Notes under the pieces: model-generated | The model's database searches: none | The model's input: only the letters and a program-made list of their open reading frames with translations | What the model was told of the DNA's origin: nothing | Assembly: GCA_023664775.1 (NCBI GenBank) | Contig: JAMPEW010000013.1 | Coordinates: 1-63,246, forward strand | Direction of reading: 5' to 3' | From: Clostridium sp. | GTDB taxonomy: Bacteria > Bacillota > Clostridia > Lachnospirales > Lachnospiraceae | Length of the DNA: 63,246 nt | Shown here: one piece after another, positions 1 to 63,246 of the stretch | Numbering within the stretch: the first letter of the stretch is position 1 | Layout of the letters: the number at the start of each line of letters is the position of its first letter | Made by a program: the position numbers and the translations under genes

Positions 1-1
1 A

Positions 2-106
2 TTATCAAATGTGGGTATTCTAAACGGTCTTGTTGACAAATTCAAAATACACATATCGATTGGCAGCATGGCTGTGTACGAGTTCAAGGGAGTGCCCCAC
101 AAGTAA
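2..106 (+). CDS. C-terminal end of an unidentified protein (partial)
   Basis: An open frame enters from the left edge and stops at TAA 104-106, giving 34 residues that end in GVPHK. The fragment alternates hydrophobic and polar residues (KIHISIGSMAVYEFKG), which looks like the last beta strands of a globular protein, but I do not recognise the family. It is followed by a terminator-like hairpin, so it probably closes an upstream transcription unit. In Bacillus the gene before spoIID is murA or ywmB, and this tail does not resemble either. Confidence 0.45.
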   Translation, partial: LSNVGILNGLVDKFKIHISIGSMAVYEFKGVPHK

Positions 107-169
107 TAATAGAAAAAGCAAAATATCTCAATATGCTTAGATAGCACAGGTTGTAAAAATACAAAATAA

Positions 170-233
170 GAGAGGGATTGTCATGTGGAAACAACTAGGT
201 GCCTTAAATCCTTACTGCGACAGCCCTTGCTCT
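170..233 (+). terminator. Long-stem terminator-like hairpin of the GGCTGTC family
   Basis: Imperfect inverted repeat: AGAGGGATTGTCA on the left pairs with GACAGCCCTTGCTCT on the right. The right arm includes GTGCCTTAAATCC followed by TTACTGCGACAGCCC. Its reverse complement is nearly identical to the arms of the hairpins at 38677-38731 and 53783-53858. It probably terminates the gene ending at 106. Confidence 0.5.
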
Positions 234-379
234 ATGTAAAAGGTTGTAATGATAAAAAAGAATAAAGATTTTGCGAAAGCTTAATACACCTGAAGCAAAT
301 TGATACATGCCATGCATATTATGTTTTTTTGCATTATAAAATATATGGAGAGTAGTTTAAATGATTTGTGGGGGTGTGT
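234..379. other. AT-rich spacer before the SpoIID-like gene, with a possible sigma-E-type promoter
   Basis: No gene seen. A GCATATT at 314-320 and TATAAAAT at 335-342, 14 bases apart, match the sigma-E consensus (KMATATT, then CATACANT with two mismatches). That would fit expression of a spoIID-like gene in the mother cell. The match is only suggestive in DNA this AT-rich. Confidence 0.3.
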
Positions 380-814
380 ATGAAGGATAAGCTTCTTAGC
401 TCGGTTTTGGCAGGCGTGCTTTGCCTTGTCATTCCATATTTAATGACGATTGTTATAAATGGAGGGACAAGGGGAGACGGTTCTAAAATTACGAAAATCA
501 GTACGGGAAAGGATGTCATAGTACGAATTGACGGTCAAAATGAGCTGATTGACGTTGAACAGTATATATTGGGCGTTTTGCCGGGGGTGGTATCGGCAGA
601 TGCAGATGCGGCTGTCATTGAGGCACAGGCTGTTGCAGTCCGTACAAAAATATATCATTCCATGGGCAGTGATACGATCATTGATGCGGGCAAGCTTGAT
701 TTTACATATTTCAGTGAAAAAGAGTTAAAAGAAAAATTGGGAGAAAAAAATTATAATCGGATAATGTCAGTGTATGAAAATGCAGTTGAAAATACGGTAG
801 GTAAGATAATGTAG
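380..814 (+). CDS. spoIID: Short SpoIID/LytB-domain protein, glutamate-less
   Basis: Full SpoIID is a membrane-anchored lytic transglycosylase of about 340 residues that acts with SpoIIP and SpoIIM in engulfment. This version has 144 residues: a membrane segment at about residues 5-24, then the start of the SpoIID domain with the hallmark AVIEAQAVAVRT. Where the family has the catalytic glutamate (usually EMP after VV), this protein has LPGVVS, so the acid is missing. Most of the catalytic domain after residue 110 is also absent. GTG at 368 would add four residues, but GGGGTG sits before ATG 380, so I start there. The next gene is a SpoIIQ-like protein, the Bacillus order spoIID-spoIIQ. A natural short variant or a decayed gene are both possible. 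Confidence 0.65.
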   Translation: MKDKLLSSVLAGVLCLVIPYLMTIVINGGTRGDGSKITKISTGKDVIVRIDGQNELIDVEQYILGVLPGVVSADADAAVIEAQAVAVRTKIYHSMGSDTIIDAGKLDFTYFSEKELKEKLGEKNYNRIMSVYENAVENTVGKIM

Positions 815-883
815 TTTTTTTGAATAAAATTTACCACCTTTGCCAATAATATCAGCATAGTTTAACTAGGAGGCAAAGAGTAA

Positions 884-1687
884 ATGAAAAAAACATGGAG
901 TTTCTTTAGAACAAAAATATTTTATGTTGCACTTGCTGTAGGGCTTGTAGCTTTCGCCAGTCTTGTGGCAGTGTATAATTATCAGGACGCAAAGGAAGAG
1001 CTTAATCAGGGACAGGCAATAGATTTAAACCAGCCTGTTGATAATAATTTAAACCAAGATGCAGCAGCAGGACAAAATGATGCGCTTGACAATTCCAAGG
1101 AGCCTGTTACGCAGATTGGAAAAATAAACGAAAGTACGACAGAGGCGAAAACTACGGAGCAGTCTGCTGAGGAAACAACAGAGGAAGTGACAGAGGAGAT
1201 AGCAGCAGGGGAAAATGAGGGCGAAACGGCACCTGCATCAAGCAACAGTGCGTCAGCAGCGCCGCAGCTTAATTATAACGGCGAACAGGAGCTTGCATGG
1301 CCGCTGATTGGCGACGTAATTCTTCCGTTCTCCATGGAAACAACAGTATACTATCAGACCTTAAATGCATATAAATGTAATCCGGGAATGTTAATCAGAG
1401 GCGAACAAGGAGTAGATGTACTGTCAGTATACGAGGGTGTAGTGGCAGACATTTACGAGACGAAGGAGCATGGAACGGTAGTCGATATAGACTTAGGGAA
1501 CGGCTACAGGGCAACCTACGGACAGCTTATGAATGTATGCGTGAATGTAGGGGACAAGGTATCAATGGAACAAAACATTGCCGAGCTTGGACCTGTAAGC
1601 AGCTACTATACAGAGGAAGGCACACACCTTTACTTCCAGATAACAAAGGATACGGAGCCAATTAATCCGCTTACTCTCATAAAATAA
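884..1687 (+). CDS. spoIIQ: SpoIIQ-like M23 (LytM) protein with degenerate zinc site
   Basis: 267 residues: short basic start, one membrane segment (about 12-31), a Thr/Glu/Ala-rich linker (about 40-128) and a C-terminal LytM/M23 fold. Canonical HxGxD is EQGVD here (His to Glu), and HLHFE is HLYFQ (second His to Tyr), so zinc ligands are lost and peptidase activity is unlikely. Bacillus SpoIIQ is also degenerate and serves as a forespore docking partner of SpoIIIAH, while several clostridial SpoIIQ proteins keep the site. Together with the preceding SpoIID-like gene this supports a sporulation role. Start ATG 884 follows AGGAGG at good spacing. A hairpin follows immediately. Confidence 0.75.
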   Translation: MKKTWSFFRTKIFYVALAVGLVAFASLVAVYNYQDAKEELNQGQAIDLNQPVDNNLNQDAAAGQNDALDNSKEPVTQIGKINESTTEAKTTEQSAEETTEEVTEEIAAGENEGETAPASSNSASAAPQLNYNGEQELAWPLIGDVILPFSMETTVYYQTLNAYKCNPGMLIRGEQGVDVLSVYEGVVADIYETKEHGTVVDIDLGNGYRATYGQLMNVCVNVGDKVSMEQNIAELGPVSSYYTEEGTHLYFQITKDTEPINPLTLIK

Positions 1688-1752
1688 CAAAAAAGGGGCT
1701 ATCGCACATATAACGGGCTCTGGCGTCCGTAAGTGCGGCAGCTCCTTTTTAA
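1688..1752. terminator. Bidirectional terminator between spoIIQ-like and perR-like genes
   Basis: GGGGCTATCGCAC pairs with GTGCGGCAGCTCC, flanked by an A-run on the left and a T-run on the right. It can therefore end both the rightward spoIIQ-like gene and the leftward regulator. The stem belongs to the GGCTGTC family. Confidence 0.75.
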
Positions 1753-1769
1753 TTATTTATGCTGATAAT

Positions 1770-2159
1770 TTATCTTTGGCTGCACGTATCGCAAATTCCC
1801 GAAAACAGCACGGATGCTTCTTCAATGAAATATGCTGAATGTTTTTTTGCAGATGCAATAAGGGCAGGCAGTGGCTGCATTTCCATGTCCTTTACAGCGC
1901 CGCAGCATTTGCAGAGGAAATGATAATGCGGTGTGGTTGTGGCGTCAAAGTGGTCGGTTTTGCCATTACAGGAAAGCCGCGCAATAATACCTGCATCTGC
2001 CAATTGGTTGAGATTTCTATATACGGTTGCAAGGCTTATATTTGGTATCTCCTGCTTTATATCCTGATAAACCATCTCTGCCGTGGGATGGTCATAGCGT
2101 GATTTTAAATTGTTTAGAATTGCCTCCCGCTGGTGGCTGTACTTAATCGGTACGGACAT
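1770..2159 (-). CDS. perR: PerR-type Fur-family metal/peroxide regulator
   Basis: 129 residues from the ATG at 2159, chosen because AAGGAAG precedes it. Upstream in-frame codons back to 2306 lack a ribosome binding site and would add a non-family extension. N-terminal winged helix (SLATVYRNLNQL recognition region). Two CxxC zinc pairs (CKCC and CDTC) and a metal site with H in YDHPT, D in HFD, the HYH pair and D in VKD. The aspartates at these sites resemble PerR rather than Fur, which has Glu at the last position. Such proteins repress peroxide-defence genes and derepress on iron-catalysed His oxidation. A near-palindromic AT box lies just upstream, consistent with self-control. Fur or Zur remain alternatives. 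Confidence 0.8.
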   Translation of the reverse strand: MSVPIKYSHQREAILNNLKSRYDHPTAEMVYQDIKQEIPNISLATVYRNLNQLADAGIIARLSCNGKTDHFDATTTPHYHFLCKCCGAVKDMEMQPLPALIASAKKHSAYFIEEASVLFSGICDTCSQR

Positions 2160-2181
2160 AAATAATCTTCCTTTCAAACTG

Positions 2182-2195
2182 ATAACAATTATTAT
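2182..2195 (-). promoter_or_regulatory. Candidate PerR/Fur box
   Basis: ATAACAATTATTAT lies about 25 bases upstream of the perR-like start. It matches the inverted-repeat core of the PerR box (TTATAATNATTATAA) in most positions. Autoregulation is inference. Confidence 0.4.
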
Positions 2196-2376
2196 TTTCA
2201 GTATATTCGTAAAAATGCCATTCGTCAATATACAATAATTGGAATGTAGAATTTTTTTATATTTTCTGCTTTTTTTGTGTGCAAATTGCATAAAAGTAAT
2301 TGACATTAATCTTTTGTGGTGGTATGTTTGATTTACATGCAGTTTTTTGTACTATGTAAATATGGGAGCTTAAATT

Positions 2377-4059
2377 ATGGATTTTGGTGAAATTAGAGAA
2401 GGCTTGGATGTTGAAGGCACTAAAAATGTGATAGATTCCATTTTAAATGCGGGATTTAGTGCTACGATTGTCATCGACAGAACCAGCTTTGAAATTATAT
2501 ATGAGAATAAGAAGGCAAGAGAACTGATTGGAAGCAAGATTGGTTCTGCCTGCCATGAGGTTTTTTGTACAAAGGAGGTACCGTGTCAGGGTTGTCCTAT
2601 TGTAAGTCTTGAAAACACCTCAATTCTTATATCAAAATATGAGGAGCTGTTTGATGAGAAGGCAACATGGGTCTTTTCAAACATCCGATGGTTTGACGGA
2701 AAAGATGCAATCATGGCAACATTGGTTAAGCTGGAGGACAAACAGAACATATCCATTGGTGCTGATGTCATTGAGCCTACAGATGACAAGTTAAATCTCC
2801 GCAAAAGCGAGGTAGACAGCCTGACCAACATACCGAATTACGCTAAATTTTACATAGATGCGGAAAGCATGATAAGAAGTAATTTAGATAAGCAGTATGC
2901 CATAGTTGTTTTTGATATTGACAGATTTAAAAATATAAATGATTTATACGGAATGTCAAAGGGTGATGAGGTTTTAAAGTTTGTGGGCAATGTCCTCAGA
3001 GATACATTTGGCTGTAGTGAAAATTATGCAAGAATGCACTCGGATATGTTTTCCTTTTATATGGAATATGACAGGAAGATTGACATTATCCGTGTTATAG
3101 AGAAAATAAGAAAAAAAATAAGTGCAAACAGCGTGGACTGCGACCTTAATACATCATTTGGAATTTACCTTGTTCAGGATAGGGGCGTGCCGATTAACCT
3201 TATGTGCGACCGGGCAATGGTTGCAAGCAAAACGACAAAGGGTGACGTGATGCGGTTTTGCGCATTTTATGATGAGCAGTACAGGGAGGATATGCTCAGG
3301 GTCAGCGAGATAGAGCATGATATGCATAAAGCCTTGGAGGAGCGTCAGTTCCAAATGTATTTGCAGCCTAAATTCAGGCTTGATACGGAGGAGCTTTGTG
3401 GTGCTGAGGTGCTTGCAAGATGGCTGCACCCAAGCAAGGGAATTATCCCGCCGATAGATTTTATACCGCTTTTTGAAAAAAACGGATTTATATTAAAGCT
3501 TGATGAATATATGTGGGAGGAAGCCTGCAAGACGCTGCGTGACTGGATTGACGAGGGAAGGGAGCCGATACCGCTTTCCGTAAATATTTCCAGATACCAT
3601 ATCAATCACAACGACCTTGAAAATGTACTTATGGGACTTGTGAATAAATATGACATAAAGCCGGAGTATCTCCATTTGGAGATTACGGAGTCCTTGTTTT
3701 TGGATAATCCTGAGGAGCTTAACCGTGTGCTGGAAAGACTTAAAAAGCTGGGATTTTCGCTTGAGGTTGATGATTTTGGCTCAGGCTTTTCATCCCTTAA
3801 CCTTATTAGAAATATAACGGTTGACACAATTAAGATTGATAAGGACTTTTTGGATAATGAGATTGCTTCCGAAAAAGGGCAGATTGTCGTAAACCACACA
3901 ATAGATATGGCAAAGGATTTAAGGCTTCAGGTTATAGCGGAAGGCGTGGAGACAAAAGAGCATGTGGACTTCCTTAAAAAGTCCAGATGTGACATTGCAC
4001 AGGGCTATTATTTTGCAAAGCCAATGCCCCTTACCGAGTTTATGAAATTTGATTTTTAA
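2377..4059 (+). CDS. PAS-GGDEF(degenerate)-EAL cyclic-di-GMP phosphodiesterase
   Basis: 560 residues. N-terminal PAS-like domain (about 20-110) with a cysteine cluster (CHEVFC, VPCQGCP) that could bind metal or sense redox. A GGDEF-fold domain follows (about 150-300) whose signature is HSDMF instead of GGDEF, so cyclase activity is unlikely. The C-terminal EAL domain (about 315-555) keeps the metal and catalytic residues: E in EVLAR, NIS, EITES, VDDFGSGFSSL, KID, AEGVE and the QGYYF tail. The first motif is EVL rather than EAL. Likely a c-di-GMP hydrolase, possibly tuned by GTP binding to the GGDEF remnant. TTGATT and TACTAT before the gene form a plausible promoter. With a flagellar regulon in the same window, a role in the motile/sessile switch is likely but inferred. 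Confidence 0.85.
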   Translation: MDFGEIREGLDVEGTKNVIDSILNAGFSATIVIDRTSFEIIYENKKARELIGSKIGSACHEVFCTKEVPCQGCPIVSLENTSILISKYEELFDEKATWVFSNIRWFDGKDAIMATLVKLEDKQNISIGADVIEPTDDKLNLRKSEVDSLTNIPNYAKFYIDAESMIRSNLDKQYAIVVFDIDRFKNINDLYGMSKGDEVLKFVGNVLRDTFGCSENYARMHSDMFSFYMEYDRKIDIIRVIEKIRKKISANSVDCDLNTSFGIYLVQDRGVPINLMCDRAMVASKTTKGDVMRFCAFYDEQYREDMLRVSEIEHDMHKALEERQFQMYLQPKFRLDTEELCGAEVLARWLHPSKGIIPPIDFIPLFEKNGFILKLDEYMWEEACKTLRDWIDEGREPIPLSVNISRYHINHNDLENVLMGLVNKYDIKPEYLHLEITESLFLDNPEELNRVLERLKKLGFSLEVDDFGSGFSSLNLIRNITVDTIKIDKDFLDNEIASEKGQIVVNHTIDMAKDLRLQVIAEGVETKEHVDFLKKSRCDIAQGYYFAKPMPLTEFMKFDF

Positions 4060-4077
4060 AAAAATAAATAACAATTC

Positions 4078-4106
4078 TTGACATATATATATAGCTGTTG
4101 TATATT
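4078..4106 (+). promoter_or_regulatory. Sigma-A promoter of the acyl carrier protein gene
   Basis: TTGACA at 4078-4083, a 17-base spacer, and TATATT at 4101-4106. Transcription would start about 55 bases before the ACP start codon. Confidence 0.75.
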
Positions 4107-4167
4107 GAAAAATATAAGAGGCTGGTAAGGCTATCGGATTTATCATAAAAAAAGGAGATTATAAACT

Positions 4168-4401
4168 ATGTTAGAAAAAATGAAAGAAATTATTGCTGAA
4201 CAGTTGGGAGTCGATGCTTCAGATGTAGAGCTTTCAACATCCTTTAAGGACGACCTTGGTGCTGATTCACTTGACCTTTTCGAGCTTGTTATGGCACTTG
4301 AGGAGGAGTTCAACTGTGAGATTCCTTCAGATGATTTAACATCAATTGCAACTGTGGAGGACATTATCAAGTATCTTAAGGATATGGGTATTGAGGAGTA
4401 G
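4168..4401 (+). CDS. acpP: Acyl carrier protein
   Basis: 77 residues, very acidic, with the phosphopantetheine attachment motif DDLGADSLDLFELV (Ser at about residue 37) and the family's usual four-helix length. It carries growing acyl chains as thioesters for fatty-acid synthesis. AAGGAG lies at a good distance from ATG 4168. It stands alone with its own promoter and terminator rather than inside a fab cluster, so it could be either the housekeeping ACP or a dedicated second copy. Confidence 0.9.
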   Translation: MLEKMKEIIAEQLGVDASDVELSTSFKDDLGADSLDLFELVMALEEEFNCEIPSDDLTSIATVEDIIKYLKDMGIEE

Positions 4402-4450
4402 CTTCGGCTGCTACATAATTGCATAAAAACAGCTTAAAATAGATTTATAA

Positions 4451-4518
4451 AAAGAGGCTGCTGTAGTAACAATTTGAGGTTTATCTTAAATTGCTAGTGC
4501 AGCAGCTTCTTTTTTTTT
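4451..4518 (+). terminator. Terminator after acpP
   Basis: AAGAGGCTGCTGTAGTAA pairs with TTGCTAGTGCAGCAGCTTCTTTTTT, followed by a run of nine T. A divergent member of the GGCTGTC-family hairpins. Confidence 0.8.
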
Positions 4519-4533
4519 CCTTGCTCCCGGGTA

Positions 4534-4562
4534 TTGACAAAAGCTGCGAAAAGAATTATCAT
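4534..4562 (+). promoter_or_regulatory. Sigma-A promoter of the head-group operon
   Basis: TTGACA at 4534-4539, a 17-base spacer, and TATCAT at 4557-4562. A 14-bp inverted repeat begins four bases downstream, in the position of an operator. Confidence 0.7.
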
Positions 4563-4565
4563 TTT

Positions 4566-4606
4566 AATGTTCATTTTTATTGTTAGACAAAGTAAAAATG
4601 AACATT
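4566..4606. promoter_or_regulatory. 14-bp inverted repeat, candidate operator
   Basis: AATGTTCATTTTTA (4566-4579) and its exact reverse complement TAAAAATGAACATT (4593-4606) are separated by 13 bases. It lies between the promoter and the ribosome binding site of the cytidylyltransferase-aminotransferase gene. There is no T-run behind it, so a protein-binding site or an RNA structure is more likely than a terminator. Confidence 0.6.
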
Positions 4607-4628
4607 ATTCAAAGGAGGGGAATCATTT

Positions 4629-6458
4629 ATGCAGGGGATTATTTTGGCTGCCGGAATGGGAAAGCGCCTAAAGGAGCTGACAAAGAATAATACAAAATGC
4701 ATGGTAGAGGTAAATGGCGTATCGCTGATTGAAAGGCTTTTAAGGCAGCTTGAACAGTGCCGTTTATCAAGAATTGTTATTGTAGTGGGGTATCAGGCTG
4801 AAAAGCTGATAGAATTTATTGCAACACTTGATATTAAAACGCCGGTTATTTACATAAACAATTCCGTATATAACAGTACCAACAATATATATTCACTGCA
4901 TTTGGCAAAGGAGTGGCTGTGCAGGGAGGACACGCTATTGTTTGAATCGGACATTATTTTTGAGGACGAGGTTCTTTTTGGACTGATAAATGATAAGAGG
5001 GAAACATTAGCGTTGGTAGATAAATACGAAAGCTGGATGGACGGAACCTGTATGCGGTTATCAGAGGACGATACCATTGAGGAATTTATTTCCGGAAACG
5101 GATTTAGATTTGGGGAGACGGATGATTATTATAAAACTGTGAATGTTTATAAGTTCAGCAGACATTTTTCGAAAACGCATTACGTTCCGTTTTTGGAGGC
5201 ATATATAACAGCCTCGGGTAATAATGAGTACTATGAGCAAGTGCTGAAGGTTATTACCATGCTTGCTCACCCTGAGATTAAGGCAAGGCGTTTGAACGGG
5301 GAAAAATGGTATGAGATAGACGATATTCAGGATTTGGATATAGCGTCAACCATGTTTGCAGAAGATGACCAATGTGTTCGACTGCTGCAAAAAAGGTATG
5401 GGGGCTATTGGAGATACCCGCAGATGATAGATTTTTGCTATTTGGTAAATCCATTTTTTCCACCGCAAAGGTTAATTGATGAAATGAAGTTGTCCTTTGA
5501 CAAGCTGTTGATGCAATATCCGTCGGGCATGGAGGTAAATGCGCTGCTTGCTGCTAAAAATTTTAATTTGCATTCGGAGGATATCGTAGTAGGAAATGGT
5601 GCGGCTGAGCTGATTAAGGCTTTTATGGGTCTTTTGCATGGCAAAACCGGAATCATAAAACCAACCTTTGAAGAATATGCAAACAGATATACGGAGCAGC
5701 TTGAGGTGTTTGTTCCTGAAAACAGGGATTTTCATTATACGGCAGATGATGTTATAAATTACTTTGATGATAAGGCGATTGATAATCTTCTTATCATTAA
5801 TCCTGACAATCCATCAGGAAATTATATTGCAAAAGAAAATATTTTAAAATTAATTTCATGGGCGGGAAATAAAAATATTAACATTGTAATAGATGAGTCC
5901 TTTATTGATTTTGCAGAGGAAGTGGACGCAACAATAATCAGACAGGAGATATTATACGAAAATCCACATCTGACAGTAATAAAAAGCATTTCAAAATCAT
6001 ATGGTATTCCGGGCTTGCGTTTGGGTGTGCTTGCATCTGGAAATAAAGAATTGATTACCAAGTTGAAAAAGGAAGTGGCAATATGGAATATTAATTCATT
6101 TGCAGAGTTTTATATGCAGATTGCAGAAAAATATAAAGGTGATTATGCAGATGGATTGCGGCTCCTGAGAGAGGAAAGAAAAAGCTTTGTAAAGGAGCTG
6201 GAAAAAATAGATGCCATAAGGGTAATTCCTTCGCAGGCAAATTACATAATGCTGGAGCTTGTGAATGGTAAAACTGCAAAGGGGCTGATATCGGACTTGC
6301 TTATCAAATATAATATTTTGGCGAAGGATTTATCGTCTAAGATAGAGACTGGAGAATATATACGGATAGCAGTCCGAAATCATGAGGATAATGAAAAGCT
6401 GGTTTTCGCATTGAAGGAAATATTAAATGGGAGGTTTGTAGATGAATCATTGGGATAA
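4629..6458 (+). CDS. Cytidylyltransferase (LicC-like) fused to a PLP aminotransferase/decarboxylase (CobD/HisC-like)
   Basis: 609 residues. Residues 1 to about 230 form a nucleotidyltransferase with the LAAGMGKRL signature and the KCMVEV acceptor loop of LicC-type choline-phosphate cytidylyltransferases. Residues about 250-605 are a fold-type I PLP enzyme of the HisC/CobD group: VGNGAAELI, NPDNPSGN, IDESFIDF, and the PLP lysine in SISKSYGIPGLRLG. Phosphonate pathways have a comparable fusion (PntC: cytidylyltransferase plus aminoethylphosphonate transaminase). Here the second half resembles threonine-phosphate decarboxylase or histidinol-phosphate aminotransferase. It could make an amino-alcohol phosphate and activate it as a CDP derivative in one polypeptide; that is inference. 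The methyltransferase overlaps it by 17 bases. Start ATG 4629 follows AAAGGAGGGG. Confidence 0.8.
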   Translation: MQGIILAAGMGKRLKELTKNNTKCMVEVNGVSLIERLLRQLEQCRLSRIVIVVGYQAEKLIEFIATLDIKTPVIYINNSVYNSTNNIYSLHLAKEWLCREDTLLFESDIIFEDEVLFGLINDKRETLALVDKYESWMDGTCMRLSEDDTIEEFISGNGFRFGETDDYYKTVNVYKFSRHFSKTHYVPFLEAYITASGNNEYYEQVLKVITMLAHPEIKARRLNGEKWYEIDDIQDLDIASTMFAEDDQCVRLLQKRYGGYWRYPQMIDFCYLVNPFFPPQRLIDEMKLSFDKLLMQYPSGMEVNALLAAKNFNLHSEDIVVGNGAAELIKAFMGLLHGKTGIIKPTFEEYANRYTEQLEVFVPENRDFHYTADDVINYFDDKAIDNLLIINPDNPSGNYIAKENILKLISWAGNKNINIVIDESFIDFAEEVDATIIRQEILYENPHLTVIKSISKSYGIPGLRLGVLASGNKELITKLKKEVAIWNINSFAEFYMQIAEKYKGDYADGLRLLREERKSFVKELEKIDAIRVIPSQANYIMLELVNGKTAKGLISDLLIKYNILAKDLSSKIETGEYIRIAVRNHEDNEKLVFALKEILNGRFVDESLG

Positions 6459-7158
6459 GATTTGGAAAAACAGGGAAACAAAGCTTGCAAATACAGATGA
6501 TGTATTTCAGATGTTTTGTAATTTGAAAAAGGCAAATGGATTTGATACGCAGGATGTAGACAATTATTTTGAAAGCTTTTATGAGGAGTGGCTTGAGAGA
6601 ACAAGGTTTATCAAGGAGCTTTGCAAAAAGCCGCTAACAAGCGTTTATGAGGTCGGCTGTGGAAGCGGTGTTAATCTGTATATGTTTCGTCAGCTTGAGA
6701 ACATTCAAAGGCTCGGCGGCATCGATTATTCCGAAAATATAATTAAGGCTGCAAAAACTGTCGTAGATTCAGCAGATTTATTGTGTGGCGAGGCACTTTC
6801 GGTTTCTGTTGAAGAAAAATACGATTTGGTGTTGGCGGACAGCGTTTTTCAGTATTTTCAGGATGCAGAATACGGAATGCAGGTTTTGGACAGGATGTAC
6901 CAAAAAGCAGATAAGATGGTTGTAATTACAGAGATACATGATGAAAGCAGAAAAGAGGAGCATTTAGAGTATAGGAGAGCCTCTGTAGAAAATTATGATG
7001 AAAAATACAAAGGCTTGGATAAGACCTTTTACACGAAGGAGATGTTTCAGAATTTTGCGGAAAAGGCAAAGTGTAAATGTGTGATTAAAAAGCCGCAAAA
7101 TGAGATTTACTGGAATAATCAATTTGTATTTGACTGTTATCTGTGCAAGGATAATTAA
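6442..7158 (+). CDS. Class I SAM-dependent methyltransferase
   Basis: 238 residues with the SAM-binding motif VYEVGCGSGVN (about residues 69-79), the acidic end of strand 2 (GGIDYSE), and motif LVLADSVFQYF. Start ATG 6442 lies inside the end of the upstream fusion gene and follows GGGAGG, so the two are translationally coupled. The coupling suggests that the methyltransferase acts on the product of the fusion, for example N-methylation of a phosphorylated amino alcohol. The substrate cannot be read from sequence. A sugar or small-molecule methyltransferase is equally possible. Confidence 0.8.
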   Translation: MNHWDKIWKNRETKLANTDDVFQMFCNLKKANGFDTQDVDNYFESFYEEWLERTRFIKELCKKPLTSVYEVGCGSGVNLYMFRQLENIQRLGGIDYSENIIKAAKTVVDSADLLCGEALSVSVEEKYDLVLADSVFQYFQDAEYGMQVLDRMYQKADKMVVITEIHDESRKEEHLEYRRASVENYDEKYKGLDKTFYTKEMFQNFAEKAKCKCVIKKPQNEIYWNNQFVFDCYLCKDN

Positions 7159-7234
7159 AAAAAATAAGATAATGAAATGACATAGTTTATGCTCATTATT
7201 AAATGTGAGTTATTGTTTGTAACTTTATTAACCA

Positions 7235-7271
7235 TTGCACAAACAGCTAAAATAAAAGCTTTTTTGTGCAA
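7235..7271. promoter_or_regulatory. Inverted repeat before the LicC-LicA fusion gene
   Basis: TTGCACAA (7235-7242) and TTGTGCAA (7264-7271) flank an inner AGCT/AGCT pair. It lies 30 bases before the start codon of a protein that carries its own winged-helix domain. It may be an autoregulatory operator or an RNA hairpin. Confidence 0.45.
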
Positions 7272-7300
7272 AATATATAAGAAAGTATAGAGAGAAGCAT

Positions 7301-9073
7301 ATGCTGACAGAAACACAATTTAAAATACTTTATACCGTAATTCAAAAGCAGGATGATAAGCTTACGCAGAGAACCCTTGCAGGGGAAGCGGGATATTCCT
7401 TGGGGAAGATTAATGAGGCAGTAAAGGAATTAACACAAGCAGGGCTTTTAAACAGTGACATGCAGATTTCTTCTGCGGGATATGAGGCTATGGAGCCATA
7501 TAAGGTTAAAAATGCGGTTATCATGGCGGCAGGAATGAGCAGCAGATTTATTCCTCTTTCATATGAAAAGCCAAAGGCACTGCTTAAGGTAAAGGGAGAG
7601 GTTCTCATTGAAAGGGAAATTAAGCAGCTTCAGGAGGCAGGTATCACCGATATAACGGTTGTTGTGGGCTATTTGAAGGAGCAGCTCTTTTATTTAGGAG
7701 ATAAATATAATGTAAATATTGTTATTAATGACGATTATTACAGATATAATAATACCTCTACATTAATTCGTGTGGCTGACAGGCTGGACAACACATATGT
7801 ATGCTCCTCGGACAACTACTTTGCTGAAAATCCATTTGAGCCTTATGTGTATCGGTCTTATTATGCTGCTGTATATGAGGCGGCTAAAACGGATGAATAT
7901 TGTCTTTCCTTCAATAATAAAGGACGGATAACAAAGGTAACCATAGGTGGACAAGCCGCCTGGTATATGCTGGGGCATGTGTACTTTGACAGGGAGTTTA
8001 GCAAAAGATTTGTCAGCATTTTAAGAGATGAATATGACGACCCCCTGACGAAGCAGCAGCTCTGGGAAGACCTTTATATACGCCATATTAAGGAGCTTGA
8101 CTTATACATCCGAAAATATGATGCTGATAAAATCAAGGAATTTGATTCCTTGGAGGAGCTGAGGGGCTTTGATGATAAGTATTTAAAAAATGCCAATTCA
8201 AAAATATTTACAAATATCTGTACTGCTTTAAATGTAAAGGAGGAAAATATAACAAATATTGTTCCTATTAAAAAGGGTCTTACAAATTTTTCTTTTCGTT
8301 TTACCGTAAATGGAAAGGAGTATGTGTACAGGCACCCGGGCGTGGGAACCTCCAATTTCATCAATCGGACAAGCGAAAAAACCTCGCTGGAAATTGCAAA
8401 AAAGCTGGGGCTTGATGATACATTTGTCTGTATGGACGAAAAGGAAGGCTGGAAGATTTCACATTATATAGATAATGTCCAAACCCTTGATTATCATAAC
8501 CAGGAGCAGGTGGCAGAAGCGATACGAATGGTAAAAAAGCTTCATACATGTAATGTAAGGACCGACTTTACATTTGATATATGGGAGGAAATCCGTAAGT
8601 TTGAGGAGCGCCTTGAGGAACGGGGGCATAATCAGTTCGAGGATATGCAGGAGCTGCATGATACAATGGAGCATCTACAGTGTTCCATAATTAAGGAGGA
8701 TAATGAAAAATGTCTCTGCCATTGTGATACATATGACCCTAATTTTCTTGTTGACGCTTCGGGGAAGATGTACCTCATTGACTGGGAATATTCCGGCATG
8801 GCTTACAGAGGCGGCGATATTGGCACGTTTATCGCCTGCTCGGATTATACGAGGGAGGAAGCCGATGGAATAATCAATCTGTATTTGGAGCATGAGGCTG
8901 ATACAAGGGAAAAACGATATTTTTATACCTATATAGCGGCAGCGGCATATTATTGGTTTTTGTGGGCGATTTACCAAAATAGTGTTGGAAATGATGTTGG
9001 CGAATATCTGTACATTTGGTACAAGTACACAAAGACGTACAGCAGGGAAGCAAAAAAATATTTTGAAAAATAA
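7301..9073 (+). CDS. Winged helix - choline-phosphate cytidylyltransferase (LicC) - choline/ethanolamine kinase (LicA) triple fusion
   Basis: 590 residues. Residues 1-65 are a MarR-like winged helix (TQRTLAGEAGYSLGKINEAV, then wing). Residues about 69-295 are a LicC-type nucleotidyltransferase (IMAAGMSSRF, KPKALLKV, CSSDNYF). Residues about 310-585 are a LicA-type kinase: GLTNFSF nucleotide loop, catalytic CHCDTYDPNF (HxDxxxxN), and metal-binding LIDWEYSG. In Haemophilus and Streptococcus, LicA phosphorylates choline and LicC makes CDP-choline for surface polymers. Here both steps and a DNA-binding module share one chain, so the enzyme may sense its substrate and control its own operon (inference). 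Start ATG 7301 follows AGAGAG. No LicD transferase is in the window. Confidence 0.85.
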   Translation: MLTETQFKILYTVIQKQDDKLTQRTLAGEAGYSLGKINEAVKELTQAGLLNSDMQISSAGYEAMEPYKVKNAVIMAAGMSSRFIPLSYEKPKALLKVKGEVLIEREIKQLQEAGITDITVVVGYLKEQLFYLGDKYNVNIVINDDYYRYNNTSTLIRVADRLDNTYVCSSDNYFAENPFEPYVYRSYYAAVYEAAKTDEYCLSFNNKGRITKVTIGGQAAWYMLGHVYFDREFSKRFVSILRDEYDDPLTKQQLWEDLYIRHIKELDLYIRKYDADKIKEFDSLEELRGFDDKYLKNANSKIFTNICTALNVKEENITNIVPIKKGLTNFSFRFTVNGKEYVYRHPGVGTSNFINRTSEKTSLEIAKKLGLDDTFVCMDEKEGWKISHYIDNVQTLDYHNQEQVAEAIRMVKKLHTCNVRTDFTFDIWEEIRKFEERLEERGHNQFEDMQELHDTMEHLQCSIIKEDNEKCLCHCDTYDPNFLVDASGKMYLIDWEYSGMAYRGGDIGTFIACSDYTREEADGIINLYLEHEADTREKRYFYTYIAAAAYYWFLWAIYQNSVGNDVGEYLYIWYKYTKTYSREAKKYFEK

Positions 9074-9086
9074 TTAGGAGGAAGCT

Positions 9087-9281
9087 ATGAGTAAGGAAGA
9101 ACAGGAATTGTCTCTTGAGGAGCTGATTGCATCTGAGACAGAAAAACGGCTGAATGAAATGGAACAGCCTGATTATGAATTTCCAAAGAAAATTAACAAG
9201 GCGGATGTAATCGTTATGATTGCGGGATTTTTGGTAAGTGCGGTACTGATTGCACTTTGCATGACAGGGGTGATACAGTAA
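9087..9281 (+). CDS. Small one-helix membrane protein coupled to the NCS1 permease
   Basis: 64 residues: a strongly acidic N-terminal half (about 1-38) and a single membrane helix (about 41-62, VIVMIAGFLVSAVLIALCM). GGAGG precedes ATG 9087, 13 bases after the kinase fusion. Its TAA stop shares a base with the ATG of the permease (TAATG), so it is translated in step with it. I do not recognise the family. Small subunits of this shape accompany several permeases, and that is the most natural guess. Confidence 0.7.
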   Translation: MSKEEQELSLEELIASETEKRLNEMEQPDYEFPKKINKADVIVMIAGFLVSAVLIALCMTGVIQ

Positions 9282-10711
9282 TGGGAAAAAATGCAGATTA
9301 CATAAGACAGGAAACGGTTACAGGTGTTGTGCCGATGCTGAAAAAGGACAGACAGTATTCCTTTATGGATTTGCTCCTTTCAACAAGCGGCTTTGCCATT
9401 GCAACATGGTGCTACACACAGGGAGCATATGGGGCGCAGTTTTTGACCTTTAAGCAATTGCTTATCAATATTTTCTGCTTCAATATCGTATGGATTATTA
9501 TTGAGTGTATTCCGGTATTGTTTGCCGTACGGTACGGAATTGATTTGTGGATCTGGTTACGCTCTGTGCTTGGGGCAAAGGGCGTTGCAGTGATTGCAAC
9601 GGTAATCAGTCTGGCAAATTTCGGCTGGTATGCAGTTGCGGCAAATTTGTTTTCCTCATCCATGATTAACCTTGCAGGCAATTTTGGATTACACTTAAAT
9701 CCTGATATTTGGAATCCGGTATTGGGAACGCTCTGTGTCGTACTTGGAACGCTGATTGCTTTAGGCGGACCTGACGTAATAAAATGGACAAACAGATTTT
9801 TGGTAACGGCACTGCTCATTGTCGGTGCCATCGTCGTGGGACTTTGCTTTACGGCAGTACCGTTGTCAGATATTGCGGCGGTAAAGCCGGTTGTTGATAA
9901 CGGCAATTCTTCCCTCGTTAATTTTATGCTGTCGGCAGAGGGCAATGTAGCCTTTGCATTTTCATGGTCAACACAGGCACTTGTAATGCCAAGGCTTGCA
10001 AGGTCAGAGAGAAGCGGCTTTTGGGGTACGGCTATTTCCTATGGCATCGTTGCTCCTTTCTTTGTGGCAGCAGGCGGCGTCATGGCATTTGCCATGTATG
10101 TTAAGACAGGAATATACGAAAGTGACCCGACGGCAATGCTGTCTACGCTTTGTGGTTCAGGCTTTGCCCTGTTAAGCCTGCTTATGGTTGCTTTTGCAAA
10201 TGTAGGCACACAGGGAACCGGCTCATATGTGAACTGTATGATTGTAAAGAGCGGCATGCCGAAGGTCAGCTATAAGCTGTTAGTTATCATTGCAATGGTG
10301 TATGTCAGCGGGCTTACAATCTGGGGCGGTGTAAATGACCATTTTGGTGCATTTATATCACTTGCCGCGTACATACAGGGACCTATCATCGGTATGACGC
10401 TGGTAGATTACCTGATTGTAAAAAAGAGAAAGCTGTCCCTAAAGTCGGCGTACGGCTTGGATGGGCATGATGCATATAAATTTACGGGAGGATTTAATTT
10501 TGTAGGAATTGGATGCCTTGTCGTTGCGTTTGTGGTATCCATGCTGTTTGTATACAATCCGATGACGGGCGTTGTCCACAGCGATATATTTTTGTTTACG
10601 ACAGGAAGCGGATTTACTGCAATTTTCGGCGGTCTGCTTTATCTGATTGCAAGCCTGACGCCATTAAAGAAATACATGCTCCGTGACAGGGACGATTTGG
10701 AGATTGTGTAG
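9281..10711 (+). CDS. NCS1-family (cytosine/purine/allantoin-type) permease
   Basis: 476 residues with about 12 membrane helices and the PF02133-type layout: FMDLLLSTSGFAIATW in helix 1 and ISLANFGWYAVAANL in helix 3. I start at ATG 9281, which overlaps the preceding stop and has AGGGGTG upstream. The in-frame ATG at 9257 lies inside the small gene and lacks a binding site. NCS1 carriers take up nucleobases, hydantoins, thiamine or pyridoxine with Na+ or H+. In this operon it replaces the choline permease (LicB) of classic lic loci, so an amino-alcohol or nitrogen-compound substrate is plausible but unproven. Confidence 0.85.
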   Translation: MGKNADYIRQETVTGVVPMLKKDRQYSFMDLLLSTSGFAIATWCYTQGAYGAQFLTFKQLLINIFCFNIVWIIIECIPVLFAVRYGIDLWIWLRSVLGAKGVAVIATVISLANFGWYAVAANLFSSSMINLAGNFGLHLNPDIWNPVLGTLCVVLGTLIALGGPDVIKWTNRFLVTALLIVGAIVVGLCFTAVPLSDIAAVKPVVDNGNSSLVNFMLSAEGNVAFAFSWSTQALVMPRLARSERSGFWGTAISYGIVAPFFVAAGGVMAFAMYVKTGIYESDPTAMLSTLCGSGFALLSLLMVAFANVGTQGTGSYVNCMIVKSGMPKVSYKLLVIIAMVYVSGLTIWGGVNDHFGAFISLAAYIQGPIIGMTLVDYLIVKKRKLSLKSAYGLDGHDAYKFTGGFNFVGIGCLVVAFVVSMLFVYNPMTGVVHSDIFLFTTGSGFTAIFGGLLYLIASLTPLKKYMLRDRDDLEIV

Positions 10712-10759
10712 CAGGCGTTTATTGCGTGACATAAAATAATATTGCAGGAGAGAGTATAA

Positions 10760-11656
10760 ATGGAAAAGGTTACACAAAATGATATTTTGTTGGTAAAAAA
10801 AATTATTAAAATGGTTTTGGATGTTGACGAATATGAAGCAATTGAGCGATTGGGTGGACTTACAAACCATACATACCATGTAATCATCAAGAACGGAGAA
10901 GAATATATAGTCAGACTGCCTGGTGAGGGCACGCAGCAGCTTATCAACCGACAGAACGAGAGGGTAAGCACTGAGCTTGCCTGTAAGCTTGGGGTTGATG
11001 CAAGGCTTTTGTATTTTGGGGAGGATGGCACAAAGGTGTCTGACTATATCCCGAATGCCATTACAATGTCAGCCGAAACGCTGCGTGAGGAAAAGCATAT
11101 TAAACAGGTGGCACACATTTTCCAAACCATGCACCGATGTAATGCAAATACTGGAGTTCCTTTTCAGGTTTTTGATATGGCGGACGGATATGAAAAACTG
11201 ATTAATGATATGAATGTGTCAATGTTTGATGATTATACTGTCAGCAAGCAAACAGTTATGAAAATAAAAAAACAGGTTGATGACTTGATAGAGGTTTCCC
11301 TTGTTCCGTGTCATAATGATCCACTTTGTGAAAATTGGGTGGAGGGTAATGGAAGAATGTATCTGATTGATTGGGAATATGCAGGAATGAATGATGGTAT
11401 GTGGGACATAGCAGATGTGTCAATTGAAGCAAGCTTTGATGATGGATGTGACGAAAAGCTGCTTTGCGCTTACCTTGACAGAAAGCCGAATGTAATCGAC
11501 AAAAAACATTTTCTTGCAAACAAAATATATGTTGATTATTTGTGGACGTTATGGGCAAAAGCTCGTGTTCCATATGATGGTCAACCTATGGAGGATTGGG
11601 CATTTGAGCGCTACAATCGGATGAAGGAAAACATTTCAAGCTTTATGAAACTGTAA
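10760..11656 (+). CDS. LicA-like choline/ethanolamine kinase
   Basis: 298 residues, a stand-alone aminoglycoside-phosphotransferase/choline-kinase fold. Motifs: GGLTNHTYHV near the start, YIVRLPG, catalytic PCHNDPLCEN (HNDxxxxN) and LIDWEYAGMNDGMWD. It resembles the kinase half of the upstream triple fusion, including the RLPGEGTQQLINR stretch (RHPGVGTSNFINR there), so the operon carries two related kinases. They may phosphorylate different amino alcohols. Start ATG 10760 follows GGAGAG. It is the last gene of the 4.6-11.7 kb set. Confidence 0.85.
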   Translation: MEKVTQNDILLVKKIIKMVLDVDEYEAIERLGGLTNHTYHVIIKNGEEYIVRLPGEGTQQLINRQNERVSTELACKLGVDARLLYFGEDGTKVSDYIPNAITMSAETLREEKHIKQVAHIFQTMHRCNANTGVPFQVFDMADGYEKLINDMNVSMFDDYTVSKQTVMKIKKQVDDLIEVSLVPCHNDPLCENWVEGNGRMYLIDWEYAGMNDGMWDIADVSIEASFDDGCDEKLLCAYLDRKPNVIDKKHFLANKIYVDYLWTLWAKARVPYDGQPMEDWAFERYNRMKENISSFMKL

Positions 11657-11784
11657 ATAGGGAAAAAGGGTAGAACACGGGCTGATGTTTAATCACAAAT
11701 TATTAAACGGTCTTGCTGTCCAAAGTGAATATTGGCTTTGCCGACATAACTGTTCTGAAATATACTTACGCAATTATATAATTA

Positions 11785-11864
11785 ATCGCCTCATATTGCA
11801 TCATGCATTTTTCTTTGTTAAGTGCTAACGTGAAGAAAAATGCATGATGCAATTAAGAGGCGAT
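11785..11864. repeat. 80-bp near-perfect hairpin
   Basis: ATCGCCTC..ATTGCATCATGCATTTTTCTT and its reverse complement form arms of about 31 bases around a 16-base loop. The arm includes the self-complementary word ATGCAT. No T-run follows on either strand, which argues against a simple terminator. It sits between the convergent LicA-like kinase and GH94 genes. Confidence 0.65.
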
Positions 11865-11929
11865 GGTTGAGAAAACGTATAAATTTCACACTATCATAAA
11901 AAGACAGTATCTTTTATGATATGGAAGCT

Positions 11930-14413
11930 TTAACCCATTACAACCTCAACTGTATGAGTTTTGCCATCTCCCGCAACAGGGATAACATTTCCGTCTACAG
12001 CCTTTCCGTCTACAACGAGGCTCTTAACACCCTTGTTGACATGGTCTGGGTTTGTAACCTTAATATCGTAAGTGTCGCCACGGAACTGACGTGTTGCAGT
12101 AAGTCCGTCCCAAGCGGCAGGAATGGATGGGTCAATCTTGAGACCATCCCAATCAGGCTGAACACCTAAAATGTACTGTGAAATGGCTACCATATTCCAT
12201 GCAGCAGTACCTGTAAGCCATGAATTCTTACCCTGTCCAAAGTGGTTGCCTGGTTTTCCGATATCGGAGCCTGCGTCCTTACCACCAATCATCTGACCAT
12301 ATACATATGGCTCTGTCTTGTGGATATCAGAAGTCTCCTCCGTGAAGGCAGGAGCAATCTTTGAATAGTATTCAAACGCCTTATCTCCACGTCCTGCATA
12401 AGCCTCAGCACAGATAATCCATGCATTGTTATGGGTAAATATTCCGGCATTTTCCTTGTAACCGCCAGGATATGTTGAAATCTCACCATACTGAATGTAA
12501 TACTTCGTAAATGCAGGATTGTTAAGTACAAGACCGAAGTCTGTGTTCAGGTATTTATCGATAGCGTTAAGCGTCTTTATGTCAGCACCTTCCTCCTTGC
12601 CAATCTCTGACATAACTGCAAAGCCCTGTGGCTCAATAAATATCTTACCTTCCTCACATTCCTTGGAGCCCATCTTAGCACCTGTTGAGTCATAAGCCCT
12701 GAGGAACCAGTCGCCGTCAAATGCATGCTCCATAACATTCTTCTTCATCTTGTCAATCTCTGCCTGAGCAGCCGCAGCCTCGTCATCCTTGCCTAAATGC
12801 TTTAAGATAGCCACATAGTTTGGTCCTGTATAAGTAAAGAGTGTGGCAACCATAACTGACTCGGCAATCTTTGAATATCCGCCCTCTGCTGCAAACTTAG
12901 GGTTTGTATATGTCTGGAAGCTTTCGCCCGGTGTATCTGAGAAGCAGGAAAGATTGATACAGTCATTCCAGTCAGCTCTCATGGCAAGCGGAAGTCCGTG
13001 TGGTCCGAGATTATTTACTATTTTGTAGAATGAAACCTTAAGGTGGTCAAGCATTGGCTTTGCCTTTGACTCGTCATTGTCATAAGGAACCATCTCATCA
13101 AGAATAGCCCAGTCGCCGGTTTCCTTGATATATGCTGACACGGAAAGGATCATCCATAATGGGTCATCGGAGAAATCTCCGCCTATATCTGAATTACCCT
13201 TCTTTGTGAGAGGCTGGTACTGGTGGTAGCAGCCGCCGTCAGGAAGCTGTGTGGAGGCAATGTCGATAATTCTCTCTCTTGCACGGTCCGGAATCTGATG
13301 CACGAAACCGAGAACGTCCTGATTGGAATCGCGGAAGCCCATACCACGACCGATACCTGACTCGAAGTAAGAAGCAGAACGTGAAAGGTTAAATGTAACC
13401 ATACACTGATACTGATTCCAGATATTAACCATACGGTTTACTTTGTCATCAGGAGTGTCTACTGTTAAAATGCCAAGAAGCTTGTCCCAAGTCTCCTTGA
13501 GCTCTGCAAGACCTGCAGCAACCTTTTCAGGCGTATTGTACTTGTCCATCATGGCAAGTGCCTTTGTCTTGTTGATTGTCTTGCCGTCAGCTTCAAATTT
13601 TTCTTCAAGAGGCATTTCAACATAGCCAAGAATAAATACTAAAGTTTTTGTCTCGCCCGGAGCAAGTGTAATCTTCTTGTAGTGTGAAGCGATTGGCGAC
13701 CAGCCGTCTGCAAATGAGTTGTTGGCTGCAGCTGCCTCAACTGCCTGTGGATTGTTAAATCCGTTGTAAAGACCGATGAAAGCATCCCTGTCTGTGTCGT
13801 AGCCGTCAATCTCGTCATTTACCGTGTAAAATGCGAAATGGTCACGTCTATCCCTGTACTCTGTTTTGTGGTAGATGGTTGAACCAGCAACCTCAACACG
13901 GCCTGTGGAGAAGTTTCTCTGGAAGTTTGTGCAGTCATCCTGAGCGTCCCATAAACACCACTCAGCAAATGAGAAAAGTGAAAATGTCTTTTCTGCTGCA
14001 CCCTCGTTTGTGAGAACGAGCTGCTGAACCTCACCATCATAGTTTTGTGGAACAAAGAATGTAACCTCTGCCTTCAAATCATTTTTCTTACCGGTAATAA
14101 TTGTGTAACCCATACCGTGACGACACTCATAAGCGTCAAGCTCTGTCTTAACAGGCGACCAGCCCGGATTCCAAATGGTACCGTTTTCATTGATATAAAA
14201 ATAACGACCGCCCATATCAATAGGAACGTTGTTGTAACGGTAACGGGTGATTCTTCTAAGACGAGCATCCTTGTAGAACGAGTATCCTCCGGCTGTATTG
14301 GAAATCAGTGAAAAGAAACCCTGTGTGCCTAAGTAGTTAATCCATGGATATGGAGTCCTAGGCGAAGTGATTACATACTCTCTGTTGGAGTCATCAAAGT
14401 AACCAAATTTCAT
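11930..14413 (-). CDS. GH94 glycoside phosphorylase, probably cellobiose phosphorylase
   Basis: 827 residues from the ATG at 14413, preceded by GGAAGG; twelve further upstream codons are unlikely to be translated. It has the GH94 domain order: N-terminal beta-sandwich starting [13 protein letters not shown], helical linker, (alpha/alpha)6 barrel with the general-acid Asp in [11 protein letters not shown], and a C-terminal jelly roll. The phosphate-binding region is around [13 protein letters not shown]94 enzymes split beta-linked disaccharides with phosphate into glucose-1-phosphate plus sugar, saving ATP. Length and the YPWINYLG start fit cytoplasmic cellobiose phosphorylase (EC 2.4.1.20). 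Cellodextrin or laminaribiose phosphorylase cannot be excluded. It has its own promoter and a palindromic operator. Confidence 0.85.
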
Positions 14414-14458
14414 GTAATATACCTTCCTTTCATAAAACACTGCCAACATTATATCATA

Positions 14459-14479
14459 ACCACAATCAAAGATTGTGGT
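14459..14479 (-). promoter_or_regulatory. Palindromic candidate operator for the GH94 gene
   Basis: ACCACAATC-AAA-GATTGTGGT is a perfect 9-bp inverted repeat lying about 46 bases before the GH94 start and downstream of its promoter. This placement suits a repressor responding to sugar supply. Confidence 0.5.
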
Positions 14480-14523
14480 GCGCCATGCGTGTTAAGCACG
14501 TAATATAATATGAACCTTTGCAT

Positions 14524-14552
14524 ATTATATAATAAAAATGCCCAAAACACAA
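14524..14552 (-). promoter_or_regulatory. Sigma-A promoter of the GH94 gene
   Basis: On the minus strand, TTGTGT (14552-14547), a 17-base spacer, and a perfect TATAAT (14529-14524). Confidence 0.6.
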
Positions 14553-14705
14553 CAAGAATTGTTGGGATTATGGGTATTATTTCACAAAAAGACAAGGCTG
14601 ACAAAATAGACTGGAAAAGACCTGTGCCGGTTATACAGTGTTGAAATATTCGGTGCAATATGATAAAATCAGCGAGTATGTTGAGATTTTGCGAGGAGAA
14701 ATCAT

Positions 14706-15929
14706 ATGCTTTTATATATAGATCCCGGAACGGGAAGCATGCTGTTTACAATTCTTATCGGTGTCATCGGAACAGCAGTGTATTCCCTGCGGATGCTTAT
14801 CATTAAAATACATTTTAAGCTTACAGGCGGCAAGGTGACGGTAAATGAAAATAAAATACCGTTTGTGATTTTTTCAGATAATAAGCGGTATTGGTCTGTG
14901 TTTGAGCCGATTTGTCGTGAAATGGACAGGCGTGGAAAGGATATTTTATACATAACGGCATCTCCTGACGACCCTGTGCTTACATGTCCGTACTCGCATG
15001 TTACGACGGAATGTATCGAAAATAATAACAAGCTTTTTACAAGATTAAATTTTTTAAATGCGGCGATTGTTTTGTCCACTACACCGGGGCTTGAGGTATA
15101 TCAGTGGAAACGCTCACGGGATGTAACGTATTATGTGCATATCCCTCATGCGGCAAGCGAGATTATTCTTTATAGAATGTTTGGAATTGACTATTACGAT
15201 GCAATTTTGCTTTCAGGAGATTTTCAGGGACGGGATGTGCGTAATCTTGAGAAGCTCCGTTCCCTGCCGGAGAAGGAGCTTGTAAAGGTTGGTATTCCGT
15301 ATATGGACGAGATGGCAAATCGGCTTGAAAAAAGTGGATTGGCATCCGAACATGAAAGGACGGTGCTGCTGGCACCATCTTGGGGAAACAGTGCCATATT
15401 TGGTGTGTATGGTGGAAGGATTATTGAGGTGCTTTTGAAAACGGGCTACCATGTCATTGTCCGTCCACACCCGCAGTCCTTTACGTCAGAGAAGGATATG
15501 ATGGAAAAGCTGATGGAGGAATATCCGGAGCAGGAGCAGCTTGAGTGGAACAGGGATACGGATAATTTTGAGGTTTTGCGCCGTTCGGACATACTCATTT
15601 CTGATTTTTCTGGTGTTGTGTTTGAGTTTGCCTTGGTATATGATAAGCCGGTTATTTATACCAATCCCGATTTTGACCTTGCTCCTTATGATGCTTGGTG
15701 GCTTGACACGCCTGTCTGGACAACAACGGCGCTTCCAAGATTGGGCTGTGAGCTTAGTGAGGATAATATGGAGTCGCTGAAGGAGCTGATTGACTCTTGC
15801 ATAGAGGATGAAAAATATGCTGAGGGAAGACGTGAGGTAAAAGAGGAGACATGGGCATATTGTGGTGAGGGTTGTTGCCGTACAGTCGACTACTTGATAA
15901 ACAAGTACGAGGAGATATCTGTTTGTTAG
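14706..15929 (+). CDS. CDP-glycerol glycerophosphotransferase-like protein
   Basis: 407 residues. An N-terminal membrane segment starts with LLYIDPGTGSM (about 3-30), followed by a GT-B fold of the TagB/TagF family: IVRPHPQSF (the RPHP motif), LISDFSGVVFEFAL (SDxSG donor loop) and KPVIYTNPDFD. Family members transfer glycerol-phosphate or a related alditol-phosphate from a CDP carrier to a teichoic-acid primer or chain at the membrane. It is shorter than polymerases such as TagF, closer to a primase. Start ATG 14706 follows GAGGAG. It is probably cotranscribed with the insertase-sulfatase fusion 108 bases downstream. Confidence 0.85.
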   Translation: MLLYIDPGTGSMLFTILIGVIGTAVYSLRMLIIKIHFKLTGGKVTVNENKIPFVIFSDNKRYWSVFEPICREMDRRGKDILYITASPDDPVLTCPYSHVTTECIENNNKLFTRLNFLNAAIVLSTTPGLEVYQWKRSRDVTYYVHIPHAASEIILYRMFGIDYYDAILLSGDFQGRDVRNLEKLRSLPEKELVKVGIPYMDEMANRLEKSGLASEHERTVLLAPSWGNSAIFGVYGGRIIEVLLKTGYHVIVRPHPQSFTSEKDMMEKLMEEYPEQEQLEWNRDTDNFEVLRRSDILISDFSGVVFEFALVYDKPVIYTNPDFDLAPYDAWWLDTPVWTTTALPRLGCELSEDNMESLKELIDSCIEDEKYAEGRREVKEETWAYCGEGCCRTVDYLINKYEEISVC

Positions 15930-16037
15930 GCAATTGCGAAATACTTTAGTTTCGAAATATAGTTGTATAACGGACGTTTTCAAAAGATAGAGTTTCGTAA
16001 TTGACTAGTCCGTTTATGATAGAGGAGATAGGATAGA

Positions 16038-18860
16038 ATGACATTTTTTGAAATACTATATACAATACTCATCGGACCATTAAAGCTGCTCTTTGAGATT
16101 ATATTTGAGCTTGCCAACAGGTTTACCATGCATCAGGGACTCTCCATTATTTTTTTGAGCCTTATTATGAATATCCTTGTGCTTCCACTTTACAGACGGG
16201 CAGATGATATGCAGGAGCAGGCGAGGGATATTGATGCAAGGCTTCGTGACGGCGTGGCACACATAAAAAAGACATTTTCCGGCGATGAAAAAATGATGAT
16301 GCTTCAGACCTACTATAGGCAGAATCATTATAAGCCCACAGATGCTTTGAAGGGGTCTGTGTCGCTGCTGCTTGAAATTCCATTTTTTATTGCGGCATAT
16401 CAGTTTCTGTCCCACTTAGAAAGTCTGAATGGCGTATCCTTAGGACCCATAGCCGATTTAAGCAAGCCGGACGGAATGCTTGTGATTGGCGGGTTTACCA
16501 TAAACCTTCTGCCTGTTATAATGACATCTGTAAATATAATATCAAGCTTTCTTTATTTAAAGGGTTTCCCGACAAAGACGAAGATACAGCTTTATGGCAT
16601 GGCGCTGTTTTTCCTTGTATTTTTATATGGCTCGCCATCGGGTCTTGTATTTTATTGGACGCTTAACAATTTATTTTCGCTCGTTAAGACAATTTTTTAT
16701 AAGCTGAAAAATCCCAAGAAGGTGCTTCTTGTGATGCTGGCAGTTATCGGCATGCCAATTTTTGTATATTCAGCATTTCTATACAATACGCCTTCGCTTA
16801 GGAAAAAGGTGTTTCTTATTTTAATAGCACTGATTTTAATTTTGCCATTGGTGTTCAATATAATTTTGTCAAGTGTCACTGTAAATAAGGCATTGGCAAA
16901 ATTAAAAAAATTGCTTGCTCCTGCTCCAAACTCCAAGCATAATGAAGCAAAACCTCAGAAGGATAAGCTGTTTTTTGTGGGAACCATATTTCTTACTGTG
17001 CTTGTGGGATTGCTTATACCGTCAAATTTTATTGCAGCATCTCCACAGGAGTTTGTCGATATTACATATTTTTATAATCCTATTTGGTATATCGTTGCCT
17101 CTCTTGCAATGGCTGCAGGCACATTTTTAGTTTGGCTTCGTGTGTTCTATCTGCTGGCAAGTCCAAGGGGAAGGGTATTTTTTGAAAGGCTTGTCTTTAT
17201 TATGTGTGGACTTATGTTTGCAGACTATATGTTTTTCGGTACGGGGCTTGGGAATATTTCTTCCACATTGCAGTATAGCAGCGGCATGATTTTTTCAAGG
17301 AAAGAACAGCTTATTAATCTGCTGGTGCTTATGGGAATTGCTTTGCTTATGTATGCGTTGATATTGAAATTATACCGCATGGCTGTTCCTGTACTGCTTG
17401 TTGCGTCACTTGCGCTTGGCGTTATGTCGGTTGTGAATATTTCCACCATCAAATCCTCTGTGGATAAGCTTGTTGTAGAAAATGTTTCTGATGATTTGAC
17501 CTTCAGAATGAGCACGTCAGGTAAAAATGTTGTGGTTATTATGCTTGACCGGGGAATGGGAGAATACATACCATACCTATTTAATGAAAAACCTGAGCTT
17601 GTGGAGCAGTTTGCAGGCTTTACCTATTATCCAAATGTAGTTTCCTTTGGCAACTCTACGAATTTTGGAGCGCCGACCTTGCTTGGAGGGTATGAATACA
17701 CGCCTGTGGAAATGAACAAAAGGGCAGACGAGCCTTTGGTTGCCAAGCACAACGAGGCAATAAAAGTAATGCCTGTGTTATTTTCAGATAATGGATATGA
17801 CGTTACGGTCTGCGACCCTGTTTACGCAAATTATCAGTGGTTTTCTGATACATCAATTTTTAACGACTATCCGGACATTAATGCATGTATTACGGAGGGA
17901 AGGTTCAGTTCACAGCAGACAAAGCAGCAGAGAATCGACAATAATGAGCGTAATTTTTTCTGCTTTAGTATTATGAAAACAATGCCGCTTCTCGCACAGC
18001 CTACAATATACGCCAACGGTACATACAATCAGGCACAGTCTGAAAGCAGTGGAATACAGACTTGCTATAATATGTCAAAAGCACAGGGTTTAAGCTCATT
18101 GTTTATGAACCCGTATAATGTACTTGACAATATGCCTTTTATGACGGCTGTGACAGAAGAGAATGTAAACACATTTTTATATATGACAAATAATACTACC
18201 CATGAGCCTATGCTGCTTCAGGAGCCTGAATATGTCCCTGCCGAAGTGGTGGATAACACAAAATATGATGCTGAAAATACGGCTCGTTTTACGGTTGACG
18301 GCAGGACGATGAAAATGGAAAATTATATGCAGATGTCCCATTACCAGTCAAATATGGCGGCTTTGCTTAAGCTTGGCGAATGGTTTGACTTTTTAAGGGA
18401 GCAGAATTTATATGACAACACAAAAATAATCATAGTTTCAGACCACGGAAGACATCTTGGACATTTTGACGAGCTGGCAATGGGAGGAGAGGATAATTTA
18501 AAAAATGTGGAGATGTATTATCCACTGCTGCTTGTTAAGGAGTTTAACAGTACAGAGTTTGCCGTATCGGAGGAGTTTATGACTACGGCGGATGTTCCAA
18601 CGCTTGCAGTAAAGGATTTGATTGACAATCCCATAAATCCGTTTACGGGAAAGGCAATTACGAATACTGAGAAAACGGCACATGAACAGTATATTATTAT
18701 GTCGGATGAATATGATGTTGCTGTTAATAACGGCAATGCCTTCCTTCCTGCAAGATGGGCGAGGGTAAGGGAAAACATGTGGAATAGAGAAAACTGGGAA
18801 TTTTACGACGAGGAAATTGTACTTGATAAGTATGCATTCCCCACAGACACCGTAAAATAA
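16038..18860 (+). CDS. YidC/Oxa1 insertase domain fused to a membrane sulfatase/EptA-like phosphotransferase
   Basis: 940 residues. Residues 1 to about 235 are a YidC/Oxa1 domain: FTMHQGLSIIFLSLIMNILVLPL, a basic cytoplasmic hairpin, LLEIPFFIAAYQFL and GSPSGLVFYWTLNNLFS. Then come several membrane helices (about 240-480) and an alkaline-phosphatase-superfamily domain (about 498-900). Catalytic-looking residues match EptA/LtaS spacing: metal Asp504 in IMLDRGMG, nucleophile Thr541 in NSTNFGAP, and Asp802-His803 in VSDHGRHLGH. It follows a CDP-glycerol transferase gene. I infer transfer of a phospho-head-group or glycerol-phosphate onto a surface polymer or lipid outside the membrane, with the YidC part as scaffold. 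I know of no characterised protein with this architecture. The frame is continuous, so it is not an assembly artefact of a frameshift. Confidence 0.85.
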   Translation: MTFFEILYTILIGPLKLLFEIIFELANRFTMHQGLSIIFLSLIMNILVLPLYRRADDMQEQARDIDARLRDGVAHIKKTFSGDEKMMMLQTYYRQNHYKPTDALKGSVSLLLEIPFFIAAYQFLSHLESLNGVSLGPIADLSKPDGMLVIGGFTINLLPVIMTSVNIISSFLYLKGFPTKTKIQLYGMALFFLVFLYGSPSGLVFYWTLNNLFSLVKTIFYKLKNPKKVLLVMLAVIGMPIFVYSAFLYNTPSLRKKVFLILIALILILPLVFNIILSSVTVNKALAKLKKLLAPAPNSKHNEAKPQKDKLFFVGTIFLTVLVGLLIPSNFIAASPQEFVDITYFYNPIWYIVASLAMAAGTFLVWLRVFYLLASPRGRVFFERLVFIMCGLMFADYMFFGTGLGNISSTLQYSSGMIFSRKEQLINLLVLMGIALLMYALILKLYRMAVPVLLVASLALGVMSVVNISTIKSSVDKLVVENVSDDLTFRMSTSGKNVVVIMLDRGMGEYIPYLFNEKPELVEQFAGFTYYPNVVSFGNSTNFGAPTLLGGYEYTPVEMNKRADEPLVAKHNEAIKVMPVLFSDNGYDVTVCDPVYANYQWFSDTSIFNDYPDINACITEGRFSSQQTKQQRIDNNERNFFCFSIMKTMPLLAQPTIYANGTYNQAQSESSGIQTCYNMSKAQGLSSLFMNPYNVLDNMPFMTAVTEENVNTFLYMTNNTTHEPMLLQEPEYVPAEVVDNTKYDAENTARFTVDGRTMKMENYMQMSHYQSNMAALLKLGEWFDFLREQNLYDNTKIIIVSDHGRHLGHFDELAMGGEDNLKNVEMYYPLLLVKEFNSTEFAVSEEFMTTADVPTLAVKDLIDNPINPFTGKAITNTEKTAHEQYIIMSDEYDVAVNNGNAFLPARWARVRENMWNRENWEFYDEEIVLDKYAFPTDTVK

Positions 18861-18870
18861 AACTTAAAAA

Positions 18871-18935
18871 GAGGGGCTTGTCATGGGTAAACGGCTATAT
18901 GCCTGAACTGCTTACCGTGACAGCCCCTTTTAAAT
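18871..18935. terminator. Terminator between the fusion gene and the aldose epimerase
   Basis: GAGGGGCTTGTCATGGGTAA pairs with TTACCGTGACAGCCCCTTTT. It has A- and T-runs on the two sides, so it may serve both convergent genes. GGCTGTC family. Confidence 0.8.
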
Positions 18936-18936
18936 T

Positions 18937-19938
18937 TTATTCTGTATAAATGTGCTCGGTCAGAGTTTTTTCTTCTCCCGGTGCAAGCTCCACGTAGCCT
19001 GATTCGTCAGCAGGAATAGGCTGGTTTGGAGCATCAATAAGCCATGTGCTAGGCTCAGGACAGAAAAATCCTTTGTCGCCGTGGTCGTTCCATATAATCC
19101 AAAACTTAAAGTCCTCGCATACCTCATAAATAATTCGTTTGCCTGTAGCATTGTCGGTTACAATGGCACCATAAAATTTCCTGTCATCTATGGAGCCCAT
19201 CTCTGCAAAGAAAACATCGTTGTCAATGTCATGCAGCACAGGAACCTGCGAACCGGTAATGTACTGTCGGTCATGGTTTGTCATAGGGAGAAATTCTCCC
19301 GTAGGAATACAGTGCTTGTCAAGCTTCCATTTGTCACCGATCGGAATGTAAAGCCTCGTATCAAGACCATTTCCTCCGGAGATAAAAGGTCCGTTAATTG
19401 TAGTATGATTGCACACGCCAAAAGGAAGCTGTTTATCTGATGTATTTGTGATGGTAAAGGAATAATCAAGTCCTGATTCCGAAAGCGTAAACTTAAAGGA
19501 TGCCTTAAAGCTTACCGGATAGTACTGATAAAATTCATCCTTATCATCATAAATAAATTCCGTTTTTGCAATTGCCTTATCCCCAACAACCGTTGCACTT
19601 ATGATGCTATGCTCCCTCTTGTGAAGGAATCCGTGAATGTGGTTGCCGAGAGGGTCATTGATAGGTAAATGATATGTCGCATCCGAAACCTTAAGAACGC
19701 CGTTTGCCAAACGGTTCGGAAGGTAAAGCGTTGGAAGTCCGTAAACCTCGGCAGATGCTTTAAGCTCATCTATGGTAAGCGCCTCATCATATCTGAAAAT
19801 TTCTATATTATTTTGTGTGTCCTGCATTCTGATAACATTACTGCCTAAAAATGGAGCTACAACCGCTCTGTATTTTCCGGCAACTAATTCTATGACATCT
19901 TTGCCCTTATAGCTTGTAACATTAGCTGAAATACTCAT
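18937..19938 (-). CDS. galM: Aldose 1-epimerase family protein
   Basis: 333 residues with the galactose-mutarotase fold: NRLANG, the substrate histidine in GNHIHGFLH, the second in GVCNHTTIN, and the catalytic glutamate in FFCPEPSTW. It equilibrates alpha and beta anomers of hexoses, or binds a related sugar. It starts at the ATG at 19938 with AGGAGG upstream. It lies alone, convergent with the fusion gene, and may support the GH94 sugar pathway. It is divergent enough from classic GalM that the exact sugar is uncertain. Confidence 0.8.
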   Translation of the reverse strand: MSISANVTSYKGKDVIELVAGKYRAVVAPFLGSNVIRMQDTQNNIEIFRYDEALTIDELKASAEVYGLPTLYLPNRLANGVLKVSDATYHLPINDPLGNHIHGFLHKREHSIISATVVGDKAIAKTEFIYDDKDEFYQYYPVSFKASFKFTLSESGLDYSFTITNTSDKQLPFGVCNHTTINGPFISGGNGLDTRLYIPIGDKWKLDKHCIPTGEFLPMTNHDRQYITGSQVPVLHDIDNDVFFAEMGSIDDRKFYGAIVTDNATGKRIIYEVCEDFKFWIIWNDHGDKGFFCPEPSTWLIDAPNQPIPADESGYVELAPGEEKTLTEHIYTE

Positions 19939-20041
19939 AATCCTACCTCCTGTCTTTAAGCATATGCAACTAACTTATTATGACAAATAATAGCATAGTA
20001 GACGGATTATGTCCAGCGATAAAGTTGACTTACATGATATT

Positions 20042-20081
20042 ATTAAAGCTGTTTTTTCTATATTAAAGTTGATTTTTCTAT
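20042..20081 (+). repeat. Two tandem 20-mers overlapping a promoter
   Basis: ATTAAAGCTGTTTTTTCTAT (20042-20061) is directly followed by ATTAAAGTTGATTTTTCTAT (20062-20081), 18 of 20 identical. The second copy contains the -35 box of the lipoprotein promoter. Possible tandem activator or repressor site. Confidence 0.5.
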
Positions 20082-20097
20082 AATGAGATGATATAAA
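20069..20097 (+). promoter_or_regulatory. Sigma-A promoter of the DUF4358-like lipoprotein gene
   Basis: TTGATT at 20069-20074, a 17-base spacer, and TATAAA at 20092-20097. Confidence 0.55.
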
Positions 20098-20167
20098 TAT
20101 TGTTAAAGAATAAAGCTGGGTTTTAAGAGCATAAAATACGGCGGAAATTTAAAGGAGAATAACAAGC

Positions 20168-20665
20168 ATGAAAAAGAAATTTTTATTTATATTGGTGCTT
20201 GCCGTGGCAATGATGACTATATTTACGGCATGCGAGAAGGAAAAGGAGGACACGGGCACCCAGGCTGAGGCGAAGGATGTAAAGACTCAGGAGGCGGCTG
20301 ATACAATACGGACGCAGGGTGACTTTAAGGATCAGCTTGCGACGGTTCACAATACAACCGCACTTACAAGACTTTATGTTTTAGATGAAGCAAATATTGA
20401 GGAGGCTGCATTTTACACAAATTCAAGCTCAACTGCTGAGGAAATTGCAGTTATAAAGGTAAAGTCACAGGATTACATTGATACGGTAAAGGCTGCGTAT
20501 GAAAAGCGCGTCGCAGATCAGAAGGACGCATGTAAGGATTATCTTCCTGATGAAATGCCGAAGCTTGACTCCGCAGTTATCTATGTAAATGGTAATTATG
20601 CTGTGCTTTGTATATCAAATGATAACAGTAAGATGGAAGGAATTATAAAAGGAATTTTTGAATAA
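20168..20665 (+). CDS. DUF4358-like lipoprotein
   Basis: 165 residues: signal peptide with lipobox IFTAC (Cys at about residue 20), a charged linker, then a domain with the DUF4358 pattern. The pattern is a short strand and helix, SSTAEEIAVIKVKS, a helix ending in EKRVADQKDACKDYLPDEMPKL, and VYVNGNYAVLCIS. DUF4358 proteins are exported lipoproteins of Firmicutes with no assigned function. The gene is monocistronic with its own promoter and a strong terminator. AAAGGAG precedes ATG 20168. Confidence 0.75.
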   Translation: MKKKFLFILVLAVAMMTIFTACEKEKEDTGTQAEAKDVKTQEAADTIRTQGDFKDQLATVHNTTALTRLYVLDEANIEEAAFYTNSSSTAEEIAVIKVKSQDYIDTVKAAYEKRVADQKDACKDYLPDEMPKLDSAVIYVNGNYAVLCISNDNSKMEGIIKGIFE

Positions 20666-20666
20666 C

Positions 20667-20746
20667 AAAGGACAGGCTGTTTGTATATAGTATACTATAA
20701 GTCCATGCGACCTATATTCACCATACAAACAGCCTGCCCTTTTTCT
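20667..20746. terminator. Bidirectional terminator
   Basis: AAAGGACAGGCTGTTTGTAT pairs with ATACAAACAGCCTGCCCTTT around a loop of about 35 bases, followed by TTTTC. It lies between convergent genes and can serve both. Confidence 0.75.
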
Positions 20747-20818
20747 TTGCTTTATAGGAATTTTTGTTCTTCTATTTCTAATTAAAATACAATTTCTCCG
20801 GTTGCATGTTTATATAAA

Positions 20819-21160
20819 TTATAATTTAAACTTAATCTTAACAGGCTCGCTAAGCTTCTGACCGCCCTTTGACTTAACGTCAGAGGTAATAATGAGAAAA
20901 TAGTATTCATTGGTTGAATACGGTTCAAGTGGTTCAATTTCAATAATCTCATCCTCAATGTTGTATTTGATTTTTGTCCGCAATTTCTGATTTTGAGAGT
21001 TTGCAACATACATTGTGTTCGGATTGACGGTCTTTGGGTCTAATGGAGTGCTGAAACGGACTCTCCATACAAAATTGCCTGTCTTAAACTTCAAGTCCTG
21101 CTTAACCTTATTTGAAAGGCTAGGTGGAATATCCTCAATATCTAACAATGCTTTAGCCAT
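20819..21160 (-). CDS. Small single Ig-like (SbsA/Big_5-type) domain protein
   Basis: 113 residues with no signal peptide. It matches the pattern of bacterial Ig-like domains that start with a WRVRFSTPLDPKTVN.TMYV motif, followed by YNIEDEIIEIEPLEPYSTNEYYFLI and a final basic strand (PVKIKFKL). Such domains normally occur in large surface proteins. A free, apparently cytoplasmic copy is unusual. AGAGGTG precedes the ATG at 21160. Function unknown. Confidence 0.65.
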   Translation of the reverse strand: MAKALLDIEDIPPSLSNKVKQDLKFKTGNFVWRVRFSTPLDPKTVNPNTMYVANSQNQKLRTKIKYNIEDEIIEIEPLEPYSTNEYYFLIITSDVKSKGGQKLSEPVKIKFKL

Positions 21161-21424
21161 AATACACCTCTTAAAATGTAAATGAATAAGTTGACAATTA
21201 AATGTAAATCATTATTAAGTGTATCATATATAAAGGGCATATACAAATATTTTTTTTGTCGTTAAATCGAAAAAGTTGCGATTGATAGGGGCTTTACATC
21301 ATCAAAACGTAATAATACAATTTAATTATTACAAAAATGTTACAAATAAATTACACAACAACCAAATTCTGAAACAAAAAAGTAACCTGTTAAAAATTAT
21401 GATTTATTGTGAGGAGATGATAAA

Positions 21425-22198
21425 ATGAAAAATTATTTTAAAAACTCCTACAAAGGAAAAAGCAGACAGACATATGGTGCAAATTTATTTATTGCGACAG
21501 TTACAATGGCGGTTGTACTTGCATTGTCATTTGAAAGACCCCTTGCAGCCGGTGAAATAGTACCTTGGAAAAATATACAGACAACGTCAAAGGTGTCCTC
21601 CTACTCGGAGCCTGTATATAAAGAATGTGTCTATGTATACGATGATACGCTGGAGGCGGGGAAACGGGAAATTGCCCAGGAGGAAATTGTGGGCAGCAGG
21701 AAGATTACAGTTATGCAGACCTATTACAAGGGTATGGAAATGGAAAATAAAGTGATAGACAGTCAGGTGGTAAAGGAGCCGCAGCCACAGGTTGTCCGCA
21801 TAGGAACCTATGTGCCGCCTGAATATATAGAACCGGTATCGGAGTATATTATTACCTCGGAATTTGGACCAAGGTGGGGAAAAAACCACAACGGAGTTGA
21901 CCTTGCGGTCTGTATGGGAACTGAGGTAAGGGCAACAGCCGATGGCGTTGTGGTGAGAGCTGACTGGTACAGCAATTATGGAATTTGCGTGGACATTGAC
22001 CATGGAAATGGGGTTATGAGCCGATATGCACATTTAAGCTCGGCGCTTGTTTCAGAGGGACAGCAGGTATCTCAGGGAGAATGTATCGCCCTTTCAGGAA
22101 GCACGGGCTACAGCACGGGACCGCATCTGCACTTTGAGCTTCAGTTTGACGGTACGGCAAAAAATCCCTTAGATTATATGGAGCCGATTGACTTATAG
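21425..22198 (+). CDS. G5-domain M23 peptidase (LytM-type murein hydrolase)
   Basis: 257 residues: N-terminal hydrophobic export segment (about 20-40), a G5-like domain (about 55-115, with the EEIVGSRKITVMQTYYKG pattern), a proline-rich hinge and an M23 domain (about 135-255). The zinc site is intact, unlike the spoIIQ-like protein: HNGVD, AHLSS and HLHFE. It should cleave peptide cross-bridges in the wall, with G5 binding glycan. It ends about 110 bases before a sigma-28-type gene, so a role in wall remodelling near the flagellum is possible but not shown. AGGAG precedes ATG 21425. Confidence 0.85.
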   Translation: MKNYFKNSYKGKSRQTYGANLFIATVTMAVVLALSFERPLAAGEIVPWKNIQTTSKVSSYSEPVYKECVYVYDDTLEAGKREIAQEEIVGSRKITVMQTYYKGMEMENKVIDSQVVKEPQPQVVRIGTYVPPEYIEPVSEYIITSEFGPRWGKNHNGVDLAVCMGTEVRATADGVVVRADWYSNYGICVDIDHGNGVMSRYAHLSSALVSEGQQVSQGECIALSGSTGYSTGPHLHFELQFDGTAKNPLDYMEPIDL

Positions 22199-22235
22199 GA
22201 ACGGACTGGCAAAATGCAAGGCAAAGATTATCAAT

Positions 22236-22263
22236 TCAAGTTTTTGAATACAAAGACCGATAA
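22236..22263 (+). promoter_or_regulatory. Sigma-28 (FliA/SigD) promoter
   Basis: TCAA at 22236-22239, a 16-base spacer and ACCGATAA at 22256-22263, matching the flagellar sigma factor consensus (TAAA/TCAA, 15-16 bases, CCGATAA). It lies 47 bases before the 986-residue gene. Confidence 0.7.
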
Positions 22264-22309
22264 ATAAAATAGAGTTACAGGATTTTATTTTAAGGAGTCG
22301 GGTGCTTAT

Positions 22310-25270
22310 ATGACAAACATGATTGATAATAATTTGATGAAGGCGGAGGCCGCATACACAAAGGGAAGGGAAACCGGAGTGAAGGACAAGTCGGTAATAG
22401 ATGCATTTCCGACAGGCAGGGCTGATGAAATAAACGGCTATGTATATGACGGTAAGGAGGCAGATGACAAGCGGGGCATTAATACCGCAGATAATTTTGC
22501 CGATTACCTTGACGCCCAAAGAGAGCGGGCAAAGGAGAAAAAAGAGGATGTGCGATCCAAGGAGGAGCAGGACAAGGAAGCCGCAAAGGAGCTTAGAAAT
22601 AACCTTTCCTCCGAGGAGATAAAAAAGCTTAAAATGATGGGAATCGATATTGAGGGAGCAACCCTTTCCGACCTTATGGGCGTGATTAATACCATGAGGG
22701 GCAACGCTCACAGGGAGGAAACGGCACAGCTTTTTGCGGATATGAAGGCAGACAGCGGCGATATGGAGGGACTGAATATTGTGGGCGGCAGCGTAAAGGT
22801 TGCAGGAACGGACATAAAGACAGACGTATCTGTAGCTGATGTGGTTGCCGAAAAAAGCAAGGAGGAGCAGGCTCCTGACTTTGACATCACAAATAATGAG
22901 CTGGTCTATCTCATAAAAAATAATTTGGGTGTTTCGAGGGAAAATATTTATAAGGCGCATTACAGTGGAAGCAGGCAGAATGATACTCAGGGCTCCGGGG
23001 TGCTGGTGGAGCAGATGAGGCAGCAGATTGACAGAGCCATAGAGCAGGCAGGGTACGAGCCTTCTCCTGAAAGCTACAAGGCAGCCCATTTTATGATGGA
23101 CAATCAGCTTGCAGTTACGCCTGACACCATAAAAAAATATATGGAATTTCAAGACCTTGTCGGGCAGTCCGTAAAAGAGGCAGATATGCCTGTCGATGAT
23201 GAAGAAGCGGTTGACCTTATGACGGAGGAGCTTTATACCAAAACAAACGCTATAACGACGTTTGCAGTGTATGAGCTTGCCATGGAGGACAAGGAAATAA
23301 CGATTTCTGCGGCGTATGCAAAGACCATGTCCTTGAGACAGCAAAAAGCGAAGCCAAAATATAAGGCAGAGGAATTAAACCGAATTTTGCAGGCTCACGG
23401 TGAAGATGGAACTGAGGCGCAGCGAAAGGCAGTTACAGCCATAAGGCAGATGGAGGAAATAAGGCTTTCCATGACTATGAGCATGGCTGGAAGGCTTGCA
23501 AAAATGAATATAAGCATTGACACAAAGGAGCTTTCCAAGGTTGTTGACACGCTGAAACAGATAGAAAATCAGATGATAGAGGAAAAGCTTGGTACGGCGG
23601 CGACCCCTGAGAACGTGGAACTGTATAAGACATTAAATGAGCATATGGAAACCCTTGCCGAAAGTCATATGGGAGTTTTGGGAACGCCTCTTAAGGGCGT
23701 GGAATTTACTGTAAGGGGACTTTATGACGCAGGCGCAGAGGCAAATTTTCCTGATGTACAGGAGGACGCAGGCAGTACAGAGGCAGCCTCCTTTGAGAAG
23801 GTAAGAAGGAGCTACGAGGCAGTTGGTACGGCACCGAGAAGCGACATGGGCGACAGCATAACGAAAGCATTTTCAAATGTTGACGATATTATTGCAGACC
23901 TTGGCTTTGAGGTCAATGTTGAAACGCAGAGAGCCGTTAAAATACTTGGCTATAATTCCATTTCCATTACGCCTGAGAACATAAATCAGGTAATGGAATA
24001 TGACAGGCAGGTAAACGAGCTTATGGATGCATTTTATCCGGAGGCAGTTTTGGGAGCGATAAAGGATGGAATTAATCCTTTGGATGTGCCGATAGATGAG
24101 CTTGTGGATATGGTGAGAGCCCACAATTACAATGCAGGCATAACCGAAGCGGAAAACTTTGCCACATATCTTATGGATGTTGAAAAGCAGGGAAGCATAA
24201 CCAAGGAAGAACGGGAGAGCTACATCGGTATATACAGGGCGATGGATAAGCTTGCGAAATCCAAGGATAGGGAGGCAGGCTGGATATTTGCAAACGGAAG
24301 CAGGCTGACCGTGAGAAACCTGATATCGGCAATGAGAAGCCGCAGGACAGCAGGTATCAGCTTCGGCGTTGATGATAGCTTTGGCGCTTTGGAGTCGGGT
24401 GGAATAGAAAACAGCATTACCGACCAGATTGAAAGTGCGTTCCACAGCATTGAAAAATTCAATTCATTGGATAAAGCTGTAGAACGATATATTGAGGAAA
24501 ATCAAATTGAATATTCCATGACGAATGCATTTGCAGTTGATACAATGCTGAAATCAGCGGGCGGTATCTATCAGATGGTTTCGGAAATCATGGAGAAGCT
24601 TAAATTTTCTACGAATGTAAAGGATGAAATGATAGACGACGAAACAGAGAATATGGCAAAATCCCTTTCGGGCGAGGAAATAGACATAGCGTTTACAATG
24701 GAAAGCATTTTAGAGCAGATTGAAAATAGGTCTGATATTTCACTTACATATGACGATATAAGAAACCGTATTACGGAGCTTATGTATAGTGCCGGTGCTG
24801 CGGGCATTATAACCGCCGCTGACATTTCCGCCATCAAAACCGTAAATGCGGGATTAAATATTGCAAGCCGCATGGCGAAAAACGACAAATATCAGATTCC
24901 TGTCGACACAAAGGAGGGTGTTAAGGTTATGAACCTTACGATAAAATCCGGTCAGGGAGACAGGGGAAGCATAAGCATTTTCATTGAGGGAAATGAGATG
25001 GACACGGTAAGCGCAAGAGTTTCACTTGTAAATGAAAATACCCTTGCCGGCTATATTGAAAGTGCTACAAGCGAGGGCAGCCTTGTTCTTAGCGGGGCGG
25101 CAGAGGATTTTAATGCACAGATGCGGCAGCTTGGATTTAACACGGACAGAGTAAGGGTAGGCACAGGAATCACAAAATCGCAGGTGCGTGAGGAGTTTAC
25201 AGGAGATGGCAGGGTTATTTATTCTGCGGCAACGGCAATGGTAAAATCCATCGCAAATATTCTTAAGTAG
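22310..25270 (+). CDS. Large sigma-28-controlled protein of unknown function (DUF6240-like), FliK-like C-terminus
   Basis: 986 residues, acidic, mostly helical, no signal peptide or membrane segment. Repeating helical units carry the pattern I..A...GY..SPE....A..MM.N..A.TPD.I..YM, seen around residues 240-285 and 535-580. From memory it resembles Lachnospiraceae proteins called DUF6240. The last 130 residues (LTIKSGQGDRGSISIFIEGNEM..., ending in MRQLGF) resemble the C-terminal Flg_hook domain of FliK, the hook-length ruler. A sigma-28 promoter precedes it, and flagellin follows 80 bases later. I infer a flagellar structural or regulatory role. AAGGAG precedes ATG 22310. Confidence 0.6.
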   Translation: MTNMIDNNLMKAEAAYTKGRETGVKDKSVIDAFPTGRADEINGYVYDGKEADDKRGINTADNFADYLDAQRERAKEKKEDVRSKEEQDKEAAKELRNNLSSEEIKKLKMMGIDIEGATLSDLMGVINTMRGNAHREETAQLFADMKADSGDMEGLNIVGGSVKVAGTDIKTDVSVADVVAEKSKEEQAPDFDITNNELVYLIKNNLGVSRENIYKAHYSGSRQNDTQGSGVLVEQMRQQIDRAIEQAGYEPSPESYKAAHFMMDNQLAVTPDTIKKYMEFQDLVGQSVKEADMPVDDEEAVDLMTEELYTKTNAITTFAVYELAMEDKEITISAAYAKTMSLRQQKAKPKYKAEELNRILQAHGEDGTEAQRKAVTAIRQMEEIRLSMTMSMAGRLAKMNISIDTKELSKVVDTLKQIENQMIEEKLGTAATPENVELYKTLNEHMETLAESHMGVLGTPLKGVEFTVRGLYDAGAEANFPDVQEDAGSTEAASFEKVRRSYEAVGTAPRSDMGDSITKAFSNVDDIIADLGFEVNVETQRAVKILGYNSISITPENINQVMEYDRQVNELMDAFYPEAVLGAIKDGINPLDVPIDELVDMVRAHNYNAGITEAENFATYLMDVEKQGSITKEERESYIGIYRAMDKLAKSKDREAGWIFANGSRLTVRNLISAMRSRRTAGISFGVDDSFGALESGGIENSITDQIESAFHSIEKFNSLDKAVERYIEENQIEYSMTNAFAVDTMLKSAGGIYQMVSEIMEKLKFSTNVKDEMIDDETENMAKSLSGEEIDIAFTMESILEQIENRSDISLTYDDIRNRITELMYSAGAAGIITAADISAIKTVNAGLNIASRMAKNDKYQIPVDTKEGVKVMNLTIKSGQGDRGSISIFIEGNEMDTVSARVSLVNENTLAGYIESATSEGSLVLSGAAEDFNAQMRQLGFNTDRVRVGTGITKSQVREEFTGDGRVIYSAATAMVKSIANILK

Positions 25271-25293
25271 CACTTTATCAAAAGCTGCAAAAA

Positions 25294-25301
25294 GCCGATA
25301 A
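25294..25301 (+). promoter_or_regulatory. Sigma-28 -10 box of the flagellin gene
   Basis: Perfect GCCGATAA at 25294-25301, 50 bases before the flagellin start. The -35 is weak (no clear TAAA at the expected distance). The leader that follows contains AAGGAGGA around the ribosome binding site, the kind of GGA element that CsrA covers on hag leaders. Confidence 0.6.
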
Positions 25302-25350
25302 AAGGTATAGTTATATAAAATGCTGACGTTCAATATAAGGAGGAACATAC

Positions 25351-26775
25351 ATGAGAATAAATCACAATTCACTTGCGTTAAATGCCAGTGACCATTTTGC
25401 AAAGCTGAATACAAATATAGCAAAGTCCATGGAGCGGCTTTCATCAGGAACGAAAATCACAAGCCCGGCTGATGATTCGGCAGGCTTGGCAATATCTACA
25501 AAAATGGATGCGCAAATCAGAGGTCTTAAAAGAGCATCCTTAAATTCAAATGACGGAATATCTGTTATACAGTCTGCCGAGGGAGGCTTAAATGAGATAC
25601 ACAGTATACTTGCAAGAATGAGAGAGCTTGCGATAAAGGCTGCAAATGATGTGGAATTTGAGGAAGATAGAGATTCCATACAGGAGGAAATTGATTCTCT
25701 TGTTGAGGAAATCAATCAGATAACAGACGTAACTGCATTTAACGGACAGAAGCTTTTGAACGGTGATATGACAAGACGTTCCCTTTCCAGTGAATACAGT
25801 ATTCAGGCTACATACATATCGGAGGAGGTAAGCGTTGGAATTTACGAGCTTGAGGTTACTTCTGTTGCCACACAGGCAATATATGCAACAGGCTTTACCA
25901 GTGCAAGCGGAACCGTAACTGCTGACCAGGCGGGGTCCATACATATTAACGGTTTCAGCGTAGCAATCACGGAGGGCATGACGGCAACAGAGGTTTACAG
26001 TGCGCTTCAATCACATCTTTATAAGATAGGCATAGATGTTATGCCGTCTACTGATGGTGTGACGGAGGCTGATTTTGCCACAGGGGCACAGGTTTATTTC
26101 AGGGCACAGGAGTACGGCTCAAATGAGAAGATAGAAATAGAAGTGAGCAGTGATGAGCTTGCAGCATATCTTGGCGTTACAAACGGAGCTTCGGTAAGTG
26201 GAACGGATTGTGTGGCATCCTTAAATGTAACCGATGATGGATTTTCGTCTACGGCAACATTGCTTACCGATGGCAATAAAATAAATATTGTTGACAGAAG
26301 CGGATTTAATATGACGGTTGAGGTTGATCCTGACCTTGCTCCGGCAGGTGGAGCTACTGCAACCATAGAGGTTCTTTCAGCAGGAACAATGGTAATACAG
26401 ACAGGCTCAAATCAGGGAGAGCAGCTCTCCATAGATATACCGCCGTTGGATGCGGATGGACTTAATGTTGACAATCTTATCATGTATACCCATGCACATG
26501 CATCTAAAGCGGTAGAGCTTATTGATGAGGCAGTGAAAAAGGTGTCTGCCATCCGCTCAAAGCTGGGCGCATATGAAAACAGATTTGAGGATATATTTGA
26601 CAATTTAGAGGTTCAGAATGAAAGTTTGACAGGCGCATATTCAAGAATTATGGATACGGATATGGCGGAGGAAATGACAAATTATACACAGCTTGACGTA
26701 TTATCACAGGCAGCCATTTCCATGATGCAGAGGTCAAATGAAAGACCTGAATCCATATTGCAGCTTCTGCAGTAG
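25351..26775 (+). CDS. hag: Flagellin
   Basis: 474 residues. The N-terminal D0/D1 begins MRINHNSLALNASDHFAK and includes RLSSGTKITSPADDSAGLAIS. The C-terminal D1/D0 ends QAAISMMQRSNERPESILQLLQ. The middle (about residues 140-395) is variable beta-rich sequence that forms the exposed part of the filament. It is exported by the flagellar type III system with FliS, whose gene follows. fliW and csrA at 60.2-60.9 kb supply the homeostatic switch that controls flagellin translation in Gram-positive bacteria. AAGGAGG precedes ATG 25351. Confidence 0.95.
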   Translation: MRINHNSLALNASDHFAKLNTNIAKSMERLSSGTKITSPADDSAGLAISTKMDAQIRGLKRASLNSNDGISVIQSAEGGLNEIHSILARMRELAIKAANDVEFEEDRDSIQEEIDSLVEEINQITDVTAFNGQKLLNGDMTRRSLSSEYSIQATYISEEVSVGIYELEVTSVATQAIYATGFTSASGTVTADQAGSIHINGFSVAITEGMTATEVYSALQSHLYKIGIDVMPSTDGVTEADFATGAQVYFRAQEYGSNEKIEIEVSSDELAAYLGVTNGASVSGTDCVASLNVTDDGFSSTATLLTDGNKINIVDRSGFNMTVEVDPDLAPAGGATATIEVLSAGTMVIQTGSNQGEQLSIDIPPLDADGLNVDNLIMYTHAHASKAVELIDEAVKKVSAIRSKLGAYENRFEDIFDNLEVQNESLTGAYSRIMDTDMAEEMTNYTQLDVLSQAAISMMQRSNERPESILQLLQ

Positions 26776-26899
26776 TTATTATAGGTAAAGCAAAATAAGA
26801 CTGCAGCGTCAGCCCATGCGTTCCCGATATACAAGGGAAACCGGAACATATGCCGAAGGCAGATATGGAATGACTGACGTTCAAGGGAGGACACTGGGT

Positions 26900-27379
26900 A
26901 TGACGAAGGAACAGATACAGGAGTATACACTTAAAACAAGTCAGGCAAATCATAGCGGGCTTATGGTTATCCTTTTCGATGTGGAGAGAATCCATACAGG
27001 AGATGCCTTAAGTGCATATATGGCAGGCGATACAGACGAATATTTAAAATATATTGAGCTTGCAAAAAGAGCCCATAATGAAATTATGTCGGGTGTAAAT
27101 CCCACAGATAAGGCTGGCGCAAATATGCTTAAAGTACTGCGGTATATATATGCGAGGCTTGTAAAAAGCGCTGTAACGAGAAAGCCTGATGAGCTTGAAA
27201 GATGCATGGCTATGATGGACAAATTTAAGGCTTGTTTTGAGAAGCTTCAGGAGATAGATGACCCTGCGCCTGTGATGAAAAATACCCATCAGGTCTATGC
27301 GGGACTTACATATGGACGTGGAACGCTCAATGAAAGCGTTGACGTGCAAAATTATGGCAGCAGAGGGTATAAAGCGTAA
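26900..27379 (+). CDS. fliS: FliS-like flagellin export chaperone
   Basis: 159 residues from ATG 26900, chosen because GGGAGG lies nine bases upstream; the frame is open from 26816 but has no binding site there. All-helical, with LMVILFDVERIHTGDAL in helix 1-2 and the FliS-like NPTDKAGANMLKVLRYIYARLV core. It is longer than Bacillus FliS (133) because of a Gly/Asn-rich tail after residue 135. FliS binds the C-terminal D0 helix of flagellin and stops premature polymerisation. Position after flagellin supports the call. A CCGATAT at 26824-26830 could be a weak sigma-28 box. Confidence 0.75.
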   Translation: MTKEQIQEYTLKTSQANHSGLMVILFDVERIHTGDALSAYMAGDTDEYLKYIELAKRAHNEIMSGVNPTDKAGANMLKVLRYIYARLVKSAVTRKPDELERCMAMMDKFKACFEKLQEIDDPAPVMKNTHQVYAGLTYGRGTLNESVDVQNYGSRGYKA

Positions 27380-27399
27380 TTTTTTGGAGGGTAAATAAA

Positions 27400-27816
27400 G
27401 TGAAAAAGGATGATTGTATTTTTTGTAAGATAGCAGCAGGAGAAATTCCATCAACAACTGTTTATGAGACAAATGAATTTAAGGTGTTTTTTGATATTGC
27501 GCCTGCAAGCAAGGGACATGCACTCATAATTCCAAAGGAGCATTTTGACAATATTTTTTCCTTGGATAGCGAGACGGCAGGCAAGCTGTTTTCGCTTGCA
27601 ACGGTTGTTGCAGGGGCGCTTAAGGAGGAGACAGGCTGTGACGGAATGAACCTTCTTCAAAATAACGGCGAGGTGGCAGGGCAGACGGTTCATCATTTTC
27701 ATATGCATCTCATTCCGAGATATGAGGGTGACGATATTAAGCTTGTGCCTGCATCCCATGAGGCAGATAAGGATTATCTTGCAGACCTTGCAGTGAGGGT
27801 TAAGAAGCATATATAG
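27400..27816 (+). CDS. HIT-family nucleotide hydrolase (HinT-like)
   Basis: 138 residues with CIFCKIAAGEIPS at the start, the HALIIPKEHFDNI core, and the histidine triad HHFHMHLIPRY. HinT-type enzymes hydrolyse AMP-lysine and other adenosine phosphoramidates. Start is GTG 27400, preceded by GGAGGG at the right distance; no ATG lies nearby. The gap to the fliS-like gene is 20 bases, so it may be cotranscribed with it. A clean terminator follows. Confidence 0.9.
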   Translation: MKKDDCIFCKIAAGEIPSTTVYETNEFKVFFDIAPASKGHALIIPKEHFDNIFSLDSETAGKLFSLATVVAGALKEETGCDGMNLLQNNGEVAGQTVHHFHMHLIPRYEGDDIKLVPASHEADKDYLADLAVRVKKHI

Positions 27817-27843
27817 ATAAACGAAAATATCCTAAAGAATGTC

Positions 27844-27876
27844 GCCTCTCTGTGGATTAGACAGAGAGGCATTTTT
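27844..27876 (+). terminator. Terminator after the HIT gene
   Basis: GCCTCTCTGT and ACAGAGAGGC form a perfect 10-bp stem with a 7-base loop, followed by ATTTTTATTT. Confidence 0.85.
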
Positions 27877-28008
27877 ATTTCTTCTTAACTACAACATTAT
27901 TCCGAAGGAACTGTAAAAAGTTCCCTTGTATTTCTTAAAAATGGGTTTTGATAGTATTTTACAGGAAAATGTGATAAAATTTAAGAGAAAGAAGGAGATA
28001 CATACAAG

Positions 28009-28506
28009 ATGGAAGTCGATATTTTAATTGATAAAATTACGGATTGCCTGATAGACACAAGAACTGGCGAGGAAGTGGAAACGGAATATCGGATGCGTGA
28101 AACACCGATTAAACCCAAAGATTATAAAGGGTGGAAATTCAATTGGAGTATTACAGAGAAAAAAGGGTATAATATTTATGAGCTTTTCTTAAAAGGCGAT
28201 GATATGGTTCAGGGTAGGATTTCTGTAAAGGTTGATGGTGGAGTTGCAGACGTGGATATTGTAGAAACGGCACCGCATAATTACAGCCACACAGGAAGAT
28301 ATGAAGGAGTTGGTGCGCATCTATTTGCAATTGCCTGTCAAGTAAGCCTTGATGAGGGGTGTGACGGTTTTGTGGCATTTACATCAAAAAGCGATTTAGT
28401 GGAATACTATAAAGAAAAGCTAAATGCAGGTGTGTTTCGCGATAGGAGAATGTATATTGATGAAAATGCTGCACGGATATTGTTAGACAAATATATGAGA
28501 AAGTAG
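28009..28506 (+). CDS. GNAT-like protein of an accessory gene pair
   Basis: 165 residues. The N-terminal part is a beta-rich sheet; the middle VQGRISVKVDGGVADVDIVETAPHN plus YEGVGAHLFAIACQVSLDEG has the strand-4/helix-3 layout of GNAT acetyltransferases. The pyrophosphate loop Q/R-x-x-G-x-G/A is replaced by YEGVGAH, and the end YYKEKLNAG resembles the FYEKLGF region. Acetyl-CoA binding is therefore likely but not certain. AAGGAG precedes ATG 28009. The next gene begins eight bases after its stop, so the two form a pair. It lies in a small island between conserved genes. Confidence 0.6.
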   Translation: MEVDILIDKITDCLIDTRTGEEVETEYRMRETPIKPKDYKGWKFNWSITEKKGYNIYELFLKGDDMVQGRISVKVDGGVADVDIVETAPHNYSHTGRYEGVGAHLFAIACQVSLDEGCDGFVAFTSKSDLVEYYKEKLNAGVFRDRRMYIDENAARILLDKYMRK

Positions 28507-28514
28507 GTGTTTGT

Positions 28515-28697
28515 ATGTTGGCGATGGCTGAAAAAACGACAGATTATACACATGATATTGCTTATTATGCAAAAGACAGCAGATTGACGGAACCGTCTGA
28601 TGGTAAAAGGTATGAGTGGCGTAAAATGATTGAACTTTCAAAAGAATTAGGCAGACCACTCACTGATGCAGAGGCAGAGGAATTTAGGATTGAGTAA
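28515..28697 (+). CDS. 60-residue partner of the GNAT-like gene
   Basis: 60 residues, charged, with the helix-turn-like ends YEWRKMIELSKELGRPLTDAEAEEF and no Cys or membrane segment. AGGTG lies before ATG 28515; the ATG at 28524 is also possible. It sits eight bases after the GNAT-like gene. Small acidic partners next to GNAT proteins are sometimes antitoxins, but in those modules the antitoxin usually comes first and has a DNA-binding ribbon-helix-helix, which I do not see. Function unknown. Confidence 0.6.
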   Translation: MLAMAEKTTDYTHDIAYYAKDSRLTEPSDGKRYEWRKMIELSKELGRPLTDAEAEEFRIE

Positions 28698-28744
28698 CTA
28701 AAAACAGCAATTTATAGGCAGGATAAAAATCCTGCTATGATTCG

Positions 28745-28798
28745 CCCAAAGCGCCATTAAAGTTGTGGCAGCATAAAGAGTGCCAAAGGCACTTTGTT
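28745..28798 (+). repeat. Dispersed ~52-bp intergenic repeat, copy A
   Basis: CAAAGCGCCATTAAAG..GTGGCAGCATAAAGAGTGC..AAGGCACTTTGT. It matches copy B at 39030-39080 in all but about five positions. The 3' half can fold (AGTGCC-AAA-GGCACT). A shortened relative (AAAGCGCC..ACTTTGTTTTG) occurs at 30070-30096 before the toxin gene. Confidence 0.65.
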
Positions 28799-28945
28799 TT
28801 GCGAAAAATTAAATTCATCACTTGACAATGCCGCATAGAATTAGTATTCCAATGGAAATCGAGATAATTTCAAAACCATATTCAAATATTTTTGCACTTA
28901 TTTAGCAGGATACGATAGCTGCGGGGTTCCACGGTGCAACAGACT

Positions 28946-29719
28946 TTATATTATTGACCGATAGATTAAATATAGAATTGTAAGATGCAGCGGATAGTAC
29001 ATGTAAAAGGTATATTTTATAGACGGTCCTTTTTTGCCGTTGTGCAATGCAATCGGGATAATTGATATAAGTGCAAAAAGCTCCCTTGGATTTTCAAAAA
29101 GAAATATACAGATAAGCATTGCAATTAAAATTTTCACAGGCTTGTCACGGAATATATAGAAAACAAGGATAAGCAATATTCCGAAAATGCTATAGTCTGT
29201 GTTGAGCAGAACAGATAATGCAGTTATACCGATAATACATATAAAAATAAGAGCCGTTTGGACGGACATGGGTCTGTATTCTGAAGCTGTATGTTTTTCC
29301 TGTATGATGTGATTTCTGTAGCTGTCTAACAGTATTACGCATATAAGCCCCATGCACAGTGTGAAGAATACATTTAGGCTTGAAAAAGAAAAGGGTGCTT
29401 TATATATTGCAAGTGAAAAGGGAATTTGGGAAATCAGCGCAAAAATAAAAAGCCGTAAGACATAGCGCCATGCATTTCTCGTATGATAATACCCTTCTAC
29501 AATAAGGTAACAGAATATAGGGAAAGCGATTCTCCCGATGTCTCTTAAAATCCAGTAAACATCAGCCTTCAAAATTCCCGATAGATATACGTTCCCGTCC
29601 ACATATTTTGTTCCTACCACAGCGCCGATGTGGTCGATTGTCATGCATAGTATCGCAATCAGCTTTAGCGTAAAGGAATTTAAGCATTTGTAATTTCTTA
29701 TTTTTTGTTGCTCTGACAT
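28946..29719 (-). CDS. TraX-family membrane protein
   Basis: 257 residues, about seven to eight membrane helices. TraX-family hallmarks are LIAILCMTIDHIG near the start, IGRIAFPIFCYLIVEGYYHTRN, and YPLHLTILYLIY at the end. F-plasmid TraX acetylates the pilin N-terminus. Chromosomal relatives in Firmicutes belong to the acyltransferase-like membrane proteins and have no settled role. Length is normal and the frame intact. It starts at the ATG at 29719; AGGGGAACT upstream could serve as ribosome binding site. It lies in the accessory island next to the toxin-antitoxin locus. Confidence 0.85.
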   Translation of the reverse strand: MSEQQKIRNYKCLNSFTLKLIAILCMTIDHIGAVVGTKYVDGNVYLSGILKADVYWILRDIGRIAFPIFCYLIVEGYYHTRNAWRYVLRLFIFALISQIPFSLAIYKAPFSFSSLNVFFTLCMGLICVILLDSYRNHIIQEKHTASEYRPMSVQTALIFICIIGITALSVLLNTDYSIFGILLILVFYIFRDKPVKILIAMLICIFLFENPRELFALISIIPIALHNGKKGPSIKYTFYMYYPLHLTILYLIYRSII

Positions 29720-29873
29720 AAATAGTTCCCCTAATCTTGAATATCAGCCCGCTTCAAATTTGCTTTTAGCAAATGGACTAGCATAATTTATTAACGTAAC
29801 AAATTTTAGCACAGTATTTTTATGGGGGCAATTGGTTTCTGTGTTTTGGCACAGACGTAGGTTCAAAAATTAT

Positions 29874-29902
29874 TTGACATATCTTATGCATTTTCATATA
29901 AT
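29874..29902 (+). promoter_or_regulatory. Consensus sigma-A promoter of the CptI antitoxin RNA
   Basis: Perfect TTGACA (29874-29879), a 17-base spacer and perfect TATAAT (29897-29902), the strongest promoter seen in the window. High antitoxin RNA output is expected for a type III system. Confidence 0.85.
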
Positions 29903-29930
29903 ACTATTAAATGTGGAGCAATCCACCATT

Positions 29931-30022
29931 GAAAATATTGTTCGCTTACTGGAAGCGACTAATAAATGTCCGGCTCGAAAATATTGTTCGCTTACCGGAA
30001 GCGACTAATAAATGTCCGGCTC
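29931..30022 (+). repeat. Two tandem 46-bp antitoxin repeats
   Basis: Units 29931-29976 and 29977-30022, each starting GAAAATATTGTTCGCTTAC and ending TGTCCGGCTC. The only difference is ACTGG against ACCGG. Confidence 0.95.
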
Positions 30023-30030
30023 GAAAATCC

Positions 30031-30066
30031 CAGCCTTATCGCTTAGGCGATAAGGCTCTTTTTACT
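30031..30066 (+). terminator. Intrinsic terminator between antitoxin repeats and toxin gene
   Basis: AGCCTTATCGC-TTAG-GCGATAAGGCT followed by CTTTTTAC. Partial read-through supplies toxin mRNA in this type of locus. Confidence 0.9.
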
Positions 30067-30104
30067 TTAAAGCGCCAAAGTTACTTTGTTTTGAGGAGAA
30101 TGTT

Positions 30105-30575
30105 ATGGATTACCAAGAAGGGTATGTCTATCATATCAAGGAAGAATATTTTTTTAAAGCAAACGATCCGAACCTTATGCAAAATAAGGAAAACGGCAAG
30201 TATCGTCCGACCTTTTATTGCATGCGTGATAAAAAAACATCATTGCTTTGGCTTGTCCCGCTTAGTAGTCGTGTTAAAAAATTTCAAGCAATTTATGATA
30301 AACAAGTAGAAAAATATGGTAACTGTTTGACTATTGTTATAGGAGAATATGACGGTAAACAGGCTGCATTTCTTTTACAGAATATGTTTCCAATTACAGA
30401 AAAATATCTTGACCATGTACATACCCGTAATAACAACCCTGTTCCTGTTAAATACTCTATACAAACGGAAATAAAAACAAAAATGAAACGAATATTACAA
30501 TTGCATGCACGTGGGAAAAAGATTGTATTTCCTGATATTTCAAGACTTGAAAGTTTAATGTTAAAGGAAGGATAA
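30105..30575 (+). CDS. cptN: CptN/ToxN-AbiQ family endoribonuclease toxin
   Basis: 156 residues with the CptN layout: MDYQEGYVYHIKEEYF start, NKENGKYRPTFYC, LLWLVPLSSRVKKF, VIGEYDGKQAAFLLQNMFPI and PDISRLESLML at the end. ToxN-type toxins are small SH3-like barrel RNases; the conserved RPTFYC and LSSR regions form the active groove. The upstream repeats and terminator complete the type III module. Such loci stabilise plasmids or abort phage infection. GAGGAG precedes ATG 30105. Length is normal for CptN, and nothing suggests inactivation. Confidence 0.9.
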   Translation: MDYQEGYVYHIKEEYFFKANDPNLMQNKENGKYRPTFYCMRDKKTSLLWLVPLSSRVKKFQAIYDKQVEKYGNCLTIVIGEYDGKQAAFLLQNMFPITEKYLDHVHTRNNNPVPVKYSIQTEIKTKMKRILQLHARGKKIVFPDISRLESLMLKEG

Positions 30576-30592
30576 CTCTTAAAAACAAATTC

Positions 30593-30621
30593 TTGACAAC
30601 GATAAGGGAAAGGAGTATTGT
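30593..30621 (+). promoter_or_regulatory. Promoter of the SAM riboswitch-metK unit
   Basis: TTGACA at 30593-30598, a 17-base spacer and TATTGT at 30616-30621, about 20 bases before the riboswitch. Confidence 0.65.
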
Positions 30622-30641
30622 ATAAGCACAATAATATATCT

Positions 30642-30757
30642 CTCTTATTCAGAACGGTGGAGTCATAAGGGACTATGAAGCTGTGGCAACCCCATTTTAT
30701 GGAAGGTGCTTTCCTGAGCGGAAATCATATATTTATATGATAATCGAGCAATAAGAG
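30642..30757 (+). ncRNA. SAM-I (S-box) riboswitch
   Basis: Closing stem CTCTTATT/AATAAGAG, then the S-box landmarks AGAACGGTGGAG (kink-turn strand), GGGACTATGAAGCTGTGGCAACC, and AGGTGCTTTCCTGAGCG. It lies upstream of metK, the SAM synthetase, so SAM binding closes a feedback loop: SAM favours P1 and lets the downstream terminator form. Confidence 0.9.
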
Positions 30758-30778
30758 GATTTTATAAAAAGTCCTTCG

Positions 30779-30811
30779 AGTCCGATTATGATAATCGGAT
30801 TTATTTTTTTT
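30779..30811 (+). terminator. Riboswitch terminator before metK
   Basis: TCCGATTAT-G-ATAATCGGA followed by TTTATTTTTTTT. The preceding AAGTCCTTCGAG can pair with alternative sequence to form the antiterminator. Confidence 0.8.
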
Positions 30812-30898
30812 GAGAGATATAGCATGGGGACGGTATCGTATACCTGTTCCGATTCTATTAAAAGTGTAATGCTGAAAGAAAACGGAGGTAATGTACAA

Positions 30899-32089
30899 AT
30901 GGAAAAATTATTATTCACTTCAGAATCAGTAACAGAGGGACATCCTGACAAAATCTGTGACCAAGTATCAGATGCAATACTTGATGCATTGCTTGCACAG
31001 GATCCTATGAGCAGAGTGGCATGCGAAACGGCGGTAACCACAGGACTGGTGCTTGTTATGGGAGAGATTACCACAAAAGCACAGATTGACATTCAAAGCA
31101 TAGTAAGGGAAACGATACGTGAAATCGGGTATGACAGGGCAAAATATGGCTTTGACTGTGACACATGTGGCGTCATAACTGCACTTGACAAGCAATCGGC
31201 AGATATAGCAATGGGTGTTGACAAGGCGCTTGAAGCAAAGGAAAATACCATGAGCGACGAGGAGATAGAGGCAATTGGCGCAGGAGACCAGGGCATGATG
31301 TTCGGCTTTGCAACAAATGAGACGGCAGAGCTTATGCCATACCCAATCGCCCTTGCCCATAGGCTTGCACTCAAGCTTACTGAGGTTAGAAAAAACGGAA
31401 CGCTTCCATATTTAAGACCTGACGGAAAGACACAGGTTTCAGTGGAGTATGATGAGAACGGAAAACCAAGCAGGCTTGATGCTGTTGTGCTTTCCACACA
31501 GCATAGCGAGAGTGTTACGCAGGAGCAGATACATACGGATATTAAAAAGTATGTTTTCGATGCTGTGCTTCCACAGGACATGGTAGACGAGAATACAAAA
31601 TTTTTCATCAATCCGACAGGAAGATTTGTAATCGGTGGACCAAACGGTGACAGCGGACTTACAGGAAGGAAGATTATTGTGGACACCTATGGTGGATATG
31701 CACGTCACGGCGGCGGTGCATTTTCGGGAAAGGACTGCACGAAGGTTGACCGTTCGGCGGCATATGCAGCAAGATATGTTGCAAAAAATATTGTTGCGGC
31801 AGGACTTGCCGAAAAATGTGAAATACAGCTTTCCTATGCAATAGGCGTTGCAAAGCCTACCTCCATAATGGTTGACACATTTGGAACAGGCGTGCTTTCA
31901 GATGAGAAGCTGGTTGACATTATAAGGGAAAACTTTGATTTAAGACCTGCCGGCATTATAAAAATGCTCGACCTTAGAAGACCGATATATAAAAAGACGG
32001 CGGCATACGGACATTTTGGAAGAACGGACGTGGAGCTTCCTTGGGAAAAGACAGATATGGCGGATAAGCTTGCATCATATATGTCCTAA
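30899..32089 (+). CDS. metK: S-adenosylmethionine synthetase
   Basis: 396 residues: [17 protein letters not shown] at the start, [10 protein letters not shown] (ATP-binding), and [16 protein letters not shown] (P-loop-like) further on. It makes SAM from methionine and ATP. I start at ATG 30899, preceded by GGAGGT; the frame is open from 30788, but that stretch is the riboswitch terminator. Regulated by the SAM-I riboswitch. The product feeds the methyltransferases in the window among others. Confidence 0.97.
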
Positions 32090-32170
32090 GGGGAAACAGC
32101 GAAGCCGGTGGATTCCTTAGGACACGGCTTCGCACGAAACGTGGAGTGATACTATACACGTCCTGAGGGG
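32083..32170 (+). repeat. Dispersed hairpin element with conserved 3' flank, copy A
   Basis: GTCCTAAGG pairs with CCTTAGGAC around an inner GCGAAGCCG..CGGCTTCGC pair, then GCTTCGCACGAAACGTGGAGT. The region 60121-60214 has the same plan (GTCCTAAG.., AGATTCCTC, GCTTCACACCAAATGTGGAGT), with about 25 of 34 bases identical in the 3' part. The element overlaps the metK stop region. Confidence 0.5.
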
Positions 32171-32195
32171 AATAATTGAGAAAGAGGTGCACATA

Positions 32196-33125
32196 ATGAA
32201 AAATATGTTGAATTTTAAAAACTTTTCTGCTGAGGAGCTTCAGGGTATCTTAGCCCTTGCTCTTGACATGAAAAAAAATCCTGAAAAATACAGTGGGGCG
32301 CTTAAAGGAAAGAAGCTTTATACTCTGTTTGAAAAAACGTCAACGAGAACATTTTTATCCTTTACCACAGGTATTACGGAGCTTGGCGGAACATATTACA
32401 ACCAGCTTTGGCGGGATTCTAATTTTGTTCTCGGCGAGCCTGTAAGCGAAATAAAATATGTATGCAGAAATGTTGATATTATTATGGCACGTCTTATAAA
32501 AAATGAAACCGTGGAGCTGTTTGGCAGAAATGTTACCGTACCGTTTATAAACGGCTGTGATAACTCATACCATCCATGTCAGATACTTGCGGACGCCCTT
32601 ACAATTATTGAGCGTTTTGGAAGTCTTGATGTTAAGCTTATGTACATCGGTGCAAAGAATAATGTATTTAATTCACTTGTAGAGTTTTTCTCAAAGATGA
32701 AGATAGGAACAATATATGGACTTACGCCGCTTGTAAATGACACCGTCTGCGGGGAGGAGTTCTTTGAGGCTGCCAAGGCTACAGGACATTATGTTGAGCT
32801 TGACCCTGCCATGCCGCTTGAGGAGGCAAAGGGCTATGTAAAGGATATGGATATACTTTACACGGATACATGGGTTGATATGGAGTTCTTCAACAACCCT
32901 GAATATGCAGACAAGAAAGCGCAGATAATGGCAAAGATGATGCCGTATCAGTTGAACGATGAATTTTTGGAGGGAAGCAAGGCGGTTGTCATGCATGACA
33001 TGCCGATGCATGCGGGCTATGAGATTGCCCAGAGCGTGATTGACAAAAATCTTGATGTTATTTTAAATCAGGCAGAAAACAGGAGACATGCTGAAAAGGC
33101 GGTTATGGTAACATTACTCAAATAA
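32196..33125 (+). CDS. Ornithine/aspartate carbamoyltransferase-like protein of unknown substrate
   Basis: 309 residues from ATG 32196 (AGAGGTG upstream; GTG 32187 would add three residues and overlap the binding site). Carbamoyl-phosphate loop FEKTSTRTFLSF keeps STRT but has Phe where OTC and ATC have Arg. HPCQ(I)LAD is OTC-like. The amino-acid binding loop, HCLP in OTC and HPLPR in ATC, is HDMPMHAGYE here. It therefore belongs to the transcarbamoylase superfamily but probably uses neither ornithine nor aspartate. Known variants use N-acetyl- or N-succinyl-ornithine, putrescine, or are of the unassigned YgeW type. A true pyrB lies 0.8 kb downstream. Confidence 0.8.
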   Translation: MKNMLNFKNFSAEELQGILALALDMKKNPEKYSGALKGKKLYTLFEKTSTRTFLSFTTGITELGGTYYNQLWRDSNFVLGEPVSEIKYVCRNVDIIMARLIKNETVELFGRNVTVPFINGCDNSYHPCQILADALTIIERFGSLDVKLMYIGAKNNVFNSLVEFFSKMKIGTIYGLTPLVNDTVCGEEFFEAAKATGHYVELDPAMPLEEAKGYVKDMDILYTDTWVDMEFFNNPEYADKKAQIMAKMMPYQLNDEFLEGSKAVVMHDMPMHAGYEIAQSVIDKNLDVILNQAENRRHAEKAVMVTLLK

Positions 33126-33144
33126 ACAGGTGACGGTGCTGTAA

Positions 33145-33798
33145 ATGGATGTTTGGATTAATGTATTAGGATTTGTTTTTTTCTTAGGCTTTGCTACGGC
33201 AGCTTATGTATGTATACTTGCCATTAAAAGGCAGGAAGGGATTGTCATAAAAAGCAGGCTGCATCACAGGGTAAATAAATCAGAGGTCATATATGCAAAT
33301 GTCGGGCTGGTCATATTTGCCGTGCTTATGTATTTTCATTACTTTGTGTTTGCGCCTGCCGTCCTTGCCTTTGTTTTTTTCATTGTTCTCTCCACACGTA
33401 TACAGAGCGGCATTACGGAGGAGGGCGCACTGGTTGGAACAATATTTATAGAGTGGGAATTTATGAAAAGCTACAAGCTGGTTGACGACCCGTCTGACAG
33501 CAATATCATAATATTAAAAATCAGGGCAAACAGAAGGCAGTATGTTATGGTGTGCGAGCGAAGGGACAGATTTGAGATAGCAAAAATATTTGATGGGCAT
33601 GAGGTAGAAATCACACATACCATAGCCAATTCCACAACGGACGAGGAAGCTGTCAAGGAAGACACTGTGGCGGATGGTGAAGCTGTTGCGGCAAAAGAGG
33701 CGCATGCGACAGCAGGAAATGGCGTGCCGGGAGAGGAAGCTGTGGCTGCCGCAAAAAAGACAACGTCCATACGACCGATGATTGATGAGGAGGTTTGA
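33145..33798 (+). CDS. Membrane protein with cytoplasmic PH-like region (DUF5673-like)
   Basis: 217 residues. Helix 1 (about 5-25), helices around 49-82, then a domain with the pattern GTIFIEWEFMKSYKLVDDPSDSNIIILKIRANRRQYVMVC, which resembles DUF5673/PH-like membrane-associated folds. The last 60 residues are Ala/Glu-rich low-complexity sequence with two EEAV-type repeats and a basic end. Function unknown. It lies 20 bases after the carbamoyltransferase-like gene, so it is probably in its operon. The pyrB promoter begins directly at its stop. Confidence 0.6.
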   Translation: MDVWINVLGFVFFLGFATAAYVCILAIKRQEGIVIKSRLHHRVNKSEVIYANVGLVIFAVLMYFHYFVFAPAVLAFVFFIVLSTRIQSGITEEGALVGTIFIEWEFMKSYKLVDDPSDSNIIILKIRANRRQYVMVCERRDRFEIAKIFDGHEVEITHTIANSTTDEEAVKEDTVADGEAVAAKEAHATAGNGVPGEEAVAAAKKTTSIRPMIDEEV

Positions 33799-33799
33799 C

Positions 33800-33828
33800 T
33801 TGACAAGCAGGGGGCAAGCGTTTATCAT
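33800..33828 (+). promoter_or_regulatory. Promoter of pyrBI, with a leader hairpin at 33848-33875
   Basis: TTGACA at 33800-33805, a 17-base spacer and TATCAT at 33823-33828. The leader contains TGTCAAG..CTTGACA (33848-33875) just before AAGGAGG. No PyrR-binding consensus (ARUCCNGNGAGGYU) was seen. Confidence 0.55.
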
Positions 33829-33899
33829 TTATATAGTTTAGGTAGGATGTGTCAAGCTTTCATAGAAAACTTGACATGTTCCATGTAAGGAGGTTCCTG

Positions 33900-34859
33900 A
33901 TGAAACATTTAATTGATCCAACAGATTTAAGTGTGGAGGAGATAAACGACATACTTGATTTGGCACAGGATATAATTGAACATAAGGAAGAATACAGTGA
34001 GTTATGTAAGGGAAAAAAACTTGCAACTCTATTTTTTGAACCAAGTACAAGAACCCGATTAAGCTTTGAGGCTGCGATGATGGAATTAGGGGGTAATGTA
34101 CTTGGTTTTTCTTCTGCCGATTCCTCGTCCTCGGCAAAGGGCGAAAGCGTAGGAGATACCATAAGGGTTGTGGGCTGCTACGCAGATATCATTGCAATGC
34201 GGCATCCCAAGGAGGGCGCTCCGCTGTTTGGCGCGGCTGTCTCCTCTGTTCCGATCATAAATGCAGGAGACGGTGGACATAACCATCCGACACAGACGCT
34301 TACTGATTTACTTACGATAAGAAGGGAAAAGGGAAAGCTCAATAATTTTACGATAGGCTTGTGTGGGGATTTGAAATTCGGCAGGACGGTACATTCGCTT
34401 ATAAAAGCACTTTCCAGATATGAAAATATAAAATATATTCTTATTTCACCAAAGGAGCTGAAACTTCCTGATTATATAATCACAGAGGTATTTGAAAAGA
34501 ATAATATAGAATATAGAGAGGTTACCACAATGGAGGAGGTCATGGATGAGCTTGACATCATTTACATGACAAGAGTGCAGAAGGAAAGATTTTTTAATGA
34601 GGCTGACTATGTAAGGCTGAAAGACACCTACATTCTTGATGAAAGCAAGCTGAAAACGGCAAAAAAGGATTTGGCAATTATGCATCCCCTTCCAAGAGTG
34701 AATGAAATATCAATCAAGGTTGATGAGGACAAAAGAGCCTGCTATTTCAGACAGGCAGAAAACGGTAAATATGTCAGAATGTCGCTTATGATAAGGCTTT
34801 TAAATGAGGCGGGAGCAGGTATTCTTGTTCCGTTTGATGAAAGGCAGGTGCAAATATGA
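33900..34859 (+). CDS. pyrB: Aspartate carbamoyltransferase catalytic subunit
   Basis: 319 residues from ATG 33900, seven bases after AAGGAGG; the longer frame from 33849 overlaps the leader hairpin. Motifs: [11 protein letters not shown] (carbamoyl-phosphate), [15 protein letters not shown], and HPLPR (aspartate loop). It condenses carbamoyl phosphate and aspartate in pyrimidine synthesis. pyrI overlaps by four bases (ATGA), so the enzyme is the regulated c6r6-type holoenzyme, as in enteric bacteria and many clostridia rather than in Bacillus. Confidence 0.97.
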
Positions 34860-35269
34860 AAATAGACAGCATACAAAACGGAATCGTTCTTGACCATATT
34901 ACTGCGGGAAAGGCATTGCAGGTGTATAGGGATTTGAAGCTTGATAAGCTGGATTGCAGTGTTGCAATATTACAAAATGTAAAGAGCAATAAGATGGGCA
35001 AGAAGGACATTTTAAAAATTGATAAGGAATATGACCTTAATCTTGATGTTTTAGGATATATTGATCCGGATATAACAGTAAGCATAATAAAGGATGGGGA
35101 GACGATTGAGAAAAAAAAGCTTGCCCTTCCCACAAAGCTTATAAATATAAAAAAATGTAAAAATCCACGCTGTATTACCTCTACAGAGCAGGAAATACCG
35201 CACATTTTTAAACTTACGGATGCTGAAAACCGAGTATACAGATGTATTTATTGTGAGGCAGATAAGTAG
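34856..35269 (+). CDS. pyrI: Aspartate carbamoyltransferase regulatory subunit
   Basis: 137 residues: N-terminal nucleotide-binding domain ([31 protein letters not shown]) and C-terminal zinc domain with two cysteine pairs (KCKNPRC and YRCIYC). It binds CTP or ATP and adjusts PyrB activity. Overlap with pyrB by ATGA indicates coupled translation in equal amounts. Confidence 0.96.
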
Positions 35270-35341
35270 GATTAGGGTTTACTTTTTTCGTGAGTGTGGT
35301 ATAATCTATTAGACTATGTAAAATAGGCGCAGAGGTGTGTA

Positions 35342-36646
35342 ATGGAAAAGTATGTTATAAAAGGCGGCAATGCCTTAGAAGGAGAAGTGACGATAGCAGG
35401 CGCTAAAAATGCGGCTCTTGGCATTTTGGCGGCGGCTGTACTTACGGATGATGAGTGTATTATCGAAAATGTACCTTATGTTGAAGATACGAAGGTACTC
35501 CTTCGGGCGATAGAAGCGATTGGCGCAAAGGTGAAATATATTGACACGCATACAGTTTCAATACGTGGAGGCACGATTGAAAATGATGAGGATTTGTGTG
35601 TCACGGGAGAGTACATAAGAAAGATAAGAGCATCCTACTATTTATTGGGAGCCCTGCTTGGAAAGTTTAATCGTGCGCAGGTTGCCCTTCCGGGGGGCTG
35701 TGAGATAGGACTTAGACCAATTGACCAGCACATAAAGGGGTTTGAGGCGCTTGGCGCCAAGGTTTGTATAGATAACGGAGGAAATGTTGTAGCCAATGCT
35801 GAAAGGCTTGTGGGAAGCCATGTATACATGGACGTTGTAACGGTTGGTGCAACCATAAATATAATGCTTGCGGCAGTGCTTGCCGAGGGCAAAACAACAA
35901 TTGAAAATGCGGCAAAGGAACCACATATTGTTGACGTTGCCAACTTCTTAAACAGCATGGGCGCTAACATAAAGGGAGCAGGAACGGACGTCATCCGTAT
36001 CAGAGGCGTACAGAAGCTGAAGGGAACAGAATATTCCATTATACCTGATCAGATTGAGGCAGGCACATTTATGACTATGGCTGTTGCCACAAAGGGCAAT
36101 ATCCTGATTAAAAATGTTATTCCGAAGCATTTGGAGGCTATTACCTCAAAGCTGAACGAGATAGGTGCACATGTAATAGAATATGACGATGCCGTAAGGG
36201 TTATGGCAGACGGAAGGCTGAAGCCGACACAGGTAAAAACACTGCCTTATCCGGGTTTTCCTACCGATATGCAGCCACAGATGGTTACGACCCTTGCACT
36301 TTCACAGGGAACAAGCGTTATCACGGAGAGCATATTTGAAAACCGCTTCAGATATGTGGCCGAGCTTGCACGTATGGGAGCCAAGATAAAGGTTGAGGGC
36401 AATTCCGCAGTTATAACAGGCATGGAAGGATATAAGGGTGCTGACCTTGTTGCACCGGATCTTAGGGCTGGTGCTGCACTTGTAATAGCTGCTTTGGCTG
36501 CCGAGGGATTTTCTACTGTGGAGGATATAAAGTATATTCTTCGAGGCTATGAGAATTTTGATGAAAAAATAAGGGCATTAGGCGGAGAAATACAGGTTGT
36601 TGATTCAGAAAAGGAGCTTATGAAATTCAAGCTCAGAGTAGGATAA
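35342..36646 (+). CDS. murA: UDP-N-acetylglucosamine 1-carboxyvinyltransferase
   Basis: 434 residues: GAKNAALGILAAAVL at the start (Lys22/Asn23 region), the IRASYYLLGALLG segment, and the catalytic Cys in ALPGGCEIGLRPIDQH. It adds enolpyruvate from PEP to UDP-GlcNAc, the first committed step of peptidoglycan and the fosfomycin target. AGAGGTG precedes ATG 35342. metG follows 33 bases later and may be cotranscribed. Confidence 0.96.
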   Translation: MEKYVIKGGNALEGEVTIAGAKNAALGILAAAVLTDDECIIENVPYVEDTKVLLRAIEAIGAKVKYIDTHTVSIRGGTIENDEDLCVTGEYIRKIRASYYLLGALLGKFNRAQVALPGGCEIGLRPIDQHIKGFEALGAKVCIDNGGNVVANAERLVGSHVYMDVVTVGATINIMLAAVLAEGKTTIENAAKEPHIVDVANFLNSMGANIKGAGTDVIRIRGVQKLKGTEYSIIPDQIEAGTFMTMAVATKGNILIKNVIPKHLEAITSKLNEIGAHVIEYDDAVRVMADGRLKPTQVKTLPYPGFPTDMQPQMVTTLALSQGTSVITESIFENRFRYVAELARMGAKIKVEGNSAVITGMEGYKGADLVAPDLRAGAALVIAALAAEGFSTVEDIKYILRGYENFDEKIRALGGEIQVVDSEKELMKFKLRVG

Positions 36647-36679
36647 AATATAGGTTCAAAAGAAGGGGGTATTTAGAAA

Positions 36680-38668
36680 ATGGCGAAGAAACCATATTAC
36701 ATTACTACGGCGATTGCATACACGTCAGGAAAGCCTCATATAGGCAACACCTATGAGGTGGTTCTTGCGGATAGTATTGCGAGATACAAAAGATTTGTGG
36801 GTTATGATGTAAGATTTCAGACAGGAACAGATGAGCATGGACAGAAAATAGAAATCAAGGCATTTGAAAATTTATCAACACCAAAGGAATTTGTTGATGA
36901 TGTGGCAGGGCAGGTTAAAAGCATATGGGATTTGATGAACACGTCATACGACAAATTTATAAGAACTACAGATGAGGACCACGAGAAGCAGGTTCAGAAA
37001 ATATTTAAAAAGCTTTATGATCAGGGAGACATATACAAGGGTGAGTACGAGGGAATGTACTGTACGCCTTGCGAAGCCTTCTTTACACCGTCACAGCTTG
37101 TAGATGGAAAATGTCCTGACTGCGGCAGTGAGTGCCAGCCTGCCAAGGAGGAGGCATATTTCTTCAAGCTTAGCAAATATGCGGACAAGCTGATAGAGCA
37201 CATAAAGGCAAATCCTGATTTTATACAGCCGGAGTCAAGAAAAAATGAAATGATGAACAATTTTCTTTTGCCGGGCTTACAGGATTTATGTGTGTCAAGG
37301 AGCTCTTTTAAGTGGGGCATCCCTGTAGAATTTGATCCCGGACATGTTATCTATGTATGGATAGATGCACTTTCCAACTATATAACCGGACTTGGATATG
37401 ATGCTGACGGAGTAAGTAACGCACTTTATAAGAGATATTGGCCTGCTGACCTTCACCTGATTGGCAAGGATATACTCAGGTTTCACACAATATATTGGCC
37501 GATTATGCTTATGGCGCTTGGCGAGCCTTTGCCAAAGCAGATTTTTGGACATCCATGGCTGCTCCAAAGCAGCGGCAAGATGAGCAAGTCCCGTGGAAAT
37601 GTTATCTATGCAGACGACATGGTGGATTTATTCGGCGTGGATGCAGTAAGGTTTTTCCTGCTCCATGAGATGCCGTTTGAAAATGATGGCGTTATTTCAT
37701 GGGAGCTTGTAATAGAGCGGATAAATTCAGAGCTTGCCAATACCCTTGGCAATCTTGTAAACAGGACAATATCCATGTCCAACAAATATTTTGGTGGAAT
37801 TGTCACAAATACAAACGAGGCTGCATCTGTGGACGAGGAGCTTAAAAAACAGGTGATTGACACAAGGCTAAAGGTAAACGAGTGCATGGAAAAGCTTAGG
37901 GTTGCCGATGCAATTACTGAAATCTTTGCACTTTTCAAGAGATGCAATAAATATATTGACGAGACAACGCCTTGGGTACTTGGAAAAGACCCTGCACAGT
38001 CTGACAGATTAAATACTGTGCTTTACAATCTCGTTGAGAGCATTACGGTTGGAGCTACGCTGCTTGAACCGTTTATGCCTGAAACTGCCGAGAAGATTTT
38101 AAAGCAGTTGAACACTGAAAAAAGAAGGGTTACGGAGCTTGCGTCATTTGGACTTTATCCGTCGGGTACGCAGGTTGCGGCAGAGCCGGAGATGCTCTTT
38201 GCAAGAATAGATGCACCTGCCATGCTTGATGAGATTGAGCGGAGGTTCCCTTCCAAGCCGGAGGAACCGGAGGAGGAAGAAAAACCAAAGAAAAAGGGTA
38301 AGACAAGCGTTGAAATACCTACCGTGGACACAAAGGTTAAGGAAGAAATTACAATAGAAGAATTTGATAGAATGCAGCTTCAGATGGGGGAAATTATCTC
38401 CTGCGAGGAGGTACAAAAGTCAAAGAAGCTTCTATGCTCACAGGTACAGGTAAATGGGAGAGTGCTCCAAATTGTATCAGGCATAAAGAATTACTATACG
38501 CCTGAGGAGATGGTAGGCAAAAAGGTTGTCGTTATTACAAACCTGAAGCCGACAAAGCTTGCAGGAGTAGAGTCCGAGGGTATGCTGTTATGTGCAGAGG
38601 ATTTTGAGGGGAATCTTGCACTGCTTACTGCCGAGAAGGATATGCCTGCCGGCGCAATGATAAGTTAA
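36680..38668 (+). CDS. metG: Methionyl-tRNA synthetase
   Basis: 662 residues: class I signatures HIGNTYE (HIGH) and GKMSKSRGN (KMSKS), a zinc knuckle with CTPC and CPDCGSEC, an anticodon-binding helical domain, a charged linker around residue 535, and a C-terminal EMAPII/Trbp111-type tRNA-binding domain. It charges tRNA-Met. GGGGG lies before ATG 36680. A GGCTGTC-family terminator follows. Confidence 0.97.
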   Translation: MAKKPYYITTAIAYTSGKPHIGNTYEVVLADSIARYKRFVGYDVRFQTGTDEHGQKIEIKAFENLSTPKEFVDDVAGQVKSIWDLMNTSYDKFIRTTDEDHEKQVQKIFKKLYDQGDIYKGEYEGMYCTPCEAFFTPSQLVDGKCPDCGSECQPAKEEAYFFKLSKYADKLIEHIKANPDFIQPESRKNEMMNNFLLPGLQDLCVSRSSFKWGIPVEFDPGHVIYVWIDALSNYITGLGYDADGVSNALYKRYWPADLHLIGKDILRFHTIYWPIMLMALGEPLPKQIFGHPWLLQSSGKMSKSRGNVIYADDMVDLFGVDAVRFFLLHEMPFENDGVISWELVIERINSELANTLGNLVNRTISMSNKYFGGIVTNTNEAASVDEELKKQVIDTRLKVNECMEKLRVADAITEIFALFKRCNKYIDETTPWVLGKDPAQSDRLNTVLYNLVESITVGATLLEPFMPETAEKILKQLNTEKRRVTELASFGLYPSGTQVAAEPEMLFARIDAPAMLDEIERRFPSKPEEPEEEEKPKKKGKTSVEIPTVDTKVKEEITIEEFDRMQLQMGEIISCEEVQKSKKLLCSQVQVNGRVLQIVSGIKNYYTPEEMVGKKVVVITNLKPTKLAGVESEGMLLCAEDFEGNLALLTAEKDMPAGAMIS

Positions 38669-38676
38669 AAAAATAA

Positions 38677-38731
38677 AGAGGGCTGTCATAGTAAGGATTT
38701 AAGGCACACATATGACAAGCCCTCTTTTTTC
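38677..38731 (+). terminator. Terminator after metG
   Basis: AGAGGGCTGTCATA pairs with TATGACAAGCCCTCT, then a T-run. The left arm continues GTAAGGATTTAAGGCACA, the shared sequence of the family. Confidence 0.9.
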
Positions 38732-38794
38732 TTTACTTACATATGCGATGCATGGTATAATAAATCGTCTGTTTGTTTGGAGGAAGCAGATTTC

Positions 38795-38962
38795 GAAAGG
38801 TTAAGAACCTTAGCGCCATGTACCTAAGCTGGTTGTGGGGATTCCCACAGTTTAGGTCGACGAGGTAAAGAGTTATCGAAGTATTCGGCGGATGCTCTTT
38901 CGCGTAGCTGAACGTGTCATGCAAGGTAAAATATGAGGGTAACCTCAAAACAAAGCCAAGCA
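38795..38962 (+). ncRNA. glmS ribozyme (glucosamine-6-phosphate-activated self-cleaving RNA)
   Basis: All core landmarks are present: AGCGCC with the cleavage site between A38812 and G38813, GACGAGG at 38859-38865, ATCGAAGTATTCGGCGGATG at 38875-38894, and paired arms P1 (CCTAAGC..), P2 (GTGGG/CCCAC) and P3 (AAAGAG/CTCTTT). A P4-type end has GGGTAACCTC. It lies upstream of glmS. Binding of glucosamine-6-phosphate triggers cleavage and decay of the mRNA, a product feedback. Confidence 0.93.
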
Positions 38963-39029
38963 ATCAGCCGTAGCATATAAGCTTTCAGAAGCCTGTCAGC
39001 ATATGTGCTTTCGTTAAGTATGCTCGTTC

Positions 39030-39080
39030 AAAGTGCCATTAAAGCAGTGGCAGCATAAAGAGTGCTGAAGGTACTTTGTC
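39030..39080 (+). repeat. Dispersed ~52-bp intergenic repeat, copy B
   Basis: CAAAGTGCCATTAAAG..GTGGCAGCATAAAGAGTGC..AAGGTACTTTGT, matching copy A at 28745-28798. Differences are mostly transitions, some compensated in the hairpin (GTGCC..GGCAC against GTGCT..GGTAC, allowing a G-U pair). That pattern hints at a conserved RNA fold. Confidence 0.65.
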
Positions 39081-39228
39081 CATAACAAGGAATTTTGAAT
39101 AATATAAGGACGCGTGGCATATGATGTTTTATAGTTTTGTAAGCCTTGAAATAAACTATAATAGTTTGTCATATAGATAAACATGGGATAAGTGCGTCTT
39201 GAATTAAGAATGAAGGAGAATAAATGAT

Positions 39229-41043
39229 ATGTGTGGAATAATAGGTTTTACCGGCAGCAAGCCGGCAAAGGATATCATCATTGATGGATTGGAGCAGCTT
39301 GAGTACAGAGGCTATGACAGTGCGGGACTTGCGCTTTTGCATGATGGGAAAATTACTGTAAAAAAACGTACGGGCAAGGTTGCCGAGCTTAGGAAGCTTT
39401 GTGAGGAGGACGATAACCCTGCAAGCTGTGGAATCGGACACACAAGATGGGCCACCCACGGAGGTGTTACAGATGCAAATGCCCACCCACACAAATGTGG
39501 GCAGGTAGTGCTGATACACAACGGCATCATTGAAAATTACAGACAGCTTATAACGGAGTTTGGGCTTGGTGGAAAGCTGATATCGGAAACAGATACGGAG
39601 GTTGTTGCGGCGCTTCTTGATACGTTTTATGAGGGGGACCCTGTAAAAGCCATAAAGAAAACCGTAGGCGCCCTTTCAGGTGCATTTGCACTGTGCATCA
39701 TGTTTCAGGATATACCGGACACGATATTTTCCATAAGAAATGTAAGCCCACTTATTGCGACAGCTTCAGAGGAGGGCTCTGTAATTGCATCAGACCTTAC
39801 GGCTGTGATTGCATTTTCCAAGGAATATTTTGTGGTGCCGGAATATCATATACTTACGCTTACAAAGGATGGAATTGACGTAAGAGACATGAAAGGAAAC
39901 GAGGTAAAGCCTGAGATGCTTTCGGTAAGCTGGGATATTGCCAGTGCCAAGAAGGGCGGCTATCCATTCTTTATGTTAAAGGAAATTTATGAGCAGCCGG
40001 ACGCAATCAGAAATACGGTTGCACCGAGGGTAAGCGGTGGTCTGCCTGATTTTTCCGAAGATGGTATAGATGATGAGGTACTGCGCAGCTGTAAGAGGGT
40101 TACCGTAGTTGCATGTGGAACTGCAATGCATGCGGGCATGGTAGGAAAACACGTGATAGAGAATAAGCTCCGTATACCTGTGCAGGTGGAGATAGCGTCA
40201 GAATTTAGATATAAAAATCCGATTATTGATAAAGACACGCTCACTATTGTTTTATCACAGTCGGGAGAAACCATAGATACTCTTGAGGCATTGAAGCTTG
40301 CAAAGAAAAATGGGTCAAGGGTTATATCAATCGTAAATGTAAAGGGCTCAACAATCGCCCGCGAAAGCGACTATGTTCTCTACACCCATGCGGGTCCTGA
40401 GATTGCCGTTGCAAGCACAAAGGCATATACAGTACAGGTATCGGCGATGTACCTGATTGCCTGCAAAATGGGAATGGTAAAGGGAATACTTGACGAAGGG
40501 GAGGCGAAGCATTTTATGACAAAGCTTATCAATGCCCCTAACATTATTGAGGACACCCTCAAAATGGCAAACAACATAAAGAGGATAGCAAATCATATTA
40601 AGCTTGCCCCTGATGCCTTTTATATAGGCAGGGGACTTGACTACACCATGAGTCTTGAGGCGGCGTTAAAGCTGAAGGAAATTTCTTATGTACATGCGGA
40701 GGCTTATGCGGCGGGAGAGCTGAAGCATGGCACCATTGCGCTTATAACAGAGAATGTTCCCGTAATAGCGCTTGCAACACAGGAGGATGTATACGGCAAG
40801 GTCATATCCAACATAAGAGAGGTAAAGGCGAGAGGCGCATACGTTGTGCTTGTCAGCATGGACGAGGAGGTAAATGACCCTTCCATATGTGATAAGCACA
40901 TTCGGATTCCAAAGCTTGAGCCGGAATTTACTGCATTTGCAACGGCAGTGATTTTGCAGCTTATCGCATATTACACGTCTGAGGCAAAGGGGCTTGACGT
41001 TGATAAGCCAAGAAACCTTGCTAAATCAGTAACGGTAGAATAA
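39229..41043 (+). CDS. glmS: Glutamine-fructose-6-phosphate aminotransferase
   Basis: 604 residues. N-terminal glutaminase with catalytic Cys2 (MCGIIGFTG), the HTRWATHGG loop and HNGIIENY. The two C-terminal SIS domains carry ACGTAMHAG, SQSGETIDT, and the end LAKSVTVE. It makes glucosamine-6-phosphate for wall precursors. GGAG lies about ten bases before ATG 39229; an out-of-frame ATG just upstream is not used. It is controlled by the leader ribozyme. Confidence 0.97.
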   Translation: MCGIIGFTGSKPAKDIIIDGLEQLEYRGYDSAGLALLHDGKITVKKRTGKVAELRKLCEEDDNPASCGIGHTRWATHGGVTDANAHPHKCGQVVLIHNGIIENYRQLITEFGLGGKLISETDTEVVAALLDTFYEGDPVKAIKKTVGALSGAFALCIMFQDIPDTIFSIRNVSPLIATASEEGSVIASDLTAVIAFSKEYFVVPEYHILTLTKDGIDVRDMKGNEVKPEMLSVSWDIASAKKGGYPFFMLKEIYEQPDAIRNTVAPRVSGGLPDFSEDGIDDEVLRSCKRVTVVACGTAMHAGMVGKHVIENKLRIPVQVEIASEFRYKNPIIDKDTLTIVLSQSGETIDTLEALKLAKKNGSRVISIVNVKGSTIARESDYVLYTHAGPEIAVASTKAYTVQVSAMYLIACKMGMVKGILDEGEAKHFMTKLINAPNIIEDTLKMANNIKRIANHIKLAPDAFYIGRGLDYTMSLEAALKLKEISYVHAEAYAAGELKHGTIALITENVPVIALATQEDVYGKVISNIREVKARGAYVVLVSMDEEVNDPSICDKHIRIPKLEPEFTAFATAVILQLIAYYTSEAKGLDVDKPRNLAKSVTVE

Positions 41044-41049
41044 AAAAAT

Positions 41050-41103
41050 AAGGGGCTGTCATAGTAAGTTTTTTTCTTGCTGCGATAGCTCCTTATATTT
41101 TTG
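41050..41103. terminator. Bidirectional terminator between glmS and a minus-strand gene
   Basis: AAGGGGCTGTCATAGTAAG pairs with CTTGCTGCGATAGCTCCTT, with an A-run on the left and a T-rich stretch on the right. GGCTGTC family. Confidence 0.85.
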
Positions 41104-41117
41104 TTTTATTGAAGCAG

Positions 41118-41909
41118 TCACTCCTCCAAGGTGTCCTCATAACACGAACCATCTAATATCTCACAAAACACTTCATCAAGCATATCCCATTCAGGTGTCC
41201 TGTCGTCCCTCATAGATTTAGACAGTGTGCCATACCTTGTAATTTCATCTTCTATGTAATTATGAATAATGGGAATTTTAGGATTCAAAGCTTTCTCATC
41301 ACTTTGCGCCTTTATTTTTAGCATTTCCTTTATCGCATCTGACAATTCAAAACGAAGCTTCTGCTTTAGCAGCTCCTCAAATCTAACCGGAGGCACGCTG
41401 TGGTTTTCCTCTATGTACTTACAGGCTAATATTGGTCTTAGGGCATATATGTACTTTTTATATTTCACATAATCCTCCTGTAAGTATTGCTTATATGTAC
41501 TGTTAGCAGTTCCATAGTAATGATATAATGCAGACTTTTCTGAAAAATACCCCTTGCCGCACTGATAAATCTTTTTCCATGCATCAGTTGTCTTATAAAC
41601 AATGGGAGAATTTGCCCACTCGAACAAAGTGGCATTACCTTTATGAAATTGTACAAGTGTCTTTTTCAAATCCCAACCATTAATGTCAAGCACCTCATCT
41701 AATTGCCATTCAATAACATCTCGTTTTTCGCAAAGTCTTAAATAATCTTTTTTCTCTCTTACATATACAAATCTGACATCATAATCACTGTCCGGTGATT
41801 CCACGCCCCATGCCCGACTGCCCGACTCCACGGCATATAATACTTTGACATTTTCTTTTTTTTCTATTTCTGTCAGCTTTTCATTGATTTCTCTTGCTAT
41901 ATCCCTCAT
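41118..41909 (-). CDS. Polymerase-beta-type nucleotidyltransferase (RlaP/YcgL-like), second of a pair
   Basis: 263 residues with the nucleotidyltransferase core ESGSRAWGVESPDSDYDVRFVYV (GSR..G and DxD), a FEWANSPIVY segment and a helical tail. It resembles PF10127-type proteins, seen in phages and in some RNA-repair loci. The reaction is unknown; nucleotide transfer to RNA is an inference from the fold. Its start overlaps the stop of the upstream nucleotidyltransferase by four bases (ATGA), so the two are made together. Confidence 0.75.
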   Translation of the reverse strand: MRDIAREINEKLTEIEKKENVKVLYAVESGSRAWGVESPDSDYDVRFVYVREKKDYLRLCEKRDVIEWQLDEVLDINGWDLKKTLVQFHKGNATLFEWANSPIVYKTTDAWKKIYQCGKGYFSEKSALYHYYGTANSTYKQYLQEDYVKYKKYIYALRPILACKYIEENHSVPPVRFEELLKQKLRFELSDAIKEMLKIKAQSDEKALNPKIPIIHNYIEDEITRYGTLSKSMRDDRTPEWDMLDEVFCEILDGSCYEDTLEE

Positions 41910-42928
41910 ATAAAATCACCTTCTATTGCCTTCCGGTTTACAAATTCAACAAATCGTTCTATCTTTTCCATATCAGGATTATCAGGAAGCAACGAATTTT
42001 TTGTGGCTGTATCTAATCGTTTCTCATAATCAGACAGCATATGGTAAAATTCCTTTGAAAATGTCCTGTCCTCATTTTGAAAATCACCACTGCGAATACT
42101 TCTTAACAATTCTGCTTCCTCTGTCCTGTGGGTGTTAATCTCACCCTTTTCCAAAATATCTATCGCCATCATAAACAGGCGAACTAAATGCATTGCATGT
42201 TTGTTGAGATGGTTGTCATCCTTTTTCTTATTGCGTTTGCCTATTTTGTCGTATTCCCTGACAACATTAGTCATGGCGCCTAACATAGTATTATAATCAC
42301 GAAGTGGAAGGTGATGATAGTTTGCATCAATGAATATCTCTGTCTTAAAATCCGGGTTATCAGAATCATCTATATAAATGTTAATAGTTCCCTTATCAAA
42401 CATTTTATTTTTACGCCTGAAGTCCTCTAAAGCATTTTTAACTGAATGATATATATGATTTTCTCTTTCCTGCTGCGGCATGGAATCTCTGGCAAGCGCA
42501 TTTTGAAGCCTTCGTAGCTGTGCAGAGGCATAACCTCCAAAAGACTTCGCAGCTCTTTTAGAAAGGAATATACGCTTGTTATCAAGCAATTTTTGTCCCA
42601 AAGAATTTTTAATAAGATATTGGTCATTGTCCAAGCCTAACAATTCTATTGTATTGGGGTTACATTCTATAAAGAGCCTGACAACCTTATTAAAAGAATA
42701 TATGACTGTATCTGTATTTTCATCCTCATACTGCGCAAACTCTGTAAGTCCCAATAAGTCTGACGGTAAATTTAATGTAATGCCTCTAAAATCAATATCG
42801 CTGTTTTCATTATTTGTGCCATATGCATAGCTTCCACCGATTCCTAACAAAATAATACGCTCGCCAAGTCTGGGATTGGTCTGTAAAAATCTGTATGCAT
42901 CTGTACTTAGTAGCTTGCGAAAATCCAT
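41906..42928 (-). CDS. Polymerase-beta-type nucleotidyltransferase, first of a pair
   Basis: 340 residues from the ATG at 42928 (AAAGGAAAC upstream; sixteen further codons overlap the lipoprotein stop). The core GIGGSYAYGTNNENSDIDFRGI has the G[GS]S..G and DxD metal pair, followed by RLFIECNPNTIELLG and a helical C-terminal half. It is related to but clearly different from the next gene (longer, with an inserted region around residues 160-230). The pair may form a heteromer. No RNA ligase, kinase or Hen1 partner is near, so a complete RNA-repair locus is not present here. Confidence 0.75.
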   Translation of the reverse strand: MDFRKLLSTDAYRFLQTNPRLGERIILLGIGGSYAYGTNNENSDIDFRGITLNLPSDLLGLTEFAQYEDENTDTVIYSFNKVVRLFIECNPNTIELLGLDNDQYLIKNSLGQKLLDNKRIFLSKRAAKSFGGYASAQLRRLQNALARDSMPQQERENHIYHSVKNALEDFRRKNKMFDKGTINIYIDDSDNPDFKTEIFIDANYHHLPLRDYNTMLGAMTNVVREYDKIGKRNKKKDDNHLNKHAMHLVRLFMMAIDILEKGEINTHRTEEAELLRSIRSGDFQNEDRTFSKEFYHMLSDYEKRLDTATKNSLLPDNPDMEKIERFVEFVNRKAIEGDFI

Positions 42929-42935
42929 GTTTCCT

Positions 42936-43652
42936 TTATTCTCCTGCGTCCGTATCTGTAGCAATACCGCCCTCAACAGTCGTTGCGGTAGAAATCATTG
43001 CTGCATCAATCGCCATAAAATCGTGGTCGCCTATGTAAAAGGTGTTGTCCTCTGTAATAATCGTAACGGTAACCGTAACGGGCTCCCCGTAGGTCATATT
43101 CATACAGCCCTCATTTAAAATGTCGAGCATGCCTGAAGAAAATTCCGTTTCGTAGTCATTCATTGTATAATTGTTGTAGGTTCCGTTTGCAACCTCCTGA
43201 TTAAAATGCTCCACATATGCAACTACGTCAGAGGAGGTCTGTGCAAAAATATTCATAGGATATATCGTAACATCGACAAAATACTGTGTTCCCGATTTGT
43301 ACGCCTTTGAAACCTTATAATTCGCCTTGCTGTAAATGTTTTTTGCAAGCTCCACATATTTTGTGTACATGTCAGGGGCTTCTGATATTTCTATGCCATA
43401 GAAGGCAAGAATGCTGTCAGCAAGATATTCGGCATTCGCCTCGTAAAGGGCATCGGCATCCGCCTTGTTTGCCCCTGTAGCTTTTATGTAATCCTCTGTA
43501 GCACCAAGATAGTTAATGGCAATCAGGCTCTTAACATAATTTTGGTAACGCTTTTCCTGTTTTTTCTCACATCCGGTCAGGGATAAAATTAAAGTCAGGG
43601 AAAGAAAAAGAGAGATGTATTTTTTTAAATGATTTTTAAAAGCTGATTTCAT
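42936..43652 (-). CDS. Lipoprotein of unknown function
   Basis: 238 residues. Signal peptide with a positive start and lipobox LSLTGC (Cys at about residue 28). The mature part is helical at first (LIAINYLGATEDYIKATGA, SILAFYGIEISEAPDMY), then strands with VTIYPMNIFAQTSSDVV and a TYGEPVTVTVTI region, resembling Lachnospiraceae DUF5105-type lipoproteins. It ends seven bases before the nucleotidyltransferase pair, so the three probably share a transcript, an odd combination of surface and cytoplasmic proteins. GGAGG precedes the ATG at 43652. Confidence 0.7.
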   Translation of the reverse strand: MKSAFKNHLKKYISLFLSLTLILSLTGCEKKQEKRYQNYVKSLIAINYLGATEDYIKATGANKADADALYEANAEYLADSILAFYGIEISEAPDMYTKYVELAKNIYSKANYKVSKAYKSGTQYFVDVTIYPMNIFAQTSSDVVAYVEHFNQEVANGTYNNYTMNDYETEFSSGMLDILNEGCMNMTYGEPVTVTVTIITEDNTFYIGDHDFMAIDAAMISTATTVEGGIATDTDAGE

Positions 43653-44099
43653 AAATGAAAACCTCCGATTATGTTATACAGTTATTATCATAAAAGAAAT
43701 ATAACACAAATAAGTGATAAATGCGATAAAAAATATACCATATTTTACAAAAAAACGATTTAGAAGAAAGTTACAGTCAAATAAAGAAAAAAATAAGTGC
43801 ATACTGTCATTTTATGTGATATAATGTGCACGAAAGCAATGAGCAGTGCATGAGCGAGCAAAGATAAAAGACCGTGGCAAATTTATTTGCAACGGGATTT
43901 TAGATTTGTAAGCGAGTATAGGGCGAATGTCCGTGAGTGAGCAAAGATAAAAGACCGTGGCAAATTTGTTTGCAACGGGATTTTAGATTTGTAAGCGAGT
44001 ATAGGGCGAATGCCCGTGAGCGAGCAAACCGTAGGTTTTCGAGCTTGCACAGCGATTAAATAAATGTTAAGAGATGAGTATTTATGAAGGGGGATAAAA
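43653..44099. other. 447-base spacer with tandem repeats before the coiled-coil gene
   Basis: No gene. An extended -10 promoter (TGATATAAT, 43817-43825) is followed by CGAAAGCAATGAGC, two 83-bp tandem repeats, a partial third copy and then GCGAGCAAACCGTAGGTTTTCGAGCTTGC, which can fold. The left part is AT-rich and divergent from the lipoprotein gene, whose promoter must lie there. Confidence 0.6.
43856..44021 (+). repeat. Two tandem 83-bp repeats in the leader of the coiled-coil gene
   Basis: Units 43856-43938 and 43939-44021 differ at about three positions; the first bases of a third copy follow (44022-44026). Each unit holds the hairpin CCGTGGCAAAT..TTTGCAACGGG and a second possible pair (GGGCGAATG.CCGTGAG). 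There are no spacers between copies. Confidence 0.9.
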
Positions 44100-44945
44100 A
44101 TGGAACCACAGTTCAAAACAGCCTCATTTGGCGGATATGATAAAAAGGCAGTTGACGTATATATAGAGGACACAAAATCAAGACACGAAAAAGAGGTATC
44201 AGAGCTCAAGGCAAATATTTTAAAGCTCAGTGAGACGGTCAAAAACCTAAATACCATGCGGGAGGTAAACCTGAATGAGTCATCAAGCACCATAGATAAT
44301 CTCAAAAAGGTAAATGACGAGCTGCAGGTTGAAATCACGCAGCTGAAAAATCAGTTGGAAACCTATAGGACGAGAGAGAATGAATCTGCAAGCAGATATG
44401 AGTCCATTTCGAGAACGCTTCTTGAAGCAAGGGAAAGCGCAGACATTCTTATCAATGATACAAATGCAAAATGTGAGCGGCAGCTTGCAGATACACAGGC
44501 AGAGTGTGAGAGAATGAAGCAGGAGACAGAGGACTACTGTACGAGCCTTCATAATGAAACGGAAAATGAGTGTCAGAGGCTTGCAACGGAAACGACTGCA
44601 AACTGTGAGAGAATGCGTGTAGAAACTACAAGCGCATGTCAGGAGATGAAGGACAGCACATATGCAAACTGTGAGGATCTTAGAAGAAGGACAACGGAGG
44701 AAACAGATTCATTACGTGCACAGACACAGGAATACTGTGATAATTTGAGAAAACAGACTGAGGCTGAGTGCGAGGAGATTCGCAGCCAGGCAAGACTTGA
44801 CGCATACAATGCCCGCATGACAGTTAAGAGGGAATGTGAGAATTTAGGAAGCTTTATGGCAGAGCTTATTACATCTGTGGATAATGTCGTAAAGGCATGC
44901 GACCAGACTAAGACGATTGCGGCACAGCAGTTTCCGGATCTGTAA
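44100..44945 (+). CDS. DivIVA-like coiled-coil protein with cysteines on an 11-residue register
   Basis: 281 residues. The start FKTASFGGYDKKAVDVYIED matches the DivIVA/GpsB N-terminal signature (GYDKKxVDxYI), followed by coiled coil over almost the whole length. Ten cysteines occupy one 11-residue phase: 125, 136, 147, 158, 169, 180, 191, 213, 224 and 246, mostly in the context C-E/Q-x-M/L. That marks a right-handed hendecad coil with Cys on one face. DivIVA proteins bind curved membrane at poles and septa and recruit partners. What the Cys ladder does (redox cross-links, metal, or acylation) is unknown. GAAGGGGG precedes ATG 44100. Confidence 0.75.
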   Translation: MEPQFKTASFGGYDKKAVDVYIEDTKSRHEKEVSELKANILKLSETVKNLNTMREVNLNESSSTIDNLKKVNDELQVEITQLKNQLETYRTRENESASRYESISRTLLEARESADILINDTNAKCERQLADTQAECERMKQETEDYCTSLHNETENECQRLATETTANCERMRVETTSACQEMKDSTYANCEDLRRRTTEETDSLRAQTQEYCDNLRKQTEAECEEIRSQARLDAYNARMTVKRECENLGSFMAELITSVDNVVKACDQTKTIAAQQFPDL

Positions 44946-45082
44946 TACATGGTTGTCGGTTCAAAAGGTTTAATATACACATAACGAAACCGTTTTACAT
45001 GTTGTAGGCAGTTTGTTATTTGTGTATGGCGCATTTTGAACCGGCAGCTTTCTTTTTTCAATGATTGTGAGGAGGTATTAGT

Positions 45083-46858
45083 ATGGTATTGGAGAACATT
45101 TATCTGAAAAAGGCACTAGCGAAGGTTGGCTGTGTTGTGGTTGTAAAAACTTGCAGGAAGCAGGACAGAAAAAGTAAATTGGAATATATTTCTCCAAATG
45201 CATCCACAATAGGCATGAATGTTGAGCTTATCAATAAAGGCTTGAAGCTTACGGAAGACTATATACATCCTGAGGACAGGGAAAAGGTTATAACGACAGT
45301 AATGGAGGCGGCAAAGGCAAAGGTGGAAAGCTATGTCCATGAGCACAGGCTTGTTGGGGATGACGGCAGTCTTTTTTATGTGTCAAATGACATATGCATT
45401 ACGGAGGAAACGGAGGAGTCGTTTAAGATAGAAATGTACATTACGCCTGCCCAGAATAAAAGCGAAGCAGGGGGTAGTGTGCCGGAGGCGAAACCGGATG
45501 ACCTTGAAAAAATAGATTACAGCAGCATGGGTGAAAATAAAATCCTTGAATCCTCTATTAAGATGTTTGCTGAGCTTGCGCAGCTTTACTCCACGTTTGT
45601 AAATTTGGAGGGTAAGGTTGTGGTTTCTCCTGTAGGTCCGAATACAAACCTAGGGGATTTTTATGATTTATTTGAAAAGCCTGAATATAAGGAATACTAT
45701 AAAATGATTGAAAAAAGTGCACTGTCGAAAGAGGGCCCGGTTATCATGGACAGGGAGGAAGGCGGACAGGGCAAAATATGCGCTGCTCCGATTTATGTAA
45801 ATGGAGAAGCAATCGGACTTTGGATTTTGGGCTCATACACAGAGGAAGAAACGGAACGACTAAAAAGCATCTATAAAATGCAATGGTCTTTTGCGGGCAT
45901 GATAGCTGATTATATGGAAAAGGATATGTACAGTACGGTTGAAGCTGCAAAGGCAAAAGGCGCAGGCGTAAAGCTTCGGGAGGAGCTTGCAAGACAGAAT
46001 ATCATTAATGAAGCCCTTTCCAAGGCCAGCAGCAATCTCACGGATTCCGTGGATAAGGTTATTTCAGAAATTATACGTGACGTCGGAGTAAATATGGATG
46101 TTGAAAAGGTAATGCTTTACCTTGCCGTAAAGGGAAAGCCGGATAAGTATGTGCTTAATAATTATTGGGACGCAGGCGGAGATGTGCCGGGCAGGAAGTC
46201 TAAGGGCGGTATTTTGAAGGGAATCCATATGGTGCAAAATGAATTTAGAAATGGACAAGCCCATGTTATGATAGACAGCACCAACATGACGGCAGAATAC
46301 AAATTGGGGCTCATGCATTACGGAATCAGGGCGATTATTGCCCTGCCTATCGTTATGAATGATGAAATACGGGGTATGCTTTTATTTGCAGAATGTAAAT
46401 CCGAACGTGTGTGGACGAAGGAGGAGCTTAGATTTTCAAAGAGCATTGGGCTTGTAATTCAGAATATGCTGGACAATGCATATGGCGATGACAACGTAAG
46501 AAATGTAAATAAACATCTGATAGATATATATAATGCCTTCAAAGTGGGAATATTTGTAAGAGATGCACATACAGGAGAGGTGCTGTTCTCGAATAAGGCA
46601 ATGGATGAAATGCTGGGATACGACTTTAAAGGAAGGGACAGCAGGGAGCTGATTACAGATTTGCATGACAGATTTGATAACATTTCAGGTATGAGAAATC
46701 CTTTTTTTACAAAAAATAAGGAAGCGAGCTGGAGGTGTTATATCCAAAAGCTGGATGCAATCATGGATATAAACGAGATAAAAATGGAGTGGCTCAATGG
46801 TCAGCCGGCATCCTTTATTGTGCTTCGAAAGGCAAAAGATGGACAAATTAACGACTAG
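45083..46858 (+). CDS. PAS/GAF sensor protein without output domain
   Basis: 591 residues, no membrane segment. Order: PAS (about 15-135, with YIHPEDREKV and HEHRLVGDDGS), a PocR-like sensory domain (about 160-280), GAF (about 300-465, with RAIIALPIVMNDEIRGMLLF), and a second PAS (about 480-580, VGIFVRDAHTGEVLFSNKAMDEMLGY). The chain ends without kinase, GGDEF, EAL or HTH, so it must act through a partner, or it once carried an output domain. AGGAGG precedes ATG 45083. It lies just upstream of mbl and the rod genes. Confidence 0.75.
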   Translation: MVLENIYLKKALAKVGCVVVVKTCRKQDRKSKLEYISPNASTIGMNVELINKGLKLTEDYIHPEDREKVITTVMEAAKAKVESYVHEHRLVGDDGSLFYVSNDICITEETEESFKIEMYITPAQNKSEAGGSVPEAKPDDLEKIDYSSMGENKILESSIKMFAELAQLYSTFVNLEGKVVVSPVGPNTNLGDFYDLFEKPEYKEYYKMIEKSALSKEGPVIMDREEGGQGKICAAPIYVNGEAIGLWILGSYTEEETERLKSIYKMQWSFAGMIADYMEKDMYSTVEAAKAKGAGVKLREELARQNIINEALSKASSNLTDSVDKVISEIIRDVGVNMDVEKVMLYLAVKGKPDKYVLNNYWDAGGDVPGRKSKGGILKGIHMVQNEFRNGQAHVMIDSTNMTAEYKLGLMHYGIRAIIALPIVMNDEIRGMLLFAECKSERVWTKEELRFSKSIGLVIQNMLDNAYGDDNVRNVNKHLIDIYNAFKVGIFVRDAHTGEVLFSNKAMDEMLGYDFKGRDSRELITDLHDRFDNISGMRNPFFTKNKEASWRCYIQKLDAIMDINEIKMEWLNGQPASFIVLRKAKDGQIND

Positions 46859-46913
46859 TGTTAAGTAAAAATCATTAAATGACGATATAATTTGTAACGG
46901 GAAAGGAGACGTT

Positions 46914-47903
46914 ATGGCAGGTTCAGATATAGGCATAGACTTGGGAACAGCCAGTATATTAGTTTATATAAAAGGCAAGGGAGTAGTTTTAAAGGAGCCT
47001 TCCGTTGTAGCATACGACAGAGATACAAGCTCAATCAAAGCGATTGGAGAGGAAGCAAGACTTATGCTTGGCAGGACGCCGGGCAACATCGTTGCAATCA
47101 GACCCTTAAGGCAGGGGGTTATCTCCGATTATAAAATAACAGAAAAAATGCTTAAATATTTCATAGAAAAGGCGGCAGGAAAAAGCTTTTTCGGCAGAAG
47201 ACCAAGAATAAGCGTATGTGTTCCTTCGGGTGCTACCGAGGTAGAGAAAAAAGCAGTTGAGGACGCTACCTATCAGGCGGGAGCAAGAGATGTTTATATT
47301 ATTGAGGAGCCTGTAGCTGCCGCGATTGGTGCAGGGATAGACATTTCAAGACCATGTGGCAACATGGTAGTCGACATCGGCGGCGGAACTACTGACATTG
47401 CAGTTATTTCCTTAGACGGAATTGTAGTTAATTCTTCCCTCAAGGTGGCAGGAGATGATTTTGACGACGCCATCGTGAGATTTATGAGAAAGAGACACAA
47501 CCTTCTCATAGGAGAACGAACGGCTGAGGAGATAAAGATAAACATAGGAACCTGTTATAAAAGACCGGAAAATATTACAATGGATATACGTGGACGTAAC
47601 CTTGTAACCGGACTTCCAAAAACCGTTACGGTATCTTCGGATGAGACTGAGGAAGCGTTAAGGGAGGTCACAGCACAGATCGTTGATGCAGTTCATTCTG
47701 TTTTGGAGCGCACGCCGCCAGAGCTTTCGGCGGATATAGCAGACAGGGGAATTGTTCTCACGGGAGGCGGAGCACTTCTTCATGGCTTGGAGGATCTGAT
47801 TGAAGAAAATACCGGAATTACAACCATGACTGCGGAGCAGCCGCTTACGGCAGTCGCAATCGGTACAGGAAAGTATATTGAATTTTTAGGCGAAAAAAGT
47901 TAG
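46914..47903 (+). CDS. mbl: MreB/Mbl-family actin-like rod-shape protein
   Basis: 329 residues: GIDLGTASILVYIKGKGVVL (phosphate 1), RPLRQGVISDYKITEKML, EEPVAAAIGAGIDI, VVDIGGGTTDIAVISL (phosphate 2) and GIVLTGGGALLHGL (adenosine). It forms membrane filaments that guide wall synthesis. The order mbl-flgF-flgG is the same as Bacillus mbl-flhO-flhP, which favours the Mbl paralogue. AAAGGAGA precedes ATG 46914. The next gene starts 11 bases after its stop. Confidence 0.93.
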   Translation: MAGSDIGIDLGTASILVYIKGKGVVLKEPSVVAYDRDTSSIKAIGEEARLMLGRTPGNIVAIRPLRQGVISDYKITEKMLKYFIEKAAGKSFFGRRPRISVCVPSGATEVEKKAVEDATYQAGARDVYIIEEPVAAAIGAGIDISRPCGNMVVDIGGGTTDIAVISLDGIVVNSSLKVAGDDFDDAIVRFMRKRHNLLIGERTAEEIKINIGTCYKRPENITMDIRGRNLVTGLPKTVTVSSDETEEALREVTAQIVDAVHSVLERTPPELSADIADRGIVLTGGGALLHGLEDLIEENTGITTMTAEQPLTAVAIGTGKYIEFLGEKS

Positions 47904-47914
47904 GAGAAAAGAAA

Positions 47915-48697
47915 ATGGTAAGAGCTTTGTATACAGCATGGACAGGAATGCGCAATGAGCAGAGGCGTATGGATGTTGTCACAAACAATATGGCAAATGC
48001 AGATACAACGGGCTTCAAAAAGATTGATGTAACGGCACAGTCCTTTGACAGACAGCTTGCCGTAAAAATCAATGATGCCACTGAAGGGCTGGACGTTATT
48101 CGCGGCATAGGCGGAGTGACGCTTGGCGTTAAAATAGGTGAGACATATTTTGACATGAGTCCGGGCAGCTTCAGGGAAACGGGAAGCCAGTACAATTTTG
48201 CATTATCCGACAGAGGCTTTTTTACCATCAGCACAACTGACAAGGGTGGAACCGAGCATATCCGTTATACACGTGACGGAGATTTCACGATAACCAGGGA
48301 TGGTTTTCTTGTAACAAAGGATGGAGATTTTGTGTTAGGTGATGGCGGGAACCGGATTCAGATTCCCGGAGGCAACACAGTTGAGATAAATGTCAATGAG
48401 CTTGGAGAGATTTACGTGGGCGAAAATTACGTTTCCACGCTGCAGGTTGTGGATTTTGATAATTATGACGCCCTTTCAAGCTATGGTGAGAACATGTATG
48501 AGCCGGTGGCAGGAGCAAATATTATTGCTTCAAATGCAACGGTAACCCAAGGGTATTTAGAGATGTCCAATGTAAATATGGTAACTGAAATGGTTGACCT
48601 TATAGCAGTTACAAGGTCATATGAGACAAACCAAAAGATGATTCAGACGGTTGACAGGACACTTGACAAGGCTGTCAATGAAATAGGCAGAGTATAA
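47915..48697 (+). CDS. flgF: Flagellar rod/hook-basal-body protein, FlgF/FlhO type
   Basis: 260 residues: N-terminal MVRALYTAWTGMRNEQRRMDVVTNNMANADTTGFKK (flagellar axial D0 motif), central beta region, and C-terminal SNVNMVTEMVDLIAVTRSYETNQKMIQTVD. It forms part of the proximal rod exported by the flagellar secretion system. It is in an operon with mbl and flgG. FlgF and FlgG are similar; the name here rests on order. AGGAGAA precedes ATG 47915. Confidence 0.85.
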   Translation: MVRALYTAWTGMRNEQRRMDVVTNNMANADTTGFKKIDVTAQSFDRQLAVKINDATEGLDVIRGIGGVTLGVKIGETYFDMSPGSFRETGSQYNFALSDRGFFTISTTDKGGTEHIRYTRDGDFTITRDGFLVTKDGDFVLGDGGNRIQIPGGNTVEINVNELGEIYVGENYVSTLQVVDFDNYDALSSYGENMYEPVAGANIIASNATVTQGYLEMSNVNMVTEMVDLIAVTRSYETNQKMIQTVDRTLDKAVNEIGRV

Positions 48698-48714
48698 ATT
48701 GGAGGTACATAATT

Positions 48715-49557
48715 ATGATGCGTTCATTATGGACTGCTGCTTCGGGCATGAGGGCACAGCAGACAAATGTAGATACAATAGCAAACAATCTTGCAAATGT
48801 TAATACAATAGGCTACAAAACACAGGAGGCGACCTTTAAATCGCTTCTCTATCAAAATCTTCAGTCAACCTCAACAAACAATGCAGGTGAGAATAAGCCT
48901 GTTGCGGCAGAGGTAGGGCTTGGCACAAGAGTTGCCGCAATTACGGCAGACTTTCATCAGGGTAATCTTACTGCATCTGAGATGCCCTTTGATATGGCAA
49001 TAGAGGGAGATGGATTTTTTCAGGTGAGAACTGCCAATGGAGAAATACAGTACACAAGAGACGGAAGCTTTAACATTTCCCCTATGGCGACAGGCAATCT
49101 TTTTTGTACATCTGATGGTTACCCTGTACTTGACCAGTTTGGAAACAACATCATGCTTCCGTTAGATCAGGTTGCAACTAATTTGGAGGTTTCCAAGGAG
49201 GGCGTGCTTGGTTTTCCGGGTGATGACGGCAATATTGTTCCTTTGATGGGAACGAATGCACAGGGCGTACAGTATCAGGTGATGTTCGGACTTGTACAGT
49301 TTAACAATCCGGCAGGACTTGGCAAGGAGGGCGGCAATAACTATTCGGCAACAGTAGCCTCCGGCGCTCCGGTAGCTGAGGGAACAGGAAATGCAGATCC
49401 GAGCATGGTACATCAAAAATACACAGAAGCATCAAATGTAAATGTTGCAGATGAAATTGTAAATCTTATCGTAGCACAGAGAGCATACGAGATGAACTCA
49501 AAGGCAATACAGGCATCAGACGAAATGATGCAGCAAGCGAATAACTTGCGAGGCTAA
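48715..49557 (+). CDS. flgG: Flagellar distal rod protein, FlgG/FlhP type
   Basis: 280 residues with MMRSLWTAASGMRAQQTNVDTIANNLANVNTIGYK, EGDGFFQVRTANGEIQYTRDGSF, and C-terminal ASNVNVADEIVNLIVAQRAYEMNSKAIQASDEM, the usual FlgG signatures. It builds the distal rod. GGAGG precedes ATG 48715. The stop codon lies inside the left arm of a 121-bp inverted-repeat element. Confidence 0.92.
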   Translation: MMRSLWTAASGMRAQQTNVDTIANNLANVNTIGYKTQEATFKSLLYQNLQSTSTNNAGENKPVAAEVGLGTRVAAITADFHQGNLTASEMPFDMAIEGDGFFQVRTANGEIQYTRDGSFNISPMATGNLFCTSDGYPVLDQFGNNIMLPLDQVATNLEVSKEGVLGFPGDDGNIVPLMGTNAQGVQYQVMFGLVQFNNPAGLGKEGGNNYSATVASGAPVAEGTGNADPSMVHQKYTEASNVNVADEIVNLIVAQRAYEMNSKAIQASDEMMQQANNLRG

Positions 49558-49676
49558 AGCAATGCATGATGAGGATAACACACATGTGAGGGAGCTTGCT
49601 CACTCACGAGTGTGTTAGACGAAGAATATAGTGCGCAGCACGGCACCGAGCCGACAGGCGAGGTGGGCATTGCTTT
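49556..49676. repeat. 121-bp inverted-repeat element 1 (multi-hairpin)
   Basis: Ends AAAGCAATGC (49556-49565) and GCATTGCTTT (49667-49676). Inside is a long hairpin, AACACACATGTGAGGGAGC pairing with GCTCACTCACGAGTGTGTT (49578-49617). The left end overlaps the flgG stop codon. Confidence 0.7.
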
Positions 49677-49677
49677 A

Positions 49678-49800
49678 AAATATATAATTCAATATCGGGC
49701 ACGCTTTCGCTACTTGTCGCACGTAGCGGTACATAAGGCTGTAAAGTACACAGCCTAAGTACCGACGGCTTCAAAGTGCCCGCTATCAAATTATATATTT
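49678..49800. repeat. 123-bp inverted-repeat element 2 (multi-hairpin)
   Basis: Ends AAATATATAATTCAATATCGGGCAC (49678-49702) and GTGCCCGCTATCAAATTATATATTT (49776-49800), about 22 of 25 bases complementary. Inner pairs are CGCTAC/GTAGCG and GGTACATAAGGCTGT with ACAGCCTAAGTACC. It directly follows element 1 and is nearly the same length. Confidence 0.7.
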
Positions 49801-49840
49801 TTGTAATTTGAATTTGCAAACAAGGAATGGAGGACCAATC

Positions 49841-50197
49841 ATGGATATGTCTATTAGTGGCGGTATAAACGGTTCAGATTACGCATCGGTTATACAACAA
49901 ACACAGAGCTCGGCACTTGAAAATAAATTAAACAACAGCACAGATAAAATGACAGACGTGGAGGCAATGGCGGCATGTAAGGAATTTGAGGCATACATGC
50001 TTGAGCAGGTATATAAATCCATGGAAAAAACCGTCATGAAGGCTGAGGAAAAGGAAAACCTCTATGAGGATTATTTTGGTGACATGATGATTCAGGAATA
50101 CTCCAAAATTGCCGTAGACCAAGGCGGCATAGGCCTTGCAGAGTATCTTTATGAATCCATGAAAAACAACAATCAGATAAAAATAACCAGTGAGTAA
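49841..50197 (+). CDS. flgJ: Rod-binding protein (FlgJ N-terminal type)
   Basis: 118 residues from ATG 49841 (GGAGG at a good distance; eleven further codons upstream are unlikely). It has the PF10135-like helical core MAACKEFEAYMLEQVYKSMEKTV, then YEDYFGDMMIQEYSKIAVDQGGIGLAEYLYESM. It acts as the scaffold that caps or assists rod assembly. As in many Firmicutes it lacks the muramidase half of enteric FlgJ. It ends five bases before recD2. Confidence 0.85.
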   Translation: MDMSISGGINGSDYASVIQQTQSSALENKLNNSTDKMTDVEAMAACKEFEAYMLEQVYKSMEKTVMKAEEKENLYEDYFGDMMIQEYSKIAVDQGGIGLAEYLYESMKNNNQIKITSE

Positions 50198-50202
50198 ATG
50201 AT

Positions 50203-52524
50203 ATGATGCGAGAAGGCTACATAGAAAAAATAATATACAAAAACGAGGAAAACGGCTATGCCGTTTTTTCCGTTGAAGGAACAGATGGGGAAGAAATATT
50301 TGTTGGAAATATTTTCGGTATTGGGGAAGGACTTTATATCATCGCCGAGGGGGATTATGTAAACCACCCTCAATATGATATACAGTTTAAATTTACATCA
50401 TGCGAGATAAGAATGCCTGAGGATATTGTAGGCATAGAAAGGTATCTCAGTTCAGGCATCGTCAAAGGAATCGGTCAGGTTCTTGCAAAAAAAATAGTCA
50501 AAAAATTCAAATCCGAAACGCTTACAATTATTGAAAATGAGCCTGAAAGGCTGGCAGAAATAAGTGGAATTTCCGAGCGTAAGGCAAGAGCCATAGCTGC
50601 GTCCTACGCTGAAAAAAGAGAATTTCAGGAAGTAGTTATATTCCTGTCGCAGTATGGCATTTCCGTCAATATGGCAATGAAGATATATGGGGAATACGGA
50701 GATCGGGTCTATGAGATTATAAAGGGCAATCCGTATAAAATAGCGGAGGACGTATCGGGAATCGGCTTTAAAATCGCCGATGAAATTGCAAGAAAAATGG
50801 GAATAAATCCCGATTCCGAATACAGATTAAGATCCGTGCTTGTATATGTTCTTACAATGGCTGTCGGTGAGGGACATATGTACCTGCCAAAGGATATATT
50901 GTTAAAAAAATCCATTGAGCTGATAAGAAGTACATCTGACAATGAATACGGTCAAAGCTACGGATATGCGGAATATGAAAGCGCAGACAGTGTAAACACG
51001 GTTTATGAGCAGTATATGGAAAAGCTTGAGGAACAGCTTATGGAGCTTTCCATAGAGAGTAAATGCATAATAAAGGAGCTTGAGGGCGAGGTTATCGTTT
51101 ACAGTGCCGTAAATTATTTTACAGAGCTTAATATAGCAAAGCAGCTTACAGATTTACAGTTAAGATATGAAATGCCTGAAAACGAGCTGGAGGCTGCCAT
51201 AGGCGACATAGAAAAGGATGGGGATTTTGTTTTAGATGAGCAGCAAAAGAATGCGGTAAGGGCTGCAATAACTGCGGGTGTCGCTGTGGTTACGGGAGGT
51301 CCGGGTACAGGAAAGACAACAATTATAGATACAATCATTAAATATTTCACTGCGCAGGGCATGGAGGTAAAGCTTTGTGCCCCGACAGGACGGGCGGCAA
51401 AAAGAATGACGGAGCAGACAGGATGGCCTGCACAGACAATACACAGGCTTCTCGAATTTTCGGGAGTACCGTCTGATGAACGGGGCAATCAGGTGTTGAA
51501 ATTTGGCAGAAATGTGGAAAATCCCTTGGAATGTGATGCAGTAATTGTTGATGAGATGTCCATGGTTGACTGTTTTATTTTCAATTCACTTCTGCAGGCT
51601 GTGGCATACGGCACAAGGCTTGTTTTGGTGGGGGACATAAACCAGCTTCCCTCTGTAGGACCGGGGAATGTTTTAAAGGATATAATCGCCTCCGACTGCT
51701 TCCCTGTTTCTGTGCTTACAAAAATATACCGTCAGGAGGACGGCAGCGACATCATAATGAATGCCCACAAAATAAATAGAGGCGAGCATTTGGAGATTAT
51801 GAATAAAAGCAAGGATTTCTTTTTTATACCGAGAAATAACGCCTCTGCCATAATTTCAGAGGTTAAGGAGCTTATACTAAATAATCTTCCCAAGTACCTT
51901 TCCATCAATCCCTTGGATATACAGGTGCTTACGCCGATGCGCAAATATGACGTGGGCGTTGAAAATTTAAACAGAAGCCTTCAAAGCCTTCTCAACCCTT
52001 GTGGCAATGAAAAGTCGGAAAAGGAGAAAAATGAAGTTATCTTCAGGGAAGGCGATAAAGTAATGCAGATAAAGAACAATTACAGGCGGGAGTGGAAAAT
52101 ATATTCAGACACGGAGAAAGCGAAAAATGGGCAAGGCTATGTAATTGATGAGGGTGTAGGCATTTTTAACGGCGATATGGGCATCATAGAGGAAATCAGC
52201 CACTATGACGAGGAGCTGAAGGTACTGTTTGACGATGGAAGAATGGCAGTATATACATTTGCCAATCTTGATGAATTAGAGCACGCATTTGCAGTTACTA
52301 TACACAAATCACAGGGAAGTGAATATCCTGCTGTTGTAGTACCGCTGCTGACGGGAACAAAAAAGCTCCTAAACAGAAATCTCCTCTATACGGCAATTAC
52401 GAGGGCGAAAAGAATGGTTGTTATAGTGGGAAATATCGGACTTGTAAATCAGATGGTTGACAACATGGAGGAGCAGAAACGGTATACGACGCTTGCACAC
52501 AGAATACAGGAGCTTTATGGATAA
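50203..52524 (+). CDS. recD2: RecD2-type ATP-dependent DNA helicase
   Basis: 773 residues: N-terminal OB-like and helix-hairpin-helix region (GIERYLSSGIVKGIGQVLAKKIV, LAEISGISERKARAIAASY), then SF1 motifs GGPGTGKTT (Walker A), VDEMSMVD (Walker B), GDINQLPSVGPGNVLKD, and the C-terminal TIHKSQGSEYPAVVVP and LLYTAITRAKR. It unwinds DNA 5' to 3' without RecBC and is linked to mismatch repair and fork stability in Bacillus. The ribosome binding site is weak, so translation may be coupled to the rod-binding gene. Confidence 0.92.
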   Translation: MMREGYIEKIIYKNEENGYAVFSVEGTDGEEIFVGNIFGIGEGLYIIAEGDYVNHPQYDIQFKFTSCEIRMPEDIVGIERYLSSGIVKGIGQVLAKKIVKKFKSETLTIIENEPERLAEISGISERKARAIAASYAEKREFQEVVIFLSQYGISVNMAMKIYGEYGDRVYEIIKGNPYKIAEDVSGIGFKIADEIARKMGINPDSEYRLRSVLVYVLTMAVGEGHMYLPKDILLKKSIELIRSTSDNEYGQSYGYAEYESADSVNTVYEQYMEKLEEQLMELSIESKCIIKELEGEVIVYSAVNYFTELNIAKQLTDLQLRYEMPENELEAAIGDIEKDGDFVLDEQQKNAVRAAITAGVAVVTGGPGTGKTTIIDTIIKYFTAQGMEVKLCAPTGRAAKRMTEQTGWPAQTIHRLLEFSGVPSDERGNQVLKFGRNVENPLECDAVIVDEMSMVDCFIFNSLLQAVAYGTRLVLVGDINQLPSVGPGNVLKDIIASDCFPVSVLTKIYRQEDGSDIIMNAHKINRGEHLEIMNKSKDFFFIPRNNASAIISEVKELILNNLPKYLSINPLDIQVLTPMRKYDVGVENLNRSLQSLLNPCGNEKSEKEKNEVIFREGDKVMQIKNNYRREWKIYSDTEKAKNGQGYVIDEGVGIFNGDMGIIEEISHYDEELKVLFDDGRMAVYTFANLDELEHAFAVTIHKSQGSEYPAVVVPLLTGTKKLLNRNLLYTAITRAKRMVVIVGNIGLVNQMVDNMEEQKRYTTLAHRIQELYG

Positions 52525-52605
52525 ACATTGATAGACAAAACAACACAGGCTTTGAAAAATGAGGCTTGCAGTTGACTATTATTTATATGGGAAGAAGGAA
52601 TGTGA

Positions 52606-53334
52606 TTGAAATACAGATTAAAAGGGATTACCGGTAAAGTGTTAAATCTCATATATCCTCCGGCATGTGCCCTGTGTGGCGATTTGCTCAGTAAGGGGGA
52701 ACGGTATATATGTGCAGACTGCGATGCTTTCTTGCCGCGTGTAACGGAGCCTGCATGCTTCAAATGCGGCAAGGAAATTTCGGATTACGAGGCTGAGCTT
52801 TGTGAGGATTGCTTACGACACGAAAGAAGCTTTGCGCGGGGCTTTCCTGCAATGAATTATGACGAGGCATTTCGGGAAAGCATAGCAACATTCAAATATC
52901 ATGGTAAAAAAGACTATGGAAAATATTTTGCCTACGAGATTGCAAGAAGCAGAGGCAGGGACATTGCAGAGGCAGGTCCTGAGGTTCTTATTCCCGTACC
53001 GCTGCATAAAAAGAAGCTTAGAAAAAGAGGTTACAATCAGGCGGAGGTCATCGCAAGGGAGCTTGGACGACGGCTTGGCATACCTGTAGATGATAAAATT
53101 CTCATAAGAACCGTTAATACGCTCCCTCAAAAAAGGTTAAATAACATTGAAAGGGAGAATAATTTAAAAAAGGCTTTTCATTCTCAGGAAAACCGTGTAA
53201 AATATAATAAGATAATGCTGGTAGACGATATATATACTACAGGCGCTACCGTGGAAGCATGTACAAAAGTATTGCATGATATTGGAGTAAAGGATATTTA
53301 CTACACAAGCATATGCATAGGAAGGGGATGTTAG
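52606..53334 (+). CDS. comFC: ComFC-type phosphoribosyltransferase-like protein
   Basis: 242 residues from TTG 52606, preceded by GAAGGAA; no in-frame ATG or GTG lies close. Zinc cysteines CALC, CADC, CFKC and CEDC in the first 70 residues, then a type I PRTase fold with VPLHKKKLRKRGYNQAEVIAREL and the PRPP loop LVDDIYTTGATVEAC. ComFC acts with ComFA in DNA uptake. The frame is intact and the gene heads the same flagellar run as in Bacillus. Confidence 0.9.
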   Translation: MKYRLKGITGKVLNLIYPPACALCGDLLSKGERYICADCDAFLPRVTEPACFKCGKEISDYEAELCEDCLRHERSFARGFPAMNYDEAFRESIATFKYHGKKDYGKYFAYEIARSRGRDIAEAGPEVLIPVPLHKKKLRKRGYNQAEVIARELGRRLGIPVDDKILIRTVNTLPQKRLNNIERENNLKKAFHSQENRVKYNKIMLVDDIYTTGATVEACTKVLHDIGVKDIYYTSICIGRGC

Positions 53335-53336
53335 AA

Positions 53337-53741
53337 ATGGAACTTAGAAATTGCAGAAGCTGTAAAAGACTATTTAACTATATGGGTGGCGACCCTATTT
53401 GCCCTAAATGTAACGAATCGCTCGAAGAAAAATTCCAGGAAGTAAAGCAATATATATATGATCATCCGGGTCAGGCAGCCCCTCAGGTTGCTGAGGAATG
53501 TGAGGTATCACTGAAACAGATTAAAAAGTGGGTGCGTGAGGAGCGGCTTTCCTTTACGGATGATTCCCTTGTGGGACTTGAGTGTGAGAAATGCGGCAAG
53601 ATGATACACAGTGGAAGATTTTGCAGTGCATGCTCCAGCGGACTTGCAAACTCCATGAATGCAGCATTTAAAAAGCCACAGGTAACCTCTGTCAAAAAAC
53701 CGCAAACCTCCTCTACTGGAAAGATGAGGTTCCTTGAATAA
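53337..53741 (+). CDS. yvyF: YvyF-type flagellar operon protein (zinc ribbon plus HTH)
   Basis: 134 residues from ATG 53337, just after the comFC stop, with AGGGG at suitable distance. Two zinc-type pairs at the start (NCRSC and CPKC), a helix-turn-helix-like segment APQVAEECEVSLKQIKKWVREERL, and another four-Cys site (LECEKCGKM, RFCSAC). It matches the TIGR03826/YvyF proteins that lie between comFC and flgM. YvyF is thought to affect flagellar gene expression, but the mechanism is not settled. Confidence 0.85.
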   Translation: MELRNCRSCKRLFNYMGGDPICPKCNESLEEKFQEVKQYIYDHPGQAAPQVAEECEVSLKQIKKWVREERLSFTDDSLVGLECEKCGKMIHSGRFCSACSSGLANSMNAAFKKPQVTSVKKPQTSSTGKMRFLE

Positions 53742-53782
53742 TGCCAACTTATAAAAGGTGAAAAAACTTTTAGGAATAAACA

Positions 53783-53858
53783 GGAGGCTGTCGCAGTAAG
53801 AATTTAAGGCACATGGGTAAATGAACATGTGCCTTAAATTCTTGCTGCGACAGCCTCC
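53783..53858. repeat. Near-perfect 33-bp-arm palindrome, fullest member of the GGCTGTC family
   Basis: GGAGGCTGTCGCAGTAAGAA plus TTTAAGGCACATG pair with CATGTGCCTTAAA plus TTCTTGCTGCGACAGCCTCC around a loop of about 10 bases. It carries the full arm sequence that other terminators in the window hold only in part. No clean T-run follows directly. It separates yvyF from flgM. Confidence 0.85.
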
Positions 53859-53909
53859 GTTGCTATTAAAACTTTTTTCCCGTTTAAGTGTTATGTTATT
53901 TCCAAAACA

Positions 53910-53917
53910 ACCGATAA
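53910..53917 (+). promoter_or_regulatory. Sigma-28 -10 box before flgM
   Basis: ACCGATAA at 53910-53917, 37 bases before flgM. The -35 is weak. A sigma-28 promoter for its own anti-sigma factor is normal in flagellar regulons. Confidence 0.55.
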
Positions 53918-53953
53918 AATAATTGAACAAATATTTTTCAAGGAGGGATTATT

Positions 53954-54241
53954 ATGCGAATTGGTACTTATAACATGGTTAGCCAGATATATGGAAACAA
54001 TCCGGCAAAGAAATCAAAAACGGCAAATGGTACCAGCTATGCAAACTTCAAGGATGAAGTATCTTTTTCCGCAACAGGTAAAGATATGCAGGTGGCTAAA
54101 AACGCTCTTGCTGCTACGCCTGATGTAAGGGAAGCACGTGTAAACGATATTAAGTCAAGACTCGAGAGCGGTACTTATGAAGTTAGCGTTGATGATTTTG
54201 CTGCGAAACTTATGGATGCATTTTCTGCAAAGGTACTTTAA
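53954..54241 (+). CDS. flgM: Anti-sigma-28 factor FlgM
   Basis: 95 residues: disordered basic start with GTYNMVSQIYGN, then the conserved C-terminal binding helices (VREARVNDIKSRLESGTYEVSVDDFAAKLMDAF). FlgM holds sigma-28 inactive until the hook is finished. AAGGAGG precedes ATG 53954. A sigma-28 box is upstream and flgN follows. Confidence 0.92.
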   Translation: MRIGTYNMVSQIYGNNPAKKSKTANGTSYANFKDEVSFSATGKDMQVAKNALAATPDVREARVNDIKSRLESGTYEVSVDDFAAKLMDAFSAKVL

Positions 54242-54267
54242 GCTGACAGTATATTAGGAGATTATTT

Positions 54268-54795
54268 ATGGCAAGCTTGATTGAGAATTTGATAACCGAG
54301 ATGAACGAGGAATATGCAGTGTATGAGAAGCTCCTTGCTACGTCACAGGAGAAAACCTCTGCTATAGTTTCCAACGACTTGGACAGACTGCGTGAGGTTA
54401 CCGACAGGGAACAGCTTATGGTCGATACAATTACCGGTATATCAGTAAGAAGGCATGAGACGATGGATAACATTGCCGTTGTCTTGGGTATGAAAAAGGA
54501 TGACCTTAAGATAATTGACATCATCAATTTTCTTGAGTCACAGCCGGAGTTCAGGGAACCCTTGGCACGCATAAATGAGAAGCTTTCCAAGCTTGCAAGG
54601 AGACTTAAGGAGGTTAATGCGCACAATCGAAATCTCCTTCAGGAATCTCTTTCTATGTTGGAATACAACATTAATTTGTTGCAAAATCTTAACAGGGCGC
54701 CGGAGACGGCAGAATATTCAAAGGATATGTTTAAGGGTCATGACGGATATGCCGGAGCAGGCGAGCCGTCAGGTAAATTTGATGCAAAACAGTAG
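54268..54795 (+). CDS. flgN: FlgN-type chaperone for FlgK/FlgL
   Basis: 175 residues, helical: MASLIENLITEMNEEYAVYEKLLATSQEKTSAIVSNDLDRLREVTDREQLMVD is the PF05130 pattern, then a coiled-coil second half (LARRLKEVNAHNRNLLQESLSMLEYNINLLQNL). It keeps the hook-filament junction proteins export-ready. The C-terminal 30 residues are a Gly/Lys-rich tail. TTAGGAGA precedes ATG 54268. Confidence 0.9.
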   Translation: MASLIENLITEMNEEYAVYEKLLATSQEKTSAIVSNDLDRLREVTDREQLMVDTITGISVRRHETMDNIAVVLGMKKDDLKIIDIINFLESQPEFREPLARINEKLSKLARRLKEVNAHNRNLLQESLSMLEYNINLLQNLNRAPETAEYSKDMFKGHDGYAGAGEPSGKFDAKQ

Positions 54796-54809
54796 GAAAG
54801 GATAAGCTT

Positions 54810-56630
54810 ATGGCTGGAACAATGGGAAGGTTGTCAGTTGGTGTTTCGGGCTTGCAGACAAGTCAGTATGCGATTAACACCACAGCCCACAACCTTATGA
54901 ACACACAAACAGATGGATATAGCAGACAGCAGGTTATACTCACTGACCTTATGTATAACAAGGTTGCAAGGGATAATTCCAGAACCTATAAGGCAGGACT
55001 TGGCGTTGTTACCGCAGAGCTTAAACAGGCGAGGGATAATTTTGCGGATGTGGCATACAGAGAGGAGTACGGACGCTTAAATTATTACAAGGCGCAGTAC
55101 GAAACGGTTGAAGAAGTAGAGGGCTATTTTGGAGAAACTGAGGGAGAGGATTTTAATTCTACCTTAGATGCTTTTTGGCTTGCACTTCAGGAGATGCAAA
55201 AGGAATCAAACAGTATTGTTACAAGAAGCTCCTTTATATCCACAGCACAGTCTTTTTTGGACCGCGTTCAGGGGATAAGAAGAAGCCTTGTGAATTATCA
55301 GAGAAATTTAAACGGTGAAATACAGAAGCACGTTGATAGAATAAATGAATTATCAAAGACGATTTTGGAATTGAATGGTAACATTCTCATGGCGGAGGCA
55401 GCCGGCATAGAGAATGCTAATGATTATAGAGATGCCAGAAATATGGCGATAGATGAGCTTTCTAGCATAGTCAGTACGGAGATTGTACCAAATAAAGACG
55501 GTACGGTTGAGGTTTATATAGAAGGACGAATCTTGGTTACAGGCGGAAAGACATATCAGCTTGCCTCCATGAAGGTCATCGATCACGAAAAATATGAGCA
55601 GCAGTTTGATTTTACAGGGGATGCCACTGATTTTGAAATGCCTGTATGGGCAGATGATGAAGATCCACTGTTCGACATCAAAAAGCTTCCATCTACAGAG
55701 ACAGACACAGATATAGGAGCACTGAAGGGTCTGCTTATGTCAAGGGGATATTTTATAAGTGATTATACGGATTTGCCTGTCAAGCCTACGAAACCGCTTG
55801 CTGATGATTTTGCAAATGATGCAGATTATCAGGCGGCGCTTACGGAGTATGAAACGGCTTCCAATGAATATATGCAGAAGGTTGAATATTACAATAAGTA
55901 CGTGGAGCCATATACGATTACAAATTTAAGTGCACAGTTTGACACGCTCGTGCATGCCATTATGGTAGGCATGAATGATATTTTATGCCCAAATAAAGAG
56001 GTTACGCTTGCAGATGGCACCACAATTAAGATACTGGACGAGGAAGCAGCCGGTATCGGTATGGGAAATGGAAATGAATATGCAGGAACAGAGTTATTTG
56101 TAAGAGGAACAATGCCGAGATATACAACACAGACAGTTACGCTTGCAGGTGCTGATTCTCCGATAGAGGTACAGGTTTATAACGAGGAAAATCCGGACGA
56201 TTACTATTCCCTGTATACGACAGGTACGGTTTCGGTAAATATAGAGCTTGCCCAAAACCCTTCGCTTCTTCCACTGTCACGTGTTTCGGGCGAGGAGGCG
56301 CAGACGGTAGCTGATAAGCTTCTCGACTTGTGGAACAGCAAGTTTGCGGCAGTGAGTCCGAATTCCCTTGTAGAGTGTAATTACAAGGACTTTTATGCAG
56401 GAATGATTGGTGAGCTGTCAGATAGAGGTTACATGTACAAGGGCATGGTGGAAACCCAGCAGCAGACCGTGGTTGATATAGATATATACAGGCAGGAGGT
56501 TGCAGGCGTATCCTCCGACGAGGAGCTTTCCAATCTGATTAGGTTCCAGCATGCATACAATGCTGCATCAAGATATATTAACACGGTTTCGGAAATGATA
56601 GAGCATCTGATAGAGAGACTTGGCGCTTAA
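54810..56630 (+). CDS. flgK: Hook-filament junction protein FlgK, first copy
   Basis: 606 residues. N-terminal SVGVSGLQTSQYAINTTAHNLMNTQTDGYSRQQV, the coiled D1 helices, an inserted variable region (about 260-470), and C-terminal EVAGVSSDEELSNLIRFQHAYNAASRYINTVSEMIEHLIERLG. Forms the junction between hook and filament. GGAAAGGA precedes ATG 54810. The N-terminal D0 motif has AHNLMN where most FlgK proteins have SHNIAN, so it is the more divergent of the two copies. Confidence 0.9.
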   Translation: MAGTMGRLSVGVSGLQTSQYAINTTAHNLMNTQTDGYSRQQVILTDLMYNKVARDNSRTYKAGLGVVTAELKQARDNFADVAYREEYGRLNYYKAQYETVEEVEGYFGETEGEDFNSTLDAFWLALQEMQKESNSIVTRSSFISTAQSFLDRVQGIRRSLVNYQRNLNGEIQKHVDRINELSKTILELNGNILMAEAAGIENANDYRDARNMAIDELSSIVSTEIVPNKDGTVEVYIEGRILVTGGKTYQLASMKVIDHEKYEQQFDFTGDATDFEMPVWADDEDPLFDIKKLPSTETDTDIGALKGLLMSRGYFISDYTDLPVKPTKPLADDFANDADYQAALTEYETASNEYMQKVEYYNKYVEPYTITNLSAQFDTLVHAIMVGMNDILCPNKEVTLADGTTIKILDEEAAGIGMGNGNEYAGTELFVRGTMPRYTTQTVTLAGADSPIEVQVYNEENPDDYYSLYTTGTVSVNIELAQNPSLLPLSRVSGEEAQTVADKLLDLWNSKFAAVSPNSLVECNYKDFYAGMIGELSDRGYMYKGMVETQQQTVVDIDIYRQEVAGVSSDEELSNLIRFQHAYNAASRYINTVSEMIEHLIERLGA

Positions 56631-56662
56631 GGCTTTGCAAAAAAGAGAAAAGGAGTGGTTAC

Positions 56663-58531
56663 ATGCCATCAACATTTTTAGGACTAAATACAGGATTATC
56701 CGGACTTAATTATTTTCAGTCGGCACTGAATACAACCTCACACAATATATCCAATGCAAATACAACCGGATATAGCAGACAGCAGATTTTGGCAACTGCC
56801 TCAGATCCTCTCAGATATCACCGTACATACGGAATGATGGGTACAGGAGTAAAGGGTGTGTCCATTGACAGACAGAGAGAGGTTTTCTACGACAACAAAT
56901 ATTGGCAGGCAAGCAGCAAGTGCACCCAGTATGAGACACAGTATGACAGCCTTTCCAATCTTCAGATGTATATGGATGAGATTGGCGGTGAATCGGGATA
57001 TACAAAATGGATTTCACAAATATCCAATGCGCTTCAGGATATAGCGGATAAGCCTGAGGATTATACGACAAGAATTTCTTATGCTCTTGTAACAGACGGC
57101 TTTACGGATGTTATAAATGAGCTTTCAACCAGCTTTCAAAGTGAACAGAAGTCATTAAATGACCAAATTGAGCTTGTAGTCAATGATATTAATACACTTG
57201 CTAAGCAGATATTTGAGCTTACAAAGCAGATAATAAACGTGGAGCTTAAAGGCGGTACGGCAAATGATTTGAGAGACATGAGGGATGTGTGTATCGACAG
57301 ACTTTCTGAGTACACTACGGTTGAGGTAAACGAGCGTTCCATCATGTATGGAAATGGAGTAGAAGCTGTCCCTGCCAGCGCAACGACCATGTCAGTCTAT
57401 ATCAATGGCGAGCTTTTGGTTGACGATATGGGATATAAGGAGCTTATGGTGTCTCCAAGACGTGAGAAAATAAATCTAAATGATGTTGACGGACTTGTGG
57501 ACATTTATTGGAAGTGCGCAGACGGAACGGCAGGCGAGGAATTTTACACTGCAAGGTATAACGGAAAGCTTACAGGACTTATCAATGTGAGAGATGGAAA
57601 TAACGGAGAATTGTTTTCAGGAACCATAACCGGTGCAGGTGGAAATCCACCATCTGTAAAGGTAGAGCTGGCGAAGGCGATACATGTAGATAAATTAAAC
57701 ATACCGGAGCAGGGAACAATTACGTTAAACGGACGTGATTACCTCTATGATGGCTGGAAGGCAGACTATGATGACGAGGGCAATCTTAACAATTTTGAAT
57801 TTCTTAACATGACAATGATAAATGATAGTGGTGTTGAGGTGGCTGCAATTTTCCCTAACGGCATTGATGGACATATAGCCAAAATCGGCGAGAGTAATAT
57901 AGTAAAGGGTATACCGTATTATCAGGCAAGGCTGAATGAATTTGTAAGGACGCTTTCAAAATACATGAACGATATAACAACATCGGGCGTGGACGAAAAC
58001 GGCGACGCGGGTCTTGACATGTTTACTGCGGTACAGGCAACAGGCGGCGATTATGTATTAAAGGGCACGATGGATGGAACAGAACCATTATCATCATCGG
58101 CATCCAGTTACTACAAGCTGACGGCAATGAACTGGGAGCTTAACAGCAGTTGGAAGACGGATCCTGCTAAGGTAGTTGTTTCCTATGAAAGGGACGTTGA
58201 GCAGGGCAATGTGGCTGCAAAGCCTATCATAGACAGAATTATGTATGGAATGACCGATCAGACCATGTTCCAGCAGGGAAGCTTGTCACAGTATTTACAG
58301 GCGATGACGACAACCCTTGCAGTTGACATTAAAAAGATGGAGATATTTACAGCAAATCAGGACGACATAAAATACACCATAGATACGCAGAGAAAATCAA
58401 TATCAGGCGTAGATGAAAACGAGGAGGCGTCCGACCTTGTAAAGTTTGAAAATCTTTACAATCTTGCATCGAAGGTCATATCCGTTTTAAATGAGGTATA
58501 TGACAAGCTTATAAATGAAACAGGCGTTTAA
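56663..58531 (+). CDS. flgK: Hook-filament junction protein FlgK, second copy
   Basis: 622 residues. N-terminal LGLNTGLSGLNYFQSALNTTSHNISNANTTGYSRQQI is closer to classic FlgK than the first copy. C-terminal SGVDENEEASDLVKFENLYNLASKVISVLNEVYDKLI. The middle region differs strongly from copy one, so the duplication is old. Two FlgK proteins in tandem could form successive junction zones, or serve in alternative filaments. AAAGGAG precedes ATG 56663, 33 bases after the first copy. Confidence 0.9.
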   Translation: MPSTFLGLNTGLSGLNYFQSALNTTSHNISNANTTGYSRQQILATASDPLRYHRTYGMMGTGVKGVSIDRQREVFYDNKYWQASSKCTQYETQYDSLSNLQMYMDEIGGESGYTKWISQISNALQDIADKPEDYTTRISYALVTDGFTDVINELSTSFQSEQKSLNDQIELVVNDINTLAKQIFELTKQIINVELKGGTANDLRDMRDVCIDRLSEYTTVEVNERSIMYGNGVEAVPASATTMSVYINGELLVDDMGYKELMVSPRREKINLNDVDGLVDIYWKCADGTAGEEFYTARYNGKLTGLINVRDGNNGELFSGTITGAGGNPPSVKVELAKAIHVDKLNIPEQGTITLNGRDYLYDGWKADYDDEGNLNNFEFLNMTMINDSGVEVAAIFPNGIDGHIAKIGESNIVKGIPYYQARLNEFVRTLSKYMNDITTSGVDENGDAGLDMFTAVQATGGDYVLKGTMDGTEPLSSSASSYYKLTAMNWELNSSWKTDPAKVVVSYERDVEQGNVAAKPIIDRIMYGMTDQTMFQQGSLSQYLQAMTTTLAVDIKKMEIFTANQDDIKYTIDTQRKSISGVDENEEASDLVKFENLYNLASKVISVLNEVYDKLINETGV

Positions 58532-58579
58532 TATGCATGGCAACAAAAATTGCCAAGACTTGAAGGAGGTAACCGTAAA

Positions 58580-60109
58580 ATGAGAATCACAAATCAGATT
58601 GTATCAGGCAATTCACTTAGAAATATGCAGAAAAGTATGCAGGAGGTAAATAAAAGAACCCAGCAGCTCACAACGGGAAAGAAGATTTCCAGAGCTTCCG
58701 AGGACCCTGTTATAGCTATAAGGGCGTTAAAGCTTAGAACTACCGTAACCCAGCTTGAGCAGTACAAGGGCAAGAACATACCTGACGCAACCTCATGGTA
58801 TGAGATTACAGAAACCTCCCTTGACAATATAACAGACAAGGTGAAAGGAATAAATGATTATTGTGTTCAGGGCTCTACAGATTCCTTCAGCACCTCGGAC
58901 AGAAGCGCAATTATTGATGGCTTAAAGCAGCTTCGTGATATGATATTTGCAGAGGGCAATGCAACCTATGCAGGAAGATATATTTTTTCAGGCTACAAGA
59001 CAGACAGAAGCCTTGTGTTTGTAACGACAGAGGACAACACAAAATATTCCTATGACATAACACAGCATTTTACTGCTGATGATTTGGATACGAAAAATAC
59101 CGTGTGGAATGAGATTGATTACACAAGGCTGGACGGATACCTTAATGGTACGGACACCTATGCACAGCCGAATCCTGAAACAGTGTACAGACTTAACCTT
59201 GGATATGACCGCATTGAACAGCTTAACTACAAAAATGAAAATGTACTTTCCCTTAAAGCAACGGATGCAACGGGAACAAACATTGATTTGTCAGGCTTCA
59301 ATTTAACAATAAAGGAAGCTGGTGACATTGACACATATTATGAGGTCGGAGAGGACGACATAAACATAATAAAGGAAACAGGAGAAATTGTTTTCGGAGA
59401 AAATGTATACAACACGATAAAGACGGCGGCTGATATAGAGGTAACATACGCAAGAAAGGATTTCAAGGCAGATGAGTTAAGACCGGAGCATTTCTTTGAC
59501 TGTATTCAGTACACTGAACAGCCGGACGGCACGATAAAGACTGTGGAATATGAGCAGCCGCCAGAGGGACAGTCCATATATTATGAGGTAAACTTTAATC
59601 AGAGTGTTCAGGTAAATACAGAGGGTAATAAAATCATAAACCCTAAGGTTGGCAATGACATAAATGATTTGATCTATGCACTTCAGGACATGGAGGATGC
59701 AGAGAAGGCACAGAAGCAGCTTAAATCCATGCTTGAGGATCCACAGTATGCAAATAATGATGCGGCAGTAAACAGGATTAATCAAATGCTTTCTGACCTT
59801 GACGTTGAGCTTGCAGTTAAAAAAGAAAACATGCAGAAGAAATTTTCGCAGAACATTAAGAATTTTCAGGATTACATGAATCAGCTTACTGCAGTTCAGT
59901 CCGATTTGGGAAGCCGTATGACGAAGCTTTCCATGATTGAGGTAAGGGTTAAGGAGCAGTATGCGTCCTTTAAAGAGCTTAAGAGCGTCAACGAGGATAC
60001 AGAGACAGACTCGGCAATCATTGACTTTAATGAGGCAGGGCTTGTGTATGAATCGGCGCTTGCGGCAACAAGTAACATTATGAGAAAGACTTTACTTGAC
60101 TATATCTAA
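58580..60109 (+). CDS. flgL: Hook-filament junction protein FlgL
   Basis: 509 residues from ATG 58580 (AAGGAGG upstream; the frame opens at 58550 without a site). N-terminal MRITNQIVSGNSLRNMQKSMQEVNKRTQQLTTGKKISRASEDPV and C-terminal DSAIIDFNEAGLVYESALAATSNIMRKTLLDYI are the flagellin-like D0/D1 parts of FlgL. It is longer than the usual 300 residues because of a large insert (about 150-400). It joins FlgK to the flagellin filament. Confidence 0.92.
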   Translation: MRITNQIVSGNSLRNMQKSMQEVNKRTQQLTTGKKISRASEDPVIAIRALKLRTTVTQLEQYKGKNIPDATSWYEITETSLDNITDKVKGINDYCVQGSTDSFSTSDRSAIIDGLKQLRDMIFAEGNATYAGRYIFSGYKTDRSLVFVTTEDNTKYSYDITQHFTADDLDTKNTVWNEIDYTRLDGYLNGTDTYAQPNPETVYRLNLGYDRIEQLNYKNENVLSLKATDATGTNIDLSGFNLTIKEAGDIDTYYEVGEDDINIIKETGEIVFGENVYNTIKTAADIEVTYARKDFKADELRPEHFFDCIQYTEQPDGTIKTVEYEQPPEGQSIYYEVNFNQSVQVNTEGNKIINPKVGNDINDLIYALQDMEDAEKAQKQLKSMLEDPQYANNDAAVNRINQMLSDLDVELAVKKENMQKKFSQNIKNFQDYMNQLTAVQSDLGSRMTKLSMIEVRVKEQYASFKELKSVNEDTETDSAIIDFNEAGLVYESALAATSNIMRKTLLDYI

Positions 60110-60116
60110 AAAATTG

Positions 60117-60220
60117 TTCATAATATGTCCTAAGAAGGAATCTTTGTTATAGATTTTTATGACAGTTCTGCGTAGATTCCTCGGAACGTAGCTTCACACC
60201 AAATGTGGAGTAGGTAAGAA
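60117..60220 (+). repeat. Dispersed hairpin element, copy B, between flgL and fliW
   Basis: ATGTCCTAAGAAGGAATCT pairs with AGATTCCTCGGAAC, then GCTTCACACCAAATGTGGAGT. It shares plan and about 25 of 34 bases of its 3' part with copy A at 32083-32170 (GCTTCGCACGAAACGTGGAGT). Confidence 0.5.
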
Positions 60221-60250
60221 GAATATTGCTTAGAAAGGGAAGGTGCATGC

Positions 60251-60715
60251 ATGAGGGCGGAAACGAAATTTTTTGGAACGATAGATATTGAGGACGATAA
60301 AATCATCCATTTCCCAAACGGAATCATTGGGTTTGAAAATCTGAAAAACTTTGCTTTGATATATGATTCAGAGAGGGAGGAACGCTCGAATATAAGCTGG
60401 CTGCAGTCTATGGAGGAGCCGCTCATGGTACTTCCTGTGATTAATCCTATGGATATAACGGAAAGCTACACACCTCTGATTGAGGATGAGCTTATGAAAA
60501 ATATCGGGGATCCGGCAGATGCAGATGTTCTGATACTTGTCTCCATGTCCATTCCGTCAGATCTCACAAAAATGACCGCAAACCTTAAGGGACCATTTAT
60601 CATAAATACAGTTAACCGAAAAGCAATGCAGGTTATCGTGGAGAACGCAGACTATGAAGTAAAATATAACGTGTATGATGCTATCGAGAGACTTAAGGCA
60701 AAGGAGGGTGAGTAA
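60251..60715 (+). CDS. fliW: Flagellar assembly factor FliW
   Basis: 154 residues with FGTIDIEDDKIIHFPNGIIGFENLKNFALI, LQSMEEPLMVLPVINP, and the MTANLKGPFIINTVNRKAMQVIVENADY end. FliW binds either flagellin or CsrA and so sets flagellin translation. GGGAAGG precedes ATG 60251. csrA begins one base after its stop, the usual arrangement. Confidence 0.95.
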   Translation: MRAETKFFGTIDIEDDKIIHFPNGIIGFENLKNFALIYDSEREERSNISWLQSMEEPLMVLPVINPMDITESYTPLIEDELMKNIGDPADADVLILVSMSIPSDLTKMTANLKGPFIINTVNRKAMQVIVENADYEVKYNVYDAIERLKAKEGE

Positions 60716-60716
60716 T

Positions 60717-60932
60717 ATGCTGGCACTTTCAAGAAAACAGGGCGAATCCATTATGGTTGGAGGCAATATAGAGCTCACAATCCTTGAGGTAAAGGGAGAA
60801 CAGGTGAAGGTTGGCATATCTGCACCAAAGAGTGTTCCCGTATACAGAAAAGAAATTTATTTGCAGATTCAGGAGGAAAACAGACAAACTGCCGCAAATA
60901 TTGACATAGAAAGCTTGAAGAAATTGTTTTAA
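60717..60932 (+). CDS. csrA: Carbon storage regulator CsrA
   Basis: 71 residues from ATG 60717 (AAGGAGG upstream; the frame opens earlier inside fliW). MLALSRKQGESIMVGGNIEL and VKVGISAPKSVPVYRKEI are the RNA-binding strands with the GGA-contacting arginine region. It represses flagellin mRNA and is itself blocked allosterically by FliW. The C-terminal helix tail (NIDIESLKKLF) is the extension used by FliW. Confidence 0.95.
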   Translation: MLALSRKQGESIMVGGNIELTILEVKGEQVKVGISAPKSVPVYRKEIYLQIQEENRQTAANIDIESLKKLF

Positions 60933-60979
60933 TGGTGTAAACTATTTGTGTCGACTTGACGATACACTAAATAGAGTAT

Positions 60980-61020
60980 AAGCATTTGGCGTCGATATTT
61001 TACTCAGACGCTTTTTGCTT
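60980..61020 (+). terminator. Terminator after csrA
   Basis: GGCGTC pairs with GACGC around GATATTTTACTCA, followed by TTTTTGCTTTT. The outer AAGCA and TGCTT also pair. Confidence 0.6.
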
Positions 61021-61065
61021 TTCGTAACAATTAATGTTTTTTAAATCACATGGAGGTGTATGAAC

Positions 61066-61512
61066 ATGGCAAGAATTGAAGGAATTGGTGGAGGCAGCAT
61101 GGCAAATGCTGTAAACACGCCAAAAAGCAGACCACAGAATACGGAGATTCGTGTGTCTGATGCAGCGCCAAAGGAGCAGAAATTAAACGTTCCTGTAGTG
61201 ACTGCCGCAGAATCTAAGGGCGATTCGCAGACTGATACAAAACGTCAGGAGGAAGAAATATTCGGAAAGAATGTAACTCCTGAACAGGCAAAGGCTGCAG
61301 TTGAGGATTTGAACAGGCAGGTAAAACAGCCAAAAATAATCAAGCACACACAGCTTAGCTTTAAGTATCATGAAGAGACAAATAGAATTTCCATAACTGT
61401 AACAGACAGTGATACCGATGAGGTTATCAGGGAGATTCCACCTGAGAAGGCACTTGATATGCTTGCAAAAGCGTGGGAGATGGCAGGTCTTCTTGTGGAT
61501 GAAAAGAGATAG
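61066..61512 (+). CDS. flaG: FlaG-type flagellar protein
   Basis: 148 residues from ATG 61066; GGAGG lies nine bases upstream, while ATG 61060 would be only three bases from it. A disordered N-terminal half, then the PF03646 domain: IKHTQLSFKYHEETNRISITVTDSDTDEVIREIPPEKALDMLAKAWEMAGLLVDEKR. FlaG affects filament length in several species. It sits between csrA and fliD, the common place. Confidence 0.9.
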   Translation: MARIEGIGGGSMANAVNTPKSRPQNTEIRVSDAAPKEQKLNVPVVTAAESKGDSQTDTKRQEEEIFGKNVTPEQAKAAVEDLNRQVKQPKIIKHTQLSFKYHEETNRISITVTDSDTDEVIREIPPEKALDMLAKAWEMAGLLVDEKR

Positions 61513-61532
61513 ATGGAAGGGAGGATATAATC

Positions 61533-63246
61533 ATGGGAATGAGAATGACAGGACTCATATCCGGTATGGATACAGAGAGCATGGTTAAGGAATTAGTTGC
61601 TGCCAGCTCAACTAAGGTAGATAAAGTTAAAAAGGAAAAGCAGGTGCTTCAGTGGAAGCAGGAGGCATGGCAGGGTTTAAATACGAAGCTGTATAATTTT
61701 TTTAAGACAGAGGTTTCATCCCTTCGTCTTGCAACTTCTTTCAAGGCAAAGAAGGCAACCTCTAATGACGAGACTAAGGTTACGGTCAAGGCAGGCACTG
61801 CGTCTGCAAGCGGCTCACATAGAGTTTCAGTGAAGCAGCTTGCTTCCTCTGCATATCTTACGGGAGCAAATATCAAGACCCGTGGAAACAACTACACTAC
61901 ATATGCAGAGGCATTAGCAAGCACGAAATTTGAGGATATGACGGATGAGTTTGGTACAAATCTTGGACTTAAGGGACAGACCATAACAATTAAGGCTGGT
62001 AATGATACTGTTGGTGATTTGACCTTTGAGCTCGGTGGAACCGGGGACAATGGTGTTGCAAGTCTTGAGGAGCTTAACCAGAAGCTTGCAGCTACAACAG
62101 GCTATGAGAAGCTTTCTGCTTCATTTTCAGAGGGTAAGCTCGTATTTACCAATGCATCCGCAACAAAAGATGATGACGGCAATACCGTTGGCGAGATTTA
62201 TACGGTAGAAAGTAGTGCGTTTGATATTAGTGGAGAAGTTGGATTTGAGTCTGACGAGGCTTCCGGCAAGACAAATGCACTTGGTGGAACTACAGACCTT
62301 CGCTATAGAAAGGATTTCACAAGCGCTGATATTACAAAGTATACGAAGCTTGCAGATATCGGTATCAATGTAGGAACAAGCTTTACAATAAACGGAAAGG
62401 ATTTTGTGGTAGACAAGGATACGACAGTTTCTGATTTTACGGAAGGACTTTCAAAGCTTGGAGTTTCCGCAAGCTTCGATGAGAAGCAGGGAAGATTTTA
62501 CATCAACTCTGCTGAGACTGGTGAAGAATACAATTTTGCCCTTACTTCCTCGGATAGCAATGCACTTGACATACTTGGGCTCAGTACTGCCACAGGTGCA
62601 ACAAAGGTTGAGGCGCAGGATGCCATTATTGATTACAATGGCGTTGAATACATTGGAAGCAGTAATACCTTTGAGTTGAATGGGCTTACCATCACGGCAA
62701 GAGGTGTTACGGGCACCTATGATAAAGCAACAGGAAAACTTACAAATGATACACCGATTAATATTGAGGTTGAAAACGATGTAGATGGTATGTATAATAC
62801 AATCAAGAACTTTGTAAAGAAGTACAATGAGTTGATTGATGAGATGAATACCCTTTACAATGAGAAAAAGTCTGAGTATGAGCCGCTTACAGAGGAAGAA
62901 AAGAGCCAACTTTCAGATACCGAAATTGAGAAATGGGAAAAGAAAGCTAAGGTCGGTCTTTTGAGAAGGGATGACACGATAAGCAGTCTTCTTTCATCTA
63001 TGAGAACGATACTGAATAAGGCTGTTACGGTCACTGACAAGGATGGCAATGAGCAAGTTTATACCCTTGCTTCCCTTGGAATTGTCACAGGTGATTATAC
63101 AGAAAATGGCAAGCTTCACATTATGGGTGATGAAGAGGATGCTGATTATGCAACAGAAGAAAATAAGCTTAAGGCGGCTCTCTCAGCGAATCCTGAAATA
63201 TTCTCACAGGTATTTGTAGGTGATAAGGAAAATCCGGGCATTGGCA
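61533..63246 (+). CDS. fliD: Filament cap protein FliD (truncated by the window edge)
   Basis: 571 residues visible, open at the right edge. N-terminal MRMTGLISGMDTESMVKELVAASSTKVDKVKKEKQVLQWKQEAWQGLN is the FliD D0/D1 motif (SGMDTE, WKQEAW). The middle is variable beta structure, and VDGMYNTIKNFVKKYNELIDEMN with MRTILNKAV begins the C-terminal conserved region. FliD caps the filament tip and folds incoming flagellin. GGGAGG precedes ATG 61533. The end of the protein is not in the window. Confidence 0.95.
   Translation, partial: MGMRMTGLISGMDTESMVKELVAASSTKVDKVKKEKQVLQWKQEAWQGLNTKLYNFFKTEVSSLRLATSFKAKKATSNDETKVTVKAGTASASGSHRVSVKQLASSAYLTGANIKTRGNNYTTYAEALASTKFEDMTDEFGTNLGLKGQTITIKAGNDTVGDLTFELGGTGDNGVASLEELNQKLAATTGYEKLSASFSEGKLVFTNASATKDDDGNTVGEIYTVESSAFDISGEVGFESDEASGKTNALGGTTDLRYRKDFTSADITKYTKLADIGINVGTSFTINGKDFVVDKDTTVSDFTEGLSKLGVSASFDEKQGRFYINSAETGEEYNFALTSSDSNALDILGLSTATGATKVEAQDAIIDYNGVEYIGSSNTFELNGLTITARGVTGTYDKATGKLTNDTPINIEVENDVDGMYNTIKNFVKKYNELIDEMNTLYNEKKSEYEPLTEEEKSQLSDTEIEKWEKKAKVGLLRRDDTISSLLSSMRTILNKAVTVTDKDGNEQVYTLASLGIVTGDYTENGKLHIMGDEEDADYATEENKLKAALSANPEIFSQVFVGDKENPGIG

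Follow-up and report, generated by a model that had tools for sequence, protein, structure and literature searches.

A YidC/Oxa1 core fused to an LtaS-like phosphotransferase in Lachnospiraceae: a candidate component of a surface phospho-zwitterion pathway

A fusion of YidC with an LtaS-like domain, encoded beside a TagB/F-like gene

The window analyzed here, a stretch of 63,246 nucleotides from a Clostridium sp. of the Lachnospiraceae, contains a gene that joins a YidC/Oxa1 core to an LtaS-like domain of the alkaline phosphatase superfamily. The same two-domain gene recurs in related genomes next to a gene for a TagB/F-like protein, and the modules also occur fused in other orders. We propose, with a probability of roughly 40%, that these proteins form a machine that adds phospho-zwitterions such as phosphocholine or aminoethylphosphonate to surface polymers, the group being relayed from the TagB/F-like protein along a path provided by YidC to the LtaS-like enzyme. 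The fusion has the following layout.

16038..18860, + strand: YidC-LtaS-like fusion protein P0001, 940 residues (open frame, Pfam, recurrence)
16137..16700, + strand: YidC/Oxa1 core, residues 34-221, with groove position N45 (PF02096, PDB YidC 3wo7)
16965..17465, + strand: five hydrophobic segments (residues 310-476), the membrane helices belonging to the phosphotransferase half (hydropathy and charge pattern, AF2 helices)
17502..18827, + strand: LtaS-type catalytic domain of the alkaline phosphatase superfamily, predicted to be extracytoplasmic, residues 489-930, with D504, T541, H722 and D802-H803

The initial annotation had described one continuous 940-residue frame with a full YidC/Oxa1 core and with Asp504, Thr541 and Asp802-His803 in the second half. 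All of this agrees with our results: the frame has no internal stop, neither a stop nor a frameshift separates the halves, and the residues are correctly placed. An assembly artefact or frameshift join was considered and rejected, because 47 distinct sequences from many contigs share the two-domain frame. The fusion is therefore confirmed as real and chance is excluded as its origin. In a few relatives the gene is split or contains a flagged stop (L030, L094, L013).

In profile searches of the two halves, the Pfam model 60KD_IMP (YidC/Oxa1, PF02096) matched residues 34-221 with 82 bits (cut-off 35), and the NCBIfam YidC domain model TIGR03592 gave 79.3 bits, just below its cut-off of 84.3. The PDB match of the core was YidC 3wo7 (E 7e-7), and for this half the AF2 model reaches modest confidence, with block means of 49-87. 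The Pfam Sulfatase model matched residues 496-810 with an E-value of 1.8e-4, but its score of 21.3 bits lies below the cut-off of 25. The AF2 model and fold comparison gave an alkaline-phosphatase-superfamily fold for the phosphotransferase half; the rows of this comparison mainly cover residues 494-940, so that this test hardly touched the YidC half. A profile built from both fused and free homologues pointed to LtaS as the nearest solved family (2w5q, E 1.6e-9). Thus, the superfamily and the residues named in the initial annotation stand, but of its two proposed relatives, EptA and LtaS, it is LtaS that is closest.

D504, T541, H722, D802 and H803 are invariant in all 47 distinct fusions. 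These columns are also invariant across three fused and nine free homologues, although the free ones are only 16-18% identical to the window protein. We take T541 to be the nucleophile and the other four residues to be metal ligands. S1 sulfatases have the formylglycine motif C/S-x-P-x-R, which is absent from the fusion protein; the sequence at the presumed nucleophile is T541-N-F-G-A. The outer half is of the LtaS type and probably transfers a phosphate group outside the cell. Two further hydrophobic segments (residues 226-278) connect YidC to the phosphotransferase half. Hydropathy and charge give seven segments in total from YidC to the catalytic domain, which is thereby predicted to lie outside.

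Distribution of the fusion

In the window's genus, 11 of the 37 genomes searched carry the two-domain gene, counting G020, where it lies in two overlapping frames, and G031, where contig ends truncate it. Of the 19 hits of that search, the remaining eight (G027 and seven genomes of other families) were fragments or unfused domains. A search in other Lachnospiraceae, which the initial annotation had suggested, revealed the same architecture in 18 of 397 sampled genomes of the family; seven further hits were partial, canonical or unfused. In the class sample, 12 of 391 genomes contain the fusion, eight of them from one genus of another family. The only positive genome in the phylum sample of 189 was the window's own, which is weak evidence of absence elsewhere. 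Identity of the relatives to the window protein ranges from 96 down to about 40%, and as many as three fusion genes can follow a single TagB/F gene in tandem (L025, L097). A phage or plasmid origin was considered and rejected: tblastn matched 18 records of plasmids and 4 of phages, all with less than 80% of the query covered, and the matches among those listed (5 plasmid, 4 phage) involved the YidC part only.

The TagB/F-like partner, the YIDP module and rearranged architectures

The gene upstream of the fusion encodes a TagB/F-like protein with a short N-terminal module.

14706..15929, + strand: TagB/F-like (Glyphos_transf) partner, 407 residues, 108 nt upstream of the fusion gene
14715..14804, + strand: YIDP module of the partner, an N-terminal YIDPGTGS motif with a transmembrane helix, D6-G10 present in 36 of 36 partner rows

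The partner belongs to PF04464, has the TagF fold and contains the conserved His and RPHP motifs. That the fusion follows a TagB/F-like gene had been pointed out before and is supported, such a gene adjoining it in 16 of 16 loci. The two genes lie ≤ 30 nt apart in 29 of the 36 rows and overlap in 14; among the 36, L100 repeats the contig of L025. In G064 the TagB/F genes lie apart from the fusions. In G278 (L076) and G169 (L081) the ORF map lacked a TagB/F gene, but a Pfam search of the genomes found one beside each fusion. All 36 partner rows start with YIDPGTGS and a hydrophobic helix (S11 in 35 of them), and within the window's genome the YIDP pattern occurs once, in the TagB/F partner.

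Following weak phosphotransferase hits led to rearranged forms. There are three arrangements: a TagB/F protein with a YidC-phosphotransferase fusion, as in the window; a YidC-TagB/F fusion with a separate phosphotransferase; and a single phosphotransferase-YidC-TagB/F chain. Examples of the second type are L089 (634 residues), L090 (710 residues) and L091 (674 residues), each with a free membrane phosphotransferase nearby. The third type is represented by L092, one frame of 1192 residues with Sulfatase (230-454), YidC (580-769) and TagB/F (821-1099), all above the Pfam cut-offs; hydropathy and charge predict its phosphotransferase outside and its TagB/F domain inside. L093, truncated at one end, has the same plan, with YidC and Sulfatase detected by hmmscan and TagB/F by other searches. 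YidC-TagB/F fusions were present in 15 of 299 genomes of the family, from 15 genera, and in 4 of 391 genomes of the class sample; none was found among 199 genomes of the phylum sample, which is again weak evidence of absence. A phosphotransferase-like gene or domain was found in the stretch or chain of 15 of the 23 distinct YidC-TagB/F loci. The stretches of the other eight contained none (L142, L144, L149, L152, L153, L154, L156, L181), L153 and L154 being situated at contig ends.

The YIDP motif was not found within the YidC-TagB/F chains. These loci instead encode a small separate YIDP protein with a motif like AYIDPSxVTYxIQ, a signal-peptide-like start, one helix and a basic tail (about 85-93 residues in eight proteins). 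It was found near 21 of 23 YidC-TagB/F genes, at a distance of ≤ 700 nt in 18 cases and of 2-5 kb in three (L150, L155, L156). In L143 and L146 it was detected by profile only, and in L144 and L154 neither the search expression nor the profile found it. L090, one of the 18, has the YIDP helix as part of the phosphotransferase chain. Across 20 control regions, the expression matched only an unrelated stretch in L165. We propose that the YIDP helix may dock to YidC.

Probable genes for donor synthesis in the neighborhood

Upstream of the TagB/F gene, the window contains a group of genes for enzymes of the type that activate small head-groups.

4629..6458, + strand: cytidylyltransferase fused to a CobD/HisC-like PLP enzyme (TIGR01140, 172 bits, cut-off 290.55)
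6442..7158, + strand: methyltransferase (PF13649 and related), overlapping the preceding gene by 17 nt
7301..9073, + strand: protein of 590 residues with winged helix, LicC-like cytidylyltransferase and LicA-like choline kinase (Pfam HTH_24, NTP_transf_3, Choline_kinase)
9257..10711, + strand: NCS1-type permease (PF02133), recurring near fusions in L070, L097 and L098
10760..11656, + strand: second choline kinase-like protein (PF01633, 86 bits)

The genes for the LicC-LicA protein, the permease and the choline kinase lie upstream of the TagB/F gene, their ends about 3 to 6 kb away from it, with a GH94 gene on the opposite strand in between. The earlier remark that CDP-head-group enzymes lie within a few kb is thus accounted for by 7301-9073 and 10760-11656. 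From its domains, the protein encoded by 7301..9073 is probably involved in donor synthesis, the permease probably takes up choline or a precursor, and the methyltransferase could possibly serve N-methylation of the head-group.

The recurrent neighbors of the fusions are LicC/LicA-like genes, the cytidylyltransferase-CobD-like fusion, which is also found near YidC-TagB/F genes, and genes for aminoethylphosphonate. The aminoethylphosphonate set of L146 consists of mutase, decarboxylase, aminotransferase and cytidylyltransferase. In L029 the mutase (TIGR02320) and the aminotransferase (TIGR03301) scored above their NCBIfam cut-offs, as did the decarboxylase (TIGR03297) in L146. Donor genes, either CDP-choline-type or aminoethylphosphonate, were present in 18 of 28 fusion loci and in 11 of 17 YidC-TagB/F loci, but in none of 20 control regions (Fisher p 2e-6 and 1.4e-5, respectively, with relatedness ignored). 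The control regions were hand-picked from the same contigs as the loci, and score thresholds were set by the analyst. The remaining ten fusion loci and six YidC-TagB/F loci had no donor gene in the stretch. An initial count of 21/31 contained the loci that had supplied the queries, and subtraction of the window, L029 and L032 gave 18/28; without five further loci known from the window's genus the count is 14/23. The 31 loci had been chosen for long flanks, L023, L030, L035, L036, L051, L079, L081, L095, L099, L101 and L102 being left uncounted, as was L025, which L100 repeats. The YidC-TagB/F loci outside the tally were L153, L154 and L160, located at contig ends, and L088, L092, L093 and L181.

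Some loci also have LicD or an ordinary TagF-like gene. LicD was seen in 3 of 31 fusion stretches, and the part of the window from about 7 to 26 kb has no LicD gene; the fusions of L076 and L102 have ordinary TagF-like genes in their vicinity (220.7 and 232.6 bits, respectively). In the loci that have them, these proteins could be the agents of transfer instead.

A proposed relay across the membrane

The initial annotation had considered a surface-polymer assembly machine plausible, with the YidC fold perhaps reused as a scaffold for a lipid-linked substrate, and its interpretation is supported in part. The gene association and the shared parts speak for such a machine, circumstantially, and to them can be added the three architectures, the YIDP module and the more conserved YidC half. 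In the relay that we propose, cytosolic kinases and cytidylyltransferases would provide a CDP- or CMP-activated head-group. The TagB/F-like partner, anchored by the YIDP helix, would transfer the phospho-head-group to a lipid at the inner face of the membrane. The YidC core, bound to the YIDP helix, would offer the loaded lipid a hydrophilic, scramblase-like path through the membrane, and the LtaS-like half would place the phospho-head-group onto an outer glycan, relying on Thr541 and on a metal held by Asp504, Asp802-His803 and His722. The modules with their conservation, their fusion in several orders and the association of their genes are observed; the substrate, the lipid intermediate, the YidC path and the docking of the helix are inferred.

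YidC-fold proteins are known as protein insertases. A more far-reaching version of the proposed relay, which we put forward only tentatively and consider somewhat unlikely, is that evolution has turned the Oxa1/YidC fold into a flippase or scramblase dedicated to lipid-linked phospho-zwitterions, and that it forms the center of a four-module machine in which the YIDP helix closes the groove into a channel. If true, this would give the insertase fold a transport role beyond protein biogenesis and would provide a transfer step that is so far missing for phosphonates and phosphocholine at the cell surface. Purified E. coli YidC is reported to scramble lipids in vitro (PMC10491306), and such scrambling could matter in nature where gene fusion ties a YidC core to phosphotransferases on the inner and the outer side. 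For aminoethylphosphonate, PMC6697681 describes cytidylyl activation and terms the subsequent steps enigmatic; the proteins described here are candidates for the steps that carry donors of the CMP-aminoethylphosphonate or CDP-choline type to surface glycans in gut Clostridia.

Conservation of the YidC half and alternative functions

The YidC core might also have no transport role and merely hold the TagB/F-like protein on the inside and the LtaS-like enzyme on the outside at one assembly site, each with its own substrate and flippase. A bridging role of this kind fits the occurrence of fusions in several orders and the predicted location of the two enzymes on opposite faces of the membrane, and a Wzx-type flippase gene adjoins the TagB/F gene of L030. 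However, a part that served purely as an anchor would not be expected to show the strongest conservation in the protein: among the 47 fusions, mean pairwise identity is 61.4% for YidC, 30.4% for the linker and 47.7% for the phosphotransferase. In addition, 38 membrane-helix positions are ≥ 95% conserved in 46 fusions compared to 16 in 20 housekeeping YidC proteins, polar uncharged residues among them being S41, N156, T163, N166, T208, N210 and S214. Moreover, the LtaS-like half possesses a five-segment membrane domain of its own. On balance, we regard a pure scaffold as unlikely.

Between genera, the fused YidC is 65.9% identical in matched columns compared to 49.6% for housekeeping YidC, and it is the higher of the two in 166 of 175 pairs; inside the window's genus the values are 76.9% and 79.7%, respectively (15 pairs, fused higher in seven). 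Horizontal transfer could explain part of the excess over housekeeping YidC, but the contrast between two halves of one protein is not explicable in this way.

The groove position is Asn in 44 fusions, Gln in two and Gly in one, hence basic in none of the 47, and Lys in all six YidC-TagB/F proteins examined. In the housekeeping YidC of 20 fusion-carrying genomes it is R (6), K (5), Y (5), N (3) or V (1); a 21st genome, G169, was left out of this control because its housekeeping YidC is partial. We had taken the groove Asn, standing in place of an arginine, as a sign of lost insertase function and withdrew this idea: since the housekeeping YidC is non-basic here in 9 of 20 genomes, a basic residue does not define the family in these organisms. 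According to PMC8920935, hydrophilicity rather than charge is what matters in the YidC groove.

The YidC core, which scores above the Pfam cut-off, might alternatively be a dedicated insertase for one client, for example the YIDP helix or a membrane protein that serves as acceptor and is modified by the two enzymes in the manner of PptA and pilin. Short N-out helices are typical YidC clients, and the free YIDP protein, with its signal-peptide-like start, single helix and basic tail, resembles a classic substrate; the copy in L142 even matches inovirus coat protein B weakly (24.6 bits, cut-off 23.5). Against this stands the separate housekeeping YidC present in 39 of 39 genomes examined (as two frames in G195), and a single helix per TagB/F protein would hardly require a fused insertase. 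No other recurrent client gene was noticed, although small genes were not searched systematically at the YidC-phosphotransferase loci. We consider an insertase function improbable. Assembly of an ordinary glycerol-phosphate polymer, with TagB/F acting on CDP-glycerol or CDP-ribitol and the LtaS-like half on phosphatidylglycerol, would suit the family names, the TagF fold, LtaS as best PDB family and the ordinary TagF-like genes near the L076 and L102 fusions, but it appears very unlikely given that the recurrent neighbors make choline-type or aminoethylphosphonate donors, an objection that is weak insofar as no specific search for TagD was made.

Comparison with known systems

Among the literature matches listed, judged by titles and abstract openings, there was no paper on a YidC-phosphotransferase or YidC-TagB/F fusion and no earlier description of the four-part machine. 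Its parts belong to known families. With YidC/SpoIIIJ/Oxa1 insertases the fused core shares PF02096, the cytosolic C1 loop and the five-helix core; it differs from them in being fused to enzymes, in its own near-invariant membrane residues and in coexisting with a housekeeping YidC. The phosphotransferase half resembles LtaS/LtaP and PptA/EptA in its fold, its five-segment membrane domain and, presumably, its Thr nucleophile and metal ligands, but its association with a YidC core and a TagB/F partner, by fusion or by a shared locus, sets it apart.

The neighboring genes resemble the Lic-1 pathway (LicA/LicB/LicC/LicD) in having LicA- and LicC-like proteins with a permease nearby, the difference being that here TagB/F and an LtaS-like enzyme accompany them and that LicD was seen in only the 3 of 31 fusion stretches mentioned above. 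In the accessible text of PMC10434233 no evidence is given for coexistence of Lic-1 and PptA in any one species; since the enzyme described here is LtaS-like, the combination would be analogous to that pairing without involving PptA. Another similar case is the type A flagellin glycan of C. difficile (CD0242-CD0244), where the TagF-like CD0244 is proposed to use CDP-threonine from a LicC-like enzyme for flagellin modification (PMC10714395; see also PMC8861647). The common elements are a LicC-like cytidylyltransferase, a methyltransferase, a TagF-like phosphotransferase and a proposed CDP-linked zwitterion, but in that pathway the acceptor is a flagellin glycan, and the accessible text of PMC10714395 names neither YidC nor an outer phosphotransferase.

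The proposed logic is most like that of the three-component surface modification systems composed of a polyprenyl phosphoribose synthase, a MATE flippase and a GT-C enzyme (PMC11127046), with loading at the inner face, a membrane mover and transfer at the outer face. In the machine proposed here the cargo would be a phospho-head-group on a putative lipid intermediate, the middle part a YidC/Oxa1 protein and the outer enzyme a member of the alkaline phosphatase superfamily. Because its parts come from known families and its logic resembles that of these systems, we place it near known systems.

Gene neighborhood and partner of the fusion gene

The TagB/F gene and the downstream gene for the YidC-phosphotransferase fusion are flanked in the window by two genes on the opposite strand:

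11930-14449, minus strand, GH94 phosphorylase gene
18937-19938, minus strand, aldose epimerase gene

Across 16 loci, the GH94 gene was retained in four and the epimerase gene in three, namely in the window and its closest relatives. The gap between the TagB/F and fusion genes of the window comprises 108 nt (15930-16037). In L023, a 96% identical relative, the two genes overlap by 4 nt and the C-terminus of TagB/F is slightly longer than that of the window protein. A TagB/F partner of 721 amino acids with a long C-terminal extension is encoded in locus L083 (9535-11700).

Tandem and degenerate copies

Two loci, L025 (4336-12808) and L097 (9342-17865), each carry three fusion genes in tandem preceded by a single TagB/F gene. 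Since the linker is the most divergent part of these copies (32-65% identity in within-locus pairs), they may have different acceptors. Split or remnant copies are present in some relatives (L030 7813-10603, L094/L013, L096 4447-4713), their forms including two overlapping frames and an 88-amino-acid leftover of the YidC part.

Putative head-group synthesis genes

Fused enzymes were noted at these positions:

window 4629-7158, fusion of a cytidylyltransferase with a CobD/HisC-like PLP enzyme; a methyltransferase gene overlaps it
L083 2485-4542, PEP mutase and two nucleotidyltransferase-type domains in one protein

The window genes may yield a methylated CDP-amino-alcohol. Similar cytidylyltransferase-CobD/HisC-like fusions were also found in L072, L089, L094, L102, L142, L143, and L181.

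Small YIDP proteins and the YidC groove

Conserved small ORFs adjoin the genes of the alternative YidC-TagB/F architecture and encode a product of about 87 amino acids with a signal-peptide-like start and the YIDP transmembrane helix, for example:

L141 8695-8961, small YIDP ORF beside the YidC-TagB/F gene
L142 9626-9886, likewise
L181 9436-9699, likewise

One copy, that of L142, weakly matched inovirus coat protein B (Pfam).

PMC8920935 describes the YidC groove residue as strictly basic. Among the separate, unfused housekeeping YidC proteins of 20 genomes of these Clostridia (L185-L204 without L190, plus L001), 11 carry R or K at this site, and nine carry Y, N or V.
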